From Rufibacter roseolus (GTDB lineage Bacteria > Bacteroidota > Bacteroidia > Cytophagales > Hymenobacteraceae), in contig NZ_JAFMSU010000002.1 in the NCBI RefSeq assembly GCF_017916365.1, positions 496,001-560,000 on the forward strand: a stretch of DNA of 64,000 bases. The letters run 5' to 3'. A program made the translations under genes and the position numbers. The stretch's first letter is position 1; each line of letters starts with the position of its first letter. A model generated the notes under the pieces. It saw nothing but the letters and a program-made list of their open reading frames with translations. It ran no database searches and was not told the origin of the DNA. This document shows, piece by piece, positions 1-64,000 of this stretch.

Positions 1-476
1 TGCTCACGGGCGCTGCCGTACACAATGGAGTTGGAGCCGCAGGAGTTGTTTCCCACCATGCCGCCAATCATGGCGCGGTTGGCCGTTGACGTCTCCGGAC
101 CGTAGAAAAGGCCGTGCCCCTTCAGGAACATGTTCAGCTCATCCCTAATCACCCCGGGCTGCACGCGCACCCAGTTCTCCTGGGGGTTTACCTCCAGAAT
201 TTGCGTAAACGTGCGCGAAACATCCACCACAATGCCGCTGCCCACCACCTGACCAGCCAGCGAGGTACCAGCCGTGCGCGGAATCAACGACGTGCCTTCC
301 AGTTTAGCGAACAAGATGAGGGTTTTGATATCCTGGATGGAGGCCGGGAAAGCTACCGCCAAAGGTTTCTCGCGGTACGCCGAGGCATCGGTGGCGTACA
401 GCGTCCGGATGGTGTTGTCGTAATGGAGTTCGCCTTCTAATTTATGGGCAAGGTGAAGTAATTTCTCTGGGCTCAT
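1..476 (-). CDS. FAD-linked oxidase, N-terminal part (partial)
   Basis: An open frame starts at the ATG at 476 and runs off the left edge, giving 158 residues. It matches the N-terminal FAD-binding (PCMH/VAO, GlcD-type) domain. The segment RTAGTSLAGQVVG is the usual nucleotide-binding loop, followed by VDVSRTF and VQPGVIRDELN, then GPETSTANRAMIGGM and GNNSCGSNS. In Bacteroidota this N-terminus commonly belongs to a long fusion of FAD oxidase with a C-terminal Fe-S domain that oxidises 2-hydroxyacids such as D-lactate or glycolate. The rest lies outside the window, so fusion and substrate cannot be judged. A separate LutA-like Fe-S protein is encoded at 61.2 kb but is not linked to it. Confidence 0.8.
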   Translation of the reverse strand, partial: MSPEKLLHLAHKLEGELHYDNTIRTLYATDASAYREKPLAVAFPASIQDIKTLILFAKLEGTSLIPRTAGTSLAGQVVGSGIVVDVSRTFTQILEVNPQENWVRVQPGVIRDELNMFLKGHGLFYGPETSTANRAMIGGMVGNNSCGSNSIVYGSARE

Positions 477-705
477 GTACTTGGGGCGGTTCCCAGACCT
501 CCGCTGTGGCGGGGCCGGTAAACCGGATAAATATGCTTCTTTTGCTCTTTTACTCCTGAAAACGGCCTACGTTTATCTCAAAACCTGAGAAGGCAGATGG
601 ATATTGCGCTGTCAGAAAGGAGAAGCTCTAATGTAAGGCAGGATGGGGGAAAGTCAAAAAGAGAATTACGGCCTGCTACTATTTCAAAGGGGAAAATGGC
701 AGGCC

Positions 706-741
706 GTTTTTAGGCCGATTTCTTCTAAACAAGCCTTAAAC
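706..741. repeat. 36-nt palindromic repeat, copy 1
   Basis: Left half GTTTTTAGGCCGATTT, right half AAACAAGCCTTAAAC. It lies in the 477-768 gap between two minus-strand genes; nothing else was recognised in that gap. Confidence 0.6.
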
Positions 742-768
742 AGCCTGATTGCTTTTCAACGGTAACCT

Positions 769-1263
769 CTATTCGATAACCTTTTCCCGTTGCAGGATTT
801 CTTTCCATTGGTTTGATTCGGCTACTTCCTTGATCACCTGGTTGCGTTTCAGGAGTAGGCGCGTCATGTACTTTTTCAGAAACAGGGCATCGGCTAATTT
901 CCCCAGGAAACCCAGGGGTGAGGTGTAGTCGAAGGTGTCTGTCATGCGGGTTTCTTCCGCGGTGAGGGCTTCAAAGCGGTGCTCGTGCCAGATGCGTTTA
1001 AAGGCTCCTTTTACCATTTCATCTACAAACCGGTGCGGCCTTTCCAGTACCGTGATGCTGCTCGTGAGTTTCTGCCGGACGCCAAAGTGGGTGGCTTCCC
1101 AGGTGACGGTCTCGTGCAGGTCAATCAACCCAGACACCACACCGGCCACTGCTATTTCATCAGTCTGCTGGGTAGAAAGGGTGTGCAGGTCAATGCTCCG
1201 AGAGAGGTCAAAGCAGCGATCAATGGGTGCCTGGATGTTGGTTTGCAGCCAGATGATGGGCAT
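769..1263 (-). CDS. SRPBCC-like ligand-binding protein
   Basis: A 164-residue protein starting at the ATG at 1263 (MPIIWLQTNIQAPID). The frame stays open upstream, but that part runs through a palindromic repeat and is unlikely to be coding. The pattern of an N-terminal strand with 'APIDRCFDLSRSIDLH', a central 'GLIDLHETVTWEATHFG', 'RPHRFVDEMVKGAFKRIWHEHRF' split around a Phe-rich strand, and a C-terminal helix fits the SRPBCC/START-like fold found in small bacterial proteins annotated as cell-division-inhibitor-like or polyketide-cyclase-like. Such proteins bind hydrophobic ligands, but no substrate can be inferred. It has no signal peptide, so it is probably cytosolic. It stands alone between a terminator-like repeat and the FAD oxidase. 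Confidence 0.65.
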   Translation of the reverse strand: MPIIWLQTNIQAPIDRCFDLSRSIDLHTLSTQQTDEIAVAGVVSGLIDLHETVTWEATHFGVRQKLTSSITVLERPHRFVDEMVKGAFKRIWHEHRFEALTAEETRMTDTFDYTSPLGFLGKLADALFLKKYMTRLLLKRNQVIKEVAESNQWKEILQREKVIE

Positions 1264-1310
1264 GGCAATGGGGTTAGGGTAGGGCGCTAAGATAAGGCTT
1301 GAAAACAAAA

Positions 1311-1356
1311 AAGCCGTTTCGGGCTGTTCTTCTAAAACAGGCCCAGAAACGGCTTT
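1311..1356. repeat. 36-nt palindromic repeat, copy 2 (extended hairpin)
   Basis: Core 1316-1350: GTTTCGGGCTGTTCT then TCTAAAACAGGCCCAGAAAC. The flanks AAGCC and GGCTT extend the stem. It lies just after the stop of the outer-membrane protein gene at 1384 and could act as its terminator. Confidence 0.65.
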
Positions 1357-1383
1357 CTGCAAATTGGGGGATATACTACAAAA

Positions 1384-4254
1384 TTAAAATCCTCTTCCGC
1401 CACCTGGGTACCCACCACCCGGACGGTTCATGTCATTATTAGGACGAGCGCCGCTACCACCAAACATGCGCAGGTTGTAGTTGAAGCTCAGCATAAAGTA
1501 GCGCTGCAATACGGTAGTCTGCACGTCTTCAATGTAAGCGTTGGCAATGTTCCGCTGGATGCTGGTGTTCTCACCCAGAATGTCAAACGCTGACAACCGG
1601 ATCTCGGCCTGGCGGTCTTTCAGGAATTTATAGCCTATGCTGCCGTTCCAAAGCATGAACGTAGGGTCAATTCCTTCAGACAGACCGCCGTTGTACTGGT
1701 GGTTCAGCTCAGAAGTCAGGGTCAGGCCTTTCCACAGAATCCAGTTCAGTCTGAATTGGCTGCTCTGGTTGTAGTAGTTGTTGTTCTGCTCCTTGCGCAG
1801 AGAATAAGTGGCCTCGTTATAGGTAGCGTTGGTGGAGATCAGGAAGTCAAAGTTCTCGCTGATGTTTGAGCTGATGACCACGCCACCGCCCACGTTGGCC
1901 GTGGTGGTGTTGTTTTCAGCGTCGTCAATAAGACCAGGGGTCTGGTTGTAGGTGGCGTTCAGGTTCAGGTTCAGGTTAGACTTGATGAAAGGCAGGGGCA
2001 GACCATACGTCAGGAAGGAACGCAAAGAGTACTGGCCGTCTAGGTTCACTGGTCTGTTGAGCTGCTGGTTTCCTCTCAGGGTATCGCCGGGAGAAACAAT
2101 CACTTCGCCTCTTCTGGCGGTAATGGTCTGTCTGCCTATATAGTTCTGGGCCGTTGAGCCACCCAGCACAAAGAAGAAAGAAGAAGACCGGCCCGGGTTG
2201 GCAGACGAGTACCGCATGTTGAAGTTATGGTTGAAACTCTGGCCCAGGCCCGGGGTACCCATGCTCCAGATCAGGGAGTTTGACTTGTCAATGGCGCTCT
2301 GCAACTGCTCTACGCCTGGGGTTTGGGAACGGCCGTTGTAGAAGAGTCTGATGTTACGGTCCTGGTTGAAATTGTAACGCACCATGGCAAACGGCAACAC
2401 ATTGTGGTAGTTGTACTCGGGGTTGATAGGAGTAGGGTACAACTGGTCGGTTTGCATGTTCAGGAACTGGTAGCGGGCGTTCAGCATCACCTGGAAATCA
2501 CGGGTGTTGTAGCGCCAGCCGGTGCCAAACTCCTGGGTCATGGTTCTGTTCTCCACCGTACTGGACTGGCTGGCCAGCAAATTGTCATACACTTCGCTGT
2601 TCTCGGCGCGCTCATAGGTGCGCTTGTCGCCGTCTGAGTTGCTGTAGTTGGTGGTATAGGTCAGCTGCAATTGCGTGTTTTTGGTAAGCGGCTCGGTGTA
2701 GTTCAGGTTGGCGCCCAGGTTCAGGCCTTTGTTGTCCAGCACCGAGATCTGGTCTTGGATCTGGATATCCTCATCGGTCACTGTTTCTGAGTACAGCTGG
2801 CTGTTACCTTTGTTCTGGTTGTAGCCCGTGGTCACGTCCAGGCTGATGGTACGGCCTCTTTTAGGGAAGCTGTGGCGATACAGGATGTTGTTGTTGAAGT
2901 TCATCCCGTCCAGGTCAGACCCGAAGTTGTTCAGCAGGCTGGTGAAAGGAGATCCGGCCAGGGTAGCGCCCCGGTCAAAGCTGGTGCCGGTGTTGCTCTG
3001 GAAGCTCAGTCTCGGGCGGATGATGATGGAGTTGGCTGAGTCAATGTTGTAGGTCAACCGCAGGTTGGCGCGGTGGTTCACGTTCTTAGTGTCTGAGTTG
3101 CCGTTCTGGCCATAGGTGCTTTCCTCTGAGCCGTCAATGCCGTACTGGCGGAAAAGGGAGTAGTTGGCTCCGGTATTGGAGTGGTTGAAGAAGTAGCTGC
3201 CCTGCACGTCTACTTTCTTGCCCCATTTATCAAGGTAGTTCAACCCGATGGCGTTGGTACGGGCAATCCCGTTATTGGAGTTCACCAGGAAATCGCCGGT
3301 ATTGTTACCGCCGCCCCAGCCTCCGCCGCCTGGTCCGCCGCCACCGCCACGGGGACCACCGCCGCCGCCACGGTTTCCACCGCCCCGGCTAGAGGCACTG
3401 GCTACGCCCACCAGGTCTTCTGAAGAGAAGTTCTGCTCGTTCACGTTGTTGCTCAGACCTACAATGGAGATGCGGCGGTCGCCCTCAAACTGGTTGATGT
3501 TCCCGCTGATTCTGTAACGGCCATCGGTACCCGCCCCAGCGCTGATGCGCCCGAAACGGCCGGTTCTGAACTCAGGCTTGGTCACGATGTTGATCGTTTT
3601 CTGCTCGTTTCCGTCATTGAAGCCGGTAAACTGCGCCTGGTCGCTCTGGCGGTCAAACACCTGTATTTTGGAGATCACCTCGGCGGGCAGGTTTTTCAGC
3701 ACCGCGCTGGGGTCTTCCCCGAAGAATTCTTTGCCATCTACCAGCACGCGCTGCACCCGCTCGCCCTGGGCCTGCACCTGTCCGTTCTGGATGGTGATAC
3801 CCGGCATCTTCTGGATGAGGTTCTCGGCGTTGGCATCGCGGTTTACCTTAAAAGCCGCGGAGTTCATCTCGGCGGTATCTTGTTTCTGGATCACGGTAGC
3901 GGCCCGACCTACTACCTCTACCTCTCGTAGCGTAGTGGCGCCAGAGGTGAGGGTAAGCGTGCCTAGTTGGATGGGAGCACCCGTGGCGGTAACGGAACGG
4001 TATAAAGTCCCGAAGCCTAGGTAAGAGATCTTCAGCACGAAACGCCCGTTCTGGACACCGGCAATTTCAAAGCGACCTTCCACATCGGTAGCGGCGCCCT
4101 TGTAGACGGAGGAGTCCTGCGCGTTCAGAAGCGCCACCGTAGCACCGATAAGCGGAGAGCCGCCGCCCACGGCCTGTCCTCTCACGGAGGTAGTCTGGCT
4201 GTACCCTAGATAAGAGATTAAAAGAAATAAAAAGAGTAAAGGTATTTTTCTCAT
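1384..4254 (-). CDS. Outer-membrane beta-barrel protein (TonB receptor-like, OMP_b-brl_3 type)
   Basis: A 956-residue protein with a signal peptide ending near residue 19 (GYSQ), a carboxypeptidase-regulatory-like beta-sandwich at about 22-105 (GQAVGGGSPLIGATVALLN), a short plug-like segment (RVLVDGKEFFGEDP and KNLPAEVISKIQVFD), and a long barrel rich in alternating aromatic residues and Asn to the C-terminus. This is the architecture of Bacteroidota outer-membrane proteins of the OMP_b-brl_3 group, related to TonB-dependent receptors; their ligands are generally unknown. A very Gly-rich stretch at about residues 288-318 and a Gly/Pro-rich tail (GGGYPGGG) are presumably surface-exposed or flexible. 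It is a paralogue of the protein at 8207-10975. No SusD partner is adjacent. Confidence 0.85.
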   Translation of the reverse strand: MRKIPLLFLFLLISYLGYSQTTSVRGQAVGGGSPLIGATVALLNAQDSSVYKGAATDVEGRFEIAGVQNGRFVLKISYLGFGTLYRSVTATGAPIQLGTLTLTSGATTLREVEVVGRAATVIQKQDTAEMNSAAFKVNRDANAENLIQKMPGITIQNGQVQAQGERVQRVLVDGKEFFGEDPSAVLKNLPAEVISKIQVFDRQSDQAQFTGFNDGNEQKTINIVTKPEFRTGRFGRISAGAGTDGRYRISGNINQFEGDRRISIVGLSNNVNEQNFSSEDLVGVASASSRGGGNRGGGGGPRGGGGGPGGGGWGGGNNTGDFLVNSNNGIARTNAIGLNYLDKWGKKVDVQGSYFFNHSNTGANYSLFRQYGIDGSEESTYGQNGNSDTKNVNHRANLRLTYNIDSANSIIIRPRLSFQSNTGTSFDRGATLAGSPFTSLLNNFGSDLDGMNFNNNILYRHSFPKRGRTISLDVTTGYNQNKGNSQLYSETVTDEDIQIQDQISVLDNKGLNLGANLNYTEPLTKNTQLQLTYTTNYSNSDGDKRTYERAENSEVYDNLLASQSSTVENRTMTQEFGTGWRYNTRDFQVMLNARYQFLNMQTDQLYPTPINPEYNYHNVLPFAMVRYNFNQDRNIRLFYNGRSQTPGVEQLQSAIDKSNSLIWSMGTPGLGQSFNHNFNMRYSSANPGRSSSFFFVLGGSTAQNYIGRQTITARRGEVIVSPGDTLRGNQQLNRPVNLDGQYSLRSFLTYGLPLPFIKSNLNLNLNATYNQTPGLIDDAENNTTTANVGGGVVISSNISENFDFLISTNATYNEATYSLRKEQNNNYYNQSSQFRLNWILWKGLTLTSELNHQYNGGLSEGIDPTFMLWNGSIGYKFLKDRQAEIRLSAFDILGENTSIQRNIANAYIEDVQTTVLQRYFMLSFNYNLRMFGGSGARPNNDMNRPGGGYPGGGRGF

Positions 4255-4315
4255 TGCCTCATAGTTTCGATTTAGACCATTACCAGAGGACTTGGTTTAA
4301 TACAGGCGAAAAAAA

Positions 4316-4357
4316 ACTGTTTAAAGGCTGTTTTCTCAAAATCAGCCTTTAAACAGT
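4316..4357. repeat. 36-nt palindromic repeat, copy 3 (perfect 15-bp arms)
   Basis: Arms ACTGTTTAAAGGCTG and CAGCCTTTAAACAGT are exact inverted repeats around TTTTCTCAAAAT. It lies between the 86-codon frame at 4460 and the outer-membrane protein gene. Confidence 0.75.
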
Positions 4358-4459
4358 GAAGGGTGGTTCTTTACCTCAGAGGCCAGTTTGCCGGTGGTTT
4401 GCCCTTAGGCAGCTGCCATTACTGCAAGGTGGCTGTCCGCTACTTTTTAAGATTCCCTT

Positions 4460-4711
4460 TTACTTGCTCAATCCTTTGCTGCTGATAAACTCCTCAAATA
4501 GCCGTTGTTCTTCCTGTTCTTGGGGGGTAAGGTCCTTCATGGTCAAATCACTCATGCCCAGGGGAGAGTAAAAGGTCCACTTCAAGGTAGGGCGGTGTTT
4601 TAGGAACAAGTGGGTTTCGGCGAATTCATCGTGGTGGTACAGGCCCAGCCATAACCTGGCGGCAAGGCCTAAAAGGATGAAAGTAAGTACCGGAATTATT
4701 CTCCTTATCAT
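4460..4711 (-). CDS. Small membrane-anchored protein of unknown function
   Basis: I do not recognise this gene. The frame gives 83 residues from the ATG at 4711 (a TTG lies three codons upstream). An N-terminal hydrophobic helix at about 2-22 (IIPVLTFILLGLAARLWLGL) is followed by a polar tail with an acidic Glu/Gln-rich segment near LTPQEQEEQ. It lies 21 bases after the stop... of the alpha/beta hydrolase gene at 4733, in the same direction, so the two may be co-transcribed. The single membrane segment and acidic tail suggest an inner-membrane protein. Coding status rests only on the open frame, the plausible membrane helix and the operon-like position. Confidence 0.45.
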   Translation of the reverse strand: MIRRIIPVLTFILLGLAARLWLGLYHHDEFAETHLFLKHRPTLKWTFYSPLGMSDLTMKDLTPQEQEEQRLFEEFISSKGLSK

Positions 4712-4732
4712 GGGAAGCAATGGGCCAGGGGG

Positions 4733-5728
4733 TTATCCCTTCAAAAAGGCCAGCAGCGGCTGGAGGAAACGGTTGTAAGCTTCAATGTGCGGCAGGTGCC
4801 CCACGTTGTCCAGTTCCACCAGTTTGGCATTAGGGATCTTTTTGGCGGTTTCTTTGCCCAAGGCCGGGTAGTTGCCCAGTTTCTCGCGGGCGGCGGCCGG
4901 CGCGTTGGCTTTGCCTAGGGCGGTACGGTCGCGTTGCCCGATGATGAGGAGGGTAGGCATCTTGAGCTGGTCAAACTCATAAACCACCGGCTGCGTGAAG
5001 ATCATGTCATAGGTGAGGGCGGCGTTCCAGGCTACTTTGGGGTAATCGGGTCCGGTGGTCCAGCCGGCCAGCAGGTTCACCCATTTGTCGTACTCTGGTT
5101 TCCATTGGCCGCCGTAGTAGTTATCCAGCTGGTATTTCCTGATGCTTTCCTGCGTCTGCTTCAGCTCGCCGGCATACCATTTCTCCACGCTCTGGTAAGG
5201 CACCCAGCGCTTCCAGTCCTCCAACCCGATGGGGTTTTCCAGCACCAGTTTTTCGGCTGTTTCCGGGAACATGAGCGCAAAACGGGTGGCCAGCATGCCG
5301 CCCATGGAGTGGCCCATCACGGTAACCTTCTGCACCCTTAAAGTATCCAGCAAACCCTTGGTGTTCTGCGCCAGCATCTGGAAGGAGTACTGGATGTTCT
5401 GCGGCTTAGACGATTTCCCAAACCCGATCTGGTCTGGAATGATCACGCGGTACCCGTTCTTGGACAGGTCACGGGCAGTTTGCTCCCAATAGGCGCCATT
5501 GAAATTCTTGCCGTGGAGCAACAGCACCGTCTTTCCGTTGGCTTTCTGCGGTTTCACATCCATGTAAGCCATCTTAAAAGCCTGCTGCTGCACTTTCACG
5601 GGGTGGAAAGCCACAGGAAACGGATATGGGTAATTGGTGAGTTCAGCATCCAGGGGTTGCACCTGGGCGTGTGCGGCAAAGGCACTGGAGAGGAAAAAGG
5701 CAATAAATAGTTTTCTGAGGGATTTCAT
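4733..5728 (-). CDS. Alpha/beta hydrolase, exported
   Basis: A 331-residue alpha/beta hydrolase; the ATG at 5728 is preferred to a TTG two codons upstream. A signal peptide (LFIAFFLSSAFAAHAQ) precedes the mature protein, so it probably acts in the periplasm. The core contains LLLHGKNFNGAYW (oxyanion-hole region), PDQIGFGKSSKP, the nucleophile elbow GHSMGG (Ser), an acid region around IIGQRDRTALGK and the catalytic His in LDNVGHLPHIE. This is the layout of the epoxide hydrolase/haloperoxidase-like group, which includes many lipases and esterases. The substrate is unknown. A small membrane protein follows in the same direction. Confidence 0.85.
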   Translation of the reverse strand: MKSLRKLFIAFFLSSAFAAHAQVQPLDAELTNYPYPFPVAFHPVKVQQQAFKMAYMDVKPQKANGKTVLLLHGKNFNGAYWEQTARDLSKNGYRVIIPDQIGFGKSSKPQNIQYSFQMLAQNTKGLLDTLRVQKVTVMGHSMGGMLATRFALMFPETAEKLVLENPIGLEDWKRWVPYQSVEKWYAGELKQTQESIRKYQLDNYYGGQWKPEYDKWVNLLAGWTTGPDYPKVAWNAALTYDMIFTQPVVYEFDQLKMPTLLIIGQRDRTALGKANAPAAAREKLGNYPALGKETAKKIPNAKLVELDNVGHLPHIEAYNRFLQPLLAFLKG

Positions 5729-5767
5729 GTTCAATCTGTTGGCTAAATGCAGGGAAAACGCAAAACA

Positions 5768-5803
5768 GTTTAGAACATTGTTTTACGAAATGAGGGCCTA
5801 AAC
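5768..5803. repeat. 36-nt palindromic repeat, copy 4 (degenerate)
   Basis: The right half GAGGGCCTAAAC fits the family; the left half GTTTAGAACATTGTTTT is diverged. It lies 40 bases upstream of the hydrolase start at 5728. Confidence 0.4.
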
Positions 5804-5848
5804 GCCCACGGCTCCCTGGAAGAAAAATAGAATGTCAACCGTTCTTGG

Positions 5849-7177
5849 TTATTTGGTCGCCACCCGCCAGATGGTATTGCTGGAGTCATCAGCGACCAGC
5901 AGGGAGCCATCCGGAAGTAGGGCTAGGCCCACTGGGCGGCCATATACCTCGCTTTTCGCGGAATCAGCGATGAAACCGGTGAGGAAATCTTCGGGCGGGC
6001 CGCTGGGTTTTCCGTTCTGGAACGGGACAAAAACCACTTTATACCCCACCAGGTCTGAGCGGTTCCAGGAACCGTGCTGGGCCACAAACGCGCCGCCCCG
6101 GTATTTGCCAGGGAAGGCAGATTTCTTGTAAAACGCCAAGCCTAATGAGGCGGTGTGCGCGCCCAGTTGAACCTCAGGCACCAGGGTTTTCTTCACCAGA
6201 TCGGGGCGCTGGCCTTTCATGCGGGGATCTTCGTTCTGCCCGAAGTAAGCGTAAGGCCACCCGTAAAAGCCGCCTTCTTTCACGCTGGTGAGGTAATCGG
6301 GGACCAGTTCATCGCCTAGCTCATCGCGCTCGTTCACGGCAGCCCACAGGGTGTTGGAGCCCGGCGCCCAGTCAATGCCCACCGGGTTACGGAGGCCGCT
6401 GGCGTACACCCGCTCCCCAGACCCGTCCGGGTTTATCTCCAGGATGCTGGCGCGCCTTACCTCGTTTTCCATGCCGTTCTCACCGTTATTGGAGCCAGAC
6501 CCTACCGCGATGTAGATTTTGGAGCCATTGGGGTGCGCTAAAAGGTTGCGGGTCCAGTGGTTGTTATAGCCACCGGCGGGCAGTTCCAGGATCTTCTCGC
6601 CTTTGCCGGTGATCTTAGTTTGGCCGGGTTGATAAGGGAAACGCCAAAGGGCATCGGTGTTGGCCACATAAAAGTAATTGTTGAGCACCAGCATCCCGAA
6701 GGGCTGGTTCTGCCTTTGCAGGAAGGTGTACCGCTCCTCCGGCACCCCGTCCTGGTTCACATCCCGGAAAAGGGTAATCCGGTTCGCACTTTTGCCCATG
6801 TTCTGGGACATGGCCTGCCCGGTTACCTTGGCGACAACTTTCTCGGCGCCTTTTTTCTCCGTCTCGGCTTCAGACACAAAGATGTCGCCGTTAGGGCCCA
6901 CGTAGATCCAGCGCGGATTGCGCAGGCCATCGGCGAATTTGGTTACCCTAAAGGCCGCGGGCGCCACCGGCGTTTTATCAGCGGGCCAGCCAATCACCTT
7001 GCTGTAGTTCTTCACCGATTCGGTGGCATAGGGTTGGGGCAGGGGCTCTCCCGCAGTGGTTGGAGCTGTTTGCGCCTGGGCGGCGTCACTGGCTTTTTCT
7101 TCTTTGGATGGGGAATTGCAGGCGAATAGGAGGCTTCCTAAGAGGAGGCAAGCTGCCGGAATCCGTATTATTTTCAT
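5849..7177 (-). CDS. PQQ-type sorbosone/glucose dehydrogenase family lipoprotein
   Basis: A 442-residue protein with a lipoprotein signal (LLLGSLLFACNS, Cys at about 20) and a six-bladed propeller of the sorbosone/soluble glucose dehydrogenase family. Recognisable segments are FADGLRNPRWIYVGPNG, NHWTRNLLAHPNG with the conserved Asn-His, GLRNPVGIDWAPGS, GWPYAYFGQ, and AFVAQHGSWNRSDLVGYKV, which carries the His-Gly-Ser-Trp-Asn motif near the cofactor. Family members oxidise sugars or sugar lactones in the periplasm with PQQ. Whether this host makes PQQ cannot be judged here. It appears to be a single gene, transcribed toward the hydrolase gene. Confidence 0.85.
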   Translation of the reverse strand: MKIIRIPAACLLLGSLLFACNSPSKEEKASDAAQAQTAPTTAGEPLPQPYATESVKNYSKVIGWPADKTPVAPAAFRVTKFADGLRNPRWIYVGPNGDIFVSEAETEKKGAEKVVAKVTGQAMSQNMGKSANRITLFRDVNQDGVPEERYTFLQRQNQPFGMLVLNNYFYVANTDALWRFPYQPGQTKITGKGEKILELPAGGYNNHWTRNLLAHPNGSKIYIAVGSGSNNGENGMENEVRRASILEINPDGSGERVYASGLRNPVGIDWAPGSNTLWAAVNERDELGDELVPDYLTSVKEGGFYGWPYAYFGQNEDPRMKGQRPDLVKKTLVPEVQLGAHTASLGLAFYKKSAFPGKYRGGAFVAQHGSWNRSDLVGYKVVFVPFQNGKPSGPPEDFLTGFIADSAKSEVYGRPVGLALLPDGSLLVADDSSNTIWRVATK

Positions 7178-7416
7178 GTTAAGAAGGGGATTGGTACGTA
7201 TTTATTACAAGTATATACGCAGACGAGGAGAGAAGTTGAACGCTGGTTTTTCTGGTGAATATCAAGCTTTGTTTTGGGGGCGTTTTTGGGAAAGTAGCTT
7301 CAAATCACCTGGTGCCATGTTATGCGCAAATGACAGGTAGGGCTGGCGGGGCATCTTTAACAATACTTTAACTTTTCATTAGGCAGGCCTTAACACACTG
7401 GTATATAGCACTCTAC

Positions 7417-7424
7417 TATCTTTG
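7417..7424 (+). promoter_or_regulatory. Bacteroidota -7 box (TATCTTTG)
   Basis: TATCTTTG matches TAnnTTTG, 19 bases before the ATG of the GLPGLI gene. No convincing -33 TTG was seen at the expected distance. Confidence 0.4.
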
Positions 7425-7442
7425 CCAAAAAACAACCTACCT

Positions 7443-8174
7443 ATGAAAACCCTGAAATTTACCCTCAGTCTGCTGACTTTTCTGTGCACTTTTTCCCTGG
7501 CCTTTGGGCAGGAAGGGGTGATTGTGTACGAAGTGAAAATGGACATGCACCGTATGCTCAGCAAAGAGCGGGAAGCTATGAAAAGTATGATTCCCGAATA
7601 CAACGTGAACAAGCAGGCCCTGTACTTCAACCCCGAGGCTTCTTTGTACAAGCGCCTGGTAGATGAAGAAGAGGAGGCCACCGCTGGCTCAGGCGGGGTG
7701 ATGTTCAGGGAACGGAATGCCTTCTGGGAGCTGTACCTCAAACCAACCGAGTCTAAAAGGGTTTCACTTCGCGATTTCAATGGCAAAAAGTACCTGGTCC
7801 AGGACAGCCTGACCATGCTGCCCTGGAAATTTGGCGAAGGAACCAAAACCGTAGCCGGCTACCCCTGTAAACAAGCCTCTTATTTTGACGAGAAACGGAA
7901 ACACATCGTAGTGGCCTGGTACACCGACAAACTGCGGCCTTTCCTGGGACCAGATTCCTACGCCTCACTGCCGGGTGCCGTGCTGGAGATTGACGTGAAC
8001 AACGGTGAGCGCGTGGTGAAAGCCCTACAGGTAGATCTGCGGCCGCTCAAAAAAGGCGAACTGGTGGAGCCCACCAAAGGAGAAAGGATCTCTGAGAAAC
8101 AATTCCAGGCGCTGATGAATGAGCAGATGGAACGCATGCGCCAGAACGGCGGCAATATGATCATCCGGAACTAA
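7443..8174 (+). CDS. GLPGLI family protein
   Basis: A 243-residue exported protein from the ATG at 7443 (MKTLKFTLSLLTF, signal peptide ending near AFGQ). The family is named after a Gly-Leu-Pro-Gly-Leu-Ile segment; here it reads SLPGAVLEIDVNNG, preceded by YPCKQASYFD and by a WYTDKLRPFLGP segment typical of the family. GLPGLI proteins are periplasmic or outer-membrane associated, of unknown biochemical role, and are usually encoded beside TonB-type receptors. That is the case here: the outer-membrane beta-barrel gene starts 32 bases downstream in the same direction, so the two probably form an operon. Confidence 0.85.
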   Translation: MKTLKFTLSLLTFLCTFSLAFGQEGVIVYEVKMDMHRMLSKEREAMKSMIPEYNVNKQALYFNPEASLYKRLVDEEEEATAGSGGVMFRERNAFWELYLKPTESKRVSLRDFNGKKYLVQDSLTMLPWKFGEGTKTVAGYPCKQASYFDEKRKHIVVAWYTDKLRPFLGPDSYASLPGAVLEIDVNNGERVVKALQVDLRPLKKGELVEPTKGERISEKQFQALMNEQMERMRQNGGNMIIRN

Positions 8175-8206
8175 GCATCCGCTAAGCCAACCCAGTCTTA
8201 TTCTGT

Positions 8207-10975
8207 ATGAAAGAACTTTTACTTTTTGCCTTCCTTTTGGTAGGCCAGGTAGCCTTTGCCCAAAAGATTTCTATCAAAGGGAAAGTCCTGGACGAGAAAG
8301 ACAGCCCATTGCCTTCTACCACGGTCCTGCTTTTGCAGCCCAAAGATTCCACCCTTGTTTCCTTTACCTCCACCGATGCCCAGGGCGCTTTTGAGTTTAA
8401 AAACGTGAACAAAGGCACTTACCTGCTTAAAATCTCCTTCGTGAGTTACAAGCCTTTCTACCAGACTATTGAGACCCCGGAAGCCGCAGGACTACTGGAG
8501 GTGGGTACCATTAAACTGAAGCCAGCTACCAATGAACTGGGAGAGGTGCTGGTAAAAGGCGAGCAGGACCCGGTGACCATCAAGAAAGACACCCTGGAGT
8601 TTAACGCCGGCTCTTTCAAGACGCAACCAAACGCGGCCGTGGAAGACCTCCTGAAAAAACTGCCCGGAGTGCAGGTGGAGACCGATGGTTCTGTCTCGGT
8701 GCAGGGCGAGAAAGTGAAACGTGTGACGGTAGACGGGAAAGAGTTCTTCGGGAACGACCCTAAGATCGCCACCAAGAACCTGCCCGCCGACGCGGTGAAC
8801 AAGGTGCAGGTCTACGACAAGAAATCTGACCAATCTGAGTTCTCTGGCATTGACGACGGGCAGCGCACCAAAACCATCAATTTAGAACTGAAGGAAGACC
8901 GCAAGAACAGCATGTTTGGGAATGCTATGGCGGGCGTAGGCACCAGGGGCCGTTTCCAGAGCAAGTTCAACCTGAACCGGTTCCAGAAAGGAAAGCAGTT
9001 CTCGGTGCTGGGTATGGGCAACAACGTGAACACCCAAGGTTTCGGGATTGACGAGTACCTGGCTTTCTCGGGCGGCATGCAGCAAATGGTTTCTGGCGGG
9101 CGGTTCAGGATTGAGATTGGCGGCAACTCCGGGATTCCGCTGAACAACGGCGGCCGCACGAACGGCCTGATGCGCACCTACGGCGGCGGACTCAACTTTG
9201 CACAACCCTTGGGCAAGAACACCGAGGTGAACGGCAATTACTTCTTCAACCACCTGAACCATGCCGTACGCAGTACCATTGACCGGGACGAGGTGCGCCC
9301 CACTGGTCCGCTGGAGTACACCCAGACCGGAAGCCAGGAAAACACCCACACAAACCATCGTCTGAACCTGGCCATTGACCATAAAATAGATTCAGCCAAC
9401 TCAGTCAAATTCACCACCTCTTTGGGCATGAACCAGACAAAGGCATTTGGCAACTCCCTGAGCGAGACCAGAACCGGGGAAGGGCAGTTCCAGAACCGCA
9501 GCGACAGCAGAAGCAACGCCAGCGGCGAGGGCCAGAACCTGGACGCAAGCCTGCTGCTGCGTCACAAATTCCCCAAGAAAGGCCGCACGCTTTCGCTCAC
9601 CACCCAAGCCAGGCTGAACAACGCTGACAACGAGAATCGTCTCACCGGCGTGAACGAGTACGCCAGCCAGCCCCGGCAGGAAATAAACCAGTTCCGGGTG
9701 AATGAAACCAATACCTACAGCTACAGCGGTAATTTGAACGCCACCGAACCGCTGGGTAACCGCCGCTACCTGGAAGCCTCTTACCTTTTCAACCAGAGCC
9801 ACAACGAGTCTGACCAGCAGGTGTATGACCTGCAGGAAGGCCAGCGGGTCCTGAACCAAAGCCAGAGCAATCTCTATAACAGCGATTACCGGTATCACCG
9901 GGCGGCGGTCAATTTCCGCATCAACCGCGATGCCTTCAGCTTTGCAATCGGGCCCGGGTTCCAGCGCTCAGAGTTGTTTGGCTACGTGCGCCTGAAAGAG
10001 AACATGCCGGTGCGCAAGACTTTCACCAACGTGCTGCCCACCGCCCGCTTCAACTATGAGTTCAGCAACAACCGCCGGGTGGAAGTAGATTATGAAACGT
10101 CTATCCAGGAGCCCAGCGTACGCCAGCTGCAACCGTTGCCAGACAGCAGCAACCTTCTGAACGTGTACGTGGGAAACCCTGGGCTTCGTCCGGCCTATCA
10201 GCACCAGCTGCGGGTTAATTTCAGTATGTTCAACCCTACGTCCATGATCAGCTTCTTCGCCTTCGGGCTCCTGGACTACACCACTGATGCCATCACCAAC
10301 TCGGTGCGGTATGACCAGAACCTGGTGCGCACCACGCAGCCTGTGAACGTGAAATACAGCCGCATGTCTAACCTGAACCTGAGCCTGGGGTATCCGCTGC
10401 GCAAGCTGAAAAGCCGCCTCAACGCGGGGGTGAGCGTACAGGAGCAGCAGGGCCTTAACCTCATTGACGAAATACCCACCACCGTGGACAACCGCACCTT
10501 CTCGGGCAACCTGCGCTACGAGTACCGTCTGGACCAGAAGTTTGACCTGAGCCTGCGCGCCGACCTGAGCCTTCAAACCACCGATTACAGCTCTGGGGGC
10601 AGCCAGGACCAGCGCTTTGTGAACCAGACCTACACCGGCGAGACCAACGTGTACCTACCTAAGCAGTTCCACCTGAATTCCACCCTGGAGTACCTGGTGT
10701 ACCACAACCCGCAACTGGGTTTCCGGCAGAATATCCCACTGCTCAACGCTTCTGTAGCCAAGCAGTTTCTCAAGAACAACAGCGGCGAACTGCGCCTCAC
10801 AGCCGTGAATCTGTTGGACCAGAACCTGGGCATCTCCCAGACCACCGGCCCCAACTACGTGCAGACCGAGACTTTGAATTCCCTGGGCCGCTACTTCATG
10901 CTACAGTTCACCTACAGCCTCAACAAGCACATGAACCCAATGGCCGGCCGCGGCGGCATCCGGATTATGCGATAG
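8207..10975 (+). CDS. Outer-membrane beta-barrel protein (TonB receptor-like), GLPGLI partner
   Basis: A 922-residue protein with a signal peptide (MKELLLFAFLLVGQVAFAQ), a carboxypeptidase-regulatory-like domain at about 21-100 (GKVLDEKDSPLPSTTVLLL), a plug-like region with RVTVDGKEFFGNDPK and KNLPADAVNKVQVYD, and a long beta-barrel ending in YFMLQFTYSLNKH. It has the same architecture as the protein at 1384-4254 and shares the VDGKEFFG and KNLPA motifs. It follows the GLPGLI gene by 32 bases, the usual pairing in Bacteroidota. No SusD-like lipoprotein follows. The transported or bound compound is unknown. Confidence 0.85.
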   Translation: MKELLLFAFLLVGQVAFAQKISIKGKVLDEKDSPLPSTTVLLLQPKDSTLVSFTSTDAQGAFEFKNVNKGTYLLKISFVSYKPFYQTIETPEAAGLLEVGTIKLKPATNELGEVLVKGEQDPVTIKKDTLEFNAGSFKTQPNAAVEDLLKKLPGVQVETDGSVSVQGEKVKRVTVDGKEFFGNDPKIATKNLPADAVNKVQVYDKKSDQSEFSGIDDGQRTKTINLELKEDRKNSMFGNAMAGVGTRGRFQSKFNLNRFQKGKQFSVLGMGNNVNTQGFGIDEYLAFSGGMQQMVSGGRFRIEIGGNSGIPLNNGGRTNGLMRTYGGGLNFAQPLGKNTEVNGNYFFNHLNHAVRSTIDRDEVRPTGPLEYTQTGSQENTHTNHRLNLAIDHKIDSANSVKFTTSLGMNQTKAFGNSLSETRTGEGQFQNRSDSRSNASGEGQNLDASLLLRHKFPKKGRTLSLTTQARLNNADNENRLTGVNEYASQPRQEINQFRVNETNTYSYSGNLNATEPLGNRRYLEASYLFNQSHNESDQQVYDLQEGQRVLNQSQSNLYNSDYRYHRAAVNFRINRDAFSFAIGPGFQRSELFGYVRLKENMPVRKTFTNVLPTARFNYEFSNNRRVEVDYETSIQEPSVRQLQPLPDSSNLLNVYVGNPGLRPAYQHQLRVNFSMFNPTSMISFFAFGLLDYTTDAITNSVRYDQNLVRTTQPVNVKYSRMSNLNLSLGYPLRKLKSRLNAGVSVQEQQGLNLIDEIPTTVDNRTFSGNLRYEYRLDQKFDLSLRADLSLQTTDYSSGGSQDQRFVNQTYTGETNVYLPKQFHLNSTLEYLVYHNPQLGFRQNIPLLNASVAKQFLKNNSGELRLTAVNLLDQNLGISQTTGPNYVQTETLNSLGRYFMLQFTYSLNKHMNPMAGRGGIRIMR

Positions 10976-11002
10976 TTATGCATACTTCAAATCGTTAAAA
11001 GC

Positions 11003-11039
11003 AAATCGCCCGGCAGGTTATCTACCGGGGGATTTTTTT
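11003..11039 (+). terminator. Intrinsic terminator of the GLPGLI/outer-membrane operon
   Basis: AAATCGCCCGG pairs with CCGGGGGATTT (one mismatch) and is followed by a T run to 11039, 28 bases after the stop codon at 10975. Confidence 0.75.
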
Positions 11040-11080
11040 AAGGCCTTGCTAAAGGGAAGCCAGCGCCCTTTTATCCTTAC

Positions 11081-11153
11081 GGATGACGTCGTTACGGTGT
11101 AACGACGCTACATTCTCCTGTAGCGACGTTATAATGTAACGTCGTTATAATCC
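11081..11153. repeat. About 70-bp palindromic repeat, copy A
   Basis: GACGTCGTTACGGTGTAA then C then GACGCTACA, a short loop, TGTAGCGACGTT and a diverged right arm ending GTCGTTATAATCC. The left arm matches copy B (41746-41815) at 27 of 28 positions. It lies in a convergent intergenic region. Confidence 0.7.
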
Positions 11154-11221
11154 TTTCAGACAGCAATTCTGTTTCTACTTACTAAACAGGTCCAGAATTT
11201 AACTTGATGGTTAAACCTGAT

Positions 11222-11980
11222 TCAGCCCGCTTGCACCACTTTATCATAAATCCTTTTCACCTGCGAATCTCCGAAGCCGTAAATGCCCTCTTTTTCTGAA
11301 AACGCCCGGAAAACGGAGGGGAAGTCTGAGTCTGAACTTCTGATGATTTCCTTAATTGTTCGCTCCGGTCTGGGCTCTTCTCCGCTTTTTGGAAAACGGT
11401 CTAAATGGGCCTGGCATACTTCCCGCAGGTAGGGAAAAGCAGGGGAGGACTTAGAGGAAAGTTTTTCAAGCTTTTCTAAATCATTCTCTTTGAAAGCGGT
11501 CCATAGTTCCTTGCCTAAGGTGAGGTCTTCCTCTTTCAAGTTTATCCGGTGCTCAAAGCAAAAAAGCAAGTTCTCCAAGGTGGCCCCTCCGAAGTCCTGC
11601 CATACTTCCTGTTTCTTCAGATGGGCCGGGTAGACGACATTGACCTCTTTTATTCCGGGCAAATCATGAAGCAAAGACAAAATGAACCATAGGTTGGCCC
11701 GGCAGAAAAGGTCATAGCCAAACCACAGGTTGAATTCTGAGTTTTCTGGGGAGGAGAGCAAGCGGTTCATTTCCGCTACTACGGCGGTGGCGTATTCCTC
11801 CTCAGTAGCCTGGTAAGCAGCGCTGAGGTAGCGCGCCCGGGTCTTGAAAAACTCCGGCAAGGTGTCGCCGGATAGGTCACCTTCCACCAGGCATTCCCGA
11901 GTCACTATCATCTGCCCGCTTAAACCCGTGGCTTTAAACCGGTCGGTTAGCGCATCGCCATTTAAGATGTGGTAAACCAT
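11222..11980 (-). CDS. DUF1835 domain-containing protein
   Basis: A 252-residue cytosolic protein starting MVYHILNGDALTD, followed by MIVTRECLVEGD and a helical region with FWFGYDLFCRANLWF-type residues (NLWFGYDLFCRANLWFIL). The N-terminal half fits the DUF1835 family, whose proteins have no assigned reaction; in Bacteroidota they occur as single genes. The C-terminal part (FPYLREVCQAHLDRFP, then a helix-rich tail) looks like the usual extension. The downstream gene end faces the outer-membrane operon. A terminator hairpin at 12011-12052 separates it from the gene upstream, so it is probably a single-gene unit. Confidence 0.75.
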   Translation of the reverse strand: MVYHILNGDALTDRFKATGLSGQMIVTRECLVEGDLSGDTLPEFFKTRARYLSAAYQATEEEYATAVVAEMNRLLSSPENSEFNLWFGYDLFCRANLWFILSLLHDLPGIKEVNVVYPAHLKKQEVWQDFGGATLENLLFCFEHRINLKEEDLTLGKELWTAFKENDLEKLEKLSSKSSPAFPYLREVCQAHLDRFPKSGEEPRPERTIKEIIRSSDSDFPSVFRAFSEKEGIYGFGDSQVKRIYDKVVQAG

Positions 11981-12010
11981 GTTTTAACTTAACATTTTTA
12001 GCCCGGAAGC

Positions 12011-12052
12011 AAAAAGGTCATTGCCCTTTGGTGAAAGAACAATGACCTTTTT
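12011..12052 (-). terminator. Intrinsic terminator
   Basis: AAAAAGGTCATTG and CAATGACCTTTTT form a 13-bp stem with A/T tails, placed after the stop of the phytanoyl-CoA dioxygenase-like gene (12082). Confidence 0.75.
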
Positions 12053-12081
12053 GAACTAGTTATTTCATGTTTATGATGCGC

Positions 12082-12963
12082 TTAGGCTTCGCCCATCATG
12101 AGCCCTTCAATGGTGTGGGCCTGTACAATGGGTTCTAAGGTATCTACCAACCGGTAGGTGAGGTGCTGGCGGACGCTTTCCGGGAGTTTTTCAAAAAAGG
12201 CCCTGGAAACCTGCAGGTCGTGGCGCTCGGCGTTGATGCCACCGGGCGCGTCTACCCCCAGCACCAGCGCCGGACGGGCCTTGTCTGATCCGTTGGCGGT
12301 GCCCCGGTGGATGGTGAGCGCTGAACGGGCCGATATGTCGCCCATCTGCGGCATTTTACGCTGGGCCCGGGCCTCGTAGCGCGGGTACAGAGACTTGGGC
12401 GGAAACATGCCGTGCTCAAAGCCATCGGGTAAGTCCCACTGGGTGCCGGGCGCAATCTCAAACGGACCCATGTCTTCAAACACATCCACGGTTGTGAGGT
12501 TGAATGCCAGGGAATTGAGGCGGCGCCCTATAATGGTATCCTCGGGGGCCGGGAAGTCGCGGTGCCAGGGTTGGTTTACCGCACCGGGGTTAGGCACGTC
12601 AAACCCTATCTCCACAATCTTGTAGTCTGGCCCCAGCACGGCCTCGCACACGGTGGTTACCCAAGGGTGCGTGACCAGGTCAATGAAGCCGGTGATATTT
12701 TCGGGGTGAATCTCCACGTAGTGCCGCTTGGGACCTCGGCCCACCGCCCCGCCAGGCCTTTGGAGGGCATCTTCGTAGAGCTCCAGAACGTCCTGGTGCA
12801 ATTGCTGCACCCATTCCCGGCTGAAGGCGCCTTTAAGACCTATGATTCCCTCGCCGTAAAGGCCGCCCATGATCTGGGCTATATCGTAGGCAGGTGTCTT
12901 GCTTTCCTGCGTGCTCAAGGTAGCAGTGGTACCCTGGTGATGTTCTTGCCAACTGTTTTCCAT
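12082..12963 (-). CDS. Phytanoyl-CoA dioxygenase-like Fe(II)/2-oxoglutarate enzyme
   Basis: A 293-residue protein of the PhyH family of non-haem iron dioxygenases. The iron-binding facial triad is visible: His and Asp in QPWHRDFPAP and the distal His in LTIHRGTANGSDKARPALVLG, with the 2-oxoglutarate-binding Arg in the same segment. Other family-like stretches are GPFEIAPGTQWDLPDG and LNSLAFNLTTVDVFED. Such enzymes hydroxylate small molecules, lipids or natural products; the substrate here is unknown. There is no signal peptide, so it is cytosolic. It appears to be transcribed alone and ends at the terminator at 12011-12052. Confidence 0.8.
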   Translation of the reverse strand: MENSWQEHHQGTTATLSTQESKTPAYDIAQIMGGLYGEGIIGLKGAFSREWVQQLHQDVLELYEDALQRPGGAVGRGPKRHYVEIHPENITGFIDLVTHPWVTTVCEAVLGPDYKIVEIGFDVPNPGAVNQPWHRDFPAPEDTIIGRRLNSLAFNLTTVDVFEDMGPFEIAPGTQWDLPDGFEHGMFPPKSLYPRYEARAQRKMPQMGDISARSALTIHRGTANGSDKARPALVLGVDAPGGINAERHDLQVSRAFFEKLPESVRQHLTYRLVDTLEPIVQAHTIEGLMMGEA

Positions 12964-13120
12964 ATCTCTCCGCTTTTTCCTGCAACTGTTGAAGGCTTAT
13001 GATAAGTTATTTAGAACGAGCGGGTAGGGGTTTTGTTTCGGGCAAAAAGGTAGGGCCAGTCATCAAAATCCGTCGTGTTCAACCACCAGGAGAAGGGCAA
13101 AGCCAAGGCAGGGTACATTC

Positions 13121-13156
13121 ATTTCCAGGCCGATTTTTGGAAAACAGACTTAGAAA
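13121..13156. repeat. 36-nt palindromic repeat, copy 5 (degenerate)
   Basis: ATTTCCAGGCCGATTTT followed by TGGAAAACAGACTTAGAAAG. It lies in the 12964-13239 gap beside the GH16 terminator. Confidence 0.45.
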
Positions 13157-13161
13157 GGGCA

Positions 13162-13198
13162 AAAAAAAGAAGACTCCCATAGGGAGCCTCCTTTTTAC
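13162..13198 (-). terminator. Intrinsic terminator of the GH16 gene
   Basis: On the minus strand AGGCTCCC-TAT-GGGAGTCT (one G-U pair) is followed by a run of T, about 45 bases after the GH16 stop. Confidence 0.75.
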
Positions 13199-13239
13199 CT
13201 AATCCTATTTTTTCCTATGATTCTATTTATTACCAGTAT

Positions 13240-14907
13240 TTAATTTTTGATGAATCGCTTATAGGTGATTTTGCCGTTATGCTCCATGGTAAGCATGTAG
13301 AGTCCAGCTGGTAAAGCCTGCACGTTGACTTTGTTTCCTTTTACCCTGGTTTTCATCACCTCGCGCCCGGCCAAGTCCATGATCACAAGGGTGCTGCCGT
13401 CCAGGTTTTTAGAAGCGGAGAAACGGAGCTCACCGGAGGTAGGATTCGGGTAGAGGCGCACGCTGGCTTTCAGTTCGGCGTCTTCTTTCACCCCCAAGGG
13501 GCCGGGGTTGTAATAGATGTTGTCAAAGAATAACTCGGCACCGGCGGGTGGAGGTGTCACGGAGGCCACCATGAACGACTGGTTCACGTTGTTGAGGTTA
13601 AAGCCGCTTACCGTCATGAACCTGGACAATGGAATAGAAACCTGGTGCCAGGTGCCGTCGCGCACCAACCCGAATTGATCACCGGTCTCCGGGATGTTCA
13701 CCCAACTCTCCACCTCGCCGCTCTTTATGCCCACCTTTAGCGTGCCGGTGGCAGTGGTTTTCATATGGAATCTTAGCGAGCCGTTGGCGGCAAACGCCGA
13801 TAGGTTTTTGGGCTTGTTCGCAATCCCGAAGCCGTACCAACCTTTGCCTCCGGTCTCCTTCACGGCGATGACCTCGGTGCCTTCAAAGGAAACAGGAGCC
13901 GGAGCAGTGATTTGGGAGAGCGTTCCTTCCCATAGGTAGAGGTTGGCGTCGTTCGTGTAGCTGAGTTTGGATAAGGTTTGCGTGGTCTCGGTGTAGATAC
14001 CGTAATTGCCGGCGGCGGAGATGGGTTCCTGGCCGGTGGAGATGTCATCCCCGGCGTTCTGGTACAGTTTGATGTAGTCTACGTACATCTTGGCCGGTAA
14101 AGGCGCCGTAATACCTGATGGATTGGTAATGCCGGGGTAATTGCCGCCCACGGCCAGGTTCAATACCAGGAAATGTGGGTTGTGGAATTCCTCCAAATCA
14201 CTGCCAGCAGCACCGGCGGTATTGAAGGCGAAGAACTCATGGTTGTCCACGTAGATCCGGATGGACTGGCTTGTCCAGACCATTTTGTAGGTGTGGTAAT
14301 CGTTGTTCAGGTTAGCCGGGGTATCATAGTGGGTGCCGTAATCTGCCTGGCTGTTGTTGTGCTCCCAGTGCACGGCGGCCCCTACGCGCCTATTGGTGAG
14401 CCCAGCCTGGATGGCATCCCTGATACCCATCTCCAGGATATCTATCTCCCCTATGGCTGGCCACACGCCACCCACAGTGCCTAAGGTCCAGAGGGCGGGC
14501 CAAAGGCCGTTCTGCAGATCGGGGACTTTGATGCGGGCTTCTACGGTGCCGTACTTGAACTGCAACTTACCTTCGGTCTTAAGGCGGGCCGAGGTGAACT
14601 GGCGGGTCTGCAAGGCTTCGCGGCGAGCTTCGATGACCAGATTCCCGTTTTCTATGCGCGCGTTTTCCGGACGGTCTGTGTAATACTGCAACTCGGCGTT
14701 GCCCCAGCCGCAGAGATTCCGGTTGCAGCCGTCTCCCACCTCAAAAGTCCAGTTATTGGTATTGATGGTAGGTCCGTCAAAGTTCTCTTCCCAGACCACA
14801 GTTTGGGCCTGCCCTGAAGAAGACAGGGCCAGTAGCAACCCCAAAGAACCAATCGTTTTCTTTAAGGATTTGCTTTTGAAAAGAAAGGCATAGTAATGGT
14901 GGATCAT
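13240..14907 (-). CDS. GH16 endo-beta-glucanase (laminarinase-like) with T9SS sorting domain
   Basis: A 555-residue secreted glycoside hydrolase. After a signal peptide (GLLLALSSSGQAQ) residues about 35-285 form the GH16 fold; the catalytic motif is EIDILE (nucleophile and acid/base Glu), preceded by WPALWTLG and followed by HTYKMVWTSQSIRIYVD. Residues about 300-460 resemble a galactose-binding-like carbohydrate module (GWYGFGIANKPKN, WVNIPETGDQ, FDNIYY). The C-terminal 75 residues (RLYPNPTSGELRFSAS to KRFIKN) are a type IX secretion sorting domain, so the enzyme is exported through T9SS and cell-attached or released. Laminarin or another beta-1,3-glucan is the most likely substrate. Paired direct repeats about 100 bases upstream may control it. 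Confidence 0.9.
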   Translation of the reverse strand: MIHHYYAFLFKSKSLKKTIGSLGLLLALSSSGQAQTVVWEENFDGPTINTNNWTFEVGDGCNRNLCGWGNAELQYYTDRPENARIENGNLVIEARREALQTRQFTSARLKTEGKLQFKYGTVEARIKVPDLQNGLWPALWTLGTVGGVWPAIGEIDILEMGIRDAIQAGLTNRRVGAAVHWEHNNSQADYGTHYDTPANLNNDYHTYKMVWTSQSIRIYVDNHEFFAFNTAGAAGSDLEEFHNPHFLVLNLAVGGNYPGITNPSGITAPLPAKMYVDYIKLYQNAGDDISTGQEPISAAGNYGIYTETTQTLSKLSYTNDANLYLWEGTLSQITAPAPVSFEGTEVIAVKETGGKGWYGFGIANKPKNLSAFAANGSLRFHMKTTATGTLKVGIKSGEVESWVNIPETGDQFGLVRDGTWHQVSIPLSRFMTVSGFNLNNVNQSFMVASVTPPPAGAELFFDNIYYNPGPLGVKEDAELKASVRLYPNPTSGELRFSASKNLDGSTLVIMDLAGREVMKTRVKGNKVNVQALPAGLYMLTMEHNGKITYKRFIKN

Positions 14908-15005
14908 GCAGTAGAAATTTGGAGTGAATGGGGGATAAGGGCACCTTTTATTGCCGTCTTCACTTCCAAAAGTACTCTTCTCCTGATTTTCAGGCTCAAA
15001 TTGCC

Positions 15006-15061
15006 CTACTACAATACTACATCAGGGGTAAAGAGACTACTACAACATTTCTACATCAGGG
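15006..15061 (-). promoter_or_regulatory. Paired direct repeats upstream of the GH16 gene
   Basis: Two related units, CTACTACAAT-ACTACATCAGGGG (15006-15028) and CTACTACAAC-ATTT-CTACATCAGGG (15037-15061), start 31 bases apart, 100-155 bases upstream of the GH16 start. Their near identity and spacing of about three helical turns suggest a tandem activator site. No regulator gene is adjacent. Confidence 0.45.
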
Positions 15062-15203
15062 TCTTTCTTGTTTCCAGACCATGCCTTTGGGGTTACCTGA
15101 AAGCCATAGTGGACATTTCAGATGGAAGCCCTGTTTCTCAGCAGATGGCTGGACTATTTTCAATAAAGTCTGCTCCCCATCTCCGTTTTTAGCCCATAAA
15201 CAG

Positions 15204-15232
15204 AAAACCCCGGCCTTTTCAGACCGGGGTTT
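15204..15232 (-). terminator. Intrinsic terminator of the phe operon
   Basis: AAACCCCGG and CCGGGGTTT frame a loop and, on the minus strand, are followed by TTTT. It lies 50-80 bases after the stop at 15283. Confidence 0.75.
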
Positions 15233-15241
15233 CCGCTTTTG

Positions 15242-15277
15242 GTTTTAAGGCCGATTTCTTAAAAACGACCTTAAATC
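15242..15277. repeat. 36-nt palindromic repeat, copy 6
   Basis: GTTTTAAGGCCGATTT then CTTAAAAACGACCTTAAATC, between the DAHP synthase/chorismate mutase stop and the operon terminator. Confidence 0.7.
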
Positions 15278-15282
15278 ACTTC

Positions 15283-16386
15283 TTATAAAACAACTTTGGT
15301 GGGCTCAGAGGCGGCCTGCACGTGCAGGGAGTGCTGGTGGATTTCCTGGAAGATGGCTTTCACAAATACTTCTTCCAAGCCTTCGCGGGCAGCGGCCTTG
15401 AGGCGGTGCTCCATCACCTGTTCCCAACGGCCGGTTTGCAGCAGGTTCATCTTGTTCTCTTTCTTGAGCAAACCAATCTGCTTGGCTACCGCAGAGCGGC
15501 GGGCCAACACGTTGATCAACTCATTGTCAAGGTAGTCAATGAGGTTACGGAGCTCGCTCAGTTCTTCCTCGTTCTGGGTGGCAGAAGAAACCACGCGCTC
15601 TACTACCAGAGAAGCCAACAGGTCTTTCAAACCTTCGGGGGTTACCTGCTGGGCGGCATCGCTCAGGGCCACGTCTGGGTTGCAGTGGGTTTCAATCATG
15701 AGGCCGTCTACCTGCAGGTTCAGGGCCTCCTGGCTGATCTGCTGGAGCAAAGAACGCTTGCCGGCAATGTGGCTTGGGTCGCAGATCAAAGGAATCTCAG
15801 GCAGCAGTTTCTTGAACTCGTAGGCCATGTTCCACTTGGGGTGGTTGCGGTACGGACGGCTATCAAAGGCCGAGAAGCCCCGGTGAATGGCGGCCAGATC
15901 GGTGATGCCGGCGCGGTTCAGGCGCTCAAGGGCTCCCAGCCACAACTGTAGGTCTGGGTTTACCGGGTTTTTTACCAGTACCGGCACGTCCACGCCTTCC
16001 AGCGCATCCGCAATCTCCTGTACTGAGAATGGGTTTACCGTGGTACGGGCACCTACCCACAGCACATCCACACCTTGCTTGAGGGCATCGTTCACGTGCT
16101 CAGCGGTGGCTACCTCGCAGGCAGTCAGAAGGCCGGTTTCTTCCTTCACGGTCTTCAGCCATTTCAAACCTACTTTGCCAATTCCCTCAAAAGCTCCCGG
16201 ACGGGTACGCGGTTTCCAGATTCCGGCGCGGAAAATGGTTACTTCCGGCACGGCCTGCAAACCGCGGGCGGTGGCCAACATCTGCTCTTCGCTTTCGGCG
16301 CTGCAAGGACCGGCAATAATCAAGGGTTGTCCATCGGCCCGTTTGAAGATGGTTTTAGGCGACAGGTTTAGGTGCTTCGTACTCAT
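15283..16386 (-). CDS. Bifunctional DAHP synthase / chorismate mutase (type II)
   Basis: A 367-residue fusion. Residues about 15-265 are a type I-beta DAHP synthase core (IIAGPCSAESEEQM, GIWKPRTRPGAFEG, WVGARTTVNPFSVQ, CDPSHIAGKR), joining phosphoenolpyruvate and erythrose 4-phosphate at the first shikimate step. Residues about 275-365 are an AroQ-type chorismate mutase helix bundle (ELRNLIDYLDNELINVLARR, AVAKQIGLLKKEN), converting chorismate to prephenate. Its start overlaps the aminotransferase stop by four bases (ATGA), so it is the last gene of the Phe operon. The fusion ties entry flux and the branch point to the Phe/Tyr-responsive attenuator upstream of pheA. The typical Bacteroidota fusion has this length. 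Confidence 0.92.
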   Translation of the reverse strand: MSTKHLNLSPKTIFKRADGQPLIIAGPCSAESEEQMLATARGLQAVPEVTIFRAGIWKPRTRPGAFEGIGKVGLKWLKTVKEETGLLTACEVATAEHVNDALKQGVDVLWVGARTTVNPFSVQEIADALEGVDVPVLVKNPVNPDLQLWLGALERLNRAGITDLAAIHRGFSAFDSRPYRNHPKWNMAYEFKKLLPEIPLICDPSHIAGKRSLLQQISQEALNLQVDGLMIETHCNPDVALSDAAQQVTPEGLKDLLASLVVERVVSSATQNEEELSELRNLIDYLDNELINVLARRSAVAKQIGLLKKENKMNLLQTGRWEQVMEHRLKAAAREGLEEVFVKAIFQEIHQHSLHVQAASEPTKVVL

Positions 16387-17576
16387 AAGGAGATTTCGGT
16401 TTTGGCCGAGGTTAAGTGTTTTGAAATTCTGTTTGTTGCTTCTTCAATCTTGGTTTCGGGGAGGCAGAGGGAAATCCTGAGATAACGCTCGCCCTGCGTC
16501 CCGAATATTTTTCCCGGGGTAAGAAAGACCCCGGCTTCGTAGAGTATTTCGTCTAAAAAGGCTTCCACGTTGGTCACTTGGTCTGGTACCCGGGCCCAGA
16601 CAAACATGCCTACCGCATTTTTCTCGTAGGAACACCCCAGGAGTTCCAACAGTTCATAAACTTTCTGCCGGCGCTGGGCATACACCGCGTTGCGGGCTTC
16701 GTGCCAGGCATCTGGGTTAGACAAAGCTTGGATGGCAGCGTGCTGCACCGGCAGAAACATGCCGGAGTCAAGGTTGCTTTTCACGCGCAGCACGCACTGG
16801 AGATAGTCCTGGCGGCCCAGCACCATGCCTACGCGCCAACCGGCCATGTTATGCGATTTGCTCAGGGAGTTGAATTCCAGGCAGCATTCTTTGGCGTTGG
16901 GCAAAGACAACAAGCTTAATGGCTTCTCATTGGGCAGCACCAGGCTGTACGGGTTGTCGTTAGCGAGCAGGAATCTATGTTTGAGGGCCAGTTGCACCAG
17001 GTTCTCCAGAACCTCGGCGGTAGCCTCGGCGCCGGTGGGCATGTGCGGATAATTCACCCACATGAGTTTGATGTCTCCTCCGGCCAGCAATTGCTCCAGT
17101 TCCTCTTCCTGGGGGAGCCAGCCGTTCTCTTCCTTTAAAGAATAGAAGACCGGTTCAGCGCCTACCAGTTTGGCGGCCGCGGCATAGGCCGGATAACCAG
17201 GATTAGGCACCAGCACTTTGTCGCCGGGGTTCAGGAACGCCATGGACACGTGGAAAATCCCTTCTTTGGAGCCCATAAGCGGCAACACTTCCGTCTCAGG
17301 GTCCAGGTCCACGTTGTAAGTGCGCCCGTACCAGCCCGCAATGGCCTGCCGAAGCGGCGCGATGGAGTTGTAAGGTTGGTAGCCGTGCACGCCTGGCTTG
17401 CGGCTGGTATCTACCAGCGCCTGAATGGTGTCCTCTGAGGGAGCCATGTCTGGGTCGCCGATGCCCAGGTTGATGATGTTGCGGCCCTGGGCGTTAAGGG
17501 CCCGTACTTCGGCCAGTTTGCGCGAAAAGTAGTACTCCTGCACATGCTGTAGTCGGTTGGCGCTGGAGATAATCAT
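16383..17576 (-). CDS. Class I/II aminotransferase (aromatic/prephenate branch)
   Basis: A 397-residue PLP-dependent aminotransferase of fold type I. The segment NSLSKSHNMAGWRVG carries the Schiff-base Lys; NLGIGDPDM, LVPNPGYPAYA, NYPHMPTGA and a C-terminal YLRISLC with the substrate-binding Arg are also present. By sequence alone it resembles LL-diaminopimelate/aspartate aminotransferases. Its position between prephenate dehydratase and the DAHP synthase/chorismate mutase, with ATGA overlaps on both sides, points to transamination of phenylpyruvate or prephenate. It would be translationally coupled to its neighbours. Confidence 0.85.
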   Translation of the reverse strand: MIISSANRLQHVQEYYFSRKLAEVRALNAQGRNIINLGIGDPDMAPSEDTIQALVDTSRKPGVHGYQPYNSIAPLRQAIAGWYGRTYNVDLDPETEVLPLMGSKEGIFHVSMAFLNPGDKVLVPNPGYPAYAAAAKLVGAEPVFYSLKEENGWLPQEEELEQLLAGGDIKLMWVNYPHMPTGAEATAEVLENLVQLALKHRFLLANDNPYSLVLPNEKPLSLLSLPNAKECCLEFNSLSKSHNMAGWRVGMVLGRQDYLQCVLRVKSNLDSGMFLPVQHAAIQALSNPDAWHEARNAVYAQRRQKVYELLELLGCSYEKNAVGMFVWARVPDQVTNVEAFLDEILYEAGVFLTPGKIFGTQGERYLRISLCLPETKIEEATNRISKHLTSAKTEISL

Positions 17577-18463
17577 ACTAATTCAATTTGGGCCTTTACA
17601 ATTGGAGAAATGCAGCCTGCCAGACGGTCCTGAGGAAGCGGCGCCTCAGCCTTCGGATATTGGCCAATCACGTTCAGGTTGGGAGCCACCACAGTAAGCG
17701 CTTCCAGTGCCTGGGAGATTTCTTCAGCTAGTTGGCCCTCCATTTCCAGTACCCAGTGCTCCCGTTGACCTGGGTTCTCTAAAGGAAGCGGCTGCAGCAT
17801 GGTCAGTTCCAGGCCGTTTTCCACTTGTTCCAGGATATTGTCCATGGATGCTTTTACCTCGGCCGCCGACAGGATCACGGTAGCTTTGTTTCCTTCTGCG
17901 TTTAATTTCTCGCGGGAGAGCACCACAAAGCGGGTGTAGTTCTCCACGTCATTGGCTACGTTTTGTTGTAGTACCTCCAGGCCGTACAACTCGGCGGCTT
18001 TACGGCTGGCAATGGCAGCCACCCCGGTGATTTTGCCTTCCTGCAAAATGCGGGCGGTGTCTGCGGTGTCAGAGGTTTCTTTCGTTTTGATGCCAGCCAG
18101 GCTGTTGATGTAGTCGCAGCACTGCAGCAGGGCGATGGGGTGGGACCAGATCTCCTGGATGTCTTCCAGTTTCTGGCCCGGCAGCGCCATCAGGGTTTGA
18201 TCTAACAGAAGCCAACGTTCTGCCAGCACAGAAAGGCCATACTGGTCCATCATGCCGTAGTTGGGCAACAGCGGACCCGCCAGGGAGTTCTGCACGGCCA
18301 TCACGGCAAAATCCACCAGGCCAGATTCCAGGGCTTCGCACAGCTCCGGGAAGGAGGCGCAGGAAACCATGTGGAGGTGGGCCGCCGGGAAAAGCTGCTT
18401 GGCGGCGGTTTCGTGGAAAGAGGCGGGGCCTCCCTGGATGGCGATTTTTAAGGCTCTGTTCAT
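17573..18463 (-). CDS. pheA: Prephenate dehydratase
   Basis: A 296-residue prephenate dehydratase. The catalytic domain starts at KIAIQGGPASFHETAA, includes AVMAVQNSLAGPL, and carries the Thr-Arg-Phe motif in NYTRFVVLS. The C-terminal 80 residues (KATVILSAAEVKASMDNIL to LNVIGQYP) form an ACT-type regulatory domain for Phe feedback. The enzyme makes phenylpyruvate from prephenate. It is the first structural gene of the operon: its ATG follows the attenuator terminator by only three bases after the T run, and its stop overlaps the aminotransferase start by four bases. No tyrA (prephenate dehydrogenase) is present between the operon genes. Confidence 0.92.
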   Translation of the reverse strand: MNRALKIAIQGGPASFHETAAKQLFPAAHLHMVSCASFPELCEALESGLVDFAVMAVQNSLAGPLLPNYGMMDQYGLSVLAERWLLLDQTLMALPGQKLEDIQEIWSHPIALLQCCDYINSLAGIKTKETSDTADTARILQEGKITGVAAIASRKAAELYGLEVLQQNVANDVENYTRFVVLSREKLNAEGNKATVILSAAEVKASMDNILEQVENGLELTMLQPLPLENPGQREHWVLEMEGQLAEEISQALEALTVVAPNLNVIGQYPKAEAPLPQDRLAGCISPIVKAQIELV

Positions 18464-18466
18464 AAC

Positions 18467-18550
18467 GAAAAAAGCCCCGCTTTAGGCGGGGCTCTGAGGT
18501 TTTTCTTATTGTATCTTAACGCAAAGTCTTACCTGTTGAGCCCCGGCTGA
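18467..18550 (-). promoter_or_regulatory. Transcription attenuator of the phe operon
   Basis: The terminator is AGCCCCGC (18493-18486) paired with GCGGGGCT (18480-18473), followed by six T directly before the pheA ATG. A competing arm CGGGGCTC (18545-18538), inside the last leader codons, is exactly complementary to GAGCCCCG (18494-18487), the ascending terminator arm. A ribosome stalled at the Phe/Tyr codons would leave the arm free and allow antitermination; a ribosome at the leader stop (18531-18529) would cover it and allow termination. This is seen directly in the sequence; the mechanism is inferred from classical attenuators. Confidence 0.85.
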
Positions 18551-18597
18551 GGTCCAAAAAAGTAAAAACCGTAAAAGTAAGAATTGCGCTGAATCAT
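18529..18597 (-). CDS. Phe/Tyr leader peptide of the phe operon
   Basis: A 22-codon frame, ATG at 18597 and TAA at 18531-18529. Residues 7-14 read YFYGFYFF, that is seven aromatic Phe/Tyr codons in eight; the rest is unremarkable (start MIQRNS, end GPQPGLNR). The codon run ends about 10 bases before the antiterminator arm. Such density of Phe and Tyr codons directly in front of pheA is the hallmark of an attenuation leader peptide and would report charged tRNA-Phe and tRNA-Tyr. No Shine-Dalgarno sequence precedes the ATG, as usual in this phylum. The peptide itself is not expected to have a function. Confidence 0.85.
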   Translation of the reverse strand: MIQRNSYFYGFYFFGPQPGLNR

Positions 18598-18617
18598 TGT
18601 CTTGCTGTAAGGATGCT

Positions 18618-18649
18618 CAAACATACAGCCTCCTCTAATCACTTCCAAA
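18618..18649 (-). promoter_or_regulatory. Promoter of the phe operon
   Basis: On the minus strand TTTG (18649-18646), a 20-base spacer and TATGTTTG (18625-18618) fit the Bacteroidota -33/-7 consensus. A start about 4-5 bases further gives a 5' leader of roughly 15 bases before the leader peptide. Confidence 0.65.
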
Positions 18650-18753
18650 TATTTTGGTGAAAAAGATTAAAAACTTTCACAAAAACGCTTGTTAGTTTGA
18701 GAAATTAACGGTATAAGCAAACAGTCGTTAGTAGTTTCTTAGCCCAAAACTCC

Positions 18754-18788
18754 TTTTAAGCTTCATTTCTCAAAAACAGGCTTGAAAT
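18754..18788. repeat. 36-nt palindromic repeat, copy 7
   Basis: TTTTAAGCTTCATTTCT then CAAAAACAGGCTTGAAAT, just after the stop of the START-domain gene. Confidence 0.6.
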
Positions 18789-18806
18789 AACTTCCTTTCC
18801 AAAAGG

Positions 18807-19436
18807 TTAATTTTTCTGCGCCAGCGCTCTTTGGGCCAAAGTTTTCCTGAGCCTCTGGAAAGTTTTAAGCGGGCCAATGGCTACGGTGGTATTCACGAGC
18901 CAGGCCGGCACAGAGCCGCCGGGATTCACCTTAAAAGTATATTCCACCTTAATATGACCATTGCTGCCCGGGGTAATCTCCCACACCGCCAGGGAAGAAG
19001 GAATCCGGATGAATTCTTTCTTTTTAGGCAGGAAGTCGTTGACACTTTTCACCTCCACGAGGGCCTGGTTGTTTCTGACCGGGGAAAAGGCCGCTTCTAC
19101 CACCATATCACGGTCAGTAAGCGGCCAGGGCATGTCGGCCTCAGTGTAATAGACCAGGCGGTTCTCGCTTTTGCGTTTTAATAGGGCGGTCTTCCGGTTC
19201 AGGTATACCCAATCTGAATGGTGCTCCACATCTTTGAGCAAACTTACCAGTTGGGCCGCCGTTCCGGGCACCTCGCATACTACCCTTATCTCTTTGAAGT
19301 TGTTATCCGGTACCTGACGGGTGTACACTTCAATGCCATCCTCGTTTTTCTGCAGTTCCCAGTTGCCTTGGGCTAAGAGGGGAGTACCGCCCAATAACCC
19401 CAGTGCCAGGCCCAGGAGAATAATTCTTTTCTTCAT
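18807..19436 (-). CDS. START domain-containing exported protein
   Basis: A 209-residue protein with a signal peptide (ILLGLALGLLGGTPLLAQ) and one START lipid-transfer-type domain: NWELQKNEDGIEVYTRQV, EHHSDWVYLNRKTALLKR, VYYTEADMPWPLTDRDMVV, and a C-terminal amphipathic helix WLVNTTVAIGPLKTFQRL. START domains hold a hydrophobic ligand such as a lipid in a beta-grip cavity. Export suggests a periplasmic lipid carrier or sensor, but no ligand is known for these bacterial members. It is a single gene between the phe operon promoter and the bestrophin gene, and is followed by a palindromic repeat. Confidence 0.8.
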   Translation of the reverse strand: MKKRIILLGLALGLLGGTPLLAQGNWELQKNEDGIEVYTRQVPDNNFKEIRVVCEVPGTAAQLVSLLKDVEHHSDWVYLNRKTALLKRKSENRLVYYTEADMPWPLTDRDMVVEAAFSPVRNNQALVEVKSVNDFLPKKKEFIRIPSSLAVWEITPGSNGHIKVEYTFKVNPGGSVPAWLVNTTVAIGPLKTFQRLRKTLAQRALAQKN

Positions 19437-19540
19437 CTATAATGCGCTTCTCTCTTCCAGGTCACCTGCAAAAGAAATGCCGAGGTGTGCCTGGGTTTCT
19501 ATGGTCAACGTTCAGAAGGCAAAATTATGACAGACAGAGG

Positions 19541-19575
19541 GTTTTATGGCTGTTTTTATGATTTATGCCCCAAAG
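19541..19575. repeat. 36-nt palindromic repeat, copy 8 (degenerate)
   Basis: Left half GTTTTATGGCTGTTTT fits; the right half ATTTATGCCCCAAAG is diverged. It lies upstream of the START-domain gene. Confidence 0.35.
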
Positions 19576-19682
19576 AAGAAAACCTGGTCAAAATTTACTC
19601 ATGGTTCCGGTCTGCTGGCTCTTCTTTTTATTTCTTCTTTGTTTGAGTAAAGAAATGTAGCCGATAATCAAAATAATAAGGG

Positions 19683-20576
19683 CTACAAAAGGTAAAATCC
19701 ATGGGGTTGTATTGGGTCCGGAATGTCCTTTTCGCCCAGTAATTGCCGTATATTGATCTCGATGGTTCTGGCTATGGCCGTTACGGAAGTATCACTGGGC
19801 CTATTGCGGAACGGGTCCTGTAAATGGTAGGCAGTTTTCTCCAGTAATAGGAAAATAGAAGAAAGGATTACCAGTAATGGCAATTCGTAAATAAGCGCAA
19901 TTTCCCTTAAAGAAATAGAAAGCGTGATCACGAAAAGGTAGATGGCTAAGTGCAGAAATAACCGGTAGGTTTTAGGGAATACCGTGCTGTTGATTCTTTC
20001 GGCTTTCCCCATGGAATCTACCAGCCTTACCAAGGTGGAATCAAGCTGTACTTGTCTGAAAGTATCTATTTCATTGGATGCCTGCAGTTGTTTGATGTCT
20101 AATGCGTTCAACTGAACAAGTGCCAGGGGTTTGTTCTTGTGCGGAGTTATTTGGTTCAGGTCATTTTCCGTTAAAAGATGCTGAGTTCCTTCCAGCGGGT
20201 CAAGGCCTCTTAGCGACTGTCCCAAAGAATAACACCAGGCAATCTGGCGGTAAGCCAAGGTGGTAATGATGGGGGAAAAAGCGTTTGGAATATAGGTTTG
20301 CAACTGAATCACAAAGCTTCTGGAATCATTCACAATGGCGCCCCACACTTTTCTGGCTTCCCACCACCGGTCATATGACTGGCTTATTTTAAAGGATAAT
20401 AAGACCGTAATAGCGGTTCCCAGGAATGCCGGAATATTGCTGGGCATCTCAGGAATATTATCTACAAAAGCAGAGGAGAGAAAGTGCGCGCAAACCCCAA
20501 TCAAGATGATGATCAATAAGTCAGTTTTGATCTTATTGTAGATGTATGATAAGGGAATTCTCTTTTCTAAAAGCAT
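19683..20576 (-). CDS. Bestrophin family ion channel
   Basis: A 297-residue protein from the ATG at 20576; a TTG-started extension of ten residues is less likely. Bestrophin features are the N-terminal transmembrane helices (DLLIIILIGVCAHFL), the neck/selectivity segment NIPAFLGTAITVLLSFKISQ, followed by SYDRWWEARKVWGAIVNDSR, and two further membrane helices near RLFLHLAIYLFVITLSI and LPLLVILSSIFLLLEK. The C-terminal DPFRNRPSDTSVTAIARTIE is also characteristic. Bacterial bestrophins form pentameric channels, some selective for cations. No operon partner is adjacent; rnpB lies upstream. Confidence 0.85.
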   Translation of the reverse strand: MLLEKRIPLSYIYNKIKTDLLIIILIGVCAHFLSSAFVDNIPEMPSNIPAFLGTAITVLLSFKISQSYDRWWEARKVWGAIVNDSRSFVIQLQTYIPNAFSPIITTLAYRQIAWCYSLGQSLRGLDPLEGTQHLLTENDLNQITPHKNKPLALVQLNALDIKQLQASNEIDTFRQVQLDSTLVRLVDSMGKAERINSTVFPKTYRLFLHLAIYLFVITLSISLREIALIYELPLLVILSSIFLLLEKTAYHLQDPFRNRPSDTSVTAIARTIEINIRQLLGEKDIPDPIQPHGFYLL

Positions 20577-20770
20577 ACACAGAAGCAAAATTGGGTTAAA
20601 CAGCAATCTGGAGGACCGTTACAACACTGCTGCCAGCCCTGGAAAAGAAGACTGCCCGTTTATACGCGTAGGTTCTGTCTTGTTGTTGCCTTACCTGGGG
20701 TACGAAATTTCGCGTGCAGAAGTATGCCTGAAACTTGAAGAAAGGAGGAAAGAGAAAAATAAAAAAAATC

Positions 20771-21224
20771 AGTGAGCCTGTAAGCCGGGTTTTGTCCTCT
20801 GCCCTGGGGCAAATGGCTTATCATTTATCTAGGCCCGTCCTCACGAAGGGGCTCCATCAACCTACCCGCTGACATCGGACGAGCAGCCCTTAGCCTTGCC
20901 CTAAGACAAGGCGCTGTCAGCCTATTTGGTCTTTCAACTCCTGAGGTTTACCCAGCCGGACTAGTCACCTAGCCGCTGGTGCGCTCTTACCGCACCTTTT
21001 CACCCTTACCACCTTTTAATTAAGAATTAAGAATTTAATATTAAGAATGACTCCTAATTCTTAACTCCCCATTCCTGATTAATCGGTGGCGGTACTTTTC
21101 TGTGGCACTGGCTGTCACCTGGCCGTCTCCCGCCAGGTGCCTTCCCGTTAGGAAGCAGGATGCTCTGCGTTGCCCGGACTTTCCTCCCCGCCCGAAGGCG
21201 CAGCGATAAGCCGGCTCACCGATT
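20771..21224 (-). ncRNA. rnpB: RNase P RNA (class A)
   Basis: The catalytic RNA of RNase P, which matures tRNA 5' ends. On the minus strand it starts with GGTGAGCC and ends with GGCTCACT, which pair as P1. The universal segment GAGGAAAGTCCGGGC is seen near 21172-21187 and the matching 3' segment ACAAAACCCGGCTTAC at 20781-20796, which together form P4 and its surroundings. The ends are set from P1 and are accurate to a few bases. An AT-rich array of about 66 bases (21018-21083) extends one peripheral hairpin between CCACC and GGTGG arms. Confidence 0.92.
21018..21083. repeat. Degenerate 7-nt tandem array inside rnpB
   Basis: Starting at 21018 the sequence parses into heptamers: AATTAAG, AATTAAG, AATTTAA, TATTAAG, AATGACT, CCTAATT, CTTAACT, CCCCATT, CCTGATT. 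The second half is roughly complementary to the first, so it would fold as an extension of a peripheral RNase P hairpin. Confidence 0.5.
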
Positions 21225-21496
21225 TTTTACAAAGGTAGGTCTTTTGGACCGGATTTGCCCGTAAACCCAGCCTCTGTTTACCGGCTGTTTTCGTGAAATC
21301 GTGTCTAATAGGCCTTAACTGGTACTCTATCCTGCAAAACCTGCTAGTAACAGAGGACAGAGTTTCAGTTTTAAGACTGGTTTAAGGAAAAAGGATTAAA
21401 AGTATCCGCTTAGAAGAATTAGGCAAAAAATCTAGCCCTGGCATTGCTTGCCCACCGGTGCTAAACGTAAAGAGAGGAGGATAAAGGGTTGCTGCC

Positions 21497-23350
21497 ATGA
21501 ACACTATTTCTGAAAAATCAATCAAAGGCTTGCTGAAAAAGGTGGAGGAACTGCTGCAGGAGGCGGCCGCGCTGGAAGAGGAATTCGGACCGGTGGTGAA
21601 CAAGGTGCACCTGTCGTACAAAGAAAGCAGCAAGAACCTCCTGCACTACCTGGCCTTACGCAAACATGACATCCGGGAGCTGCAGGGGCAGTTGTCCCGC
21701 CTGGGACTTTCTTCCCTGGGCCGCGCCGAAAGCCACGTAAAGGCCACCCTTATCGCCGTCAGGAACCAGTTGCGCCTGCTTTTGGCCCACCTTACCAATA
21801 TCTCGCCTGAGGTGGTGCCTTTCGCCTCCATTCCTTCAGAACTGCCCTCGCACATCACAGATTTGCTGGGGGAACCCTCACCCAACCGGGAAAGCCGCAT
21901 CATGATCACCTTCGCCGCCGACATGGCAGATGATTACCCTTTGGTGCGGGACCTGCTCAAGGCCGGCATGAACTGCGCCCGCATCAATTGTGCCCATGAT
22001 GATACTACCCTTTGGGAGAAAATGGTGGGGCAAATAAGGAAAGCCGAGCAGGAGGTGGGCCGCCGTTGCATTATCCTCTTTGACCTAATGGGACCCAAAC
22101 TCCGTACCGGGGCATTAAAACCCGGGCCTAAGGTCGTGGGCATACACCCCAAAATAGATGAACTGGGGCAGATTTCCGCGCCGGCAACGGTGTGGCTGGC
22201 GCCCCCGGGAGTACCGGCACCGGGAAGGATAGACAAAACCCTGCGGGTATCGGCAGAATGGCTCGCGCACCTGAAAGTTGGAGGTAAGATCACCTTCAAA
22301 GACACCCGTCGCCGGAAACGAACCTTTACCGTGGCAGAAATGAAAGGCGGTGGGGCATTGGTGCATCTGCGCCAGTCGGCGTACCTAAGCCAAGGCACGG
22401 AGCTAAGGCTGGCGCTGGAAAAAGGGAAGGAGCTCAAGGAAAAGCTGGAGGCCCTGCCGCCGGTCATTTTCCCGCTCACCCTGAAAACAGGGCAGGAGTT
22501 GATTTTGCACCGTGAGAACATTCCCGGCGAGCCCGCCCGCTATGACCAGGAAGGAAATCAAATTGCGGCGGCCCACATCTCCTGCACCTTGCCCGAGGTG
22601 TTCAGTCGGGTGAAAAAAGGTGAGCCCATCATGTTTGATGACGGGGAAATAGAGGGCATAATCAAAAAAGTAACCCCCGATGAGCTGTTGGTGAAGATCA
22701 CTGCCGCCGATGAGGAAGGAACCAAATTGCGACCTGACAAAGGCATCAACCTTCCTGAAAGTGACCTGCAACTACACAAACTTACCGAGAAAGACCGCGA
22801 GGACCTGGCCTTTGTGGTCAAGCACGCCGATGTGGTGAACCTTTCCTTTGTGAGCAACCCCGGCATGGTGGAGGAACTGCAGCAGGAACTCCAAAACCTT
22901 AACGCCGGTCACATCGGGATCATGCTTAAGATAGAGACCAAGGCTGCCTTTAAAAAGCTGCCCCTGCTGCTGCTCACTCTGATGCAGCAACATCCGGCCG
23001 GCATTATGATCGCCCGCGGCGATCTGGCCGTGGAACTGGGCTGGAAACGCCTGGCCGAGGTGCAGGAAGAGATCCTATGGATAACCGAAGCTGCCCATCT
23101 GCCTGTAGTCTGGGCTACCCAAGTGCTGGAGAAACTCACCAAAAAAGGCCGCCCTTCCCGCGCCGAGATCACGGACGCCGCCATGGCCCAACGCGCCGAC
23201 TGCGTCATGCTGAACAAAGGGCCTTTCATCCTCAAATCAGTGGCCGTGCTGGATGATATCCTCAAACGGATGCAGGAGCACCAGTACAAGAAGTTTCCGC
23301 TCCTGCGCAATCTGCACGTTTCGGAAATGGACCACCCTGCCAAGCCCTAA
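21497..23350 (+). CDS. Divergent pyruvate kinase without C-terminal domain, extended N-terminus
   Basis: A 617-residue protein. Residues 1-130 are helical and unlike pyruvate kinase (KGLLKKVEELLQEAAALEEE, then a Leu/Arg-rich bundle). From about 133 a pyruvate kinase barrel begins: RIMITFAADMADD, NCARINCAHDD with the conserved Arg, Asn and His, DLMGPKLRTG where DTKGPE is usual, MLKIETKAAF with catalytic Lys and Glu, GIMIARGDLAVELG, and VVWATQVLEKLTKKGRPSR. An enlarged B-like insertion lies at about 200-420. After MLNKGPFILKSV, in place of the usual MLSGET, the allosteric C-terminal domain is missing. Pyruvate kinase activity is plausible but not certain. It is a single gene followed by a strong palindromic repeat that could terminate transcription. 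Confidence 0.8.
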   Translation: MNTISEKSIKGLLKKVEELLQEAAALEEEFGPVVNKVHLSYKESSKNLLHYLALRKHDIRELQGQLSRLGLSSLGRAESHVKATLIAVRNQLRLLLAHLTNISPEVVPFASIPSELPSHITDLLGEPSPNRESRIMITFAADMADDYPLVRDLLKAGMNCARINCAHDDTTLWEKMVGQIRKAEQEVGRRCIILFDLMGPKLRTGALKPGPKVVGIHPKIDELGQISAPATVWLAPPGVPAPGRIDKTLRVSAEWLAHLKVGGKITFKDTRRRKRTFTVAEMKGGGALVHLRQSAYLSQGTELRLALEKGKELKEKLEALPPVIFPLTLKTGQELILHRENIPGEPARYDQEGNQIAAAHISCTLPEVFSRVKKGEPIMFDDGEIEGIIKKVTPDELLVKITAADEEGTKLRPDKGINLPESDLQLHKLTEKDREDLAFVVKHADVVNLSFVSNPGMVEELQQELQNLNAGHIGIMLKIETKAAFKKLPLLLLTLMQQHPAGIMIARGDLAVELGWKRLAEVQEEILWITEAAHLPVVWATQVLEKLTKKGRPSRAEITDAAMAQRADCVMLNKGPFILKSVAVLDDILKRMQEHQYKKFPLLRNLHVSEMDHPAKP

Positions 23351-23369
23351 CCCCTAGGGTAAAAAATGA

Positions 23370-23417
23370 AGCGGTGTTTTAAGCCTGTTTTTCTAAAAAC
23401 AAGCCTGAAACACCGCT
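23370..23417. repeat. 36-nt palindromic repeat, copy 9 (extended hairpin)
   Basis: Core 23376-23411 GTTTTAAGCCTGTTTTT and AAAAACAAGCCTGAAAC; flanks AGCGGT and ACCGCT extend the stem. It lies 20 bases after the pyruvate kinase stop and is a likely terminator. Confidence 0.75.
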
Positions 23418-23597
23418 CTGCCTGAAACATGACCTTGTTGGAAAATCATCTACATTTTGTCCCCCCTGTGAAGGAGAAAGAAATGCACGTTACACGTGGT
23501 TAGAGAGATAATCCATGTCGGAGAAATGGATTGTCACTGTTGATTGCCAGGTGTTGGTTCAACACCTCCTGCAAAATCATCAAGGCAGAAAAAGACC

Positions 23598-24557
23598 TTA
23601 TTTCAACTGCACTTTCGTGGCTCCGTACCCGAACTTTTCTTTGCGGGCGTCTTCGTAGAACTTGATGTGCGGGTTTCGGCTCAGGACCTTCTGGATTTCC
23701 TTTTTAAGGACGCCGTTGCCGGTGCCGTGGATGAAAATGATCTCGTGCATGTTGGCGGCCAGAGCGCGGTCCAGATTATCCTGAAAGGCAGTCAATTGGA
23801 GGCGCAGAATCTCAGAATTGCTCATCTGCTTGGGGTCTTGGTTAGGCAGTAGTTTCTCAATGTGCAGGTCCACCTCATGGTTGGGCACGGCTACCTTGGT
23901 GTTCTCGGCCGTCGCCGCTGATTCCGTGAGTTGCTCCTGAATCTGATCTGGGTTCACCAGGGACGGCTTGGAGTCCAGTTGGAATACGTAGCCTTCTTTC
24001 TGCAACACCGGGGCGGTTTTCTTGCTCTTGTAGAAAGAAGAAGCCTTGAATTTGAGTTTGCGGGTCACGGGCTCCAGCAGCGTGTTGGCGCCGGTTTTGT
24101 GCTGCAGGTACTGCACCACCAGGTCGGGCCACTTCTCAAAATCGTTGAGGTGGAGGTGGGCCACTGGTTTGGTTTTCTTGGGCGGCAGCTTGTCGTTGTT
24201 CTGGGCGCGGTAGCCTTTCTCGGTTTCCTCGCCGTAGGTGAAGAGCAGATCAAACTCAGAGTTGTTCACGATATGCACCGCAAGCAGCTCGGGCGTCTGG
24301 TGGACCAAAGCCACGTAAATGCCGGCCACCGCCGTGGAAGGCAGTACGGGTGCTTCTTTTTTCTTCGCCGGCTCCGGCGCCGGGGCGTTCCGGAACATCT
24401 GGTCCTCTTCGGGGGCAATCACCACCACCTCACGGCGCATCACCGGAATAGTGAAATCGTTGTCAATGGCTACCTCTACCAGGTTGTTGTCCAGGAAGCG
24501 GGTAATCACCCCTTGTTCCTTGCCGTGCATGAGGCGCACGCGGTCTCCTATATTCAT
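23598..24557 (-). CDS. DUF2027 / Smr domain protein
   Basis: A 319-residue cytosolic protein from the ATG at 24557 (MNIGDRVRLMHGKEQG); the longer open frame upstream is discarded because it runs through a repeat. The N-terminus (GDRVRLMHGKEQGVITRF, MRREVVVI) and the middle beta-rich region (FLLFTYGEE-type, LHLNDFEKWPDLVVQYLQ) match the DUF2027 arrangement. The C-terminal 80 residues are an Smr domain: HEVDLHIEKL, LQLTAFQDNLDRAL, and EIIFIHGTGNGVLKKEI with the His-Gly-x-Gly-x-Gly-x-Leu motif. Smr domains occur in MutS2 and in nucleases acting on branched DNA or collided ribosomes; the role of this Bacteroidota family is unassigned. Confidence 0.85.
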   Translation of the reverse strand: MNIGDRVRLMHGKEQGVITRFLDNNLVEVAIDNDFTIPVMRREVVVIAPEEDQMFRNAPAPEPAKKKEAPVLPSTAVAGIYVALVHQTPELLAVHIVNNSEFDLLFTYGEETEKGYRAQNNDKLPPKKTKPVAHLHLNDFEKWPDLVVQYLQHKTGANTLLEPVTRKLKFKASSFYKSKKTAPVLQKEGYVFQLDSKPSLVNPDQIQEQLTESAATAENTKVAVPNHEVDLHIEKLLPNQDPKQMSNSEILRLQLTAFQDNLDRALAANMHEIIFIHGTGNGVLKKEIQKVLSRNPHIKFYEDARKEKFGYGATKVQLK

Positions 24558-24560
24558 GTC

Positions 24561-24596
24561 GTTTATCGTCTGTTTTCTGAAAAACAGGCCTAAAGC
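24561..24596. repeat. 36-nt palindromic repeat, copy 10 (one half diverged)
   Basis: Right half GAAAAACAGGCCTAAAGC is close to the consensus; the left half GTTTATCGTCTGTTTTCT is diverged. It ends three bases before the DUF2027/Smr start codon on the minus strand. Confidence 0.5.
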
Positions 24597-24779
24597 AAAG
24601 GCCTTTTGCAAAGATACGCAAAAGGAAGCGGGCACGGCCGGAAGAGTTCTACCATGGGCAGAGGCAGTTTGTAGCCTTTGTTTCATAGATGGGATTCTGG
24701 CCTACAGGGCTTCTTTAAAAGGCTTCGGCAACTGTGGTTATAAGAAACCGTTCAAAATGTTGGAACAGCCGGATAAACT

Positions 24780-25436
24780 ATGACCCAACACATTCACCTG
24801 GTTCCTGCTCCCTGGGAGTTGACCGGCAACGGCGTAGTCTGGCTGTACTCCATTCCCAAAGACTTCAACTTGCAGCATGGTTTCCTGGCCGATTACCAAA
24901 GAGAGGCATACCATAGCCGCCTGGGTGCCGTGATGCTGATGGACTACGAGACCTCAGGGGTAGGGCCTTACCAGGAGCTGCTGTATCTGCCGGCCATCTT
25001 CAAGCTGGGAGGCAAGCTGACTTTCTCGGTTTCCAAGATATACGTCTCCACCGAGGCCAGTGCCTTTAGCGGCCGCGCGAACTGGGGCATTCCCAAGGAA
25101 GTGGCAGCTTTTAGTTTCCTCAACTTCCAAGAAGGCACCCGGACCGTGGAGGTAAGCACCGGAAACCACCCGTTCTTTACCGCGCAGGTGAAGCCCTGGG
25201 GGCCCAAGTTTCCGTTCACCACCAAGCTTTTCCCCTGGAACCGAATTGTCCAGCAAAAGCAGAACCAACTGTTACTTACCAAACCAGAAACCCACGGGAA
25301 TGCCCGTTTTGCCTCCACGGCCAAGATCAACAGCGATGCCCGTTTTTTTCCGCCTGTACACCTGCTCAAGCCTTTGGCCACTGTGAGGTTAAGTGATTTT
25401 CTGATGTCCTTTCCGGTGCCGGAGGTAATCACATGA
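24780..25436 (+). CDS. Acetoacetate decarboxylase-like protein
   Basis: A 218-residue protein of the acetoacetate decarboxylase (ADC) superfamily. The key segment SGRANWGIPKEVAAFSF corresponds to the ADC motif GR-x(3)-G-x-PK-x(2)-A, whose Lys forms the Schiff base in true decarboxylases. Other fitting parts are YQELLYLPAIFKLGG and RFFPPVHLLKPLATVRLSDF. Many ADC-like proteins are not acetoacetate decarboxylases, so the reaction is uncertain. It is cytosolic with no signal peptide, and converges on the DUF2279 gene 45 bases downstream. Confidence 0.7.
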   Translation: MTQHIHLVPAPWELTGNGVVWLYSIPKDFNLQHGFLADYQREAYHSRLGAVMLMDYETSGVGPYQELLYLPAIFKLGGKLTFSVSKIYVSTEASAFSGRANWGIPKEVAAFSFLNFQEGTRTVEVSTGNHPFFTAQVKPWGPKFPFTTKLFPWNRIVQQKQNQLLLTKPETHGNARFASTAKINSDARFFPPVHLLKPLATVRLSDFLMSFPVPEVIT

Positions 25437-25481
25437 CCAACCTTTGTCCTTCCGCAAGTTTAGCGAAGCGTAACTTGTGCC

Positions 25482-26423
25482 TTAAAAAAAAAGCGCATGT
25501 GCTTTCCAGCCTTGCCTTCTGTTGTACTCCAGCGCCGGGGCCGGGAATTTGAAGATGGAAAGCACATAGAAGGCGCTTTTCAGGAATTTGCTGCGGGTGG
25601 GGATGGCCTGCCAGTTAAGATCCACGCTCAGGTAATACTGCCGGTACGCTGCCAGGCCGATGGCGCTGTTGGCATCTGCATCATTAAAGACCATTTCCTC
25701 AGCGCCATAACCAATGGCGGGGTTGAGCCATTTGGGGAAGCGGCCTTCCTTGGGCAGAAATTTGGCCAAGTCCACGCTCAACCAGTACGTGTGGCCGTTG
25801 TAGTCTTTCAAGAATTCCTCAGATAGCCCTTTCCCCAGCACGTTAGGGCGCAGGGCGGCGTAGCGGGTGCGGTGAAAAGAGTATTTGGGTATAATCCGGT
25901 TCTCGCCCCAAGCCAGTTGCTGCCCGATGACCAACAGGGAGCCAGCAGCGTTGGCCGCTATATCAGAGATGGAGGCGCCGTACTCGGGTGAGCGGCCATC
26001 AAAGTACTCAATAGGGGTTTGCAGCACAAAACCAAGGGCGCCACCGTACCAGATGGCTTTTTTCTCGGACACACCCGCTTTCAGTAGCAAATCAACGCCT
26101 AACCGACTTTCATGGAAGGCGCCCCAGAGATGGCCGGCTTTGTCCAGTTGTTTCCATTCGCGGGCATCGTTGAACCAGTGAAAGGAGGTGCGGTCTTTTT
26201 CACTGTACCAGGCTTGGTTAAGAAAAGTCAGACCACCAAAGTACAGGGTGGCACCTCCGGCCGAGAGCCAGGGCAGGCGGCGGCTGAACTGGTTGGCTGT
26301 GTCCTGCGGTTCCCCGGTTTCATAGTTGTAGGTAGCCTGCGACCAAACCTTTGAAGGAGAAAAACTCAGGCAGGACAGAAGCAGAAAAAAGAAGAAAGGG
26401 AAGAAGGTTGATCTGGTTAACAC
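25482..26423 (-). CDS. DUF2279 (YfiM-like) exported protein
   Basis: A 313-residue protein with a hydrophobic N-terminal signal (FFPFFFFLLLSCLSFSP). It appears to start at a GTG at 26423, since no ATG precedes the signal. The body matches DUF2279: LSAGGATLYFGGLTFLNQAWYS, LDKAGHLWGAFHESRLG, AIWYGGALGFVLQTPIEYFDG, and GASISDIAANAAGSLL. The conserved His and Asp residues in KAGHL and SDIAAN are typical, but no biochemical function is known; members are predicted outer-membrane or periplasmic proteins. It is transcribed divergently from the trp operon, with about 70 bases between its start and the trp -33 box. Confidence 0.75.
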   Translation of the reverse strand: MLTRSTFFPFFFFLLLSCLSFSPSKVWSQATYNYETGEPQDTANQFSRRLPWLSAGGATLYFGGLTFLNQAWYSEKDRTSFHWFNDAREWKQLDKAGHLWGAFHESRLGVDLLLKAGVSEKKAIWYGGALGFVLQTPIEYFDGRSPEYGASISDIAANAAGSLLVIGQQLAWGENRIIPKYSFHRTRYAALRPNVLGKGLSEEFLKDYNGHTYWLSVDLAKFLPKEGRFPKWLNPAIGYGAEEMVFNDADANSAIGLAAYRQYYLSVDLNWQAIPTRSKFLKSAFYVLSIFKFPAPALEYNRRQGWKAHALFF

Positions 26424-26494
26424 GGGTTAAAAGTACGCAAACCGCGCTCATTTTGCCGCCCTCGGGAAAATTGCATCTTTTTTTACCTGTTTTC

Positions 26495-26524
26495 TTGCAA
26501 ATGATTTTCTGGCTCCTACATTTG
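26495..26524 (+). promoter_or_regulatory. Promoter of the trp operon
   Basis: TTG (26495-26497), a 19-base spacer and TACATTTG (26517-26524) are a full match to the Bacteroidota consensus. The predicted start lies at about 26528-26530, at or next to the ATG of leader peptide 1 (26529). Confidence 0.75.
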
Positions 26525-26528
26525 CATC

Positions 26529-26582
26529 ATGAACAAGACGCAATTCTCTCATAAAGCCTGGTGGCACACACGTCAAGACTGA
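26529..26582 (+). CDS. trp leader peptide 1 (Trp-Trp)
   Basis: A 17-codon frame reading MNKTQFSHKAWWHTRQD, TGA at 26580-26582. Tandem TGG codons at 26559-26564 sit 19 bases before the antiterminator arm GGGTGAA. The peptide resembles leader peptides of enterobacterial trp operons in having adjacent Trp codons near its end. The ATG lies only five bases after the -7 box, so the mRNA is probably leaderless or nearly so. The stop codon directly abuts the arm that must be masked for termination, as the classical model requires. Confidence 0.85.
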   Translation: MNKTQFSHKAWWHTRQD

Positions 26583-26583
26583 T

Positions 26584-26654
26584 GGGTGAACCGCTTGCTG
26601 TGCAGAGATGCAAATAATGAAAGGCTCGGATTCACCCGGGCCTTTGGTGTTTTA
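26584..26654 (+). promoter_or_regulatory. trp attenuator 1
   Basis: The terminator is AAAGGCTCGG (26620-26629) with CCGGGCCTTT (26636-26645), ten pairs including one G-U, followed by GGTGTTTT. The antiterminator is GGGTGAA-CCG (26584-26593) with CGG-A-TTCACCC (26627-26637), which uses up part of the terminator stem. A ribosome at the leader 1 stop covers GGGTGAA; a ribosome stalled at the Trp codons does not. Confidence 0.85.
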
Positions 26655-26685
26655 AAATCGTTCAGAAGTACAAGAAAGAGCAGAA

Positions 26686-26763
26686 ATGGAAAAAGTGATG
26701 TTTAGCGAAATGATTTGGTGGTGGCACAATCGAGAGATTCGTGAACAGCAGGTTATTGCCTAA
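26686..26763 (+). CDS. trp leader peptide 2 (Trp-Trp-Trp)
   Basis: A 25-codon frame starting MEKVMFSEM, with residues 9-19 reading MIWWWHNREIR, and TAA at 26761-26763. Three consecutive TGG codons occupy 26716-26724, 18 bases before the second antiterminator arm. The stretch WWWHNRE resembles WWHTRQ of leader 1, and the DNA TGGTGGCACA is shared, so the second attenuator may be a duplicate of the first. A purine-rich AAGAAAGAG precedes the ATG, which could help initiation. Confidence 0.85.
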   Translation: MEKVMFSEMIWWWHNREIREQQVIA

Positions 26764-26823
26764 ACTAAACTAGCCCATACTATAAAAGGCTTGCTGTTCA
26801 TCCCAAACGGCAAGCCTTTTTTT
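26743..26823 (+). promoter_or_regulatory. trp attenuator 2
   Basis: The terminator is AAAAGGCTTGC (26784-26794) with GCAAGCCTTTT (26810-26820) and a run of T ending at 26823, ten bases before the trpE ATG. The antiterminator is GAACAGCA (26743-26750), within the last leader 2 codons, exactly complementary to TGCTGTTC (26792-26799). No promoter is visible between the two attenuators, so they should act in series. Confidence 0.85.
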
Positions 26824-26832
26824 ATACTTTTT

Positions 26833-28245
26833 ATGAAAACGTACACCCTACAAACGCAATACCGTCAACTCCTCGCCGACACCGTGACGCCGGTGGGCAT
26901 TTACCTGCAACTGCGTGACAAGTACCGCAACTGCCTTTTGCTGGAAAGCTCTGACTACCACGGCCACGAGAATAGCTTCACCTACATCTGCTGCGAGCCC
27001 ATCGCAGAGTTCAGACTCAAGGACAGCTTGCTGCGCCGCTCTTACCCGGACGGATCGGTAGAGGAGGAGGTACTGGCCAACAAGCGTGATGCGGTAGGAT
27101 TGCTGCAAACCTACTGCGAGTTGTTCAAGACCGAGGCCGGGCCTTTCGGGTTTATCCAGAACGGGTTGTTCGGGTATATGTCTTTTGAGGCAGTGCAGTA
27201 TTATGAAACGCTGGACCTGCGCCAGAAAGAAACCGCCCACCCGGAGCTGCCCGAGATCCTCTACCAAGCCTTCCGCTTCGTCATCGCCATTGACCATTTC
27301 AAAAACGAGTTGTACATTTTTGAGCACTTTTTTGGAAATGAGCCCCAAAACGATGGCCTGGATGAGTTGGAGACTCACATCCGGAACAAGAACTTCCCTA
27401 TGTTTCACTTTTCCCTCTCCGGAGAGGAAAGCACAAACCAAACCGATGAGGAGTTCCTGCGCGTGATTGAGGAAGGCAAGCGCCACTGCCACCTGGGCAA
27501 CGTGTTCCAGATTGTGCTCTCCAGAAGATTCTCCCAGTCTTTCCAGGGCGATGAGTTCAACGTGTACCGCGCCCTGCGCTCCATCAACCCGTCGCCTTAT
27601 TTGTTTTATTTCGATTACGGCAACTTCAAGATCTTCGGGTCTTCGCCTGAGGCGCAGCTCACCATCAAGAACGACGTGGCCACCATTTACCCCATCGCTG
27701 GCACGTTCAAGCGCACCGGCAACGATGCCGCCGATGCCGAACTGGCCCAGAAACTCTACGATGATCCCAAAGAGAACTCAGAACACGTGATGCTGGTAGA
27801 CCTGGCCCGCAATGACCTCAGCCGCCACGGCGACAACGTGAAAGTGGAGGTTTTCAAAGAGGTGCAGTACTACTCGCACGTGATCCACCTGGTGTCCAAA
27901 GTAACCGCCAGCCTGCCGCAGGCGCACGGCTCGGTGCAGATGGTGGCAGATACTTTCCCGGCCGGGACCTTGTCCGGCGCGCCCAAACACCGCGCTTTAA
28001 CCCTGATTGATGAACTTGAGCCCACCGGCCGGGGTTATTACGGCGGATGCATCGGGTACCTGGGTTTCGGGGGCGATTTCAACCACGCCATCATGATTCG
28101 CTCGTTCCTGAGCGTACAGAACAAACTGCATTTCCAGGCAGGGGCCGGGGTAGTGGCCAAATCGGATACCCGCAGCGAATTGAACGAGGTGCACCACAAA
28201 CTGGCCGCTCTGCGCAAAGCCTTGGAGAAAGCCGCCAGCATTTAA
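26833..28245 (+). CDS. trpE: Anthranilate synthase component I
   Basis: A 470-residue enzyme that makes anthranilate from chorismate with ammonia supplied by TrpG. The ATG at 26833 is chosen because the open frame upstream lies inside attenuator 2. The feedback-site motif LLESS (residues 36-40), where Trp binds in this family, is followed by chorismate-domain motifs FGSSPEAQL, YPIAGTFKRTG, DLARNDL, VHLVSKV, and FPAGTLSGAPKHRAL. It is the first structural gene of trpEGDCFBA. Control is thus double: predicted allosteric inhibition through LLESS and two attenuators in series. A 36-nt repeat separates it from trpG. Confidence 0.95.
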   Translation: MKTYTLQTQYRQLLADTVTPVGIYLQLRDKYRNCLLLESSDYHGHENSFTYICCEPIAEFRLKDSLLRRSYPDGSVEEEVLANKRDAVGLLQTYCELFKTEAGPFGFIQNGLFGYMSFEAVQYYETLDLRQKETAHPELPEILYQAFRFVIAIDHFKNELYIFEHFFGNEPQNDGLDELETHIRNKNFPMFHFSLSGEESTNQTDEEFLRVIEEGKRHCHLGNVFQIVLSRRFSQSFQGDEFNVYRALRSINPSPYLFYFDYGNFKIFGSSPEAQLTIKNDVATIYPIAGTFKRTGNDAADAELAQKLYDDPKENSEHVMLVDLARNDLSRHGDNVKVEVFKEVQYYSHVIHLVSKVTASLPQAHGSVQMVADTFPAGTLSGAPKHRALTLIDELEPTGRGYYGGCIGYLGFGGDFNHAIMIRSFLSVQNKLHFQAGAGVVAKSDTRSELNEVHHKLAALRKALEKAASI

Positions 28246-28258
28246 ATGATTGAAAGCC

Positions 28259-28294
28259 GTTTTAAGGCCATTTTTCCAAAAACAGGCCTAAAAC
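28259..28294. repeat. 36-nt palindromic repeat, copy 11 (inside trp operon)
   Basis: GTTTTAAGGCCATTTTT then CCAAAAACAGGCCTAAAAC, in the 95-bp trpE-trpG gap. No T run follows, so it need not terminate transcription; it may act as a processing or mRNA-stability hairpin. Confidence 0.75.
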
Positions 28295-28340
28295 GCAGAG
28301 AAGATCCATATCAGACAGACGACAAATACCCTTTAGTACC

Positions 28341-28964
28341 ATGAAAATCCTTGTCTTAGATAACTACGATTCCTTCACCTACAACCTGGTGCAACTGCTG
28401 CGCGAGCTGGGCTACGGAAACCAACTGGAAGTGTACCGCAACGATCAGATCAGCCTGGAAGAGGTAGAGAAATACGATGTGATTCTGCTCTCTCCAGGTC
28501 CGGGTGTGCCCAACGAGGCGGGCATCATGCCGGCGCTTCTGAAGAAATACGCGCCCACCAAGCGCATCATGGGCGTTTGCCTGGGCCACCAGGCCATCGC
28601 CGAGGCCTTCGGGGCGGAGTTATCTAACCTCAAGGAGGTGTTCCACGGCGTTTCTTCCACCTTGCGGGTAGTGAACAACCAAGAGCCTATGTTTAAGGAG
28701 TTGCCATCCACCTTCAACGTGGCCCGATATCATTCCTGGACCGTGGTGCCCGAGTCGGTACCCACTGAGCTAAAAATCACGGCGGTGGACGAAACCGGGG
28801 AAGTGCTGGCCCTACGCCACAGCAAGTACGATGTGTGCGGCGTGCAGTTCCACCCAGAGTCCATCCTGACTGATTTTGGCCGGGAGATGCTGCAGAACTG
28901 GTTGCAGAACCCCACCAAGCGCGTAAACCAATGGACTACCTTTGCTGCTTCCCTTGCCCTATGA
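28341..28964 (+). CDS. trpG: Anthranilate synthase component II (glutamine amidotransferase)
   Basis: A 207-residue class I glutamine amidotransferase that supplies ammonia to TrpE. The triad is visible: Cys80 in MGVCLGHQAIAEAFG, and His and Glu in CGVQFHPESIL; the oxyanion segment LSPGPGVPNEAG is also typical. The length is that of a stand-alone TrpG/PabA. Its stop overlaps the trpD start by four bases (ATGA at 28961-28964), so the two are translationally coupled. It may also serve aminodeoxychorismate synthase, as TrpG does in some bacteria; nothing here decides that. Confidence 0.95.
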   Translation: MKILVLDNYDSFTYNLVQLLRELGYGNQLEVYRNDQISLEEVEKYDVILLSPGPGVPNEAGIMPALLKKYAPTKRIMGVCLGHQAIAEAFGAELSNLKEVFHGVSSTLRVVNNQEPMFKELPSTFNVARYHSWTVVPESVPTELKITAVDETGEVLALRHSKYDVCGVQFHPESILTDFGREMLQNWLQNPTKRVNQWTTFAASLAL

Positions 28965-29947
28965 AACAGGTACTGCAGCAACTGATTGACCACAAAGCGC
29001 TCTCCAAGGAAACCGCGAAACAGGTTCTGCTCAACATCGGGCGGGGCCAGTACAACAGCAGCCAGATGGCCGCTTTCATGACCGTGTACCTCATGCGCAA
29101 CATCACGGTGCACGAGCTGGAGGGATTCCGGGAGGCCATGCTGGAACTCTGCCTGCTCCCCGAGCTGGGCACCGACCAGGTCATAGACCTCTGCGGCACC
29201 GGCGGCGACGGCAAAGACACGTTCAACATCTCCACGCTGGCTTCTTTTGTGGTGGCCGGCGCGGGGTACAAGGTAGCCAAACACGGCAACACCGGCGTAT
29301 CTTCCATCTGCGGGTCCTCCAATGTGATGGCGCACCTGGGCTACAACTTCACCAATGACAGCACGGCCTTGCGCACCAAACTGGAGGCCGCTAACATCTG
29401 CTTTCTGCACGCGCCGCTCTTTCACCCGGCCATGAAGGAAGTGGCCCCCATCAGAAAAGAACTGGGCGTAAAGACGTTCTTCAACATGCTGGGACCCATG
29501 ATCAACCCGGCCAAACCGCATTTCCAGATGGTAGGGGTATTCAGCCTGGAATTGTTGCGCCTCTACACGTACCTTTACCAGGGGACCGGCAAACGCTTCG
29601 TGTTGCTGCACGCCCTGGACGGTTACGATGAGGTGTCGCTCACGGGCCCTTTCAAGATGGTGACGCCGCAGGGCGAGCAGATTCTGCAGCCCTCGGACCT
29701 GGGCCTTCCTACTTACCAGGAAAGCGACCTGGCCGGCGGCAACTCCATTGAAGAATCGGCGGCGATCTTCATGAACGTGCTGGAAGGTCGCGGCACCCAG
29801 GCCCAGCAAGACGCCGTGGTAGCGAACGCCGGACTGGGCATTTTCTGCGCCGATGAGCGCTTGACGCTGCCCGAATCCATTCAGAAGGCCCGTCAGTCGC
29901 TCAACAATGGGCAGGCCCTTAAAACATTACAGACGCTTTTAGCTTAA
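28961..29947 (+). CDS. trpD: Anthranilate phosphoribosyltransferase
   Basis: A 328-residue enzyme joining anthranilate and phosphoribosyl pyrophosphate. The ATG at 28961 overlaps the trpG stop. Motifs include DLCGTGGDGKDTFNIST (PRPP loop), KHGNTGVSSICGSSN, and FFNMLGPMINPA. The usual bacterial length is about 330-340 residues, so the protein is complete. trpC follows eight bases after the stop. Confidence 0.95.
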   Translation: MKQVLQQLIDHKALSKETAKQVLLNIGRGQYNSSQMAAFMTVYLMRNITVHELEGFREAMLELCLLPELGTDQVIDLCGTGGDGKDTFNISTLASFVVAGAGYKVAKHGNTGVSSICGSSNVMAHLGYNFTNDSTALRTKLEAANICFLHAPLFHPAMKEVAPIRKELGVKTFFNMLGPMINPAKPHFQMVGVFSLELLRLYTYLYQGTGKRFVLLHALDGYDEVSLTGPFKMVTPQGEQILQPSDLGLPTYQESDLAGGNSIEESAAIFMNVLEGRGTQAQQDAVVANAGLGIFCADERLTLPESIQKARQSLNNGQALKTLQTLLA

Positions 29948-29955
29948 CACCTTAT

Positions 29956-30783
29956 ATGTCCTTGACCATCCTTGACAAAATCATTGCCCATAAGCGGCAG
30001 GAAGTAGCAGATCGCAAAAGCCTGGTGCCTACAGCGGCGTTGGAACGCAGCATTTATTTCCCCTCGCAGCCGGTATCGCTCCGCAAGTACGTACAGCGCC
30101 CAGATCTGAGCGGGATAATTGCCGAGTTCAAGCGCAAATCGCCCTCCAAGGGAACCATCAACGCCTACGCGCCTGTAGAGCGTACCTCTATCGGGTACAT
30201 GCAGGCTGGCGCCTCGGCCTTGTCCATCCTCACCGACACCAACTTCTTTGGGGGCAAGAACGAAGACCTCACCACGGCCCGCAAATTCAATTTCTGCCCC
30301 ATCCTGCGCAAAGATTTTGTGGTGGAGGAGTACCAGATCCTGGAGGCCAAGTCCATCGGGGCCGATGCTATTCTGCTCATCGCGGCGGTCTTGACGAAAG
30401 AGGAGGTAAGCCAGTTGGCGCAGTTCGCCCACTCATTGGGTCTGGAGGTGCTGCTGGAGGTGCATACCCGCGAGGAAATGGAGCGCACCATCACCCCGCA
30501 TGTGGACCTGGTGGGCGTGAACAACCGCAATCTGCATGATTTCTCCGTGAGCCTGCAGACGTCCTTTGACCTGGCCCAGCACATCCCCAACGAGTTTGTG
30601 AAGGTGTCTGAGAGCGGCCTGAGCGAGGCCAGCAGCGTGATGGAGCTTCGGCAGTACGGCTACGAAGGTTTTCTAATGGGAGAGACCTTCATGCGCCAGA
30701 GCCGCCCAGAGAAAGCCTGCGCCGCATTTGTGGAGGAGTTAAAGAAACTGCACGTGGTAAGCCAGCTAGCTTTCAAAGGGTAA
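29956..30783 (+). CDS. trpC: Indole-3-glycerol-phosphate synthase
   Basis: A 275-residue (beta/alpha)8 enzyme closing the indole ring. Conserved parts are IIAEFKRKSPSKG (catalytic Lys), ASALSILTDTNFFGG, PILRKDFVVEEYQI (catalytic Lys), EVLLEVHTREEME, VGVNNRNLHDF and VKVSESGL. It is not fused to TrpF, which is encoded separately 143 bases downstream after a palindromic repeat. The length is slightly above the usual 255-270 residues. Confidence 0.95.
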   Translation: MSLTILDKIIAHKRQEVADRKSLVPTAALERSIYFPSQPVSLRKYVQRPDLSGIIAEFKRKSPSKGTINAYAPVERTSIGYMQAGASALSILTDTNFFGGKNEDLTTARKFNFCPILRKDFVVEEYQILEAKSIGADAILLIAAVLTKEEVSQLAQFAHSLGLEVLLEVHTREEMERTITPHVDLVGVNNRNLHDFSVSLQTSFDLAQHIPNEFVKVSESGLSEASSVMELRQYGYEGFLMGETFMRQSRPEKACAAFVEELKKLHVVSQLAFKG

Positions 30784-30820
30784 GCAGCTTATATAAGTAT
30801 CCAGCTTGTCCTGATGCTCC

Positions 30821-30855
30821 GTTTTAAGCTCGATTTTAGAAAACAGGACTGAAAC
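30821..30855. repeat. 36-nt palindromic repeat, copy 12 (inside trp operon)
   Basis: GTTTTAAGCTCGATTTT then AGAAAACAGGACTGAAAC, in the trpC-trpF gap. Both halves fit but the stem has several mismatches. Confidence 0.65.
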
Positions 30856-30926
30856 GATTCGCATTTAAAGAGAAAGATAATCACAGTGGCACAGCTTCAA
30901 AGCCAAACAAAACCAGACAGAACAGC

Positions 30927-31562
30927 ATGCCAGATTACAACCTGAAGATAAAAGTCTGCGGCATGAAGTACAGTGAGAACATCCAGGAACTCATGGTGCT
31001 CCAGCCAGATTATGTGGGGTTTATCTTCTATGAAAAATCGCCCCGCTATATCTCTACCCAGTGGGCCGTATTCGCCTCGGTTTTCCCGAAGGAGACCAAA
31101 AAGGTGGGTGTGTTTGTGGATGAGGAACCTGGGGGCATTTTGCAGAAAATGACGGAGCTGGGGCTGGACATGGTGCAGTTGCACGGCCACGAGTCACCCC
31201 AGGTGTGCCATGAACTCCGGGACGCGGGCCTTTACGTAATGAAAGCCTTCCGGGTGGGTGCTGATTTTGATTTCGGGCAACTGAAGCCCTACGCCGGCAC
31301 CTGCGACTATTTTCTATTCGATGCCAGCGGTGCCAACCCCGGGGGCAACGGCGTGCGGTTCAACTGGGACCTGCTGCAAAACTACCATCTGGAGGTTCCT
31401 TTCTTTCTGAGCGGAGGCATTGACCTGGAGCACATAGAGGAGATTAAAGCGCTGAACCTGCCCCGGTTGCACGGCCTGGATTTGAACAGCAAATTCGAAA
31501 TTCAGCCAGGCCTGAAGGACATCAACCGGTTGAAAGAGTTTATCGAAGGAGTGAAAGCATAG
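30927..31562 (+). CDS. trpF: Phosphoribosylanthranilate isomerase
   Basis: A 211-residue (beta/alpha)8 isomerase with the catalytic Cys in KIKVCGMKYS and the general-acid Asp in FLFDASGANPGGNGVRFNW. KKVGVFVDEEPGG and FFLSGGIDLEHIEE are further family segments, and LHGLDLNSKFEIQPG ends the barrel. It lies alone between two short gaps in the trp operon, in the same direction as its neighbours. Confidence 0.93.
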   Translation: MPDYNLKIKVCGMKYSENIQELMVLQPDYVGFIFYEKSPRYISTQWAVFASVFPKETKKVGVFVDEEPGGILQKMTELGLDMVQLHGHESPQVCHELRDAGLYVMKAFRVGADFDFGQLKPYAGTCDYFLFDASGANPGGNGVRFNWDLLQNYHLEVPFFLSGGIDLEHIEEIKALNLPRLHGLDLNSKFEIQPGLKDINRLKEFIEGVKA

Positions 31563-31631
31563 TCATTATTTTATAAGATGTTACGGGAGCGAAAGTCATG
31601 TGCTAAGCTTCCTGATTAATACAAAAGAGGA

Positions 31632-32828
31632 ATGGAATACGGAGTAAATGAACGCGGCTATTATGGCCAATTTGGCGGGGCTTTCATCCCGGAGATGCTG
31701 TACCCCAACGTAGAGGAACTGCGCGAGAAGTACCTGTCCATCATGGCGGAGCCGGAGTTCCAGCAGGAGCTGCAGGAGCTGCTCCGTGATTATGTGGGTC
31801 GGCCCACGCCGCTGTACCACGCCAAGCGCCTCTCAGAACGGTACAACACCAAAATCTACCTCAAGCGTGAGGACCTGAACCATACCGGTGCCCACAAGAT
31901 CAACAACACCGTGGGGCAGATTCTGCTGGCTAAACGCCTGGGCAAAAAGCGCATCATCGCGGAGACCGGGGCGGGGCAGCACGGGGTGGCCACGGCTACC
32001 GTTTGCGCGCTAGCCGGGCTGGAGTGCATTGTGTACATGGGCAAGATTGATACGGAGCGGCAGCGGCCTAACGTGGAAAAAATGCGCCTGCTGGGTGCCA
32101 CTGTGGTGCCGGTGACTTCCGGTTCCCAGACCCTGAAAGACGCCACCAATGAGGCCATCCGCGACTGGATCAACCACCCCGAGGACACGCACTACATCAT
32201 CGGCTCGGTAGTAGGTCCGCACCCATACCCGGACATGGTGGCCCGTTTCCAGTCCGTTATTTCAGAAGAGATCAGAAAACAGCTCCTGGAGAAGGAGGGA
32301 CGCGAATTGCCCGATTACGTGGTGGCCTGTGTGGGAGGTGGCTCTAATGCCGCTGGTGCTTTCTACCACTTCCTGAATGAGCCTGAAGTGAAACTGGTTG
32401 CCGTTGAGGCGGCTGGATTGGGGGTGGATTCCGGCCATTCGGCCGCTACCTCGGTGCTGGGTAAAACCGGCATCATCCACGGCAGCAAAACCCTGCTCAT
32501 GCAAACCGAAGACGGCCAAATCACCGAACCGTATTCAATCTCCGCAGGATTGGATTACCCTGGCGTAGGTCCGCAGCACGCGCATTTGGCCCAGACAGGC
32601 CGCGCCCGATTCATCGCCATCACCGATGCCGATGCCATGGAAGCCCTTCGTGAGTTAAGCCGCCTGGAAGGTATTATTCCAGCCATTGAAAGCTCGCACG
32701 CGCTGGCAGCCCTCAAAGAAATCAACGCCGGTCCCGATGACGTGGTGGTGCTGAACCTCTCCGGCCGCGGCGACAAAGACCTTAACACCATTCTTACTTA
32801 TTTTGAACAACAAGATGGCCCAAAATAG
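31632..32828 (+). CDS. trpB: Tryptophan synthase beta subunit
   Basis: A 398-residue PLP enzyme condensing indole and serine. The Schiff-base Lys lies in [13 protein letters not shown]; the phosphate-binding loop is [29 protein letters not shown] and [17 protein letters not shown] are also characteristic. It belongs to the common TrpB1 type that pairs with TrpA. Its last 14 bases overlap the trpA start at 32815, so the two subunits are translationally coupled. Confidence 0.95.
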
Positions 32829-33591
32829 ACTCACGCGCCTGTTCCAGGAGAAAAGCGGAAATCTACTCAACATTTACTTCACTGCCGGTTACCCTAAACT
32901 GGAAGACACGGTCACCATTCTGGAGGAACTGGAAGCCGCCGGCGCAGACCTGGTGGAGATAGGAATGCCTTTCTCAGACCCACTCGCCGATGGCCCTACT
33001 ATTCAGGCTAGCAACATGGTGGCCCTGGAGAACGGCATGTCCATCAAAACTCTGCTGCAGCAACTAGAGGGAGTAAGAGAGAATGTCACATTACCCATTA
33101 TTCTCATGGGCTACCTGAACCCAGTGATGCAGTACGGCTTTGAGCGCTTCTGCGAAGACGCCGCGAGAGTAGGCGTAGACGGCCTGATCCTGCCAGACCT
33201 GCCTTTCGCCGAGTACGAGGAAGAATACAAGCCTATCCTGGAGAAACACGGCCTCAGCCTGATCTTCCTGATCACTCCGCAGACTTCCGAGGCCCGCATC
33301 CGGCAGATCGACAAACTTACCAATTCCTTCATCTACATGGTGTCTAGCGCCAGCACCACGGGTAGCCAGGTTCAGGCCTCAGATTCACAGCAGGCGTATT
33401 TCTCCAAAGTGAAGAACCTCGGTCTGAAGAACCCGCTGCTCATTGGGTTCGGGATCAGCGACAAGCCTTCGTTTGAAATGGCCTGTTTATCGGCGCACGG
33501 CGCCATCATCGGCAGCGCCTTCATCAAAGCCCTGCAACAGCCTGAGGAAGTGCGCCAAAACGTAAGATCATTCCTGAAAACGCTACGCTAA
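32815..33591 (+). CDS. trpA: Tryptophan synthase alpha subunit
   Basis: A 258-residue (beta/alpha)8 enzyme cleaving indole-3-glycerol phosphate. The ATG at 32815 is preferred to a TTG at 32803. Catalytic Glu and Asp lie in [19 protein letters not shown] and [28 protein letters not shown] and [12 protein letters not shown] are the phosphate-binding segments. It overlaps trpB by 14 bases. A self-complementary 7-nt-type array fills the gap to the DAHP synthase gene. Confidence 0.95.
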
Positions 33592-33595
33592 AATT

Positions 33596-33679
33596 GGAGA
33601 TTTGAAGAGGTGAAGATTTGGAAACAGTGAAATGAATCTCCAAATCTCCACCTTTTCAAATCTCCCCATCTCTACATCT
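33596..33679. repeat. Degenerate short tandem array, self-complementary
   Basis: Built of variants of AATCTCC/AAATCTC and their complements (GGAGATTTGAA at the left, TTCAAATCTCC at the right). The halves can pair as an imperfect hairpin of more than 20 pairs. It lies between trpA and aroF. Confidence 0.5.
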
Positions 33680-33687
33680 GAAAAAAC

Positions 33688-34701
33688 ATGCTTATTCAGC
33701 TACAACAAGATATACGTCCTGAGGACAAGGCGGCCATTGTGAACAAGGCCAAAGAGTTGAAGTACAAGACCACCGAGGTGGTGACCCAGGCAGGACATTA
33801 CCTGGTGGGCACTGGCAAAGCCGAGTTTGACGTTCGCGCCATCGGGAACCTGCCGGGCATCAAAGACATCCACATCGTCTCTGATGATTATCGGCTGGTT
33901 TCCAGAAAATGGAAAGTAAACCCCACGGTCATTGACTTCGGCGATGGCCTGACCGTGCAGGAGGGGGACCTGACCATCATGGCCGGGCCGTGCTCTATTG
34001 AGAACGAGGACCAGATAGAGAAAACCATTCAGCACCTGGTGGCCAACAACGTGCGCTTCATGCGGGGCGGCGTGTTCAAGCCCCGTTCCTCGCCGTATTC
34101 TTTCCGCGGTCTGGGGCTGGAAGGCCTGAAGCTGTTCTACGACATGTGCCGCGCGCACGGGATCAAGATTGTGACCGAGGTGATGCAGGTGTCGCAGATC
34201 GCGCCTATGGAGCCTTACACCGATGTTTTCCAGGTGGGCGCCCGTAATACACAGAACTTTAATCTGCTGGATGAACTGGGCAAAGTAGACAAACCCGTTC
34301 TGCTCAAGCGCGGCATCTCAGGCACCATTGATGAGCTGCTGTATTCGGCAGAATACATCTTCTCGGGCGGAAACGAAAAGCTGATGCTCTGCGAGCGCGG
34401 TATCCGGACCTACGAAACCGCCAGCCGCAACACCTTGGACCTGAACGCCATTCCCATCCTGAAGGAGAAAACCCACCTGCCGGTGATTGTGGACCCCTCG
34501 CACGGGATTGGCATTCGGGAGTACGTGGAGCCGATGGCCCTGGCCGCGATCATGGCCGGCGCCGATGGCATCATCTACGAAACCCACGAAAAGCCGGAGG
34601 AAGCCGCTTCAGACGGAGCCCAGACCCTGAGCTTCACCGAGTCTGAACGCCTGATCAGGAAAATGCGGAAGACCTTTGAGCTGCGGAAAGAGCTGGTGTA
34701 A
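33688..34701 (+). CDS. aroF: 3-deoxy-7-phosphoheptulonate synthase (type I-beta with N-terminal regulatory domain)
   Basis: A 337-residue DAHP synthase. Residues 1-68 form the ferredoxin-like regulatory domain known from Thermotoga-type enzymes (MLIQLQQDIRPEDKAAI, GIKDIHIVSDDYRLVSRK). The barrel follows: LTIMAGPCSIENEDQ, RFMRGGVFKPRSSPYSFRGL, FQVGARNTQNF, LLKRGISGTIDE, VIVDPSHGIGIREYVEP and GADGIIYETHEKPEEAASDG. It is the last gene of the Trp operon, so first-step flux can rise with Trp demand, separately from the DAHP synthase/chorismate mutase in the Phe operon. It lacks a chorismate mutase domain. Confidence 0.93.
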   Translation: MLIQLQQDIRPEDKAAIVNKAKELKYKTTEVVTQAGHYLVGTGKAEFDVRAIGNLPGIKDIHIVSDDYRLVSRKWKVNPTVIDFGDGLTVQEGDLTIMAGPCSIENEDQIEKTIQHLVANNVRFMRGGVFKPRSSPYSFRGLGLEGLKLFYDMCRAHGIKIVTEVMQVSQIAPMEPYTDVFQVGARNTQNFNLLDELGKVDKPVLLKRGISGTIDELLYSAEYIFSGGNEKLMLCERGIRTYETASRNTLDLNAIPILKEKTHLPVIVDPSHGIGIREYVEPMALAAIMAGADGIIYETHEKPEEAASDGAQTLSFTESERLIRKMRKTFELRKELV

Positions 34702-34783
34702 GGCAAGCGGTTTCACAGTTCAGTTCCTGCAGTGGTAATTTCATGTTGCGTAATAAGCATCAGAAGAAATAATTGAAAAAAGT

Positions 34784-34819
34784 GTTTTAAGGCCATTTTT
34801 TATAAGACGGCCTTAAAGC
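34784..34819. repeat. 36-nt palindromic repeat, copy 13
   Basis: GTTTTAAGGCCATTTTTT then ATAAGACGGCCTTAAAGC, 80 bases after aroF; it may end the trp operon transcript. Confidence 0.7.
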
Positions 34820-35013
34820 GTTAAGAGGCAAAACGTTGATGTTTTTTAACCCGGCAAAAAAGCCTTTGGTTTGGGAGTGGAACCACTAAAAATCCCCCTT
34901 TAAACACTCTTAGGGGAATCTTTTGAAGAAGATGCCCGTATAATTGGTCGTGAACAAAGAAGGGATTACTGCCCATATCATTTTTACTTTAAGTGTTAAA
35001 AAATATAAAGTTC

Positions 35014-35044
35014 TTGCTTTTCTGAGTCAGGCCTTTTATATTAG
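35014..35044 (+). promoter_or_regulatory. Promoter of the hydroxylase-like gene
   Basis: TTG (35014-35016), a 20-base spacer and TATATTAG (35037-35044), one mismatch from TAnnTTTG. The predicted start is at about 35048, five bases before the leader ATG, the same geometry as at trp. Confidence 0.55.
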
Positions 35045-35052
35045 TTTCAGTT

Positions 35053-35145
35053 ATGAAAACATTTGCCCAGTCACTCATTATTGTCAATTGCAAACCGTTC
35101 GCGATGCGAGCCGGAGCCAGGGCAGTATGGGCAACAGTTAACTAA
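35053..35145 (+). CDS. Putative leader peptide upstream of the hydroxylase-like gene
   Basis: A 30-codon frame starting MKTFAQSLIIVNCKPF and ending AVWATVN, TAA at 35143-35145. It starts directly downstream of the predicted promoter and carries the 5' antiterminator arm within codons 20-23. It has no run of a single amino acid codon: two Phe, one Trp, and Ile-Ile-Val before the arm. The sensed amino acid is therefore unclear, and an arrest-peptide type of sensing is as plausible as codon counting. The evidence for translation is positional only. Confidence 0.5.
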   Translation: MKTFAQSLIIVNCKPFAMRAGARAVWATVN

Positions 35146-35211
35146 CCTATTTAGAAAGTTAAAACCCAATATAAAGCCTGGCTCCGGTATACGGAACCAG
35201 GCTTTTTTTAT
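35111..35211 (+). promoter_or_regulatory. Attenuator-like terminator/antiterminator
   Basis: The terminator is AAAGCCTGG (35173-35181) with CCAGGCTTT (35197-35205), plus inner TCCG/CGGA, followed by TTTTT. The segment CCGGAGCCAGG (35111-35121) is an exact 11-base complement of CCTGGCTCCGG (35177-35187), so the two folds exclude each other. It lies 13-113 bases upstream of the hydroxylase-like ATG. Confidence 0.75.
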
Positions 35212-35223
35212 TTAAACCAAGCC

Positions 35224-35979
35224 ATGTATCAGCAACAGTATCACCAGTACAGCATCAGGGAACAACAAACCTGGAACATCTTGTACACGAAGCGGGCAGA
35301 AGCACTTTCTGCCGTGGTCTCCCTGCCTTTCTGGCAAGGAATCGACGCCCTGGAACTGAAGGCTTATTTTATTCCCGAATTCCAGAAGGTGAACTATCAC
35401 TTAAAAAGCCTCACCAACTGGGTATTGGTGGCGGTGGAAGAGCCGCTGCGCCCTCGGCAGGTATTGGCTAAATGGGCTAAACGGAAGTTTCCGGCAGTGA
35501 CGTCCCTGCGCCTGCACCCAGACAGCGATCTGCGTTTGCAGGGCGACAAAGACCTGTTCCAGGATGTGTTCAGCCAGTTACCGTGGTTGCTCCAGCCAGA
35601 GGTAGCCGATTTCATGGAACGGGTAGGGAAACTGTCGCTCCAGCATAAAGACCCGGCTGCCACAGATCTGCTGTGGCGGCTGGTGCAGCACGTACTGGGC
35701 AACGGGCTCCTGCGCGATGCCCAGGGAAACATCACCCTTTTCGGGGCTAACCTCATCTCCAACGCCCCCGAGGCTGACTTGGCCCTGAAGCGCGAGAATG
35801 CCTGGCACCCCATTGTGCTGGAGGAAATCCTGGCTCAGCCTTACAAACGCGGTGAAGCCCCCGAAGCCTACTTCGTACTGGAAAGTCTCTCAGACTTAAC
35901 ACGTCTGGCGGACCAACTGGAGAAAGAAGGCGTACCAGTGGTAGAGATCCCGGCCCAGTGGCAATTACTGGTAGGGTAA
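35224..35979 (+). CDS. Aromatic amino acid hydroxylase homologue lacking iron ligands (probable pseudoenzyme)
   Basis: A 251-residue protein with the fold of bacterial phenylalanine 4-hydroxylase, of similar length (about 260-300 in the family). Matching stretches are TWNILYTKRAEAL, AYFIPEFQKVNYHLKSLTNWVLVAV, RKFPAVTSLRL and NITLFGANLISN. In active enzymes the iron is bound by the two His of HDxFxH and a Glu about 40 residues later. Here the motif reads FQDVFSQLPWLL (Gln113, Gln118) and the Glu position reads LWRLVQ (Gln155): all three ligands are Gln. The Arg in the FPAVTSLR segment, which in the family holds the substrate carboxylate, is kept. The frame is intact, so it is not a decayed gene. 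It probably binds an aromatic amino acid without oxidising it; a sensing role is inference. It is a single gene under an attenuator-like leader. Confidence 0.75.
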   Translation: MYQQQYHQYSIREQQTWNILYTKRAEALSAVVSLPFWQGIDALELKAYFIPEFQKVNYHLKSLTNWVLVAVEEPLRPRQVLAKWAKRKFPAVTSLRLHPDSDLRLQGDKDLFQDVFSQLPWLLQPEVADFMERVGKLSLQHKDPAATDLLWRLVQHVLGNGLLRDAQGNITLFGANLISNAPEADLALKRENAWHPIVLEEILAQPYKRGEAPEAYFVLESLSDLTRLADQLEKEGVPVVEIPAQWQLLVG

Positions 35980-35996
35980 TCAATTTTTTATGTTTA

Positions 35997-36052
35997 ACGG
36001 AGACTGCCTGCTAAGGAACATAATCATTAGTTAGCAGGCAGTCTCCGTTAAA
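35997..36052 (+). terminator. Strong hairpin after the hydroxylase-like gene
   Basis: AACGGAGACTGCCTGCTAA and TTAGCAGGCAGTCTCCGTT form an exact 19-bp stem starting 18 bases after the stop, at the border to the AT-rich island. Confidence 0.75.
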
Positions 36053-36074
36053 CAAACATTGTGTTTTTAACCGA

Positions 36075-37106
36075 TCATTTTTCAATTAGGTCTGAAGAGA
36101 ATTCTATAAATGTTGGTGTGTAAACATTTACGGGTCTACTATTTTTGATGATAGTATGGTAACCACTGCTAGGCCCAGTATAACTTCCATCTATTTCAAA
36201 AGATGGTGAGGCAGTAAGGCTAGCTAGAATACCAGAGTTATTTTTTTCAAATAGGGAAGATTTCTCTTTCATATTTGTGTAATCTTCCATTAAAAGGTAT
36301 GCTGCACATAAATTATTGATTAAGGCATTTGCAACCTTTTTATTTATTTGACTTTTCTTATTTCCACAATCCGCATTAGATAAATGCTTTTCTCAAACTT
36401 GTATGTATGGAGCAGGAGTGCCTTTGCTAATTTTTTTTCCTGATATAGCATTTTTGAATTCCTCAGTCGCTTTATTTATATCTTTATAGGCATCAGATTC
36501 CCCTTCTATTTTAGAAGCTGCTAACCTAACTTCATAGTTGTGCTCTGATAAATCATAGTCTACTTTTTTTTGAGTGTAGCTTAAGAGGGCTTTTGTTAAA
36601 TCTCCTATTAGTGAATTTTGCATGTAGGTTTCTAATTCAGATCTACTTTCAAAATCTCTTGTGTCATATGGCCCTCCAGCTCTCTCAAAGCTATAAATTG
36701 TTTTTCCAGTTTTATTTTCCACAAGATCATAACCATATTCAGCTTTGTAGGAGAGGCTATAATAATACCTCATGCCGTTCCTTGCTTTTGTCTCATTCAA
36801 TTTCTTATTTTCTACATATATTCCTTTTACATAAATTTTAAGTAATAAATCAGCATCGTTTTTCTTGAATTCTAATCCTTGTACTTTGGGTGGATCTCCA
36901 ACCTTAACAGCCATATTCCCAAAATCATATTCAATAGAATAAGTTTGATAGGTTGGTGTCAATGTGATGTTAGGAGATTTTGTAAAGTTTGTCCAAAATT
37001 TGTCTTCTGATATTTTTTGCGAAAATACCAGCGGTTTGATTGATAATAAAATCAGTAAAATCAAAGTGGTTCTTTTGTTACATAAAAATTTTTTTATTGT
37101 TTTCAT
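36075..37106 (-). pseudogene. AT-rich gene with one in-frame TGA; exported protein of unknown function
   Basis: I do not recognise the family. From the ATG at 37106 a frame of 237 codons ends at TGA (36395-36393). The same frame then stays open for a further 105 codons to 36075, improbable by chance in sequence near 30% GC. The residues around the stop read PAPYIQV-stop-EKHLSNAD, so a single TGG-to-TGA change is the simplest explanation; the full product would be about 343 residues. The N-terminus is a signal peptide (LILLILLSIKPLVFSQ). The body is Lys/Tyr/Asn-rich (YYYSLSYKAEYGYDLVENK). Base composition differs sharply from the neighbours, suggesting horizontal acquisition. The 237-residue form may still be made. 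Confidence 0.6.
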
Positions 37107-37374
37107 AAATTAAATTTTTGAAGATTATTGAATACCATTAAGACAGATGCCCCTAGTTTTAAATAGAAGAGAATTTTGAGTAATAAAGATGGAAAATATA
37201 GGTGGGTTAAAGTCTATTGGAAGATATATCAAACAATAGTTTTGACTCCTGTACTTATGAAAGCAAGGAAGGAGGAGAAGTCGAAAGGTCTATTTGAAAA
37301 ACTTATGATGGGGGAGTAACTTAGAACTAAGATAAGTTATAAGAAGCTATAAGTCAATAATTTAATAAAGAAAA

Positions 37375-37411
37375 TGCCTCTAATAAGCATTTCTTTTGCT
37401 TATTAGAGGCA
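37375..37411 (-). terminator. Intrinsic terminator of the esterase gene
   Basis: TGCCTCTAATAAGCA and TGCTTATTAGAGGCA form a near-perfect stem with an A/T-rich flank, 25 bases after the stop at 37435. Confidence 0.75.
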
Positions 37412-37434
37412 CAACTGCACTTAAAAGGTTTTAC

Positions 37435-38112
37435 TTACAGCACTCCTTGCAGAACCTCCCAAACGTTATTCGCCAGGATTTTCTGCCCGGCCGAGGTGGG
37501 GTGGACGCCATCGGGTTGGTTAAGGGACCGGATGCCGGCTACGCCTTCCAGCAGGAAAGGAATAAGGGCCATGTTGTTTTCTTCGGCCAACTGCCGGAAG
37601 ATCACCCGGAACTCGCTGGCGTATTTGCCGCCCATGTTGGGTGGTACCTCCATGCCTGCCATCACCAGTTTAGCCTCTGGGTACTTGGCTTTCACTTTGT
37701 CTACAATGGCCTGCAGGTTTTTCTTCGTCTCTGACGGCGGAATGCCACGCAGTCCGTCGTTGGCGCCTAGTTCCAGCACAAACACATCTACCGGCTGCCG
37801 CAGGAGCCAGTCAATCCGGTTTTTGCCCCCCGCCGAGGTTTCTCCGCTCAAGCCCGCGTTAATGGCTTTGTAGCCCAAGTCCAGCGAATCTATTTTCTTC
37901 TGGATAAGCGCCGGGAACGACTCTGAAGGATTGAGGCCGTATCCGGCGGTGAGGCTATTGCCAAAAAAGAGAATGTTTTTCATAGGTTGGGGGGCCTTGT
38001 TAGCTGCTTCTTTGTCTTTTCCGGGGGAAGCTTCGTCTTTACCGCCGTTTCCGGAGCAGCCGGAAATGAGCCAAACAAAGAGCAACAGGTAAATGAATGA
38101 TTGCTTATACAT
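37435..38112 (-). CDS. tesA: SGNH/GDSL arylesterase (TesA-like) lipoprotein
   Basis: A 225-residue lipoprotein (LLLFVWLISGCSGNG, lipobox Cys at 19) with a charged linker and then an SGNH hydrolase: block I ILFFGNSLTAGYGL (here Gly-Asn-Ser-Leu where GDSL is usual), block II NAGLSGETSAGG, block III LGANDGLRG, and block V DGVHPTSAG with the catalytic Asp and His. Enzymes of this type hydrolyse thioesters and lysophospholipids in the periplasm. It is divergent from the ABC transporter genes at 38265, the same arrangement as tesA-ybbA-ybbP in enterobacteria. The first block thus has Asp replaced by Asn next to the Ser. Confidence 0.85.
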   Translation of the reverse strand: MYKQSFIYLLLFVWLISGCSGNGGKDEASPGKDKEAANKAPQPMKNILFFGNSLTAGYGLNPSESFPALIQKKIDSLDLGYKAINAGLSGETSAGGKNRIDWLLRQPVDVFVLELGANDGLRGIPPSETKKNLQAIVDKVKAKYPEAKLVMAGMEVPPNMGGKYASEFRVIFRQLAEENNMALIPFLLEGVAGIRSLNQPDGVHPTSAGQKILANNVWEVLQGVL

Positions 38113-38264
38113 ACGGGTTAGGTTTCTTTTTCACCTGCAAAGAAAGTACTTATACCTTGTTTAGGGCGTTTGGGGTTTAAACAATGGAATTTAAATCCTG
38201 TTCTGTAATTTACCGTTTGCTAATACGGCACCAGCACCAAACCTTCCTTATCTAACCAAGCGCC

Positions 38265-38948
38265 TTGACACCAATTCTGCACATCCAGGATCTTACCAAA
38301 ACATACCAAAGTACCGGCCAAACCCTTACGGTGCTGGACAACATCAACTTCACCCTAGAGGAAGGCTCCACCAATGCCATCATCGGTCCCTCAGGAAGCG
38401 GGAAAACCACGCTACTGGGTCTCTGCGCAGGTCTGGACCGATCAAGTTCCGGGTTGGTGGAGCTGAACGGCATCAGGCTGGATACCCTTAATGAGGATGC
38501 CCGAGCCCAGGTAAGAAACCAATACGTGGGATTTATCTTCCAGAACTTTCAGCTCCTGCCCACGCTCACGGCTCTGGAGAACGTGATGGTGCCCCTGGAG
38601 CTCCGGGGCGAGAGACACATCAAACAACAGGCAATGGAACTGCTGGACAAAGTAGGCCTCGCCGACCGGTCGCACCATTATCCCACGCAGTTATCAGGGG
38701 GTGAGCAGCAGCGCGTGTCCCTGGCCCGCGCCTTCTCTAACCGACCCAAAATTCTGTTCGCCGATGAACCCACCGGAAACCTGGATGCCGAAACAAGCGA
38801 GAAAGTAGTCAAACTCATCTTCGACCTGAACCGTGAGGCGGGCACTACCCTGGTCCTGGTCACCCACGATGCTGAATTAGCCGGGAAGACCCAGCGCATC
38901 ATCAGGATGAAAGGCGGCAAAATCATCGGAGATGATGTAATGTGCTAA
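38265..38948 (+). CDS. ABC transporter ATP-binding protein (YbbA/LolD type)
   Basis: A 227-residue ATPase; the start appears to be a TTG at 38265, giving TPILHIQDLTKTYQ, since no ATG precedes the first strand. Walker A is GPSGSGKTT, the signature LSGGEQQRVSLARAF and Walker B ILFADEPTGNLD, with the switch His in LVTHDAEL. It belongs to the LolD/MacB/YbbA family that energises FtsX-like permeases. The permease gene follows after a 237-base repeat-rich gap. Family members extract lipids or peptides from the inner membrane; the substrate of the YbbA-YbbP pair is not established. Confidence 0.9.
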   Translation: MTPILHIQDLTKTYQSTGQTLTVLDNINFTLEEGSTNAIIGPSGSGKTTLLGLCAGLDRSSSGLVELNGIRLDTLNEDARAQVRNQYVGFIFQNFQLLPTLTALENVMVPLELRGERHIKQQAMELLDKVGLADRSHHYPTQLSGGEQQRVSLARAFSNRPKILFADEPTGNLDAETSEKVVKLIFDLNREAGTTLVLVTHDAELAGKTQRIIRMKGGKIIGDDVMC

Positions 38949-39183
38949 TTGTTTAATGTGCTAATGTGTTAATGTGCTAATGATTTTTAGGGATGGATGC
39001 CAATGAGTTCTAGTAATTTGAAGCATTATAGTTTTCGGAGCACCTTTAGTAGTCAATCAGAATCAAGCATGGTCCATTAAAGAATTAACTCACTCACTCA
39101 CTCACACATCAAACAATTAGCACATCAGCACATTACCTCATTTGCACATTAAAACCAGCACATTAACACGTTAGCATATTAAA
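38938..39183. repeat. Degenerate 8-nt tandem arrays, mutually complementary
   Basis: A left array (38938-38985) of variants of GTGCTAAT and GTGTTAAT, and a right array (39092-39183) of CACTCACT and then AGCACATT-like octamers. The left array is the approximate complement of the right one (GTGCTAATTGTTT against AAACAATTAGCAC), so the gap between the ATPase and permease genes can fold on itself. Confidence 0.5.
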
Positions 39184-39185
39184 AA

Positions 39186-41723
39186 ATGGATAAACTCAAC
39201 TTCCCGTGGTTGGTGCAGATGGCCTGGCGAGACAGCCGCCGGAACCGCTCGCGGTTGTTTCTTTTCATTTCCTCCATTATCCTTGGTATAGCCGCGCTGG
39301 TGGCCATCTTCTCTTTTGGGTACAACCTGCGCCAGGACATTGACAGCCAGGCCATGGAACTGATCGGGGCTGATCTGGTGATCACCAGTAACCGGCCGGT
39401 GGAGCCTAAGATGCTGCCCTTGCTGGATTCCCTTGGTAACCGGAGGTCCAAGGAGCGGAGTTTTGCCTCCATGATCCTATTCCCCAAAAGCCAGGGCACC
39501 CGGCTGGTACAGATCAGGGCGCTGGAAGGGCAGTTCCCTTACTACGGAGCCCTGGAAACAGTGCCCAAAACGGCGGCGCAGAGCTTCAGGGAAGGCCAGC
39601 AGGCGCTGGTAGACAAAACCCTCATGCTGCAATTCGATGCCCGGGTAGGTGATTCCATCAAAGTAGGGGAAGTTACTTTCCAGATTGCAGGTATCCTGAA
39701 CAAAGCGCCCGGGCAGACCGGGATATCGGCAACCGTTGCGCCGGCAGTGTACATTCCGCTCCGGTTCCTGCCCCAAACCGGCCTTGAAAAGAAGGGGAGC
39801 CGCATCAATTACCTCTTCTACTACAAGTTTGACCAGAAAACCGATGTCAAGATGCTGGTAGAGCGTTTAGAGCCCCGTTTGGAAAAAGAGGCCCTGAATA
39901 CCGAGACCATCGAGACACAACGCGAGGACATGGGCCGCTCTTTCAAGGACCTGACCAGCTTCCTGGCCTTGGTTGGTTTTATTGCGCTGCTGTTGGGTAG
40001 TATTGGGGTGGCCAGTGCCATTCATGTGTACATCAGGGAGAAGCTGCGTTCCATTGCCATTCTGCGCTGCCTGGGCGTGAGTGCCACGCAGGCCTTCCTT
40101 ATCTACGTTATTCAGATCCTGGGCATCGGGTTGCTTGGGTCTATCATAGGCGCCGCGGTGGGCACGGTGGTGCAGCAGTTGCTGCCGCAGGTCTTGCAGG
40201 ATTTACTGCCCGTGGAGATCACGGTGGGCATCTCCTGGCTGGCCATTTTCCAGGGGATTGGTTTGGGGCTGATTATCTCCCTGCTGTTCGCGCTGTTGCC
40301 GCTGGTGAGTATCCGGAACGTCTCTCCGCTTAATACCCTGCGCATTTCCTTGGAAAGCACCAGCCTGTTTAGAGATCCGTTGAAATGGGGGGTGTACGCG
40401 CTCATTCTGCTGTTCATCTTCGGGTTCACTTATCTGCAGACCGAAAAATGGAAAGAAGCGGCTTATTTCACATTAGGCGTTCTGGTGGGGTTCTTGGTGC
40501 TGGCCGGAATTGCCTGGGCCCTGATGTGGGCTGTGCGGCGTTTCTTCCCAGATACCTTGGGTTATGTCTGGCGGCAGGGGTTGGCCAACCTTTTCCGGCC
40601 TAATAACCAGACGCTCATCCTTATCGTCTCCATTGGGTTGGGTACGGCTTTCATCTCCACGCTCTACTTTGTGCAGACCATTCTGCTGAACCAGGTGACC
40701 CTTTCGGCAAGCGAGAACCAGCCCAACATGGTCTTGTTCGACATCCAGGAAGGGCAGCGGCAGGCAGTGGCCCAACTCACGAAACAGCAGGGCTTGCCCG
40801 TAATCCAGCAGGTGCCTATTGTGACTATGCGCATCGAGGAAATCAACGGGAGAACCGCTGAGGACGTGAAGGAAGACAGTACCCTGGGCGTATCTCCCAG
40901 GGCTTTCCAGCGCGAGATCCGCTCTACGTTCCGGAGTGCTTTATCGGATTCTGAGAAGATTATTGAAGGCACCTGGCAAGGAAAAGTGGCCTCGCCCAGT
41001 GATACCGTATATGTCTCCCTGGATGATCGTTACGCCGAGTGGATTAAAGTAAAGGTAGGCGATGAGATCGTGTTCAACGTGCAAGGTGCGCTTATTCCCA
41101 CAGTGGTAGGCAGCCTACGCGAAGTAGACTGGAACCGCATCCAGACGAACTTCAGGGTAGTGTTCCCGGAAGGAGTGCTGGAGGCGGCGCCGCAGTTCCA
41201 TGTGTTATTGACCAGGGTAGACGCAGCCCAGACCTCGGCCAGATTCCAGCAGGCGGTAGTACGGCAGTTTCCCAACATCTCAATTATTGACCTGGAACTG
41301 ATTCTGAGTGTGATGGACGAGCTTTTGGACAAGATTGGGTTTGTAATCAGGTTCATGGCAGCCTTCAGCATAATTACGGGGCTCGTGGTGCTCATCTCAT
41401 CGGTGCTCATCAGCAAGTACCAGCGCATGCAGGAAAGCGTATTGCTGAGAACATTAGGCGCCAACCGCAAACAGATCTATGCCATCACGGCCCTGGAGTA
41501 TTTCTTCCTGGGTGCTTTGGCCGCCGGCACTGGCATTGTCTTGTCACTGGCAGGTAGCTGGGCCTTGGCCAAGTACTCCTTTGAAACCAAATTCACACCG
41601 CAGCTTCTGCCTGTTCTGGTGCTCTTTATCATCATCTCTTCACTCACCGTGGTCATAGGCTTGTTCAATAGCCGGGCCGTGGTGAACCAATCACCGCTGG
41701 AGGTACTGCGGGCAGAAGGGTAG
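39186..41723 (+). CDS. FtsX-like ABC permease (YbbP type)
   Basis: An 845-residue permease with an N-terminal membrane helix (LFLFISSIILGIAALVAIF), a periplasmic MacB-like core domain (RLVQIRALEGQFPYYG and so on), an FtsX domain at about 260-390 (LVGFIALLLGSIGVASAIHVYIREKLR, SIAILRCLGVS), two central helices, a second periplasmic region and a C-terminal FtsX domain (FSIITGLVVLISSVLISKYQRMQ, SVLLRTLGANRKQI). This double-FtsX layout of about 800 residues is that of YbbP. It works with the ATPase encoded upstream and has the TesA-like lipoprotein as a divergent neighbour. The transported or extracted compound is unknown. Confidence 0.9.
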   Translation: MDKLNFPWLVQMAWRDSRRNRSRLFLFISSIILGIAALVAIFSFGYNLRQDIDSQAMELIGADLVITSNRPVEPKMLPLLDSLGNRRSKERSFASMILFPKSQGTRLVQIRALEGQFPYYGALETVPKTAAQSFREGQQALVDKTLMLQFDARVGDSIKVGEVTFQIAGILNKAPGQTGISATVAPAVYIPLRFLPQTGLEKKGSRINYLFYYKFDQKTDVKMLVERLEPRLEKEALNTETIETQREDMGRSFKDLTSFLALVGFIALLLGSIGVASAIHVYIREKLRSIAILRCLGVSATQAFLIYVIQILGIGLLGSIIGAAVGTVVQQLLPQVLQDLLPVEITVGISWLAIFQGIGLGLIISLLFALLPLVSIRNVSPLNTLRISLESTSLFRDPLKWGVYALILLFIFGFTYLQTEKWKEAAYFTLGVLVGFLVLAGIAWALMWAVRRFFPDTLGYVWRQGLANLFRPNNQTLILIVSIGLGTAFISTLYFVQTILLNQVTLSASENQPNMVLFDIQEGQRQAVAQLTKQQGLPVIQQVPIVTMRIEEINGRTAEDVKEDSTLGVSPRAFQREIRSTFRSALSDSEKIIEGTWQGKVASPSDTVYVSLDDRYAEWIKVKVGDEIVFNVQGALIPTVVGSLREVDWNRIQTNFRVVFPEGVLEAAPQFHVLLTRVDAAQTSARFQQAVVRQFPNISIIDLELILSVMDELLDKIGFVIRFMAAFSIITGLVVLISSVLISKYQRMQESVLLRTLGANRKQIYAITALEYFFLGALAAGTGIVLSLAGSWALAKYSFETKFTPQLLPVLVLFIIISSLTVVIGLFNSRAVVNQSPLEVLRAEG

Positions 41724-41745
41724 AATTCAGTTTAAAAAGCAATGC

Positions 41746-41815
41746 GGACGTCGTTACGGTGTAATGACGCTACAGACAAATATGTAGCGTCGTTGCACTG
41801 CAACGACGTCATCCG
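41746..41815. repeat. About 70-bp palindromic repeat, copy B
   Basis: GGACGTCGTT, ACG, GTGTAATGACGCTACA, an eight-base loop, TGTAGCGTCGTTGCAC, TGC and AACGACGTC form one long hairpin with few mismatches. The left arm is nearly identical to copy A at 11081-11153. It follows the permease gene. Confidence 0.75.
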
Positions 41816-41898
41816 GCAGGTTGAAAGGGTGCGGTCCTCCAAAGTGAATATGGTGCAAAAACACTCCTGAATTAGTGTCACATAAATCACCTTTCCCT

Positions 41899-41934
41899 AA
41901 TTAGGGCCTGTTTTCTTGAAAACAGGCCCTAAAC
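41899..41934. repeat. 36-nt palindromic repeat, copy 14 (perfect core)
   Basis: TTAGGGCCTGTTTT and AAAACAGGCCCTAA are exact inverted repeats around CTTG. It lies after the stop of the sialidase-like gene at 41968. Confidence 0.75.
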
Positions 41935-41967
41935 AATTAACCAAAGTCGTTTCCTTCAAGGCAAGGC

Positions 41968-43221
41968 TTACAACTCTTTCTTAGCAGAAGTTTCCACCAC
42001 TTTATACCAGACCTCGCTTTTCTTGTCCTGCTTCTGCGTGTAGGCCACCAGGATTTTAGACGCGCCAAGCCCCATCACCACCGGATGGGTAGCGCTGGTA
42101 AAGTCAGAGGTAAGATACGTTTGCTGCACGGTTTTCCCCGAGGCATCCCTCACCTGTAACCCAATCCGGCTGTTGAATAGCTTGGAGTTAAGCACCTGCT
42201 CATCCCACACCAGGGCCAATTGGTTCTCTCCGAAGCTGGTGAGTTGCGGATGTTTGGCCGAGGGGAGCTGACTTACCTGCTCTCTTGGAGAAAAGGTGTT
42301 CTCTGAAGTTTTATGGCTATAGAACACACCGCTGCCACCGCCCATGGTGTACCAAGCTGCGTGCAGTCCGCTTTGGTTCCAGGCCAGGGTAGGGCCGGTG
42401 TGCGGACAGCCTTTGATGGCCCAATTGTCTACGCTGATGCGCTCGCGCGGAGCGAAGGTCTGCCCATTGTCCGTGGACACCAGGTGCATCATGTCCCGGA
42501 TGCTGTCGTTCAGGATTGCCCGGTAGGCGGCATGGAGTTGGCCTTTTCCGTCCACAAACAGATCCGTGCGGCAACATTGGCAGAGCTGCTGGTCAATGAC
42601 TTTCTCGTAGGTGAACCCGTTCCGGCCGGAGGTGCTGGAGAAGTAGAGGCTGGAACCTTCCTTGGGCGTGTTCTTGCGGGAATCGAGCCAAATGGCGGCA
42701 AATTCGCCGGTGGGCAGTAAGGTGATGTCAAAGTACCGCTCGTCAATGCTGTTTTCGGCATCCTGCGCCAGTTGTTTGGGCCTGGTCCAGGTTTTCCCAC
42801 CGTCAAACGATTGGGTGTATTTCACCAGACCGGCGTAGCTGTTTTCGGGGTTAGGGTTCTGCACGGCAAACATGGCCAGAATGTCGCCGTTTTTCTTGAA
42901 CAGGATCTTGGACAGGTTCTCATCGTGCGGATACACGCCCTGAGAGGTAGGCACCGTCATGGGTTTCCCAAAGGTGGTGCCGCCATCCTTTGAACGGGCG
43001 TACATCAGCAGGTAATTGCCGGTGGTGTCCTGCGCCTGCACCCAGCACAGCACCGGATTCCCTTGTTGGTCCTGGGTAAGATAAGGGCAGGAGGCTTTCA
43101 GGTTTGATAGGGAAACCCGGTTTTCTGGCGGTACCTCCTGCGCGGCTTTAGACTGGCAACCTATCAGCCAAAGGAAGCACAAAACAAATAGAAGTGTAGT
43201 GATGCGGTATGGGAATTTCAT
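41968..43221 (-). CDS. Sialidase-like beta-propeller lipoprotein
   Basis: A 417-residue lipoprotein (LLFVLCFLWLIGCQS); the ATG at 43221 gives the cleanest signal, with another ATG at 43230. The body is a BNR/sialidase-type propeller with Asp-box motifs SKDGGTTFG, SFDGGKTW and STDNGQTFA. Catalytic residues of true sialidases cannot be confirmed, so the exo-alpha-sialidase name common for this family may be misleading. A CQCC cluster (LCQCCRTDLFV) is unusual for an exported propeller and hints at metal binding or disulfides. It follows the TonB receptor gene in the same direction (118 bases after its stop), so the two may work together. Confidence 0.75.
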   Translation of the reverse strand: MKFPYRITTLLFVLCFLWLIGCQSKAAQEVPPENRVSLSNLKASCPYLTQDQQGNPVLCWVQAQDTTGNYLLMYARSKDGGTTFGKPMTVPTSQGVYPHDENLSKILFKKNGDILAMFAVQNPNPENSYAGLVKYTQSFDGGKTWTRPKQLAQDAENSIDERYFDITLLPTGEFAAIWLDSRKNTPKEGSSLYFSSTSGRNGFTYEKVIDQQLCQCCRTDLFVDGKGQLHAAYRAILNDSIRDMMHLVSTDNGQTFAPRERISVDNWAIKGCPHTGPTLAWNQSGLHAAWYTMGGGSGVFYSHKTSENTFSPREQVSQLPSAKHPQLTSFGENQLALVWDEQVLNSKLFNSRIGLQVRDASGKTVQQTYLTSDFTSATHPVVMGLGASKILVAYTQKQDKKSEVWYKVVETSAKKEL

Positions 43222-43339
43222 AAAGTCCATGCGAATAAAATGATGTAAATGCTGATGCTTGATTATTGCTTATTAAGTGTAAAACACCTGTAAAACAAGC
43301 TTCAAATAAACTAAACTGGTAAGTAGGCTAGACTTGTTT

Positions 43340-45634
43340 TCAGCCTCCTTTTCCAATGAATTGATATCCCACGCCCACGTTGAAGGTGCGCGGCACGCCT
43401 TGCCGGTAGCTCTTGCCATAGGAGTATTTGTCTACCGTGGTGGCGTAAAGTTTATCAGTGAGGTTAATGGTGTTGATCCAGGCTTCAAAGCCTTTGAAGG
43501 CGTAGCCCACACGCGCGTTGAACAGGTGATACCCGCCGTAATACTCAGAATTGACGGGGTCCATGTAGTATTTGCCTACGCGCTGCCACTCCAAACCTAG
43601 ACGCAAACCTTTCAGGAAAGTCGGACGGTAGGTGACCTCGGCGTTGCCGATAAATCGGGGCGCAGTAGCCATTTCGTTGCCGGAATAATCTGCGCCGCGC
43701 TCCACGTAGGTGAGAAACCAGTGCCGGGCGTTGGTGCCGCTCACTCTAAAGGAGAGTGCCTCAGAAGGGGCGTAATTCAGGGTGTATTCAATACCGCGGT
43801 GACGGGTACGGCCGGCGTTCTGGTTTTGGTAGGAGCCATTTTCCAGCCGCACGGAGATGATTTCGTCTGTCCCGTTCATCTGGTACAAACTCACATCCAG
43901 GTAGGCTTTGTGCTGCAGGAAACTCCACCAGCCGCCCACTTCGTAGCTGCTGAAATCAGAGGGTTCCAAAGTGGGTACTTTCACGCCGCGGTACAGCTCA
44001 GTGATCTGCGGCGGCGCGAAACCCAGGCTGTAGTTAGCGTAAATTCCCTGGCTTTTCCCAAAGTCATAGGTCAGCCCCAACTTGGGCGAGAATTGCCGGT
44101 AGCCGTTTTTATCATCGGGTGCGCCCGTGAACGCAGAGGGCGGCAGGTAGTTGTCAAAGGTGTAGTCCATGCGGTCATAGCGCAAGGCAGCCACCAGTTT
44201 CAGGCGCTCCAGCGGGGAGATTGCGGCGTGGGCGTAAACGGCGGTGTTGAGCAGATCCACTGAGTAGTGGGTAAGAAGCGAATCTGAGGAGGTGTAGCCG
44301 GTGTACAGGCCTTTCTCGTCCCGATCTACGTCAATGAACCGGGCGGTGTAGGTGGCGGGGCTGTAATCGGCACTCACGCCGGCAATGAGGCTGGCGTTCA
44401 GGAACGAGAAAGACTTGCGGTGCTGGGCAATGAGGCCGTAGCTGGTGAAGGCGTCTTCGTTGATCTCGCCTTTGGCTTTGCGGGCGTTGCCCTGCACGTT
44501 CCCGATGGCGTAGAACGGGTTCTGCCCGATGGCATTGTTCCGGAAGAACAGGGTGGCCTGGGTTTGGTTGGAGGCATCCCAGGCGTGTTCCAGGGTGCTC
44601 CTGAGGCGCAGGGCGTTGACTTTGCGGTAGGTGAAGGTGTGCAGGCTGCTGTATTCCTTCCGAAAGAAACGGGTGCTGTCCAGGCCGCCGGTCTGGTCGG
44701 TTTTATAGTCCACCAGGCTGCCCGAGGTAGTCAGTTTGCTGCGGTCACTGATGCGGTAATCGGCCCGGAGGGTGAACGCCAGCTTGTCAAAATCGCTGTG
44801 GCTGATAATGCCGTCCCGCTGCGCCGCGTAGTACCCCCCGGCAAAGATGCCCACCTTCCCAAAGGTATTAGACACACTGAATTCGGTTCTGCGGTAACCC
44901 TGGGTGCTGCCTTCCACCTGTACTTTGGCGGTGGGCACCGGAGCCGGAGCCTGCGTGATAAAATTGACCGCTCCGCCAATGGCTTCGCTCCCGTACAGCG
45001 AGGAGGCCGGACCTCTGATCACCTCGATGTTCTTCAAGGCCGCCATGTTGATCTCAATGAGCGCGTTGTGGTTGAAATCACCGGAGGTCCGGATAGGAAT
45101 GCCGTCTTCCAGGTACAGGAAAAGGCTTTTGTAGCCAATGGGCTGCCGAATGGCCATGGTGTGCTGCTCATTGCCCAGGTTCACCATATACACGCCACTC
45201 ACCTTGTTCAGGACCTGGTCCAGAGTGGTGGCTTTGGTTTCCTGCAGTACCCGGCTGGAGATCGTGCTGATGGCCACGGGCGCCTCGGTTCTGGCCTGGG
45301 CTTGCCGGCTAGCCGAGACAATGACCTGGTTTAGTTGGTTAGAGGTAGGTGCCAGCGACACCAGCATAAAATCGTCTTGGAAGGGTACCTGCCGGGCATT
45401 GTACCCTAGGTAGGAAACCAGCAGAGAGGTAGGTTTCTGCCCCGTTTGCAGGGTGAAACTGCCATCGCGCTCCGTGATGGTGCCCGTAGTACTCTGGGCC
45501 ATTTGGATAGAAGCGCCCACCAGCGCCTCTTTGGTATACGCATCCAACACCCGACCTTTTACGGTGAATTGGGCACGGGCAAAGGGTGCCAGCATCAGGA
45601 GAAAGCAGATGCCGGCCAAACATATTTTTTGCAT
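43340..45634 (-). CDS. TonB-dependent outer-membrane receptor
   Basis: A 764-residue receptor with a signal peptide (LAGICFLLMLAPFARAQ), an N-terminal carboxypeptidase-regulatory-like domain (FTVKGRVLDAYTKEALVGAS), a plug at about 110-230 (ATTLDQVLNKVSGVYMV, IEVIRGPASSLYGSEAIGG) and a 22-strand-type barrel ending RTFNVGVGYQFIGKGG. The IRGPAS-LYGSEAIGGAVN segment is the classical plug motif of iron, copper or vitamin receptors, distinct from the SusC type. A small protein with a CNGKC motif is encoded just upstream and a CQCC lipoprotein downstream, so metal or metal-complex uptake is a reasonable guess. Confidence 0.88.
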   Translation of the reverse strand: MQKICLAGICFLLMLAPFARAQFTVKGRVLDAYTKEALVGASIQMAQSTTGTITERDGSFTLQTGQKPTSLLVSYLGYNARQVPFQDDFMLVSLAPTSNQLNQVIVSASRQAQARTEAPVAISTISSRVLQETKATTLDQVLNKVSGVYMVNLGNEQHTMAIRQPIGYKSLFLYLEDGIPIRTSGDFNHNALIEINMAALKNIEVIRGPASSLYGSEAIGGAVNFITQAPAPVPTAKVQVEGSTQGYRRTEFSVSNTFGKVGIFAGGYYAAQRDGIISHSDFDKLAFTLRADYRISDRSKLTTSGSLVDYKTDQTGGLDSTRFFRKEYSSLHTFTYRKVNALRLRSTLEHAWDASNQTQATLFFRNNAIGQNPFYAIGNVQGNARKAKGEINEDAFTSYGLIAQHRKSFSFLNASLIAGVSADYSPATYTARFIDVDRDEKGLYTGYTSSDSLLTHYSVDLLNTAVYAHAAISPLERLKLVAALRYDRMDYTFDNYLPPSAFTGAPDDKNGYRQFSPKLGLTYDFGKSQGIYANYSLGFAPPQITELYRGVKVPTLEPSDFSSYEVGGWWSFLQHKAYLDVSLYQMNGTDEIISVRLENGSYQNQNAGRTRHRGIEYTLNYAPSEALSFRVSGTNARHWFLTYVERGADYSGNEMATAPRFIGNAEVTYRPTFLKGLRLGLEWQRVGKYYMDPVNSEYYGGYHLFNARVGYAFKGFEAWINTINLTDKLYATTVDKYSYGKSYRQGVPRTFNVGVGYQFIGKGG

Positions 45635-45735
45635 GGAAATTCAGTTACAGTCAGAAAAACGGTGATAGCAGCAACGCCGGGGAAGATTCCGGGTACGGGT
45701 ATCCGCTTCGGTCAGTAAGACCGAAGTATTCTTAA

Positions 45736-46146
45736 TCAGGCTGTGAACTTGGGTGGATGGAAGACGGAGACATGAACCCCAATCGGCCTTCCTACAGGAG
45801 CAGAAGTTGGCGAAAGTGTGGGTTGGAGGGTCTGGGTGGTGGTAGAAGCCACAATTGGCTGGTAATACAGGGTGATATCCTGCTTCTGTTTCTGGGTTTT
45901 GTTGTTGCCCTGGTTCTGGGTCTGCTCAGCCTTCTTGAGCTTTTTCATGAGGTAGCATTTCCCGTTACAGTGCATCTGGGGTTTCTCGCGGTTGATGCAA
46001 AGCACTTTGGAAATAAAGTCCTTGTTGGCCTCATAGTCCAGCACAATGAAAAACTTGCTGAATGCCTGGGTGAGCATCACCGATAGAAGCAATATGGTGG
46101 CAAGGTTTTTCAAGACGTGCAAATCGGGGCAAAGGTAAGGAAGCAT
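45736..46146 (-). CDS. Small exported protein with CNGKCYL motif
   Basis: A protein of 136 residues from the ATG at 46146; a TTG at 46113 would give a tidier signal sequence (KNLATILLLSVMLTQAF). After the membrane segment comes FIVLDYEANKDFISKVLC, INREKPQMHCNGKCYLMKKL and a polar, Gln/Thr-rich tail that ends VFHPPKFTA. I know no named function. Proteins with a His-Cys-x-Gly-Lys-Cys segment are often seen next to TonB receptors in this phylum, and the two Cys with a His could bind a metal. It lies 101 bases upstream of the receptor gene in the same direction. Confidence 0.65.
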   Translation of the reverse strand: MLPYLCPDLHVLKNLATILLLSVMLTQAFSKFFIVLDYEANKDFISKVLCINREKPQMHCNGKCYLMKKLKKAEQTQNQGNNKTQKQKQDITLYYQPIVASTTTQTLQPTLSPTSAPVGRPIGVHVSVFHPPKFTA

Positions 46147-46212
46147 CTGAAAACTTCTTGAACCAAGACGACCGAAATAACCGAACGGTGGCCTTGTCTT
46201 TAGAAGAAATTC

Positions 46213-46247
46213 GTTTTCAGGCCAAATCTTCAAAACAGGCCTTAAAT
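46213..46247. repeat. 36-nt palindromic repeat, copy 15
   Basis: GTTTTCAGGCCAAATCT then TCAAAACAGGCCTTAAAT, in the gap between the Mpo1-like gene and the CNGKC protein gene. Confidence 0.65.
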
Positions 46248-46288
46248 CTACCCCAGCAGAGGTTAAAAACCACCGGCAGCACAGGCGT

Positions 46289-46759
46289 TTAGTACCTCAA
46301 ACCTAACTTCTGGTAGATGAAGCTCAGGAGCCAAACCGGCCCGATAAGCAGGAATTGCACGTCTTTCAGGAAAGAAGGCTTTTTGCCCTCTATCTTATGC
46401 CCGATGAATTGCCCTACCCATGCCACCGCGAAAATGATGAGGCACAGGGCCCAAAGCGGAAGACGTTGCACCTGGTCCAGTTGGTACACAATCCAGAGGA
46501 AAAACGAGGTTACTAACACCATACCCAAGGCCAGGCTGGGCGAGAGCATGAAGTAGTAGACCATACAAAGGAGCACAAAGAGAATACCCCAGTTGAAGAG
46601 GAAAGGCAGGTTCTCCAGAAAACCAGGGACGGGGATTGCCCAGATCAAACCCAACAAACTGATCATAATGGCTGGGACGCAGATCCAATGGATGAGTTTG
46701 TTTGTGCCATTACGGTGGCTCTCGGCGTACTCGTCTAACAGTTGGTGGATGGCAGCCAT
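46289..46759 (-). CDS. Mpo1-like (DUF962) membrane protein
   Basis: A 156-residue protein with four predicted membrane helices. The N-terminal LDEYAESHRNGTNKLIHWIC and the C-terminal WVGQFIGHKIEGKKPSFLKD are the two signature segments of the Mpo1/DUF962 family and contain its conserved His residues. Yeast Mpo1 is an iron-dependent dioxygenase that alpha-oxidises 2-hydroxy fatty acids; the bacterial members are thought to be similar but are little studied. It stands as a single gene. Confidence 0.85.
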   Translation of the reverse strand: MAAIHQLLDEYAESHRNGTNKLIHWICVPAIMISLLGLIWAIPVPGFLENLPFLFNWGILFVLLCMVYYFMLSPSLALGMVLVTSFFLWIVYQLDQVQRLPLWALCLIIFAVAWVGQFIGHKIEGKKPSFLKDVQFLLIGPVWLLSFIYQKLGLRY

Positions 46760-46926
46760 AGCGTTTTTTTACTTCAATGTACAAAATCTGCCCTAAGAAG
46801 TAAAGCTTTTATAGTGCCGCATATTGCGCTGCACCATAGGAATTTATGGTATATTTTGTCTTCTTAAATGGTGCGATTATGTAAACCAATTAACAGTAGA
46901 AAAGCTCTGTGCGGTTTTTTACTGAC

Positions 46927-48438
46927 CTATGGGACAGACCCTGTTGGCAAGGTTAGTTGTTTCAGGCCCTGATCGCCGTACAAGGTGGGGCAGGAGGTTA
47001 AAGGCTCTAACCTGAATTGCTTGAAAAATGAGGAAGGTGACCTATGACGCATAAACCAGGCGCGGTTGAAGATGGGGGCCTCAGGAGAATAATCTGTGAA
47101 GATAGGTTGCCGCTGTTGACGGGCTTGGTTGATGGCATTGGAAAGAACTTCTGTTGTAGCCCAGCTTTCATATGCGTTAGGATGGTACTGGCCGGTTTGG
47201 TAGAAGTAAAAAGACGTAAAGGCATTCTTGTCTTGCAGCAGGAGCAAAGCCTCGGGATGCTTCTGTACTTCCTGGTAAACGCAGGTTTGGTTTGTGTAGG
47301 TGAAGGTGTGATTAGGCAGAATGCCATAAGCCATGTTCCAGAGGAAAAGCGCAGAACCAGCCAGCCACAGTGGCCAAGATGTACTCAACCTATAACAACC
47401 CAAAAGGATAGCCACCAGGAAAGGCACCATGACCATAAACTCGGCATTGCCCACCGCATACCAGGCAAACAGCAGCTGCAGCCCCAGAATGAGAAGGTGA
47501 ACCTGGAAAAAGGCTCTTTGGTGTAGCTGTGTTTCCTTGCGGAAGAAAACAACTCTTCTGGTAAGAACTGTAGCAATAATAAAGGTTATTATTGCAGGTA
47601 TTATGTAAAGTATGTTTGCCTTAGCCAAAAAGTACAGTCGGCCGTGCACCTCCAGAAAGGTCCTGATGAAAGAGATAAAGGTGAGCAGAAAGTTCTGGGA
47701 GGAAATCGAGGTATTAACGCTGCTTTTGTAGAAGTCCTGGAAAACGAAGCGGTGGGCCTGAGGGAAGGGGATGTCCTGCTGGTACATCACTAAAGCGTAA
47801 ACCAGCGGGACCACCAGGGCCGGAACCAGGTACGTCAGAACTAGTTGTCCTCGTTTAGGCACCGAAATCAGAAAACCGAGCCCTAAACCCAGCCACCAGA
47901 AGAAATGCACCTGGTGGTACAGGCAGGCAAAAGCCGCCCAAAAACTGCTCCAGGCAACATCCACCCATTTGCCTTGGTTTTGGTACCGCAGCCAGAAAGA
48001 AGAACCCAACAGCGAGAAGAATATGGGCAGGAGGTAGGTCTCGTTCTCAGTGGCATACCGCATGGTACCAAAAGAAGCGCCTGCGAGCAAGAGCAATCCG
48101 GCCTGTACTTTGGTATCTTCCTGCAGGCGCGCCAGAATACGCCAGAGCACCAGCAGACATCCTGCCGCCGCCAGGCTGTTCAGAAACTTCAATGCTTCCA
48201 GCGGCTGTCCTTTAAATCCCAGTGCCTGGCAAAGATTGTAAAATTCCAGGCCAGTAATGTTGTAGAGCAGATGGTGCGGTCGCCAGAGATCAACCTGCCA
48301 CTTCACGCTGGCGGCGTAGTCATAGGCGTCTGAGGTGGAGTTCTGGGTTGGGAAAACGGCATACACCAGGAACAACGCCACCACCAAAAAGAAAGGAAGA
48401 AAACGGCTTTGCAAGAAAGGGGTGGTCCGGGGCTCCAT
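46927..48438 (-). CDS. Polytopic membrane protein, possible GT-C glycosyltransferase-like
   Basis: I do not recognise a specific family. The 503 residues contain about ten hydrophobic helices, beginning FLPFFLVVALFLVYAVFP, with a first extracytoplasmic loop that carries STSDAYDYAASVKWQVDLWRPHH split by acidic residues, as in GT-C glycosyltransferases where an Asp in loop 1 is catalytic. A soluble C-terminal segment follows the last helix (VYQEVQKHPEALLLLQDKN). This layout resembles lipid-linked sugar transferases, but no diagnostic motif was found. It is a single gene, divergent from the dipeptidyl-peptidase III gene. Confidence 0.6.
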   Translation of the reverse strand: MEPRTTPFLQSRFLPFFLVVALFLVYAVFPTQNSTSDAYDYAASVKWQVDLWRPHHLLYNITGLEFYNLCQALGFKGQPLEALKFLNSLAAAGCLLVLWRILARLQEDTKVQAGLLLLAGASFGTMRYATENETYLLPIFFSLLGSSFWLRYQNQGKWVDVAWSSFWAAFACLYHQVHFFWWLGLGLGFLISVPKRGQLVLTYLVPALVVPLVYALVMYQQDIPFPQAHRFVFQDFYKSSVNTSISSQNFLLTFISFIRTFLEVHGRLYFLAKANILYIIPAIITFIIATVLTRRVVFFRKETQLHQRAFFQVHLLILGLQLLFAWYAVGNAEFMVMVPFLVAILLGCYRLSTSWPLWLAGSALFLWNMAYGILPNHTFTYTNQTCVYQEVQKHPEALLLLQDKNAFTSFYFYQTGQYHPNAYESWATTEVLSNAINQARQQRQPIFTDYSPEAPIFNRAWFMRHRSPSSFFKQFRLEPLTSCPTLYGDQGLKQLTLPTGSVP

Positions 48439-48573
48439 GCAGATGAATAGGGCAGAAGGTGTTGCTCCTGCCGGTTCCTTTTGGCTTTAAAGGTATTTCT
48501 TTCTGCCGGTTTTTTAATGCACGCTGCTGCTATGTTACCCTGAGAAAGCGCATATCCGGCAGAAAAGAAAATC

Positions 48574-48609
48574 GTTTTAAGGCTATTTTCCGGAAAATAG
48601 GGCCTAAAC
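48574..48609. repeat. 36-nt palindromic repeat, copy 16
   Basis: GTTTTAAGGCTATTTTC then CGGAAAATAGGGCCTAAAC, in the divergent region between the membrane protein and the dipeptidyl-peptidase III gene. Confidence 0.75.
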
Positions 48610-48703
48610 TAGGAAAAGGCAACTTTGAACGGCCTAACGGATCGGTTTTTGCCTGCCTGTTCCTAATTCCTTACTTTTAAAGGATCAAACCCCAGAAAAT
48701 TAT

Positions 48704-50854
48704 ATGAAGAAAACACCTATAGCCGTATCTGCGTTGCTGCTGGCCTCTTTGCTGGCCGGCAGCTGCGGCAAGAAAACCACGGCAGCTTCTTCGCCGGCCA
48801 TGATGCCGGGAGAGGCCAGCGTGGTTAAAAACCAGGAAATTGGCCCTATCTCCCGCACTTCGCCGCCGCAGGTCATCGTGGAGGATTCCGTCTTCAAATA
48901 CGTCTCAGAGCAATTTGCTGACCTGCGCATCCTGCGGTACCGGGTACCGGGTTTCGAGAACCTGACCGCCAAGCAGAAGGAGTTGCTGTATTATCTCTAC
49001 GAAGCCGCCCTCTCTGGCCGGGACATCATCTATGACCAGAACTACAAGCACAACCTGCGCATCCGGCGCACACTGGATGCCCTGGTGCAGAACAAGCGCG
49101 ACCGCTCCACTTCGCCTGATTGGGAGAAGTTTATGGAATACACCAAGCGCGTGTGGTTCTCCAACGGTATCCACCACCATTACTCGGCCAACAAGATCAT
49201 GCCTGAGTTCAGCCAGGAGTTCCTAGCCGCCTCCATCCGGAAGGTACCGGCAAACCAATTGCCCCTGCAGCCCGGTGAGAACGTGGAGACCTTCATCAAA
49301 TGGCTTACCCCCATCTTGTTCGACCCGAACCTGGATGCGAAGCAGGTGAACAAAGCCGCCGGCCAGGACCTGATCAAGACCTCGGCGGTGAATTTCTACG
49401 AGGGCCTCACGCAGAAAGAAGTGGAGGCTTTCTATGCTAAGAAGGACAACAAGAACGATCCGCGCCCGGTGTCGCATGGCCTCAACTCCAAGGTGGTGAA
49501 AGAAAACGGCCAGGTTGTGGAGAAACCCTGGAAAGTGGGCGGCATGTACGGCCCGGCCATTGAGCGCATCGTGTTCTGGCTGGACAAAGCCGTGACCGTG
49601 GCCGAGAATGAGAAGCAGCGTCTAGCTCTGCAGAAACTGTCCGAGTTCTACCGCACCGGTGACCTGAAGGTGTTTGACGAGTACAACATAGCCTGGGTCA
49701 AAGACGTGGATTCGCAGATTGACGTGGTGAACGGGTTCATTGAGGTGTACGACGACCCATTGGGCATCAAAGGCTCCTATGAATCAGTGGTGTCTTTCAA
49801 GGACGTGGAGGCTACCAAACGCATCAAAGCCATAGGTGACCAGGCCCAGTGGTTTGAAGACAACTCGCCGCTTTTGCCGCAGCACAAGAAAAAGAACGTG
49901 GTGGGCATCACGGCCAAAGTTATCACCACGGTGGTGGAAGGCGGCGATGCGGCCCCGGCCACACCCATCGGGATTAACCTGCCCAACGCCAACTGGATCA
50001 GGAAAGAGCACGGCTCCAAATCAGTGAACCTAGGCAATATTGTACATGCTTACACTGAGTCAGCCAACACGGGCGGAAGCGCCTTGAGTGAGTTCGCCTT
50101 CAGCCAGGAAGAGATTGACCGCGGTAAAAAATACGCCTCCCTGGCCGGCGACCTCCATACCGACATGCACGAGGTGATCGGGCATGCCTCAGGGCAGATC
50201 AACCCGGGAGTGGGCACACCCAAGCAGACCCTGAAGAACTACGCCAGCACCATGGAAGAAGGCCGCGCCGACCTGGTGGCCCTGTACTACGTGATGGATC
50301 CCAAACTGGTGGAGATTGGCGTGATGCCTTCTTTGGAAGTGGGCAAAGCCGAGTATGATGCCTATATCCGTAATGGCCTCATGACGCAGCTCTCACGTTT
50401 GGCGCCCGGCGAGATGATTGAGGAAGACCACATGCGCAACCGCCAGATGGTAGCCGCCTGGGCGTTTGAGAAAGGCAAAAAGGACAACGTGATTGAGCGC
50501 GTGACCCGCCAGGGCAAAACCTACTTCAAGATCAACGACTACCAGAAACTGCGTGACCTGTTCGGTCAACTGCTTCGCGAAACCCAGCGCATCACCTCAG
50601 AGGGTGATTTTAAGGCGGCCCAGAAACTGGTGGAGACCTACGGCGTGCAGGTAGACAAAACCCTGCACCAGGAAGTACTGCAGCGTTACAGCAAACTCAA
50701 TATCGCCCCTTACCAAGGCTTTATCCAGCCTAAACTCACGCCCGTGGTGAAGGATGGAAAGATTGTGGACGTGCTGTTGGTGTACCCAAACAACTTCACG
50801 CAGCAGATGCTGGAGTACGGCGAGGTGTACAACATTCTGCCTAACTACAACTGA
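48704..50854 (+). CDS. Dipeptidyl-peptidase III (M49) lipoprotein
   Basis: A 716-residue zinc peptidase with a lipoprotein signal (LLLASLLAGSCGKK). The zinc motif HEVIGH is in DLHTDMHEVIGHASGQ and the second signature EEGRADLVALY carries the Glu ligand, both as in peptidase family M49. The enzyme removes dipeptides from the N-terminus of short peptides. Cytosolic forms are known; the lipobox here places it in the periplasm or at the outer membrane, facing imported peptides. It is a single gene ended by a strong terminator. Confidence 0.9.
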   Translation: MKKTPIAVSALLLASLLAGSCGKKTTAASSPAMMPGEASVVKNQEIGPISRTSPPQVIVEDSVFKYVSEQFADLRILRYRVPGFENLTAKQKELLYYLYEAALSGRDIIYDQNYKHNLRIRRTLDALVQNKRDRSTSPDWEKFMEYTKRVWFSNGIHHHYSANKIMPEFSQEFLAASIRKVPANQLPLQPGENVETFIKWLTPILFDPNLDAKQVNKAAGQDLIKTSAVNFYEGLTQKEVEAFYAKKDNKNDPRPVSHGLNSKVVKENGQVVEKPWKVGGMYGPAIERIVFWLDKAVTVAENEKQRLALQKLSEFYRTGDLKVFDEYNIAWVKDVDSQIDVVNGFIEVYDDPLGIKGSYESVVSFKDVEATKRIKAIGDQAQWFEDNSPLLPQHKKKNVVGITAKVITTVVEGGDAAPATPIGINLPNANWIRKEHGSKSVNLGNIVHAYTESANTGGSALSEFAFSQEEIDRGKKYASLAGDLHTDMHEVIGHASGQINPGVGTPKQTLKNYASTMEEGRADLVALYYVMDPKLVEIGVMPSLEVGKAEYDAYIRNGLMTQLSRLAPGEMIEEDHMRNRQMVAAWAFEKGKKDNVIERVTRQGKTYFKINDYQKLRDLFGQLLRETQRITSEGDFKAAQKLVETYGVQVDKTLHQEVLQRYSKLNIAPYQGFIQPKLTPVVKDGKIVDVLLVYPNNFTQQMLEYGEVYNILPNYN

Positions 50855-50892
50855 TCTGCGTTTTGAACTTTTTTATAATTAATACAGCCCCT

Positions 50893-50932
50893 AAACAGAA
50901 AATGCCTGACTCAGTTCAGGCATTTTCTGTTT
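50893..50932 (+). terminator. Intrinsic terminator of the dipeptidyl-peptidase III gene
   Basis: AAACAGAAAATGCCTGA and TCAGGCATTTTCTGTTT form an exact 17-bp stem, 38 bases after the stop. Confidence 0.8.
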
Positions 50933-50968
50933 TAAGACTAGGGTAGCGGGGAGCGTATGTCATTGCCT

Positions 50969-51493
50969 TTACCTGAGCACCCCGGCCTGCAGGATTCTGG
51001 CGGTGACCAGCAGTTGGCCCACGTGGCGTTGGGTGTGCTCCGCGGCATGAAAGAGCAGACCACCCACGGTGGAGGGAAGCTGCGCCCGGCCAACGCCTCT
51101 GAACTGGGTGAGGGTCTCCGGATCGGTTTGCTTTATCTGTTGAAGGGTGTTTTCTACCTGTTTCTCAAAAAGTAGCCGCAAATCCTCTGCGGTGGTGCTT
51201 TCTGCCGGGGGAGTTCCTTCTGCTTTCAGGTACGCGAGCCCTGCCTCAGATAAGGCTTCACCGCGGGCGTAGGTACACAGGCGGTCCAGAACCCCGGTGA
51301 GGTGCTGCAGGTGAAAGCCCACTGAGGCCACGCCTGCGGGTCTTTCCCACAGCAGATGATCGGGGAACCCGTTGAGGTATCCCTTCACTTCCTCCCGGGC
51401 CTGGAGCAGGGCATGGGCTACCGGTTGCAGCAAGGCCGGAACAGCGGGTAGGGGGCCGCGCAACCAGACTTCTGGTTTCTGTTCTTTATCCAT
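50969..51493 (-). CDS. DinB family protein
   Basis: A 174-residue protein from the ATG at 51493 (MDKEQKPEVW). The DinB/YfiT four-helix bundle has a metal site of three His; here candidate ligands are in SVGFHLQHLTGVLDR and in LLFHAAEHTQRHVGQLL. Members include thiol S-transferases using bacillithiol or similar thiols, but many lack a known role. It is cytosolic. It lies downstream of the OmpA-family gene, separated by that gene's terminator, and its start is flanked by a partial palindromic repeat. Confidence 0.8.
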   Translation of the reverse strand: MDKEQKPEVWLRGPLPAVPALLQPVAHALLQAREEVKGYLNGFPDHLLWERPAGVASVGFHLQHLTGVLDRLCTYARGEALSEAGLAYLKAEGTPPAESTTAEDLRLLFEKQVENTLQQIKQTDPETLTQFRGVGRAQLPSTVGGLLFHAAEHTQRHVGQLLVTARILQAGVLR

Positions 51494-51519
51494 TGTTTTC
51501 AGAAATATAGGCCTAAAAT
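51494..51519. repeat. 36-nt palindromic repeat, copy 17 (half copy)
   Basis: TGTTTTCAGAAATATAGGCCTAAAAT covers loop and right half in two parts (TGTTTTCAGAAAT, ATAGGCCTAAAAT). It directly abuts the DinB start codon. Confidence 0.45.
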
Positions 51520-51551
51520 AAAAATGCCCAGCCAAACGGCTGGGCATTTTC
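51520..51551 (-). terminator. Intrinsic terminator of the OmpA-family gene
   Basis: AAAAATGCCCAGCC and GGCTGGGCATTTT form a strong stem 30-60 bases after the stop at 51578. Confidence 0.75.
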
Positions 51552-51577
51552 TAGCTTTTAACTAAGCCAATCTTCCA

Positions 51578-53071
51578 TTACTGGATGAAGAGGCGGAACT
51601 CAGCGCGGCGGTTTCTGGCACGGCCGGCGTTGGTGGTGTTTGGTGCTACTGGACGCTCTTCGCCGAATCCTTCGGTGATGATACGGTCAGAGGCTACTCC
51701 TTTTTGGTTTGTCAAGTAAGACTTAGCGGCATCTGCTCTGCGAACAGAAAGCTCTTGGTTGTACTCGTTTGAACCAATGTGGTCAGCGTGGCCAGAGATA
51801 CGCAGGTTGTAGTGCGGATATTTAGCCAGCATGCTTGACATTCTGTCCAGGGTTGGGTAAGAAGTTCTCTTCAGAACAGCTCTGTTGAACTCAAACTCAA
51901 TCTTAGGAACGCGGGCCATGTAGGTGCTGTCTTCCACATCTAAGCCTGGGCAACCCATGTTAGCGGCAGAACCGGCAACATCTGGGCAACGGTCAACATC
52001 ATCGTTTACACCGTCATTGTCACGGTCAACTACCACTGGGCAACCACTGGCGTCTACACGAGTACCGGCTGGGGTGTTAGGGCAAGTATCGTTTTTGTCA
52101 GCTACACCGTCACCGTCTGCATCTGGGCAACCTCTTGTTGCAGCAGGACCAGCTTGGTCTGGGCACTCATCTTCTGAGTCACGCACACCGTCACCGTCTT
52201 TGTCTGGGCAGCCTTCCAAAGCGGCAGTACCGGCTTCAGTAGGACATTTATCCTGGTAATCTGGAACACCGTCAGCGTCGCCGTCAAGTGGGCAACCGGT
52301 TTTGTCTACCTGTACACCAGCTGGAGTGTCTGGGCACTTATCGCGGCGGTCAGAAACACCGTCACCGTCGGTGTCAGTGGCTTTTCCTAAACCAAAGGTA
52401 AGACCGAATTGGTGCTGCAGGTAACGGTCGTTCAACTCATCTGAGTTGGCAGGGGAGATACCATCCAGCAGGTTAGTGGTTGGATAGTTGAGGGTAGACT
52501 GGGCAAACAAGCTGATACCCTCAGTGATTCTGAACCCGATACCGGCACCACCCATGTAGTTCATGCGCAGCAGGCCTTCATCGTACTTGAACTCGTTTGT
52601 TCCGCCTGGTCTGGCTACTGGCAGGTAGGCTTCCACGCTGGCGTACTGAGCACCGATACCGGCAATCAGGTAAGGCTGCAGGAAAGCAGTCTCGCTCAGG
52701 ATCTTGCCGTTGTTCAGCTTCAGTTTCAAGCCCAGGTTAGCGGTTCCAACCTCGTCATCAAATCTGCCCGGTCCAAAACCAGTTACGTTGTAGGTAACGT
52801 TGTTGGCATCTTGCTTCAAGTTGAAATAGTTCAACTGCAAAGCCACATCAAAGGACGGAGACAGATACCGGTTAATGCCTAGACCACCACCCCATGAGGA
52901 ATTGCTCATATCCCAGATATCATTTCTCATGTTGGTCCGGGCCTGGTTGGCGCTACCGTAGAGCGATAAGCCCCAAGGTCTGTCGGCAGACTGCGCTATT
53001 GTTTCTGATGGAGCAACCATAGACAGCAGCCACGCGCCGAGTACAGAAGCTTTAAGTAAGGTTTTTTTCAT
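51578..53071 (-). CDS. OmpA family porin with thrombospondin type-3 repeats
   Basis: A 497-residue outer-membrane protein from the ATG at 53071 (MKKTLLKASVLGAWLLSM, signal peptide ending near TIAQ). Residues about 30-230 form an eight-stranded-type barrel with alternating aromatics. Then come five calcium-binding TSP3 repeats (DTDGDGVSDRRDKCPDTPAG, DKDGDGVRDSEDECPD and so on), and the C-terminal 110 residues are an OmpA peptidoglycan-binding domain (HADHIGSNEYNQELSVRRAD, GFGEERPVAPN, RNRRAEFRL). It anchors the outer membrane to peptidoglycan. It is probably abundant and is monocistronic. Confidence 0.92.
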   Translation of the reverse strand: MKKTLLKASVLGAWLLSMVAPSETIAQSADRPWGLSLYGSANQARTNMRNDIWDMSNSSWGGGLGINRYLSPSFDVALQLNYFNLKQDANNVTYNVTGFGPGRFDDEVGTANLGLKLKLNNGKILSETAFLQPYLIAGIGAQYASVEAYLPVARPGGTNEFKYDEGLLRMNYMGGAGIGFRITEGISLFAQSTLNYPTTNLLDGISPANSDELNDRYLQHQFGLTFGLGKATDTDGDGVSDRRDKCPDTPAGVQVDKTGCPLDGDADGVPDYQDKCPTEAGTAALEGCPDKDGDGVRDSEDECPDQAGPAATRGCPDADGDGVADKNDTCPNTPAGTRVDASGCPVVVDRDNDGVNDDVDRCPDVAGSAANMGCPGLDVEDSTYMARVPKIEFEFNRAVLKRTSYPTLDRMSSMLAKYPHYNLRISGHADHIGSNEYNQELSVRRADAAKSYLTNQKGVASDRIITEGFGEERPVAPNTTNAGRARNRRAEFRLFIQ

Positions 53072-53295
53072 AGTTTTAGAGAGTTGTAATATAGTATTCT
53101 GCACATATTTACAGGATTTACGCCAAAATGTTTCCTTTTATCAATAAAAAGGAATTCTAATATTTAGTAAGTCCCATATAATGAGACGATTAATTTTTAT
53201 AAAAGTTATTTTTATTCTAATTCTTATACTAAAAGCAAACCTATAATCGTTGCAGGGAGCATTTGGAAGGGAGAAGATTATAAAGAAAAATGTAT

Positions 53296-53328
53296 AAAAA
53301 AAGGGGAGTAGTCTGCTCCCCTTTTTTT
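53296..53328 (-). terminator. Intrinsic terminator of ychF
   Basis: AAAAAAAGGGGAG and CTCCCCTTTTTTT form an exact stem 20-50 bases after the ychF stop. Confidence 0.85.
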
Positions 53329-53347
53329 ATACATTACTGGTTATCAA

Positions 53348-54445
53348 TTACACGTTGAATCTGAAGTGCATGATGTCGCCGTCCTGTACCACATAGTCTT
53401 TCCCTTCCAGCGCCATTTTGCCGGCCTCCTTAATCTTGGCTTCGGTCTTATATTCTGTATAATCCTTGAGTTTGATCACCTCTGCGCGGATAAAGCCTTT
53501 CTCGAAGTCGGTGTGAATGACACCGGCTGCCTGCGGGGCTTTCCAGCCTTTCCGGATGGTCCAGGCCCTCACTTCTTTTGGTCCGGCGGTGAAGTAGGTG
53601 ATCAGGTCCAGCAAGGCGTAAGAAGCTCTGATCAATTGGTTCAGGCCAGATTCCTTCAGACCGTATTCAGACAGAAACATCTCTTTTTCCTCGGGCTCGG
53701 TGAAATCAGCGATCTGGGCTTCAATTGCGGCGGAGATCACCACTACCTGGGCCTTCTCGTCTTTCACGTGCTCTTTCAGGGCCTCCAGAAACTTGTTTCC
53801 GGTCTGGATAGAGTCCTCGTCCACGTTGGCCACGTAGATCACCGGCTTAATGGTGAGCAGTTGCAGGTCTTCCACAGACTCCAGGTCTTCGGGGGTATAA
53901 TCAAGGGAGCGGGCGTTTTTGCCGCTTTGCAGGTGCTCTTTGAAGCGCTTCAGGCTCTCAAATTCCTTTTTGGCCTTGGCATCACCGGACTTGGCGGTAC
54001 GCTCCACCTTGGCTATTTTCTTGTCAATGGACTCCAGGTCTTTGATCTGCAGCTCGGTGTCAATCACGTCTTTGTCAAACACGGGGTCAACGCCGCCGGC
54101 CACGTGTACAATGTTGGGATCGTCAAAGCAGCGCACCACATGTATAATGGCGTCTACTTCGCGGATGTTGGCCAGGAACTTGTTTCCCAAACCCTCGCCT
54201 TTGCTGGCGCCTTTCACCAGACCGGCAATGTCCACAAATTCCATGACGGTAGGCAGTACCCGCTCAGGGTGCACCAGTTCCTCCAGAACCTGCAGGCGCT
54301 CATCTGGCACCGTGATCACGCCCACGTTGGGCTCAATGGTACAGAAAGGGTAGTTAGCCGATTCGGCTTTGGCGTTTGACAAGGCATTGAACAGCGTAGA
54401 TTTACCCACGTTTGGCAAACCCACTATTCCACAACGAAGTCCCAT
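53348..54445 (-). CDS. ychF: Ribosome-binding ATPase YchF
   Basis: A 365-residue Obg-family protein of normal length. The G1 motif is GLPNVGKSTLFNAL, G3 is DIAGLVKGASKGEGLGNKFL, and the G4 position reads NVDED instead of NKxD, which is why YchF prefers ATP. The C-terminal TGS domain is ITYFTAGPKEVRAWTIRKG to YVVQDGDIMHFRFNV. YchF binds ribosomes and modulates translation and oxidative stress responses. It is a single gene upstream of the OmpA-family gene and ends at its own terminator. Confidence 0.95.
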   Translation of the reverse strand: MGLRCGIVGLPNVGKSTLFNALSNAKAESANYPFCTIEPNVGVITVPDERLQVLEELVHPERVLPTVMEFVDIAGLVKGASKGEGLGNKFLANIREVDAIIHVVRCFDDPNIVHVAGGVDPVFDKDVIDTELQIKDLESIDKKIAKVERTAKSGDAKAKKEFESLKRFKEHLQSGKNARSLDYTPEDLESVEDLQLLTIKPVIYVANVDEDSIQTGNKFLEALKEHVKDEKAQVVVISAAIEAQIADFTEPEEKEMFLSEYGLKESGLNQLIRASYALLDLITYFTAGPKEVRAWTIRKGWKAPQAAGVIHTDFEKGFIRAEVIKLKDYTEYKTEAKIKEAGKMALEGKDYVVQDGDIMHFRFNV

Positions 54446-54507
54446 AAAGATAGATTGGTCTTAAATCAAAGTTGATGTATGTGCCTCCGGCCAAAGGACT
54501 TAAAACT

Positions 54508-54543
54508 GTTTTAAGGCTCATTTTCAGAAGCGGCTGCAAATAT
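54508..54543. repeat. 36-nt palindromic repeat, copy 18 (left half only)
   Basis: GTTTTAAGGCTCATTTTC matches the left half; the right half is not recognisable. It lies upstream of ychF. Confidence 0.4.
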
Positions 54544-54851
54544 ACGCATTCCTTTGGGGACTACCGTTAAAATAGTAAACACCTTGGCTGCCAACAAGAA
54601 ACACTTACCGCTGAAAGGAGCCTTTATATAAAGAGACTTTGCGAAACTTCTGCACTGCCCCTATTTGAATTATGTGCCAAGATCTGCCTCCAGGTTTGGC
54701 TTTCTGTATTATGGCCGATTTCCTGATTCCGGGTTAAAACCAGAAAGAGTTTTTAGGCAAAGGGTACCCCATTCCAGAATGCCTCGTAAAGTAAAAGCTA
54801 ATCATGGTTTAAAGTTTAACCCGGGTTTGAGGTTGATCAGGCTACTCCTTT

Positions 54852-55649
54852 ATGACACCAGAGACAAGCAATGTAGTATTAAGTGGCAAACGAATTTTAG
54901 TCACCGGCGGCTCTACCGGGCTGGGGTTCGCCATGGCCAAAGCCTTATCTGAGGCCGGAGCTAGCGTGCTGATTACAGCCCGTTCTGAGGAAAATATCTC
55001 CAAAGCGGTAAACCAACTCCAGGGCTTGACGGGCGAAGTATTCGGGATTGCCATGGATGTGCGCGATGAGGATTCCATTGCCCAGGCGGTGTCCTGGGTT
55101 CAAAATCAGTGGGGAACCTTGGATGTGCTGGTGAACAATGCCGGTATTGGCATGCGCACTGTTAATCCAGATTTCCTTTCCCAGCCCAAGCCTTTCTATG
55201 AAGTCACCGCCCAAGGTTTCCGGGATCTGATTGACACCAACCTGACGGGGTACTTTCTGGTGGCCAAAGCGTTTGTGCCATTGTTTCTGCAAAACGGGAA
55301 AGGAAAGATCGTGAATATCTCCATGAACCATGAGACCATGAAGAGGAAGGGTTTTGTGCCTTACGGTCCTTCCCGAGCCGGGGCAGAATCCCTTTCCTAC
55401 ATCATGGCCGAGGACCTGATGGAAAGCCGGATTGACGTAAATATGCTGCTGCCCGGCGGCGCCACGGAGACAGAGATGATTCCAGACTATTATAAAAACA
55501 ATTTAAAAGAGAAAGGCTTTCTGCTGAGCCCAGAGGTCATGGGAGAACCCATCGTGTTCCTGGCCTCAGACCAAAGCTCCGGCCTGACCGGGCAGCGGAT
55601 TGTGGCCAAGGATTTTATAACCTGGAAACAGAAGTATCTACAGAAGTAA
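54852..55649 (+). CDS. Short-chain dehydrogenase/reductase with YxxxR active site
   Basis: A 265-residue classical SDR. The Rossmann motif is [17 protein letters not shown] and the NNAG motif is VNNAGIGM; the active-site Ser lies in [12 protein letters not shown]. The Tyr-x3-Lys motif reads [15 protein letters not shown], so Arg stands in place of the catalytic Lys that normally lowers the Tyr pKa and holds the nicotinamide ribose. The C-terminal [16 protein letters not shown] is typical of the superfamily. The substrate is unknown. It lies 13 bases ahead of an aldo/keto reductase gene, probably as an operon of two oxidoreductases. Confidence 0.85.
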
Positions 55650-55662
55650 AAACAACTGCACT

Positions 55663-56649
55663 ATGGAAAAAAGAAAATTAGGAAACCAAGGATTAAGCGT
55701 TTCGGCGCTGGGCCTGGGGTGCATGGGCATGTCAGACTTTTACAGCAATCGCGATGACAACGAGTCTATTGCCACCATCCACTACGCTTTGGATCTGGGC
55801 ATTGACTTCCTGGACACCGCTGACATGTACGGTGTGGGCGCGAACGAAGAACTGGTGGGCAGGGCCATCAAAGACAGGAGAGACAAGGTGATCCTGGCCA
55901 CCAAATTTGGGAACGTGCGGGATGATCAGGGCAATTTCCTGGGCATTAACGGCTCACCCGAGTACGTGCGCAAAGCCTGCGAAGCCAGCCTCAAACGCCT
56001 GGGCACGGATTACATTGACCTTTACTACCAACACCGGGTAGACAAACAAACACCCATTGAGGAAACCGTTGGCGCCATGGCCGAGTTGGTGAAAGAAGGA
56101 AAGGTGCGGTACCTGGGCTTGTCAGAAGCCTCGGCGGCAACCCTTAGAAAAGCAAGCAGAGTACACCCCATCAGCGCCCTGCAAACGGAGTACTCGCTCT
56201 GGAGCCGCGATGTGGAAGATGAGATTCTGCCCGCCTGCCGTGAATTGGGCATCGGGTTTGTACCGTACAGTCCCCTGGGCCGGGGATTCTTAACCGGGCA
56301 GTTTAAAACCCTGGAAGACATACCGGAGGATGATTACCGGCGGCATTCGCCAAGGTTCCAGGGCGAGAACTTCCAGAAGAACCTAGACCTGGTGCAGAAA
56401 ATAGAGGAGTTGGCTGGTAAGAAAGGCTGCTCCGCAAGTCAATTGGCTTTGGCATGGCTCCTGGCGCAAGGCGAGGACATCGTACCTATTCCAGGCACTA
56501 AAAGAAGAAAGTACCTGGAGGAAAACGTAGGGGCGCTGCAGGTTTCTTTAACCATGGAGGAGCTGGAAGAGATTGAGTTTATTGCGCCTAAAGGAGTGGC
56601 TGCCGGTCAGCGCTACGCCGCCCCGCAAATGGGCAACTTGAACGTGTAA
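55663..56649 (+). CDS. Aldo/keto reductase
   Basis: A 328-residue (beta/alpha)8 NADPH-dependent reductase. The tetrad is visible as Asp and Tyr in [15 protein letters not shown], Lys in [10 protein letters not shown], and His in [13 protein letters not shown]; the cofactor segment is [18 protein letters not shown]. It is of the family that includes YajO/pyridoxal-reductase-like and plant auxin-induced reductases. It reduces aldehydes or ketones in the cytosol; the substrate is unknown. It is coupled with the SDR gene upstream (13-base gap). Confidence 0.9.
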
Positions 56650-56713
56650 CATTATCCACCTGAAATCCCTGTTGCATTTTAAAAGCAGCAGGGATTTTCT
56701 ATACCCAAAGCCT

Positions 56714-57460
56714 ATGCCCGAAGGACCCGAAATGGTTTTCCTTAAAGAACAGACCGAACAATTCATCGGTCAGGTTGTAGTGGAGGTGAAAGGTAGAACC
56801 AGGAACATCCCGTTTGAATTGGTGAAAGGGCAGGAGCTAACCCAGATCAGGACCTTCGGTAAGGAGATCCTGTTTTGCTTTCACAACAACGTGGTACGCG
56901 TTCACCTGATGTTTTTCGGGAAATACGCCATAAATGGGGAAGTCAACAGACCCCTGGAGTTGGGGCTTTCCTTTGAAGACGGCGACCTTAACTTCTACGC
57001 CTGCGATTGCCGGTTCCTGAAAGAACCCCTGGAAGCCGTGTATGACTGGAGTGCCGATGTGATGAGCGAATCTTTTGACCAGGAGCAAGCCCTGCAGAAA
57101 CTTCTGCGCCAACCCACCCAACTTATCTGTGACGCGCTGCTGGACCAGAGCATATTGGCCGGGGTAGGCAACGGAATCAAGAATGAAGTGCTGTTTAGGG
57201 CCCGGTTGCACCCGGAGAGCCAGGTAGATCAGATCCCCATAGCCATCCTCAAAGACCTCATCAAGGAATGCGTGACGCAGAGCTTCCGTTACTTGGACAG
57301 CAAACGGGAGGGCACCGTGAAAGAACACTGGCTTGTGTACCAGCAGAAGGAATGTCCCCGGGACCATATTCCCTTACGCAAAGAGAAGGTAGGGAAGGGG
57401 CAAAGGTCTGGGTACTTCTGCGAGAAGTGCCAGGTCTTGTTTCATCCGGTTACCGGGTAG
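56714..57460 (+). CDS. Fpg/Nei family DNA glycosylase
   Basis: A 248-residue DNA repair glycosylase/AP lyase. The ATG at 56714 gives MPEGPEMVFL, so the catalytic Pro and Glu are at the N-terminus after Met removal; this fixes the start. The helix-two-turn-helix region is ICDALLDQSILAGVGNGIKNE, with the DNA-contacting Lys-Asn. A C-terminal zinc-finger-like module (KECPRDHIPL and GYFCEKCQVLFH) is present, with His possibly in place of the second Cys. It removes oxidised bases. The short length and ending are of the endonuclease VIII-like group in Bacteroidota. Confidence 0.88.
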   Translation: MPEGPEMVFLKEQTEQFIGQVVVEVKGRTRNIPFELVKGQELTQIRTFGKEILFCFHNNVVRVHLMFFGKYAINGEVNRPLELGLSFEDGDLNFYACDCRFLKEPLEAVYDWSADVMSESFDQEQALQKLLRQPTQLICDALLDQSILAGVGNGIKNEVLFRARLHPESQVDQIPIAILKDLIKECVTQSFRYLDSKREGTVKEHWLVYQQKECPRDHIPLRKEKVGKGQRSGYFCEKCQVLFHPVTG

Positions 57461-57595
57461 TAAATCCAAGCAGAAACCTTTAGTTGGAATTCCAAAGGCA
57501 GTACTTTTTAGACAAACTGCAATAGTCTCCAGCCTTGTTATTTCAGCGATTTGAAGTGTTTGGAGGAGGAACCTTCGCTTAGAAAACAGGACAAG

Positions 57596-57632
57596 GATTT
57601 CAAGGCAGTTTTAAGTAAAACGGCTTGGAAAC
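57596..57632. repeat. 36-nt palindromic repeat, copy 19
   Basis: GATTTCAAGGCAGTTTT then AAGTAAAACGGCTTGGAAAC, upstream of the DUF3276 terminator. Confidence 0.55.
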
Positions 57633-57647
57633 GAGCGTAAGCATAAA

Positions 57648-57672
57648 AAAAGCTCACGCGAGGCATGAGCTT
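57648..57672 (-). terminator. Intrinsic terminator of the DUF3276 gene
   Basis: AAGCTCA and TGAGCTT with a nine-base loop, followed on the minus strand by a T run, 20-45 bases after the stop. Confidence 0.7.
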
Positions 57673-57691
57673 GAGGAGAATTAAGTGGAAG

Positions 57692-58027
57692 CTATTCCCA
57701 CTTCAGTTCTTCATCCACCGCAGCTTCTGATTGAGCGTGGTCTAAACGCTCAAGTTCCGCCAGTGCCTCTTCAGACAATAACTCACCTTTTACATGGTTA
57801 ACGGTATCCTGCAACGCTTCCATGAACTTGGCAAAGTCTTCTTTGTACAAGAAAATCTTGTGCTTCTCGTAAGAGTAGTTGTCGTCCTTGAATTTCCGCT
57901 TGCTCTCTGTGATTGTCAGATAATAATCATTTGAGCGGGTTGATTTCACATCAAAGAAATAGGTGCGCTTTCCTGCCCTTACTCTCTGCGAGTAGATTTC
58001 TGCTTTGTCGTTGTTCTCTTCCACCAT
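57692..58027 (-). CDS. DUF3276 (PUR-alpha-like) protein
   Basis: A 111-residue cytosolic protein matching the DUF3276 family of Bacteroidota: IYSQRVRAGKRTYFFDVK, NDYYLTITESKRKF and HKIFLYKEDFAKFMEAL, then an acidic tail ending EELKWE. The fold is that of PUR-alpha single-stranded nucleic-acid-binding repeats, so RNA or ssDNA binding is likely but the target is unknown. Members are nearly universal and highly expressed in the phylum. It is divergent from the rlpA-like gene. Confidence 0.85.
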   Translation of the reverse strand: MVEENNDKAEIYSQRVRAGKRTYFFDVKSTRSNDYYLTITESKRKFKDDNYSYEKHKIFLYKEDFAKFMEALQDTVNHVKGELLSEEALAELERLDHAQSEAAVDEELKWE

Positions 58028-58153
58028 AACTTGAAGGTTCCTTATTTATTTGAAGTAGCCAATTTAAAGCAACAGATTCACATCTAAAAATTTTTAAGAT
58101 TAATTTTAATAGGTAAATTCGAATGTACTAATGTTTGTAAGAAACAAAACTAC

Positions 58154-58552
58154 ATGAGAATAAAGCTATTCTGTCTTTTCCTCTGCCTGCTGCCATGGAC
58201 AAGCTTCGCCGAAACCTCACCGCAGAAAGGGAATGCCACCTTCTACGCTTCCTCTCATTCAGGGCACAGAACCACCAGCGGAGAACGCTACAACCCGCAG
58301 GAACTCACCGCCGCCCACGCGACCTTCCCTATTCATTCTTACGTACAGGTCCATAATCTGGAGAACGGCCGCAGCGTTGTAGTAAGGATCAATGACCGCA
58401 TGAGCCGCAAGTCACGTTTTGTGATTGACCTTTCCCGCAAAGCCGCCCTGCAACTGGGCATCATTGGGGCCGGAAGGGGAAAGGTGAAGCTCATTAAAAT
58501 AGACAAGGAAACTGCCCTGGCCCTAGGCCAAAAGGATAAAGAAGCCGCATGA
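58154..58552 (+). CDS. rlpA: RlpA-like double-psi beta-barrel protein
   Basis: A 132-residue exported protein with a signal peptide (LFCLFLCLLPWTSFAE). The double-psi beta-barrel of RlpA is clear: GNATFYASSHSGHRTTSGER, LTAAHATFPIHSYVQVHNL, VVVRINDRMSR with the conserved Asp, and VIDLSRKAALQLGI. In Gram-negative bacteria RlpA is a septal lytic transglycosylase acting on denuded glycan strands. This one is short and lacks the SPOR domain that brings RlpA to the septum. Its last bases overlap the DUF58 gene start (ATGA), so the two are coupled. Confidence 0.88.
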   Translation: MRIKLFCLFLCLLPWTSFAETSPQKGNATFYASSHSGHRTTSGERYNPQELTAAHATFPIHSYVQVHNLENGRSVVVRINDRMSRKSRFVIDLSRKAALQLGIIGAGRGKVKLIKIDKETALALGQKDKEAA

Positions 58553-59466
58553 GTAGAATAAACGTTGATTTAGACAGTGTCCGGAACATCCAGAACCTTG
58601 AGTTTCTGGCCAAGCGGTTGGTAGAAGGGTTTATCACGGGCCTGCATAAATCTCCGTACCACGGCTTCTCGGTGGAGTTCTCTGAGCACCGGCTCTACAA
58701 TTCCGGCGAGAGCACCCGGCACATGGATTGGAAAGTCTTCGCCCGCACCGAGAAGCTCTTCGTGAAGCGCTACGAGGAGGAAACCAACCTGCGCTGCCAG
58801 CTGCTCCTGGATGTGTCAGGGTCTATGTATTACCCCACCAATAATTACGGCAAACTTTCCTACGCAGTGCTGAGCGCCGCCGCCCTGGCCACCCTCCTGC
58901 AGAGGCAACGCGATGCAGTGGGCCTTACTACTTTCGCTGACGGGATTGAGCTGCAGACGCCTATCAAGTCTACCGGCGCACACTTGCACACGCTCTTGCT
59001 GGCCCTGCAACAGCAACTACAGAAACCGGCCCCGCCGCAGAAAGAAACCCGGGTTGCGGCAATGCTGCACCACGTGGCCCAGCAGTTGCCCAAACGTTCC
59101 CTGGTGATTTTGTTCAGCGACTTACTGAGTCAGTACGAGCAACTGGACGAGATTTTCCTGGCCCTGCAGCACCTTCGGCATCAGCAGCACGAGGTCCTGC
59201 TGTTCCATATCACACACGCCGAGACCGAAGAGGAATTCCATTTCCCCGATAAGCCTTTCATGTTTCATGGTCTGGAGAACGGTGAGAAAATCAAAGTACA
59301 ACCCGCTGAGATACGGGAAGCCTACGTGAAGGCCATGAAGCAGTTCAAGAACGAACTGAAGCTACGTTGCGGCCAGTACCGCATTGACTTGGTTTCTGTG
59401 GACCTCCGCGAGCCCATTGACAAAGTCCTGCAGGCCTACCTGGTCAAGCGCCAGAAAGTGCGTTAA
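58549..59466 (+). CDS. DUF58 domain protein (vWA-like)
   Basis: A 305-residue cytosolic protein. The DUF58 part (SVEFSEHRLYNSGESTRHMDW, VFARTEKLFVKRYEEETN) is followed by a von Willebrand A-like domain with a MIDAS motif (LLLDVSGSMYY). DUF58 proteins are often encoded with MoxR ATPases and Bat proteins and are thought to act as adaptors for metal or envelope-stress functions; no MoxR gene is adjacent here. It overlaps the rlpA-like gene by four bases. The C-terminus ends in VKRQKVR and is of normal length. Confidence 0.88.
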   Translation: MSRINVDLDSVRNIQNLEFLAKRLVEGFITGLHKSPYHGFSVEFSEHRLYNSGESTRHMDWKVFARTEKLFVKRYEEETNLRCQLLLDVSGSMYYPTNNYGKLSYAVLSAAALATLLQRQRDAVGLTTFADGIELQTPIKSTGAHLHTLLLALQQQLQKPAPPQKETRVAAMLHHVAQQLPKRSLVILFSDLLSQYEQLDEIFLALQHLRHQQHEVLLFHITHAETEEEFHFPDKPFMFHGLENGEKIKVQPAEIREAYVKAMKQFKNELKLRCGQYRIDLVSVDLREPIDKVLQAYLVKRQKVR

Positions 59467-59469
59467 ACT

Positions 59470-59505
59470 GTTTTTGGGCTGAATTTCCAAAATCAGCCTC
59501 AAAAC
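59470..59505. repeat. 36-nt palindromic repeat, copy 20
   Basis: GTTTTTGGGCTGAATTTCC then AAAATCAGCCTCAAAAC, starting three bases after the DUF58 stop. Confidence 0.7.
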
Positions 59506-59507
59506 TA

Positions 59508-59561
59508 CTCAGAACTTAGAACTCAAAACTCAGAACTTTATTTCTGGGGCTCAGAACTCAC
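59508..59561. repeat. Degenerate 7-nt tandem array
   Basis: Heptamers CTCAGAA, CTTAGAA, CTCAAAA, CTCAGAA, CTTTATT, then a further CTCAGAACTC at 59550-59559. It fills the convergent gap and runs into the last codons of the glycosylase gene. Confidence 0.55.
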
Positions 59562-60170
59562 CTCCGGCATATTGTTCAGCGACTGCCACAGGTACCGGCA
59601 AGCCAGCGTACGGTACGGTCGCCAGGAAAGGGAGAGTTCCAGCATTCTGGCTCGGGCTTGTTTGTGGGGGGGCTCCAGGCCGTACAGACGTTTCATGGCG
59701 TTATAAATTCCCAAGTCATCCACTGGCATGACATCAGGCCGATGCAGCGCGAACATCAGGATCATCTCTGCCGTCCAGCGTCCTATTCCCTTGATGTGCA
59801 CCAGTTGGGTAATCAGTTCCTCATCCGGCAGGTGTGCCAGTTGGTCATCTTCCAGTTTTCCGGCAGCCTTGTGCTCCGCGATGTTCTGCAGATAGCCAAT
59901 CTTCTGCCGTGACAAACCCACCGCCCGCATCTGCTCCACGGGCAGCGAAAGTACCAGGGCTGGATCGGGGTAATTTTTCGGAAATAAGGCCAGAAACCGC
60001 GCTTTAATGGTAGCCGCCGCCTTCACCGATAATTGCTGCGAAATGACTGAGCTGAGCAGGGCATCGTAAATGGGCCGGGGTTCACCGGAAATCACCATCT
60101 CTGGTGCCTGCAGCACCAATTGGTACAGGAGTTCGTCTTGCTGGAAAAGGGAGGCGTGCGGTTGGGCCAT
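59538..60170 (-). CDS. HhH-GPD DNA-3-methyladenine glycosylase (AlkA-like)
   Basis: A 210-residue base-excision glycosylase. The helix-hairpin-helix is LVHIKGIGRWTAEMILMF, followed by MPVDDLGIYNAMKRLYG with the catalytic Asp. SSVISQQLSVKAAATIKARF and RAVGLSRQKIGYLQNIAEH are usual segments of the AlkA/MAG group. It removes alkylated purines. It lacks the N-terminal domain of E. coli AlkA, so it is of the compact type. Its last codons lie in a heptamer array. Confidence 0.88.
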   Translation of the reverse strand: MAQPHASLFQQDELLYQLVLQAPEMVISGEPRPIYDALLSSVISQQLSVKAAATIKARFLALFPKNYPDPALVLSLPVEQMRAVGLSRQKIGYLQNIAEHKAAGKLEDDQLAHLPDEELITQLVHIKGIGRWTAEMILMFALHRPDVMPVDDLGIYNAMKRLYGLEPPHKQARARMLELSLSWRPYRTLACRYLWQSLNNMPEVSSEPQK

Positions 60171-60313
60171 GGGATCAGGAGGTAGGTTTCAGGCGGCCTA
60201 TCATCTTCACCGCCGGTGCAAAATAAGCGTTAGGCCCGGTTATCCGTATGCAAGGGCAAATATTCTAAAGCAAAGCTGTCGCCAAAACGCGCCACAATGA
60301 CTAAACTTGTTCC

Positions 60314-61165
60314 ATGAAAATAATTGAGTGTCCCCGCGATGCCATGCAGGGCTTGTCCCAGTTTGTGCCTACCCAGGAAAAGGTAAAATACCTGCAAACC
60401 CTCTTGGAGGTGGGTTTTGATACCCTTGATTTCGGGTCTTTTGTCTCGCTTAAGGCGATTCCGCAGATGGCAGATACCGCCGAGGTGCTGTCTCAATTGG
60501 ATACCTCTGTCTCGCAGACCAAACTGCTGGCCATTGTGGCTAACCTACGTGGTGCCCAACAGGCCGTAGAGCAGGCGCAGATCCGGTACATCGGGTTTCC
60601 TTTGTCTTTGTCTGAGGAGTTTCAGCGGCGCAACACGAACAAAAGCATTGCTGAAGCTCTGGAAGAAGTGACGCAAATGCAGGACCTATGTTTGAAACAC
60701 GGAAAAGAACTGGTGCTGTACCTGTCCATGGGGTTCGGGAACCCGTACGGAGAGCCCTGGGAGCCTTCGCTGGTGGGGGAGATGACGCAGAAACTGGCGG
60801 CTATGGATATCAGAATCATTTCGCTGTCAGACACCATCGGGGTATCCGAGCCCGGCACCATTCAGGACCTTTTCACTACCCTCATCCCGGCCTTTCCGCA
60901 GATTGAGTTCGGGGCGCACCTGCATACGAGTCCCACTACCTGGCGCGAGAAAGTGGAGGCGGCCTACGCCAGCGGGTGCCGCCGCATGGACGGGGCTTTG
61001 CTGGGTTACGGCGGTTGCCCCATGGCCAAAGACGATCTGGTAGGCAACATGCCCACCGAGAAAATGCTCTCTTATTTACAGGAGAAAGGCGTACCTTTGA
61101 ATTTAAACCAAGCGGCGCTGGGTCGGTCTCTGGCCCAGGCGTCCCACGTATTCCAATTGCATTAA
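60314..61165 (+). CDS. Hydroxymethylglutaryl-CoA lyase
   Basis: A 283-residue TIM-barrel lyase that splits HMG-CoA into acetyl-CoA and acetoacetate, the last step of leucine degradation. Conserved parts are ECPRDAMQGL (the family has E-x-PRDG-x-Q), LDFGSFVSLKAIPQMADT, SLSDTIGVSEPGTIQ, GAHLHTSPT, and GGCPMAKDDLVGN with the catalytic Cys. Asp-Gly is replaced by Asp-Ala in the first motif. It is followed six bases later by a LutA-like Fe-S protein gene, which is an unusual partner for leucine breakdown. Confidence 0.9.
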   Translation: MKIIECPRDAMQGLSQFVPTQEKVKYLQTLLEVGFDTLDFGSFVSLKAIPQMADTAEVLSQLDTSVSQTKLLAIVANLRGAQQAVEQAQIRYIGFPLSLSEEFQRRNTNKSIAEALEEVTQMQDLCLKHGKELVLYLSMGFGNPYGEPWEPSLVGEMTQKLAAMDIRIISLSDTIGVSEPGTIQDLFTTLIPAFPQIEFGAHLHTSPTTWREKVEAAYASGCRRMDGALLGYGGCPMAKDDLVGNMPTEKMLSYLQEKGVPLNLNQAALGRSLAQASHVFQLH

Positions 61166-61170
61166 TCCAG

Positions 61171-61908
61171 ATGGCACAGCCGGTAGTTGATATATTTATT
61201 CCCTGTTTCATAGACCAACTGTTTCCGCAGACGGCCTGGAACATGGTGAAACTGTTAGAGTCTTTGGGGTGTACTGTGCGTTACAACACCAACCAGACCT
61301 GCTGCGGGCAGCCTGCCTACAACGCCGGTTACCAGAAAGAGTGCCGCCAGGTGGCAGACAAGTTCCTGGAAGATTTCTCCTCAGAGGACAGCGACTACAT
61401 TGTGGCTCCCTCGGCCTCCTGCGTGGGCATGATCCGGAACGCCTACTCCAACATCTTCATGACCTCTTCCAATTTCGTACGGTACCGCGCCATGGAGCGC
61501 AAAGTGCTTGAGTTAACTGAGTTCCTCACCGATGTGCTGCAAGTGCAGGAAATCCCCGGCGCCCGTCTTGATGCCAAAGTCACCTACCATGATTCCTGCA
61601 GCGCCCTCCGCGAGTGCGGCATCAAAGAAGGCCCGCGCCGGCTTCTGGGCATGGTACAAGGCTTGGAACTCACTGAAATGCAAGACACCGAGACTTGCTG
61701 CGGCTTCGGGGGGACCTTCGCTACCAAGTTTGAATCCATCTCCGTGGCCATGGGCGAGCAGAAAGTAGAAAACGCCCTGAGCACCGGCGCCGAGTACATC
61801 GTCTCCACCGACACCAGCTGCCTCATGCACCTGGACGCCTACAGCCGCAAACAAGGCAAACCCATCAAAGTCCTCCACATCGCTGATGTTTTGACGAGTG
61901 GGTGGTAA
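61171..61908 (+). CDS. LutA/YkgE-type (Fe-S)-binding oxidoreductase subunit
   Basis: A 245-residue protein from the ATG at 61171; an earlier start would lie inside the HMG-CoA lyase gene. It contains two CCG (cysteine-rich) domains: IPCFIDQLFPQTAW with YNTNQTCCGQPAYNAGY, and YHDSCSALRECGI with DTETCCGFGGTF. This is the LutA/GlpC/HdrB module that binds a [4Fe-4S] cluster and passes electrons in lactate or glycolate oxidation complexes. Partner genes (LutB, LutC) are not adjacent; a FAD-linked oxidase lies far away at the left edge of the window. It probably forms an operon with the lyase gene. Confidence 0.88.
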   Translation: MAQPVVDIFIPCFIDQLFPQTAWNMVKLLESLGCTVRYNTNQTCCGQPAYNAGYQKECRQVADKFLEDFSSEDSDYIVAPSASCVGMIRNAYSNIFMTSSNFVRYRAMERKVLELTEFLTDVLQVQEIPGARLDAKVTYHDSCSALRECGIKEGPRRLLGMVQGLELTEMQDTETCCGFGGTFATKFESISVAMGEQKVENALSTGAEYIVSTDTSCLMHLDAYSRKQGKPIKVLHIADVLTSGW

Positions 61909-61941
61909 GTTACGCATCAGTAGTCCTGTTGCTTTCGGGCT

Positions 61942-61976
61942 GTTTATGGCCTCATTTCAAAATTAAGACCATACCC
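61942..61976. repeat. 36-nt palindromic repeat, copy 21 (degenerate)
   Basis: GTTTATGGCCTCATTTC then AAAATTAAGACCATACCC, 34 bases after the LutA-like stop. Confidence 0.4.
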
Positions 61977-62046
61977 TTTTGTCATCCTGAAAGGATCTTG
62001 TGGGCCAGCTAGTTCTACATTAGCCATATGGGAATAACCAGAAAAT

Positions 62047-62108
62047 AATAAGTCTGCCTGTTTAGGGGCTGTTTTGAGCAAAACAGCCCCTAAACAGGCA
62101 GACTTATT
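62047..62108. repeat. 36-nt palindromic repeat, copy 22 (longest perfect hairpin)
   Basis: The core 62060-62095 (GTTTAGGGGCTGTTTT and AAAACAGCCCCTAAAC) is exact, and flanks AATAAGTCTGCCT and AGGCAGACTTATT extend the stem to 29 exact pairs. It is a likely bidirectional terminator between convergent genes. Confidence 0.85.
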
Positions 62109-62150
62109 TATAATCTATGGTGCGGAAATTACCGTTCGTCAAAGATTCTT

Positions 62151-62672
62151 TCAGGATGGCATGTGAATGGATTTCTGTTTGCCTGTTTGCAGCCTTATAT
62201 CCTTGACAAAGTCTTCTAACTTCTCCCTGAGCTGGTCTCTGTTCCAAATAATCCTCAAGTGGAAGATTATCAAGAATACAATCCAGGAGCACAGAATAGC
62301 AGCCACCGTTAACCAGTTGGCATGTAGCATCAAGCTAATGGCTGAAAACATGGTGAGAAAGAAAATCAAGAAATAAAGCCCATAAATGTTCCTGTTGAAG
62401 TAAGGGATTATTTCAGAATCCATACGAGTGCTCAACCTGTCTTGATTGTTTGTTAGGGAAATCACAACCCTCCCTTTGGTTGGTATAGTGACCTCTATTA
62501 AGTTATCTCCAGTGATGCTGACTTGGTTGAAGTCAAGAGGAAAGGCGGTGAGTGTTTCTAGTAAGCTTTTCTTTTGATTCTTTTGATGTGAGATATACTC
62601 CAGAATCAGTCTCCTCGGTTGTTTAACCTCTAGGGCGAATTGCCTGTGGTAGGTTCTGAATAATTTTCTCAT
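62151..62672 (-). CDS. Membrane protein of unknown function
   Basis: I do not recognise this gene. The 173-residue protein has a basic N-terminus (MRKLFRTYHRQF), a cytosolic part of about 90 residues with VSITGDNLIEVTIPTKGRV, and two adjacent membrane helices (GLYFLIFFLTMFSAISLML, LTVAAILCSWIVFLIIFHL) followed by a charged tail (RIIWNRDQLREKLEDFVKD). The two close helices form a hairpin near the C-terminus. It lies 15 bases after the hydrolase gene in the same direction, which suggests an operon with it. It lacks motifs of transporters or kinases. Confidence 0.55.
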   Translation of the reverse strand: MRKLFRTYHRQFALEVKQPRRLILEYISHQKNQKKSLLETLTAFPLDFNQVSITGDNLIEVTIPTKGRVVISLTNNQDRLSTRMDSEIIPYFNRNIYGLYFLIFFLTMFSAISLMLHANWLTVAAILCSWIVFLIIFHLRIIWNRDQLREKLEDFVKDIRLQTGKQKSIHMPS

Positions 62673-62687
62673 TAAACTGAACCTTCG

Positions 62688-63644
62688 CTACTTAACAGAC
62701 TTCACAAACGTCACCAAGGCAGGCATGAGCGGTGCGGCCAGCGGGAGAGTAGGATTGGAGTAGGTGCTGATGTTGGGGCTCCGGTCTGAGGTGGTTTCTT
62801 TGAGCACGTGGTTCATGTTGTCAACCGTCACCAGTTTGCCTTTGGCTGCCGCACCTGCAAGATAATTGGCGTCTTGCATGCTCACCTGCAGATCGGCCGT
62901 TCCCTGTACAACCAATACGGGAATCTTCAGCTTGGCCATCTCTGCCTGCGGATCATACCTGAACCAGGAGATGAGGTACGGTTGTACGCTGGGCCGGAAC
63001 AGGGATGCCAACATGGGATTTACCTCCGGCACGGCTTTTCCTTGGGCAAGTTGATCCAAAATAGGGAAAGCGGCCACTTGAATCATGGGTGGTTGTCCCT
63101 GCAATTGCTGCCGGATGATTTTATCAGCGGACTGTCCGGCGCCGGCGATGGAGATAAAAGCATCGGCATGAGCCTGGCGGGCAGCGATCATGCCAATCAA
63201 AGAGCCTTCGCTATGGCCCAGTACTACCACTTTGCTGAACCGGAGATCTGCCTTCAGTTTCTGTATCCAGGCGGCGGCATCCTGCACGTAATGGTCAAAC
63301 CTCAGATCGAACTCAGACATGGCTGCCTCTTTACTGGCTGCAATACCTCGTTTGTCAAACCGCACCGAGGCAATTCCCTGCGCATATAGGGCCTCGGCCA
63401 CCATTTTCAGGCTGTTGTTTTTCATGGCGGGGTTGTTGCCATCGCGGTCGGTGGGGCCAGAGCCGGAAAGGAGAAGCACTACGGGCACTTTCCCGTCTGA
63501 GGCAGGGGAGAGCAGCGTGCCTTTGATGGTGCCTTTCTGGGTATTCAGGTCAATGGGCACCCCGGCTACCGGCGCTTCTGTTTGGGCATAGGTTTTCATC
63601 AGTACCAAAAAGAGCAGAAGCGTCAGCAGCAGTGTGTTTTTCAT
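62688..63644 (-). CDS. Alpha/beta hydrolase (prolyl-oligopeptidase-like fold), exported
   Basis: A 318-residue exported hydrolase with a signal peptide (LLLTLLLFLVLMKTYAQ). Conserved parts are VPVVLLLSGSGPTDRDGN (oxyanion region), VRFDKRGIAAS, the nucleophile elbow VVLGHSEGSLIG, VLVVQGTADLQVSMQDA (acid Asp) and VDNMNHVLKE (His). The family resembles bacterial esterases of the YbbA/BAAT and dienelactone types. The substrate is unknown. It is transcribed in the same direction as the dapA gene upstream, with only about 30 bases between them, part of which is a repeat half-copy. Confidence 0.85.
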   Translation of the reverse strand: MKNTLLLTLLLFLVLMKTYAQTEAPVAGVPIDLNTQKGTIKGTLLSPASDGKVPVVLLLSGSGPTDRDGNNPAMKNNSLKMVAEALYAQGIASVRFDKRGIAASKEAAMSEFDLRFDHYVQDAAAWIQKLKADLRFSKVVVLGHSEGSLIGMIAARQAHADAFISIAGAGQSADKIIRQQLQGQPPMIQVAAFPILDQLAQGKAVPEVNPMLASLFRPSVQPYLISWFRYDPQAEMAKLKIPVLVVQGTADLQVSMQDANYLAGAAAKGKLVTVDNMNHVLKETTSDRSPNISTYSNPTLPLAAPLMPALVTFVKSVK

Positions 63645-63671
63645 CTGTTTACCTGAAAATGGGCTTAAATC
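63636..63671. repeat. 36-nt palindromic repeat, copy 23 (degenerate)
   Basis: Right half TGAAAATGGGCTTAAATC fits; the left half overlaps the first codons of the hydrolase gene. Confidence 0.4.
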
Positions 63672-63675
63672 AAGC

Positions 63676-64000
63676 TTAGCCTAAAAGTGGAGCGGCAGCG
63701 GCCTGCACGCGTTGTATCAGGCTGGCAGAGGCAGGAGCCAGGGGCAGGCGCACGAAGGGCTCGCAGATACCCGCTTCCTTCAGGGCCAGTTTAATGCCTA
63801 CCGGGTTGGCTTCTTCGTACATGAGCGGGTTGATTTTCCCGAAGGAGCGTTGCAGGGCCCCGGCCTCGGTGAAGTTTCCTTCCAGCGCCAGGCGCGTCAT
63901 GCGGCTGAAAGCTGCTGGGAAAGCATTGGCCAATACTGAGATAATACCATCACCACCTACGGAAATCAACGGAACGGTGTGCATGTCATCGCCGGAGATC
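63676..64000 (-). CDS. dapA: 4-hydroxy-tetrahydrodipicolinate synthase, C-terminal part (partial)
   Basis: The last 107 residues of a DapA protein; the frame continues off the right edge. The visible ISGDD-MHTVPLISVGGDGIISV segment, split here at Met, is the barrel strand with GGDG, followed by NPLMYEEANPVGIKLAL, where the family has EANP-x-P-x-K-x-A, and the C-terminal RLPLAPAS-SLIQRV helix pair. DapA condenses pyruvate and aspartate semialdehyde, the first step of lysine and diaminopimelate synthesis. The active-site Lys lies outside the window, so a related aldolase of the same family cannot be excluded. Confidence 0.85.
   Translation of the reverse strand, partial: ISGDDMHTVPLISVGGDGIISVLANAFPAAFSRMTRLALEGNFTEAGALQRSFGKINPLMYEEANPVGIKLALKEAGICEPFVRLPLAPASASLIQRVQAAAAPLLG

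Follow-up and report, generated by a model that had tools for sequence, protein, structure and literature searches.

In its textbook form, attenuation of a trp operon involves one leader and one switch. The E. coli trpL attenuator operates by alternation between protector, antiterminator and terminator pairings, and its leader peptide contains two adjacent Trp codons. An outline of E. coli trp attenuation logic is available (PMC3641672). The preliminary description of the locus studied here took the enterobacterial trp operon as its comparator; that operon remains relevant, but the proper comparator is the Bacteroidota trp leader and not the enterobacterial system alone. This Bacteroid-trp leader RNA is catalogued as Rfam RF01692 (Weinberg et al. 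2010, PMC2864571), and strong clues to leader-peptide attenuation before amino-acid operons have been described in F. psychrophilum (PMC9723704). With respect to switches in series, Salmonella mgtCBR possesses tandem attenuators that sense ATP and proline and operate without intrinsic terminators (Lee and Groisman 2012, PMC3641672), and B. clausii metE is cited in the same paper as bearing tandem riboswitches for SAM and B12. In the open-access literature, mgtCBR was the only case of tandem leader-peptide attenuators found, and no report was found there of two serial leader attenuators for a single amino acid.

The window, a stretch of 64,000 nucleotides from Rufibacter roseolus, contains a locus at which, in all probability, two ribosome-mediated trp attenuators of the Bacteroidota type act in series on one transcript. 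The plus strand carries, in order, a promoter, leader 1 and its hairpin, leader 2 and its hairpin, trpEGDCFBA, and a DAHP synthase gene (Table 1). The last of these is probably, but not certainly, part of the trp operon. Its trpE shares 93% identity with the R. latericius counterpart and 89% with the one in R. immobilis. Beside the trp promoter lies a divergent ORF of 313 aa (25482-26423, minus strand) with no NCBIfam match.

Table 1. Features of the tandem trp leader and the genes downstream (window coordinates)
Feature	Position	Strand	Basis
Promoter: TTG 26495-26497, 19 nt spacer, TACATTTG 26517-26524	26495..26524	+	sequence, genus alignment
Leader peptide 1, MNKTQFSHKAWWHTRQD then stop; predicted leaderless	26529..26582	+	WWH and stop distance invariant, 15/15
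Protector hairpin 1 (1:2), CAC-a-CGUCA/UGAUG-g-GUG	26567..26588	+	folding
Antiterminator 1 (2:3), 26584-26593 with 26627-26629 and 26631-26637	26584..26637	+	folding
Terminator 1 (3:4), stem 26620-26645, interrupted U tract, borderline index	26620..26653	+	
Leader peptide 2, MEKVMFSEMIWWWHNREIREQQVIA then stop	26686..26763	+	sequence, genus alignment
Protector hairpin 2 (1:2), CACAAUC/GAUU-c-GUG	26725..26743	+	folding, compensatory changes
Antiterminator 2 (2:3), 26741-26752 with 26789-26800	26741..26800	+	folding; order-wide covariation of homologous helix
Terminator 2 (3:4), 15-bp stem 26784-26820 and U tract	26784..26826	+	
trpE, first gene of the regulated operon	26833..28245	+	
trpG, trpD, trpC, trpF, trpB, trpA	28341..33591	+	
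DAHP synthase gene, 3' of trpA, same strand	33688..34701	+	

A trpE match was present in 15 of 16 genomes of the genus, and all genus counts refer to these 15. Both elements, with their leaders, arms and hairpins, are kept in every one of them, which bears out the expectation in the preliminary description that relatives would not lack the two leaders; both are also found in two named Rufibacter loci, possibly among the 15. The core of leader 1 is invariably AWWH, and its last Trp codon is followed by the stop at a distance of exactly 15 nt in all 15 genomes. In element 1 the minimum free energy (MFE) fold is a protector hairpin at the arm in 15/15, with 95% of cells paired, and mean column identity over leader 1, protector, arm and hairpin is 84%. 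A further pairing, between GCUUGCUGU of element 1 and the arm of element 2, was dropped as it is absent in loci L094 and L096.

The core of leader 2 is likewise constant ([C/Y/W]WWH, 15/15), although the third position is Cys or Tyr in 13 genomes, with the consequence that both leaders of these genomes have two Trp codons. Only the window species and its sister genome G002 have acquired a third (TGT to TGG). The proposed contrast between two and three Trp codons thus holds for these two species and not as a generality, and a difference in sensitivity based upon it is not a general property of the pair. The same two species differ from the other 13 by a 1-nt deletion in leader 2, which shifts the stop downstream and lengthens the peptide. 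The preliminary description placed each antiterminator arm where a ribosome at the leader stop would cover it; for leader 2, the stop falls on the arm or directly next to it in 13 of the 15 relatives, but in the window and in G002 it lies 8 nt beyond. The two changes (window 26716-26763, and locus L083) leave protector hairpin 2 in place. Within the genus, compensatory changes occur at 4 of the 7 pairs of protector 2; antiterminator 2 shows no covariation on the genus alignment alone, as it is too conserved there.

The two terminators claimed for the locus are of unequal quality. As an intrinsic terminator, terminator 2 is strong, with an index of 31.6 in the window, a genus median of 28.8 and a value of 37.4 in other species. 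The U tract of terminator 1 is broken (UUUGGUGUUUU), and its index is near zero, at -1.9 in the window, with a genus median of -0.4 and a range of -13 to 11. The index approximates the d'Aubenton-Carafa score and was calibrated with E. coli. Since terminator 1 is borderline by this U-tract index, the first gate may be leaky in the genus. The U tracts of terminator 1 appear intact in tandem lineages outside the genus.

The competing folds were compared over both elements of all genus genomes. A protector hairpin at the arm is the MFE fold in 30/30 elements, and in the wider family 53 of 79 other elements fold better at this site than shuffled sequences (p < 0.1). In most copies the invariant His codon, or the codon and a half after it, pairs with the arm GUG; this pairing of CAC with GUG offers a reason why WWH is kept, and not WW alone. 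When the 3' arm of the terminator has not yet been made, the antiterminator is the MFE structure in 30/30 elements; its energy of about -15 to -27 kcal/mol is close to that of the terminators (-15 to -24 kcal/mol). Across the order, the antiterminator helix scores 0.171 for covariation, against 0.074 in shuffles (0/500) and at most 0.088 when slid, and the helix was absent from the covariance model. Pairing of the terminator holds in 98.7% of cells order-wide. The median distance from the last Trp codon to the start of the antiterminator arm is 19 nt (117 elements), a gap not noted previously, which puts the arm just outside the edge of a ribosome stalled at the Trp codons. The features of an attenuator, namely an ORF with codons for the pathway product, mutually exclusive antiterminator and terminator, and a protector pairing, are all present in both elements; an intrinsic terminator with a U tract is found in element 2 and is borderline in element 1 throughout the genus.

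These folds suggest how each element would work. When charged tRNA-Trp is scarce, a ribosome stalled on the Trp codons would break the protector hairpin, and the freed arm, GGGUGAAC or GUGAACAGC, would pair with the terminator's loop and 5' side, allowing RNA polymerase to continue. With ample Trp, the ribosome would reach the stop and cover the arm, allowing the terminator to form; without translation, the protector hairpin would keep the arm, and termination should be favoured as well. The polymerase would thus have to pass one gate, with a predicted leaderless leader and a weak terminator, and then another, with a strong terminator, before entering trpE. Ribosome stalling and termination in vivo are what the anatomy predicts, and a wider or steeper response might follow from the series arrangement.

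Homology was assessed with covariance models. Model R1, constructed from 38 trpE-leader elements, scored the two window elements at 73.7 bits (E 1.4e-16) and 43.5 bits (E 6.9e-9), and they rank first and second among its matches in the 5.5 Mb genome; four further matches, below 34 bits, in the same genome were examined and are plain terminators without a Trp leader. As the training set included two Rufibacter loci, a second model, R2, was built without any Hymenobacteraceae. With R2, element 2 obtained 67.8 bits (E 3e-14), and the score of element 1 was much lower at 29.5 bits (E 5.6e-5); element 2 is the nearer of the two to the single-element consensus. On the evidence as a whole, the original proposal of two complete, ribosome-mediated Trp attenuators in series behind one promoter is supported.

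At gathering thresholds, an Rfam scan of the window returned only RNase P RNA (bacterial class A, 20765-21222, minus strand), and low-scoring matches to Thr_leader, Trp_leader and miRNA families were attributed to chance. Against the 49-bit threshold of RF01692, element 2 scored 22.8 bits and element 1 gave no match, so the window elements are not curated members of that family; the threshold was likewise passed by 0/3 genus loci scanned and 0/6 tandem loci from outside the genus. Flavobacterium loci that align with the window elements do pass it, at 66.8 and 62.9 bits. Both elements share homology with the Bacteroidota trp leaders exemplified by RF01692.

Across the order, R1 found 125 strong sites, 122 of them before trpE, 2 before trpB and 1 at a contig end. 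Loci L172 and L251, from one family, have the same kind of Trp attenuator before a separate trpB, with leaders YWCWH or YWHWH. Single Trp elements occur in the Hymenobacter, Pontibacter-like and Adhaeribacter-like loci examined (genus labels from sequence similarity), and in Adhaeribacter-type relatives an element resembling element 1 is the sole Trp element before trpE. Tandem Trp elements were found outside the genus in Fulvivirga marina, UBA1842, G438, G462, G470 and G493. In these ranked, not random, samples, single elements appear to be the rule outside the genus, and the tandem pairs of distant Cytophagales relatives fall into four groups: Fulvivirga, UBA1842 and two more. The Adhaeribacter-like loci L097-L100 share a short conserved ORF (M-x-YFFFRTNYYWQG, with slight variation) between the single Trp attenuator and trpE, 3' of the former. 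Phe, Tyr and Trp are abundant in this ORF. Among 390 order genomes its DNA pattern is present in 2, only at that place, and the ORF may be a second leader sensing other aromatic amino acids.

The shared WWH core was earlier read as a sign of duplication. The core does not point specifically to one, since WWH is family-wide, WWH or WWWH being present in most single-element relatives, and its CAC is explained by pairing with the arm GUG. In the element tree the genus copies of elements 1 and 2 form separate clades, yet AU tests rejected neither a single clade of both (p 0.35) nor the alternatives; the tree tests thus neither support nor reject a lineage-specific duplication, and the pair may be ancient and shared or may have arisen by duplication more than once.

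The promoter pattern TTG-N19-TA[CT]ATTTG-N4-ATG is found in 15/15 genus genomes. In F. johnsoniae the transcription start lies 4-5 nt from the -7 box (PMC6847099), and on this spacing the predicted start falls at or beside the A of the leader 1 ATG, with leader 1 expected at or beside the 5' end of the RNA. Leader 1 is thus predicted to be leaderless in all 15 genomes, a property absent from the preliminary description, and the 5' context of leader 2, unlike that of leader 1, is normal. Most mRNAs of the phylum are not leaderless: 5' UTRs under 10 nt make up 3.7% of those in B. thetaiotaomicron (PMC7366714), and the figure for F. psychrophilum is 5.5% (PMC9723704). Efficient translation of leader 1 is for this reason an assumption.

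The two elements could in principle lie on separate transcripts from two promoters, each acting as an independent single attenuator. A generic sigma-70 scan does report a site at 26631-26658, but its consensus differs from that of the Bacteroidota sigma factor. Such an intervening promoter, the case that would have made the elements independent in the preliminary description, was looked for: TAnnTTTG is absent between the elements in 15/15 genomes, and there is only a single one-off match to it, in one genome. Two promoters are therefore highly improbable. A different objection is that only element 2 is a working Trp attenuator, element 1 being weak or ancillary, for example a pause site or partial terminator. 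The interrupted U tract, the borderline index of the genus copies and the closer fit of element 2 to the single-element consensus are in keeping with this, but they must be set against the strong genus-wide constraint on element 1, visible in its column identity and in the invariant WWH and stop distance, and against the Adhaeribacter-type relatives, which have a similar element as their only one before trpE. An ancillary element 1 is on this evidence unlikely.

It is also conceivable that leader 1 senses another signal, for instance the state of 70S initiation on a leaderless mRNA, or His, and that the two elements combine different inputs, as those of Salmonella mgtCBR do. The invariant 4-nt gap between the -7 box and the ATG (15/15) predicts a leaderless leader 1 next to a leader 2 of normal context, and His follows the Trp codons in all copies; however, the His codon is accounted for by RNA pairing, and no repeated codon pair other than Trp-Trp is kept. 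We consider a second signal distinctly unlikely. Two Trp attenuators on one transcript thus remain the preferred reading, and such a pair may, as the preliminary description proposed, multiply the regulatory range. More tentatively, and with some doubt, the leaderless leader 1 and weak terminator might form a coarse gate, and the conventional leader 2 and strong terminator a fine one, both responding to the same signal and making the Trp response steeper or wider than a single attenuator could, in an arrangement that is genus-wide and was evolved or retained in several Cytophagales lineages.

A conserved natural pair that reads the same charged tRNA would permit a direct test of serial attenuators with regard to leak, range and threshold, and the predicted leaderless leader 1 would allow a test of whether leaderless uORFs can serve attenuation in Bacteroidota. 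The single- and double-element lineages surveyed provide natural comparisons.

Per element, the switch is of a known kind, the Bacteroid-trp leader, and its mechanism is well supported by comparison. RF01692 RNAs share with the window elements their occurrence in Bacteroidota, their position upstream of trp genes, a Trp-rich leader peptide and the same arm-to-terminator pairing; the window elements differ in scoring under the family's threshold. The 1:2, 2:3, 3:4 logic of E. coli trpL (RF00513) is present here twice, whereas trpL has one element and leader 1 is predicted to be leaderless; at 14.8 bits against a threshold of 41, the window has no sequence membership in that family. As cited in PMC3641672, B. 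clausii metE similarly has a series of two switches, each linked to a terminator, within one transcript, but there two ligands bind the RNA directly, with no leader peptide. Closest in layout, Salmonella mgtCBR carries two leader ORFs and two attenuators in series on one leader mRNA; it responds to two signals without intrinsic terminators, whereas both elements of the present locus appear to read Trp and both have terminator hairpins.
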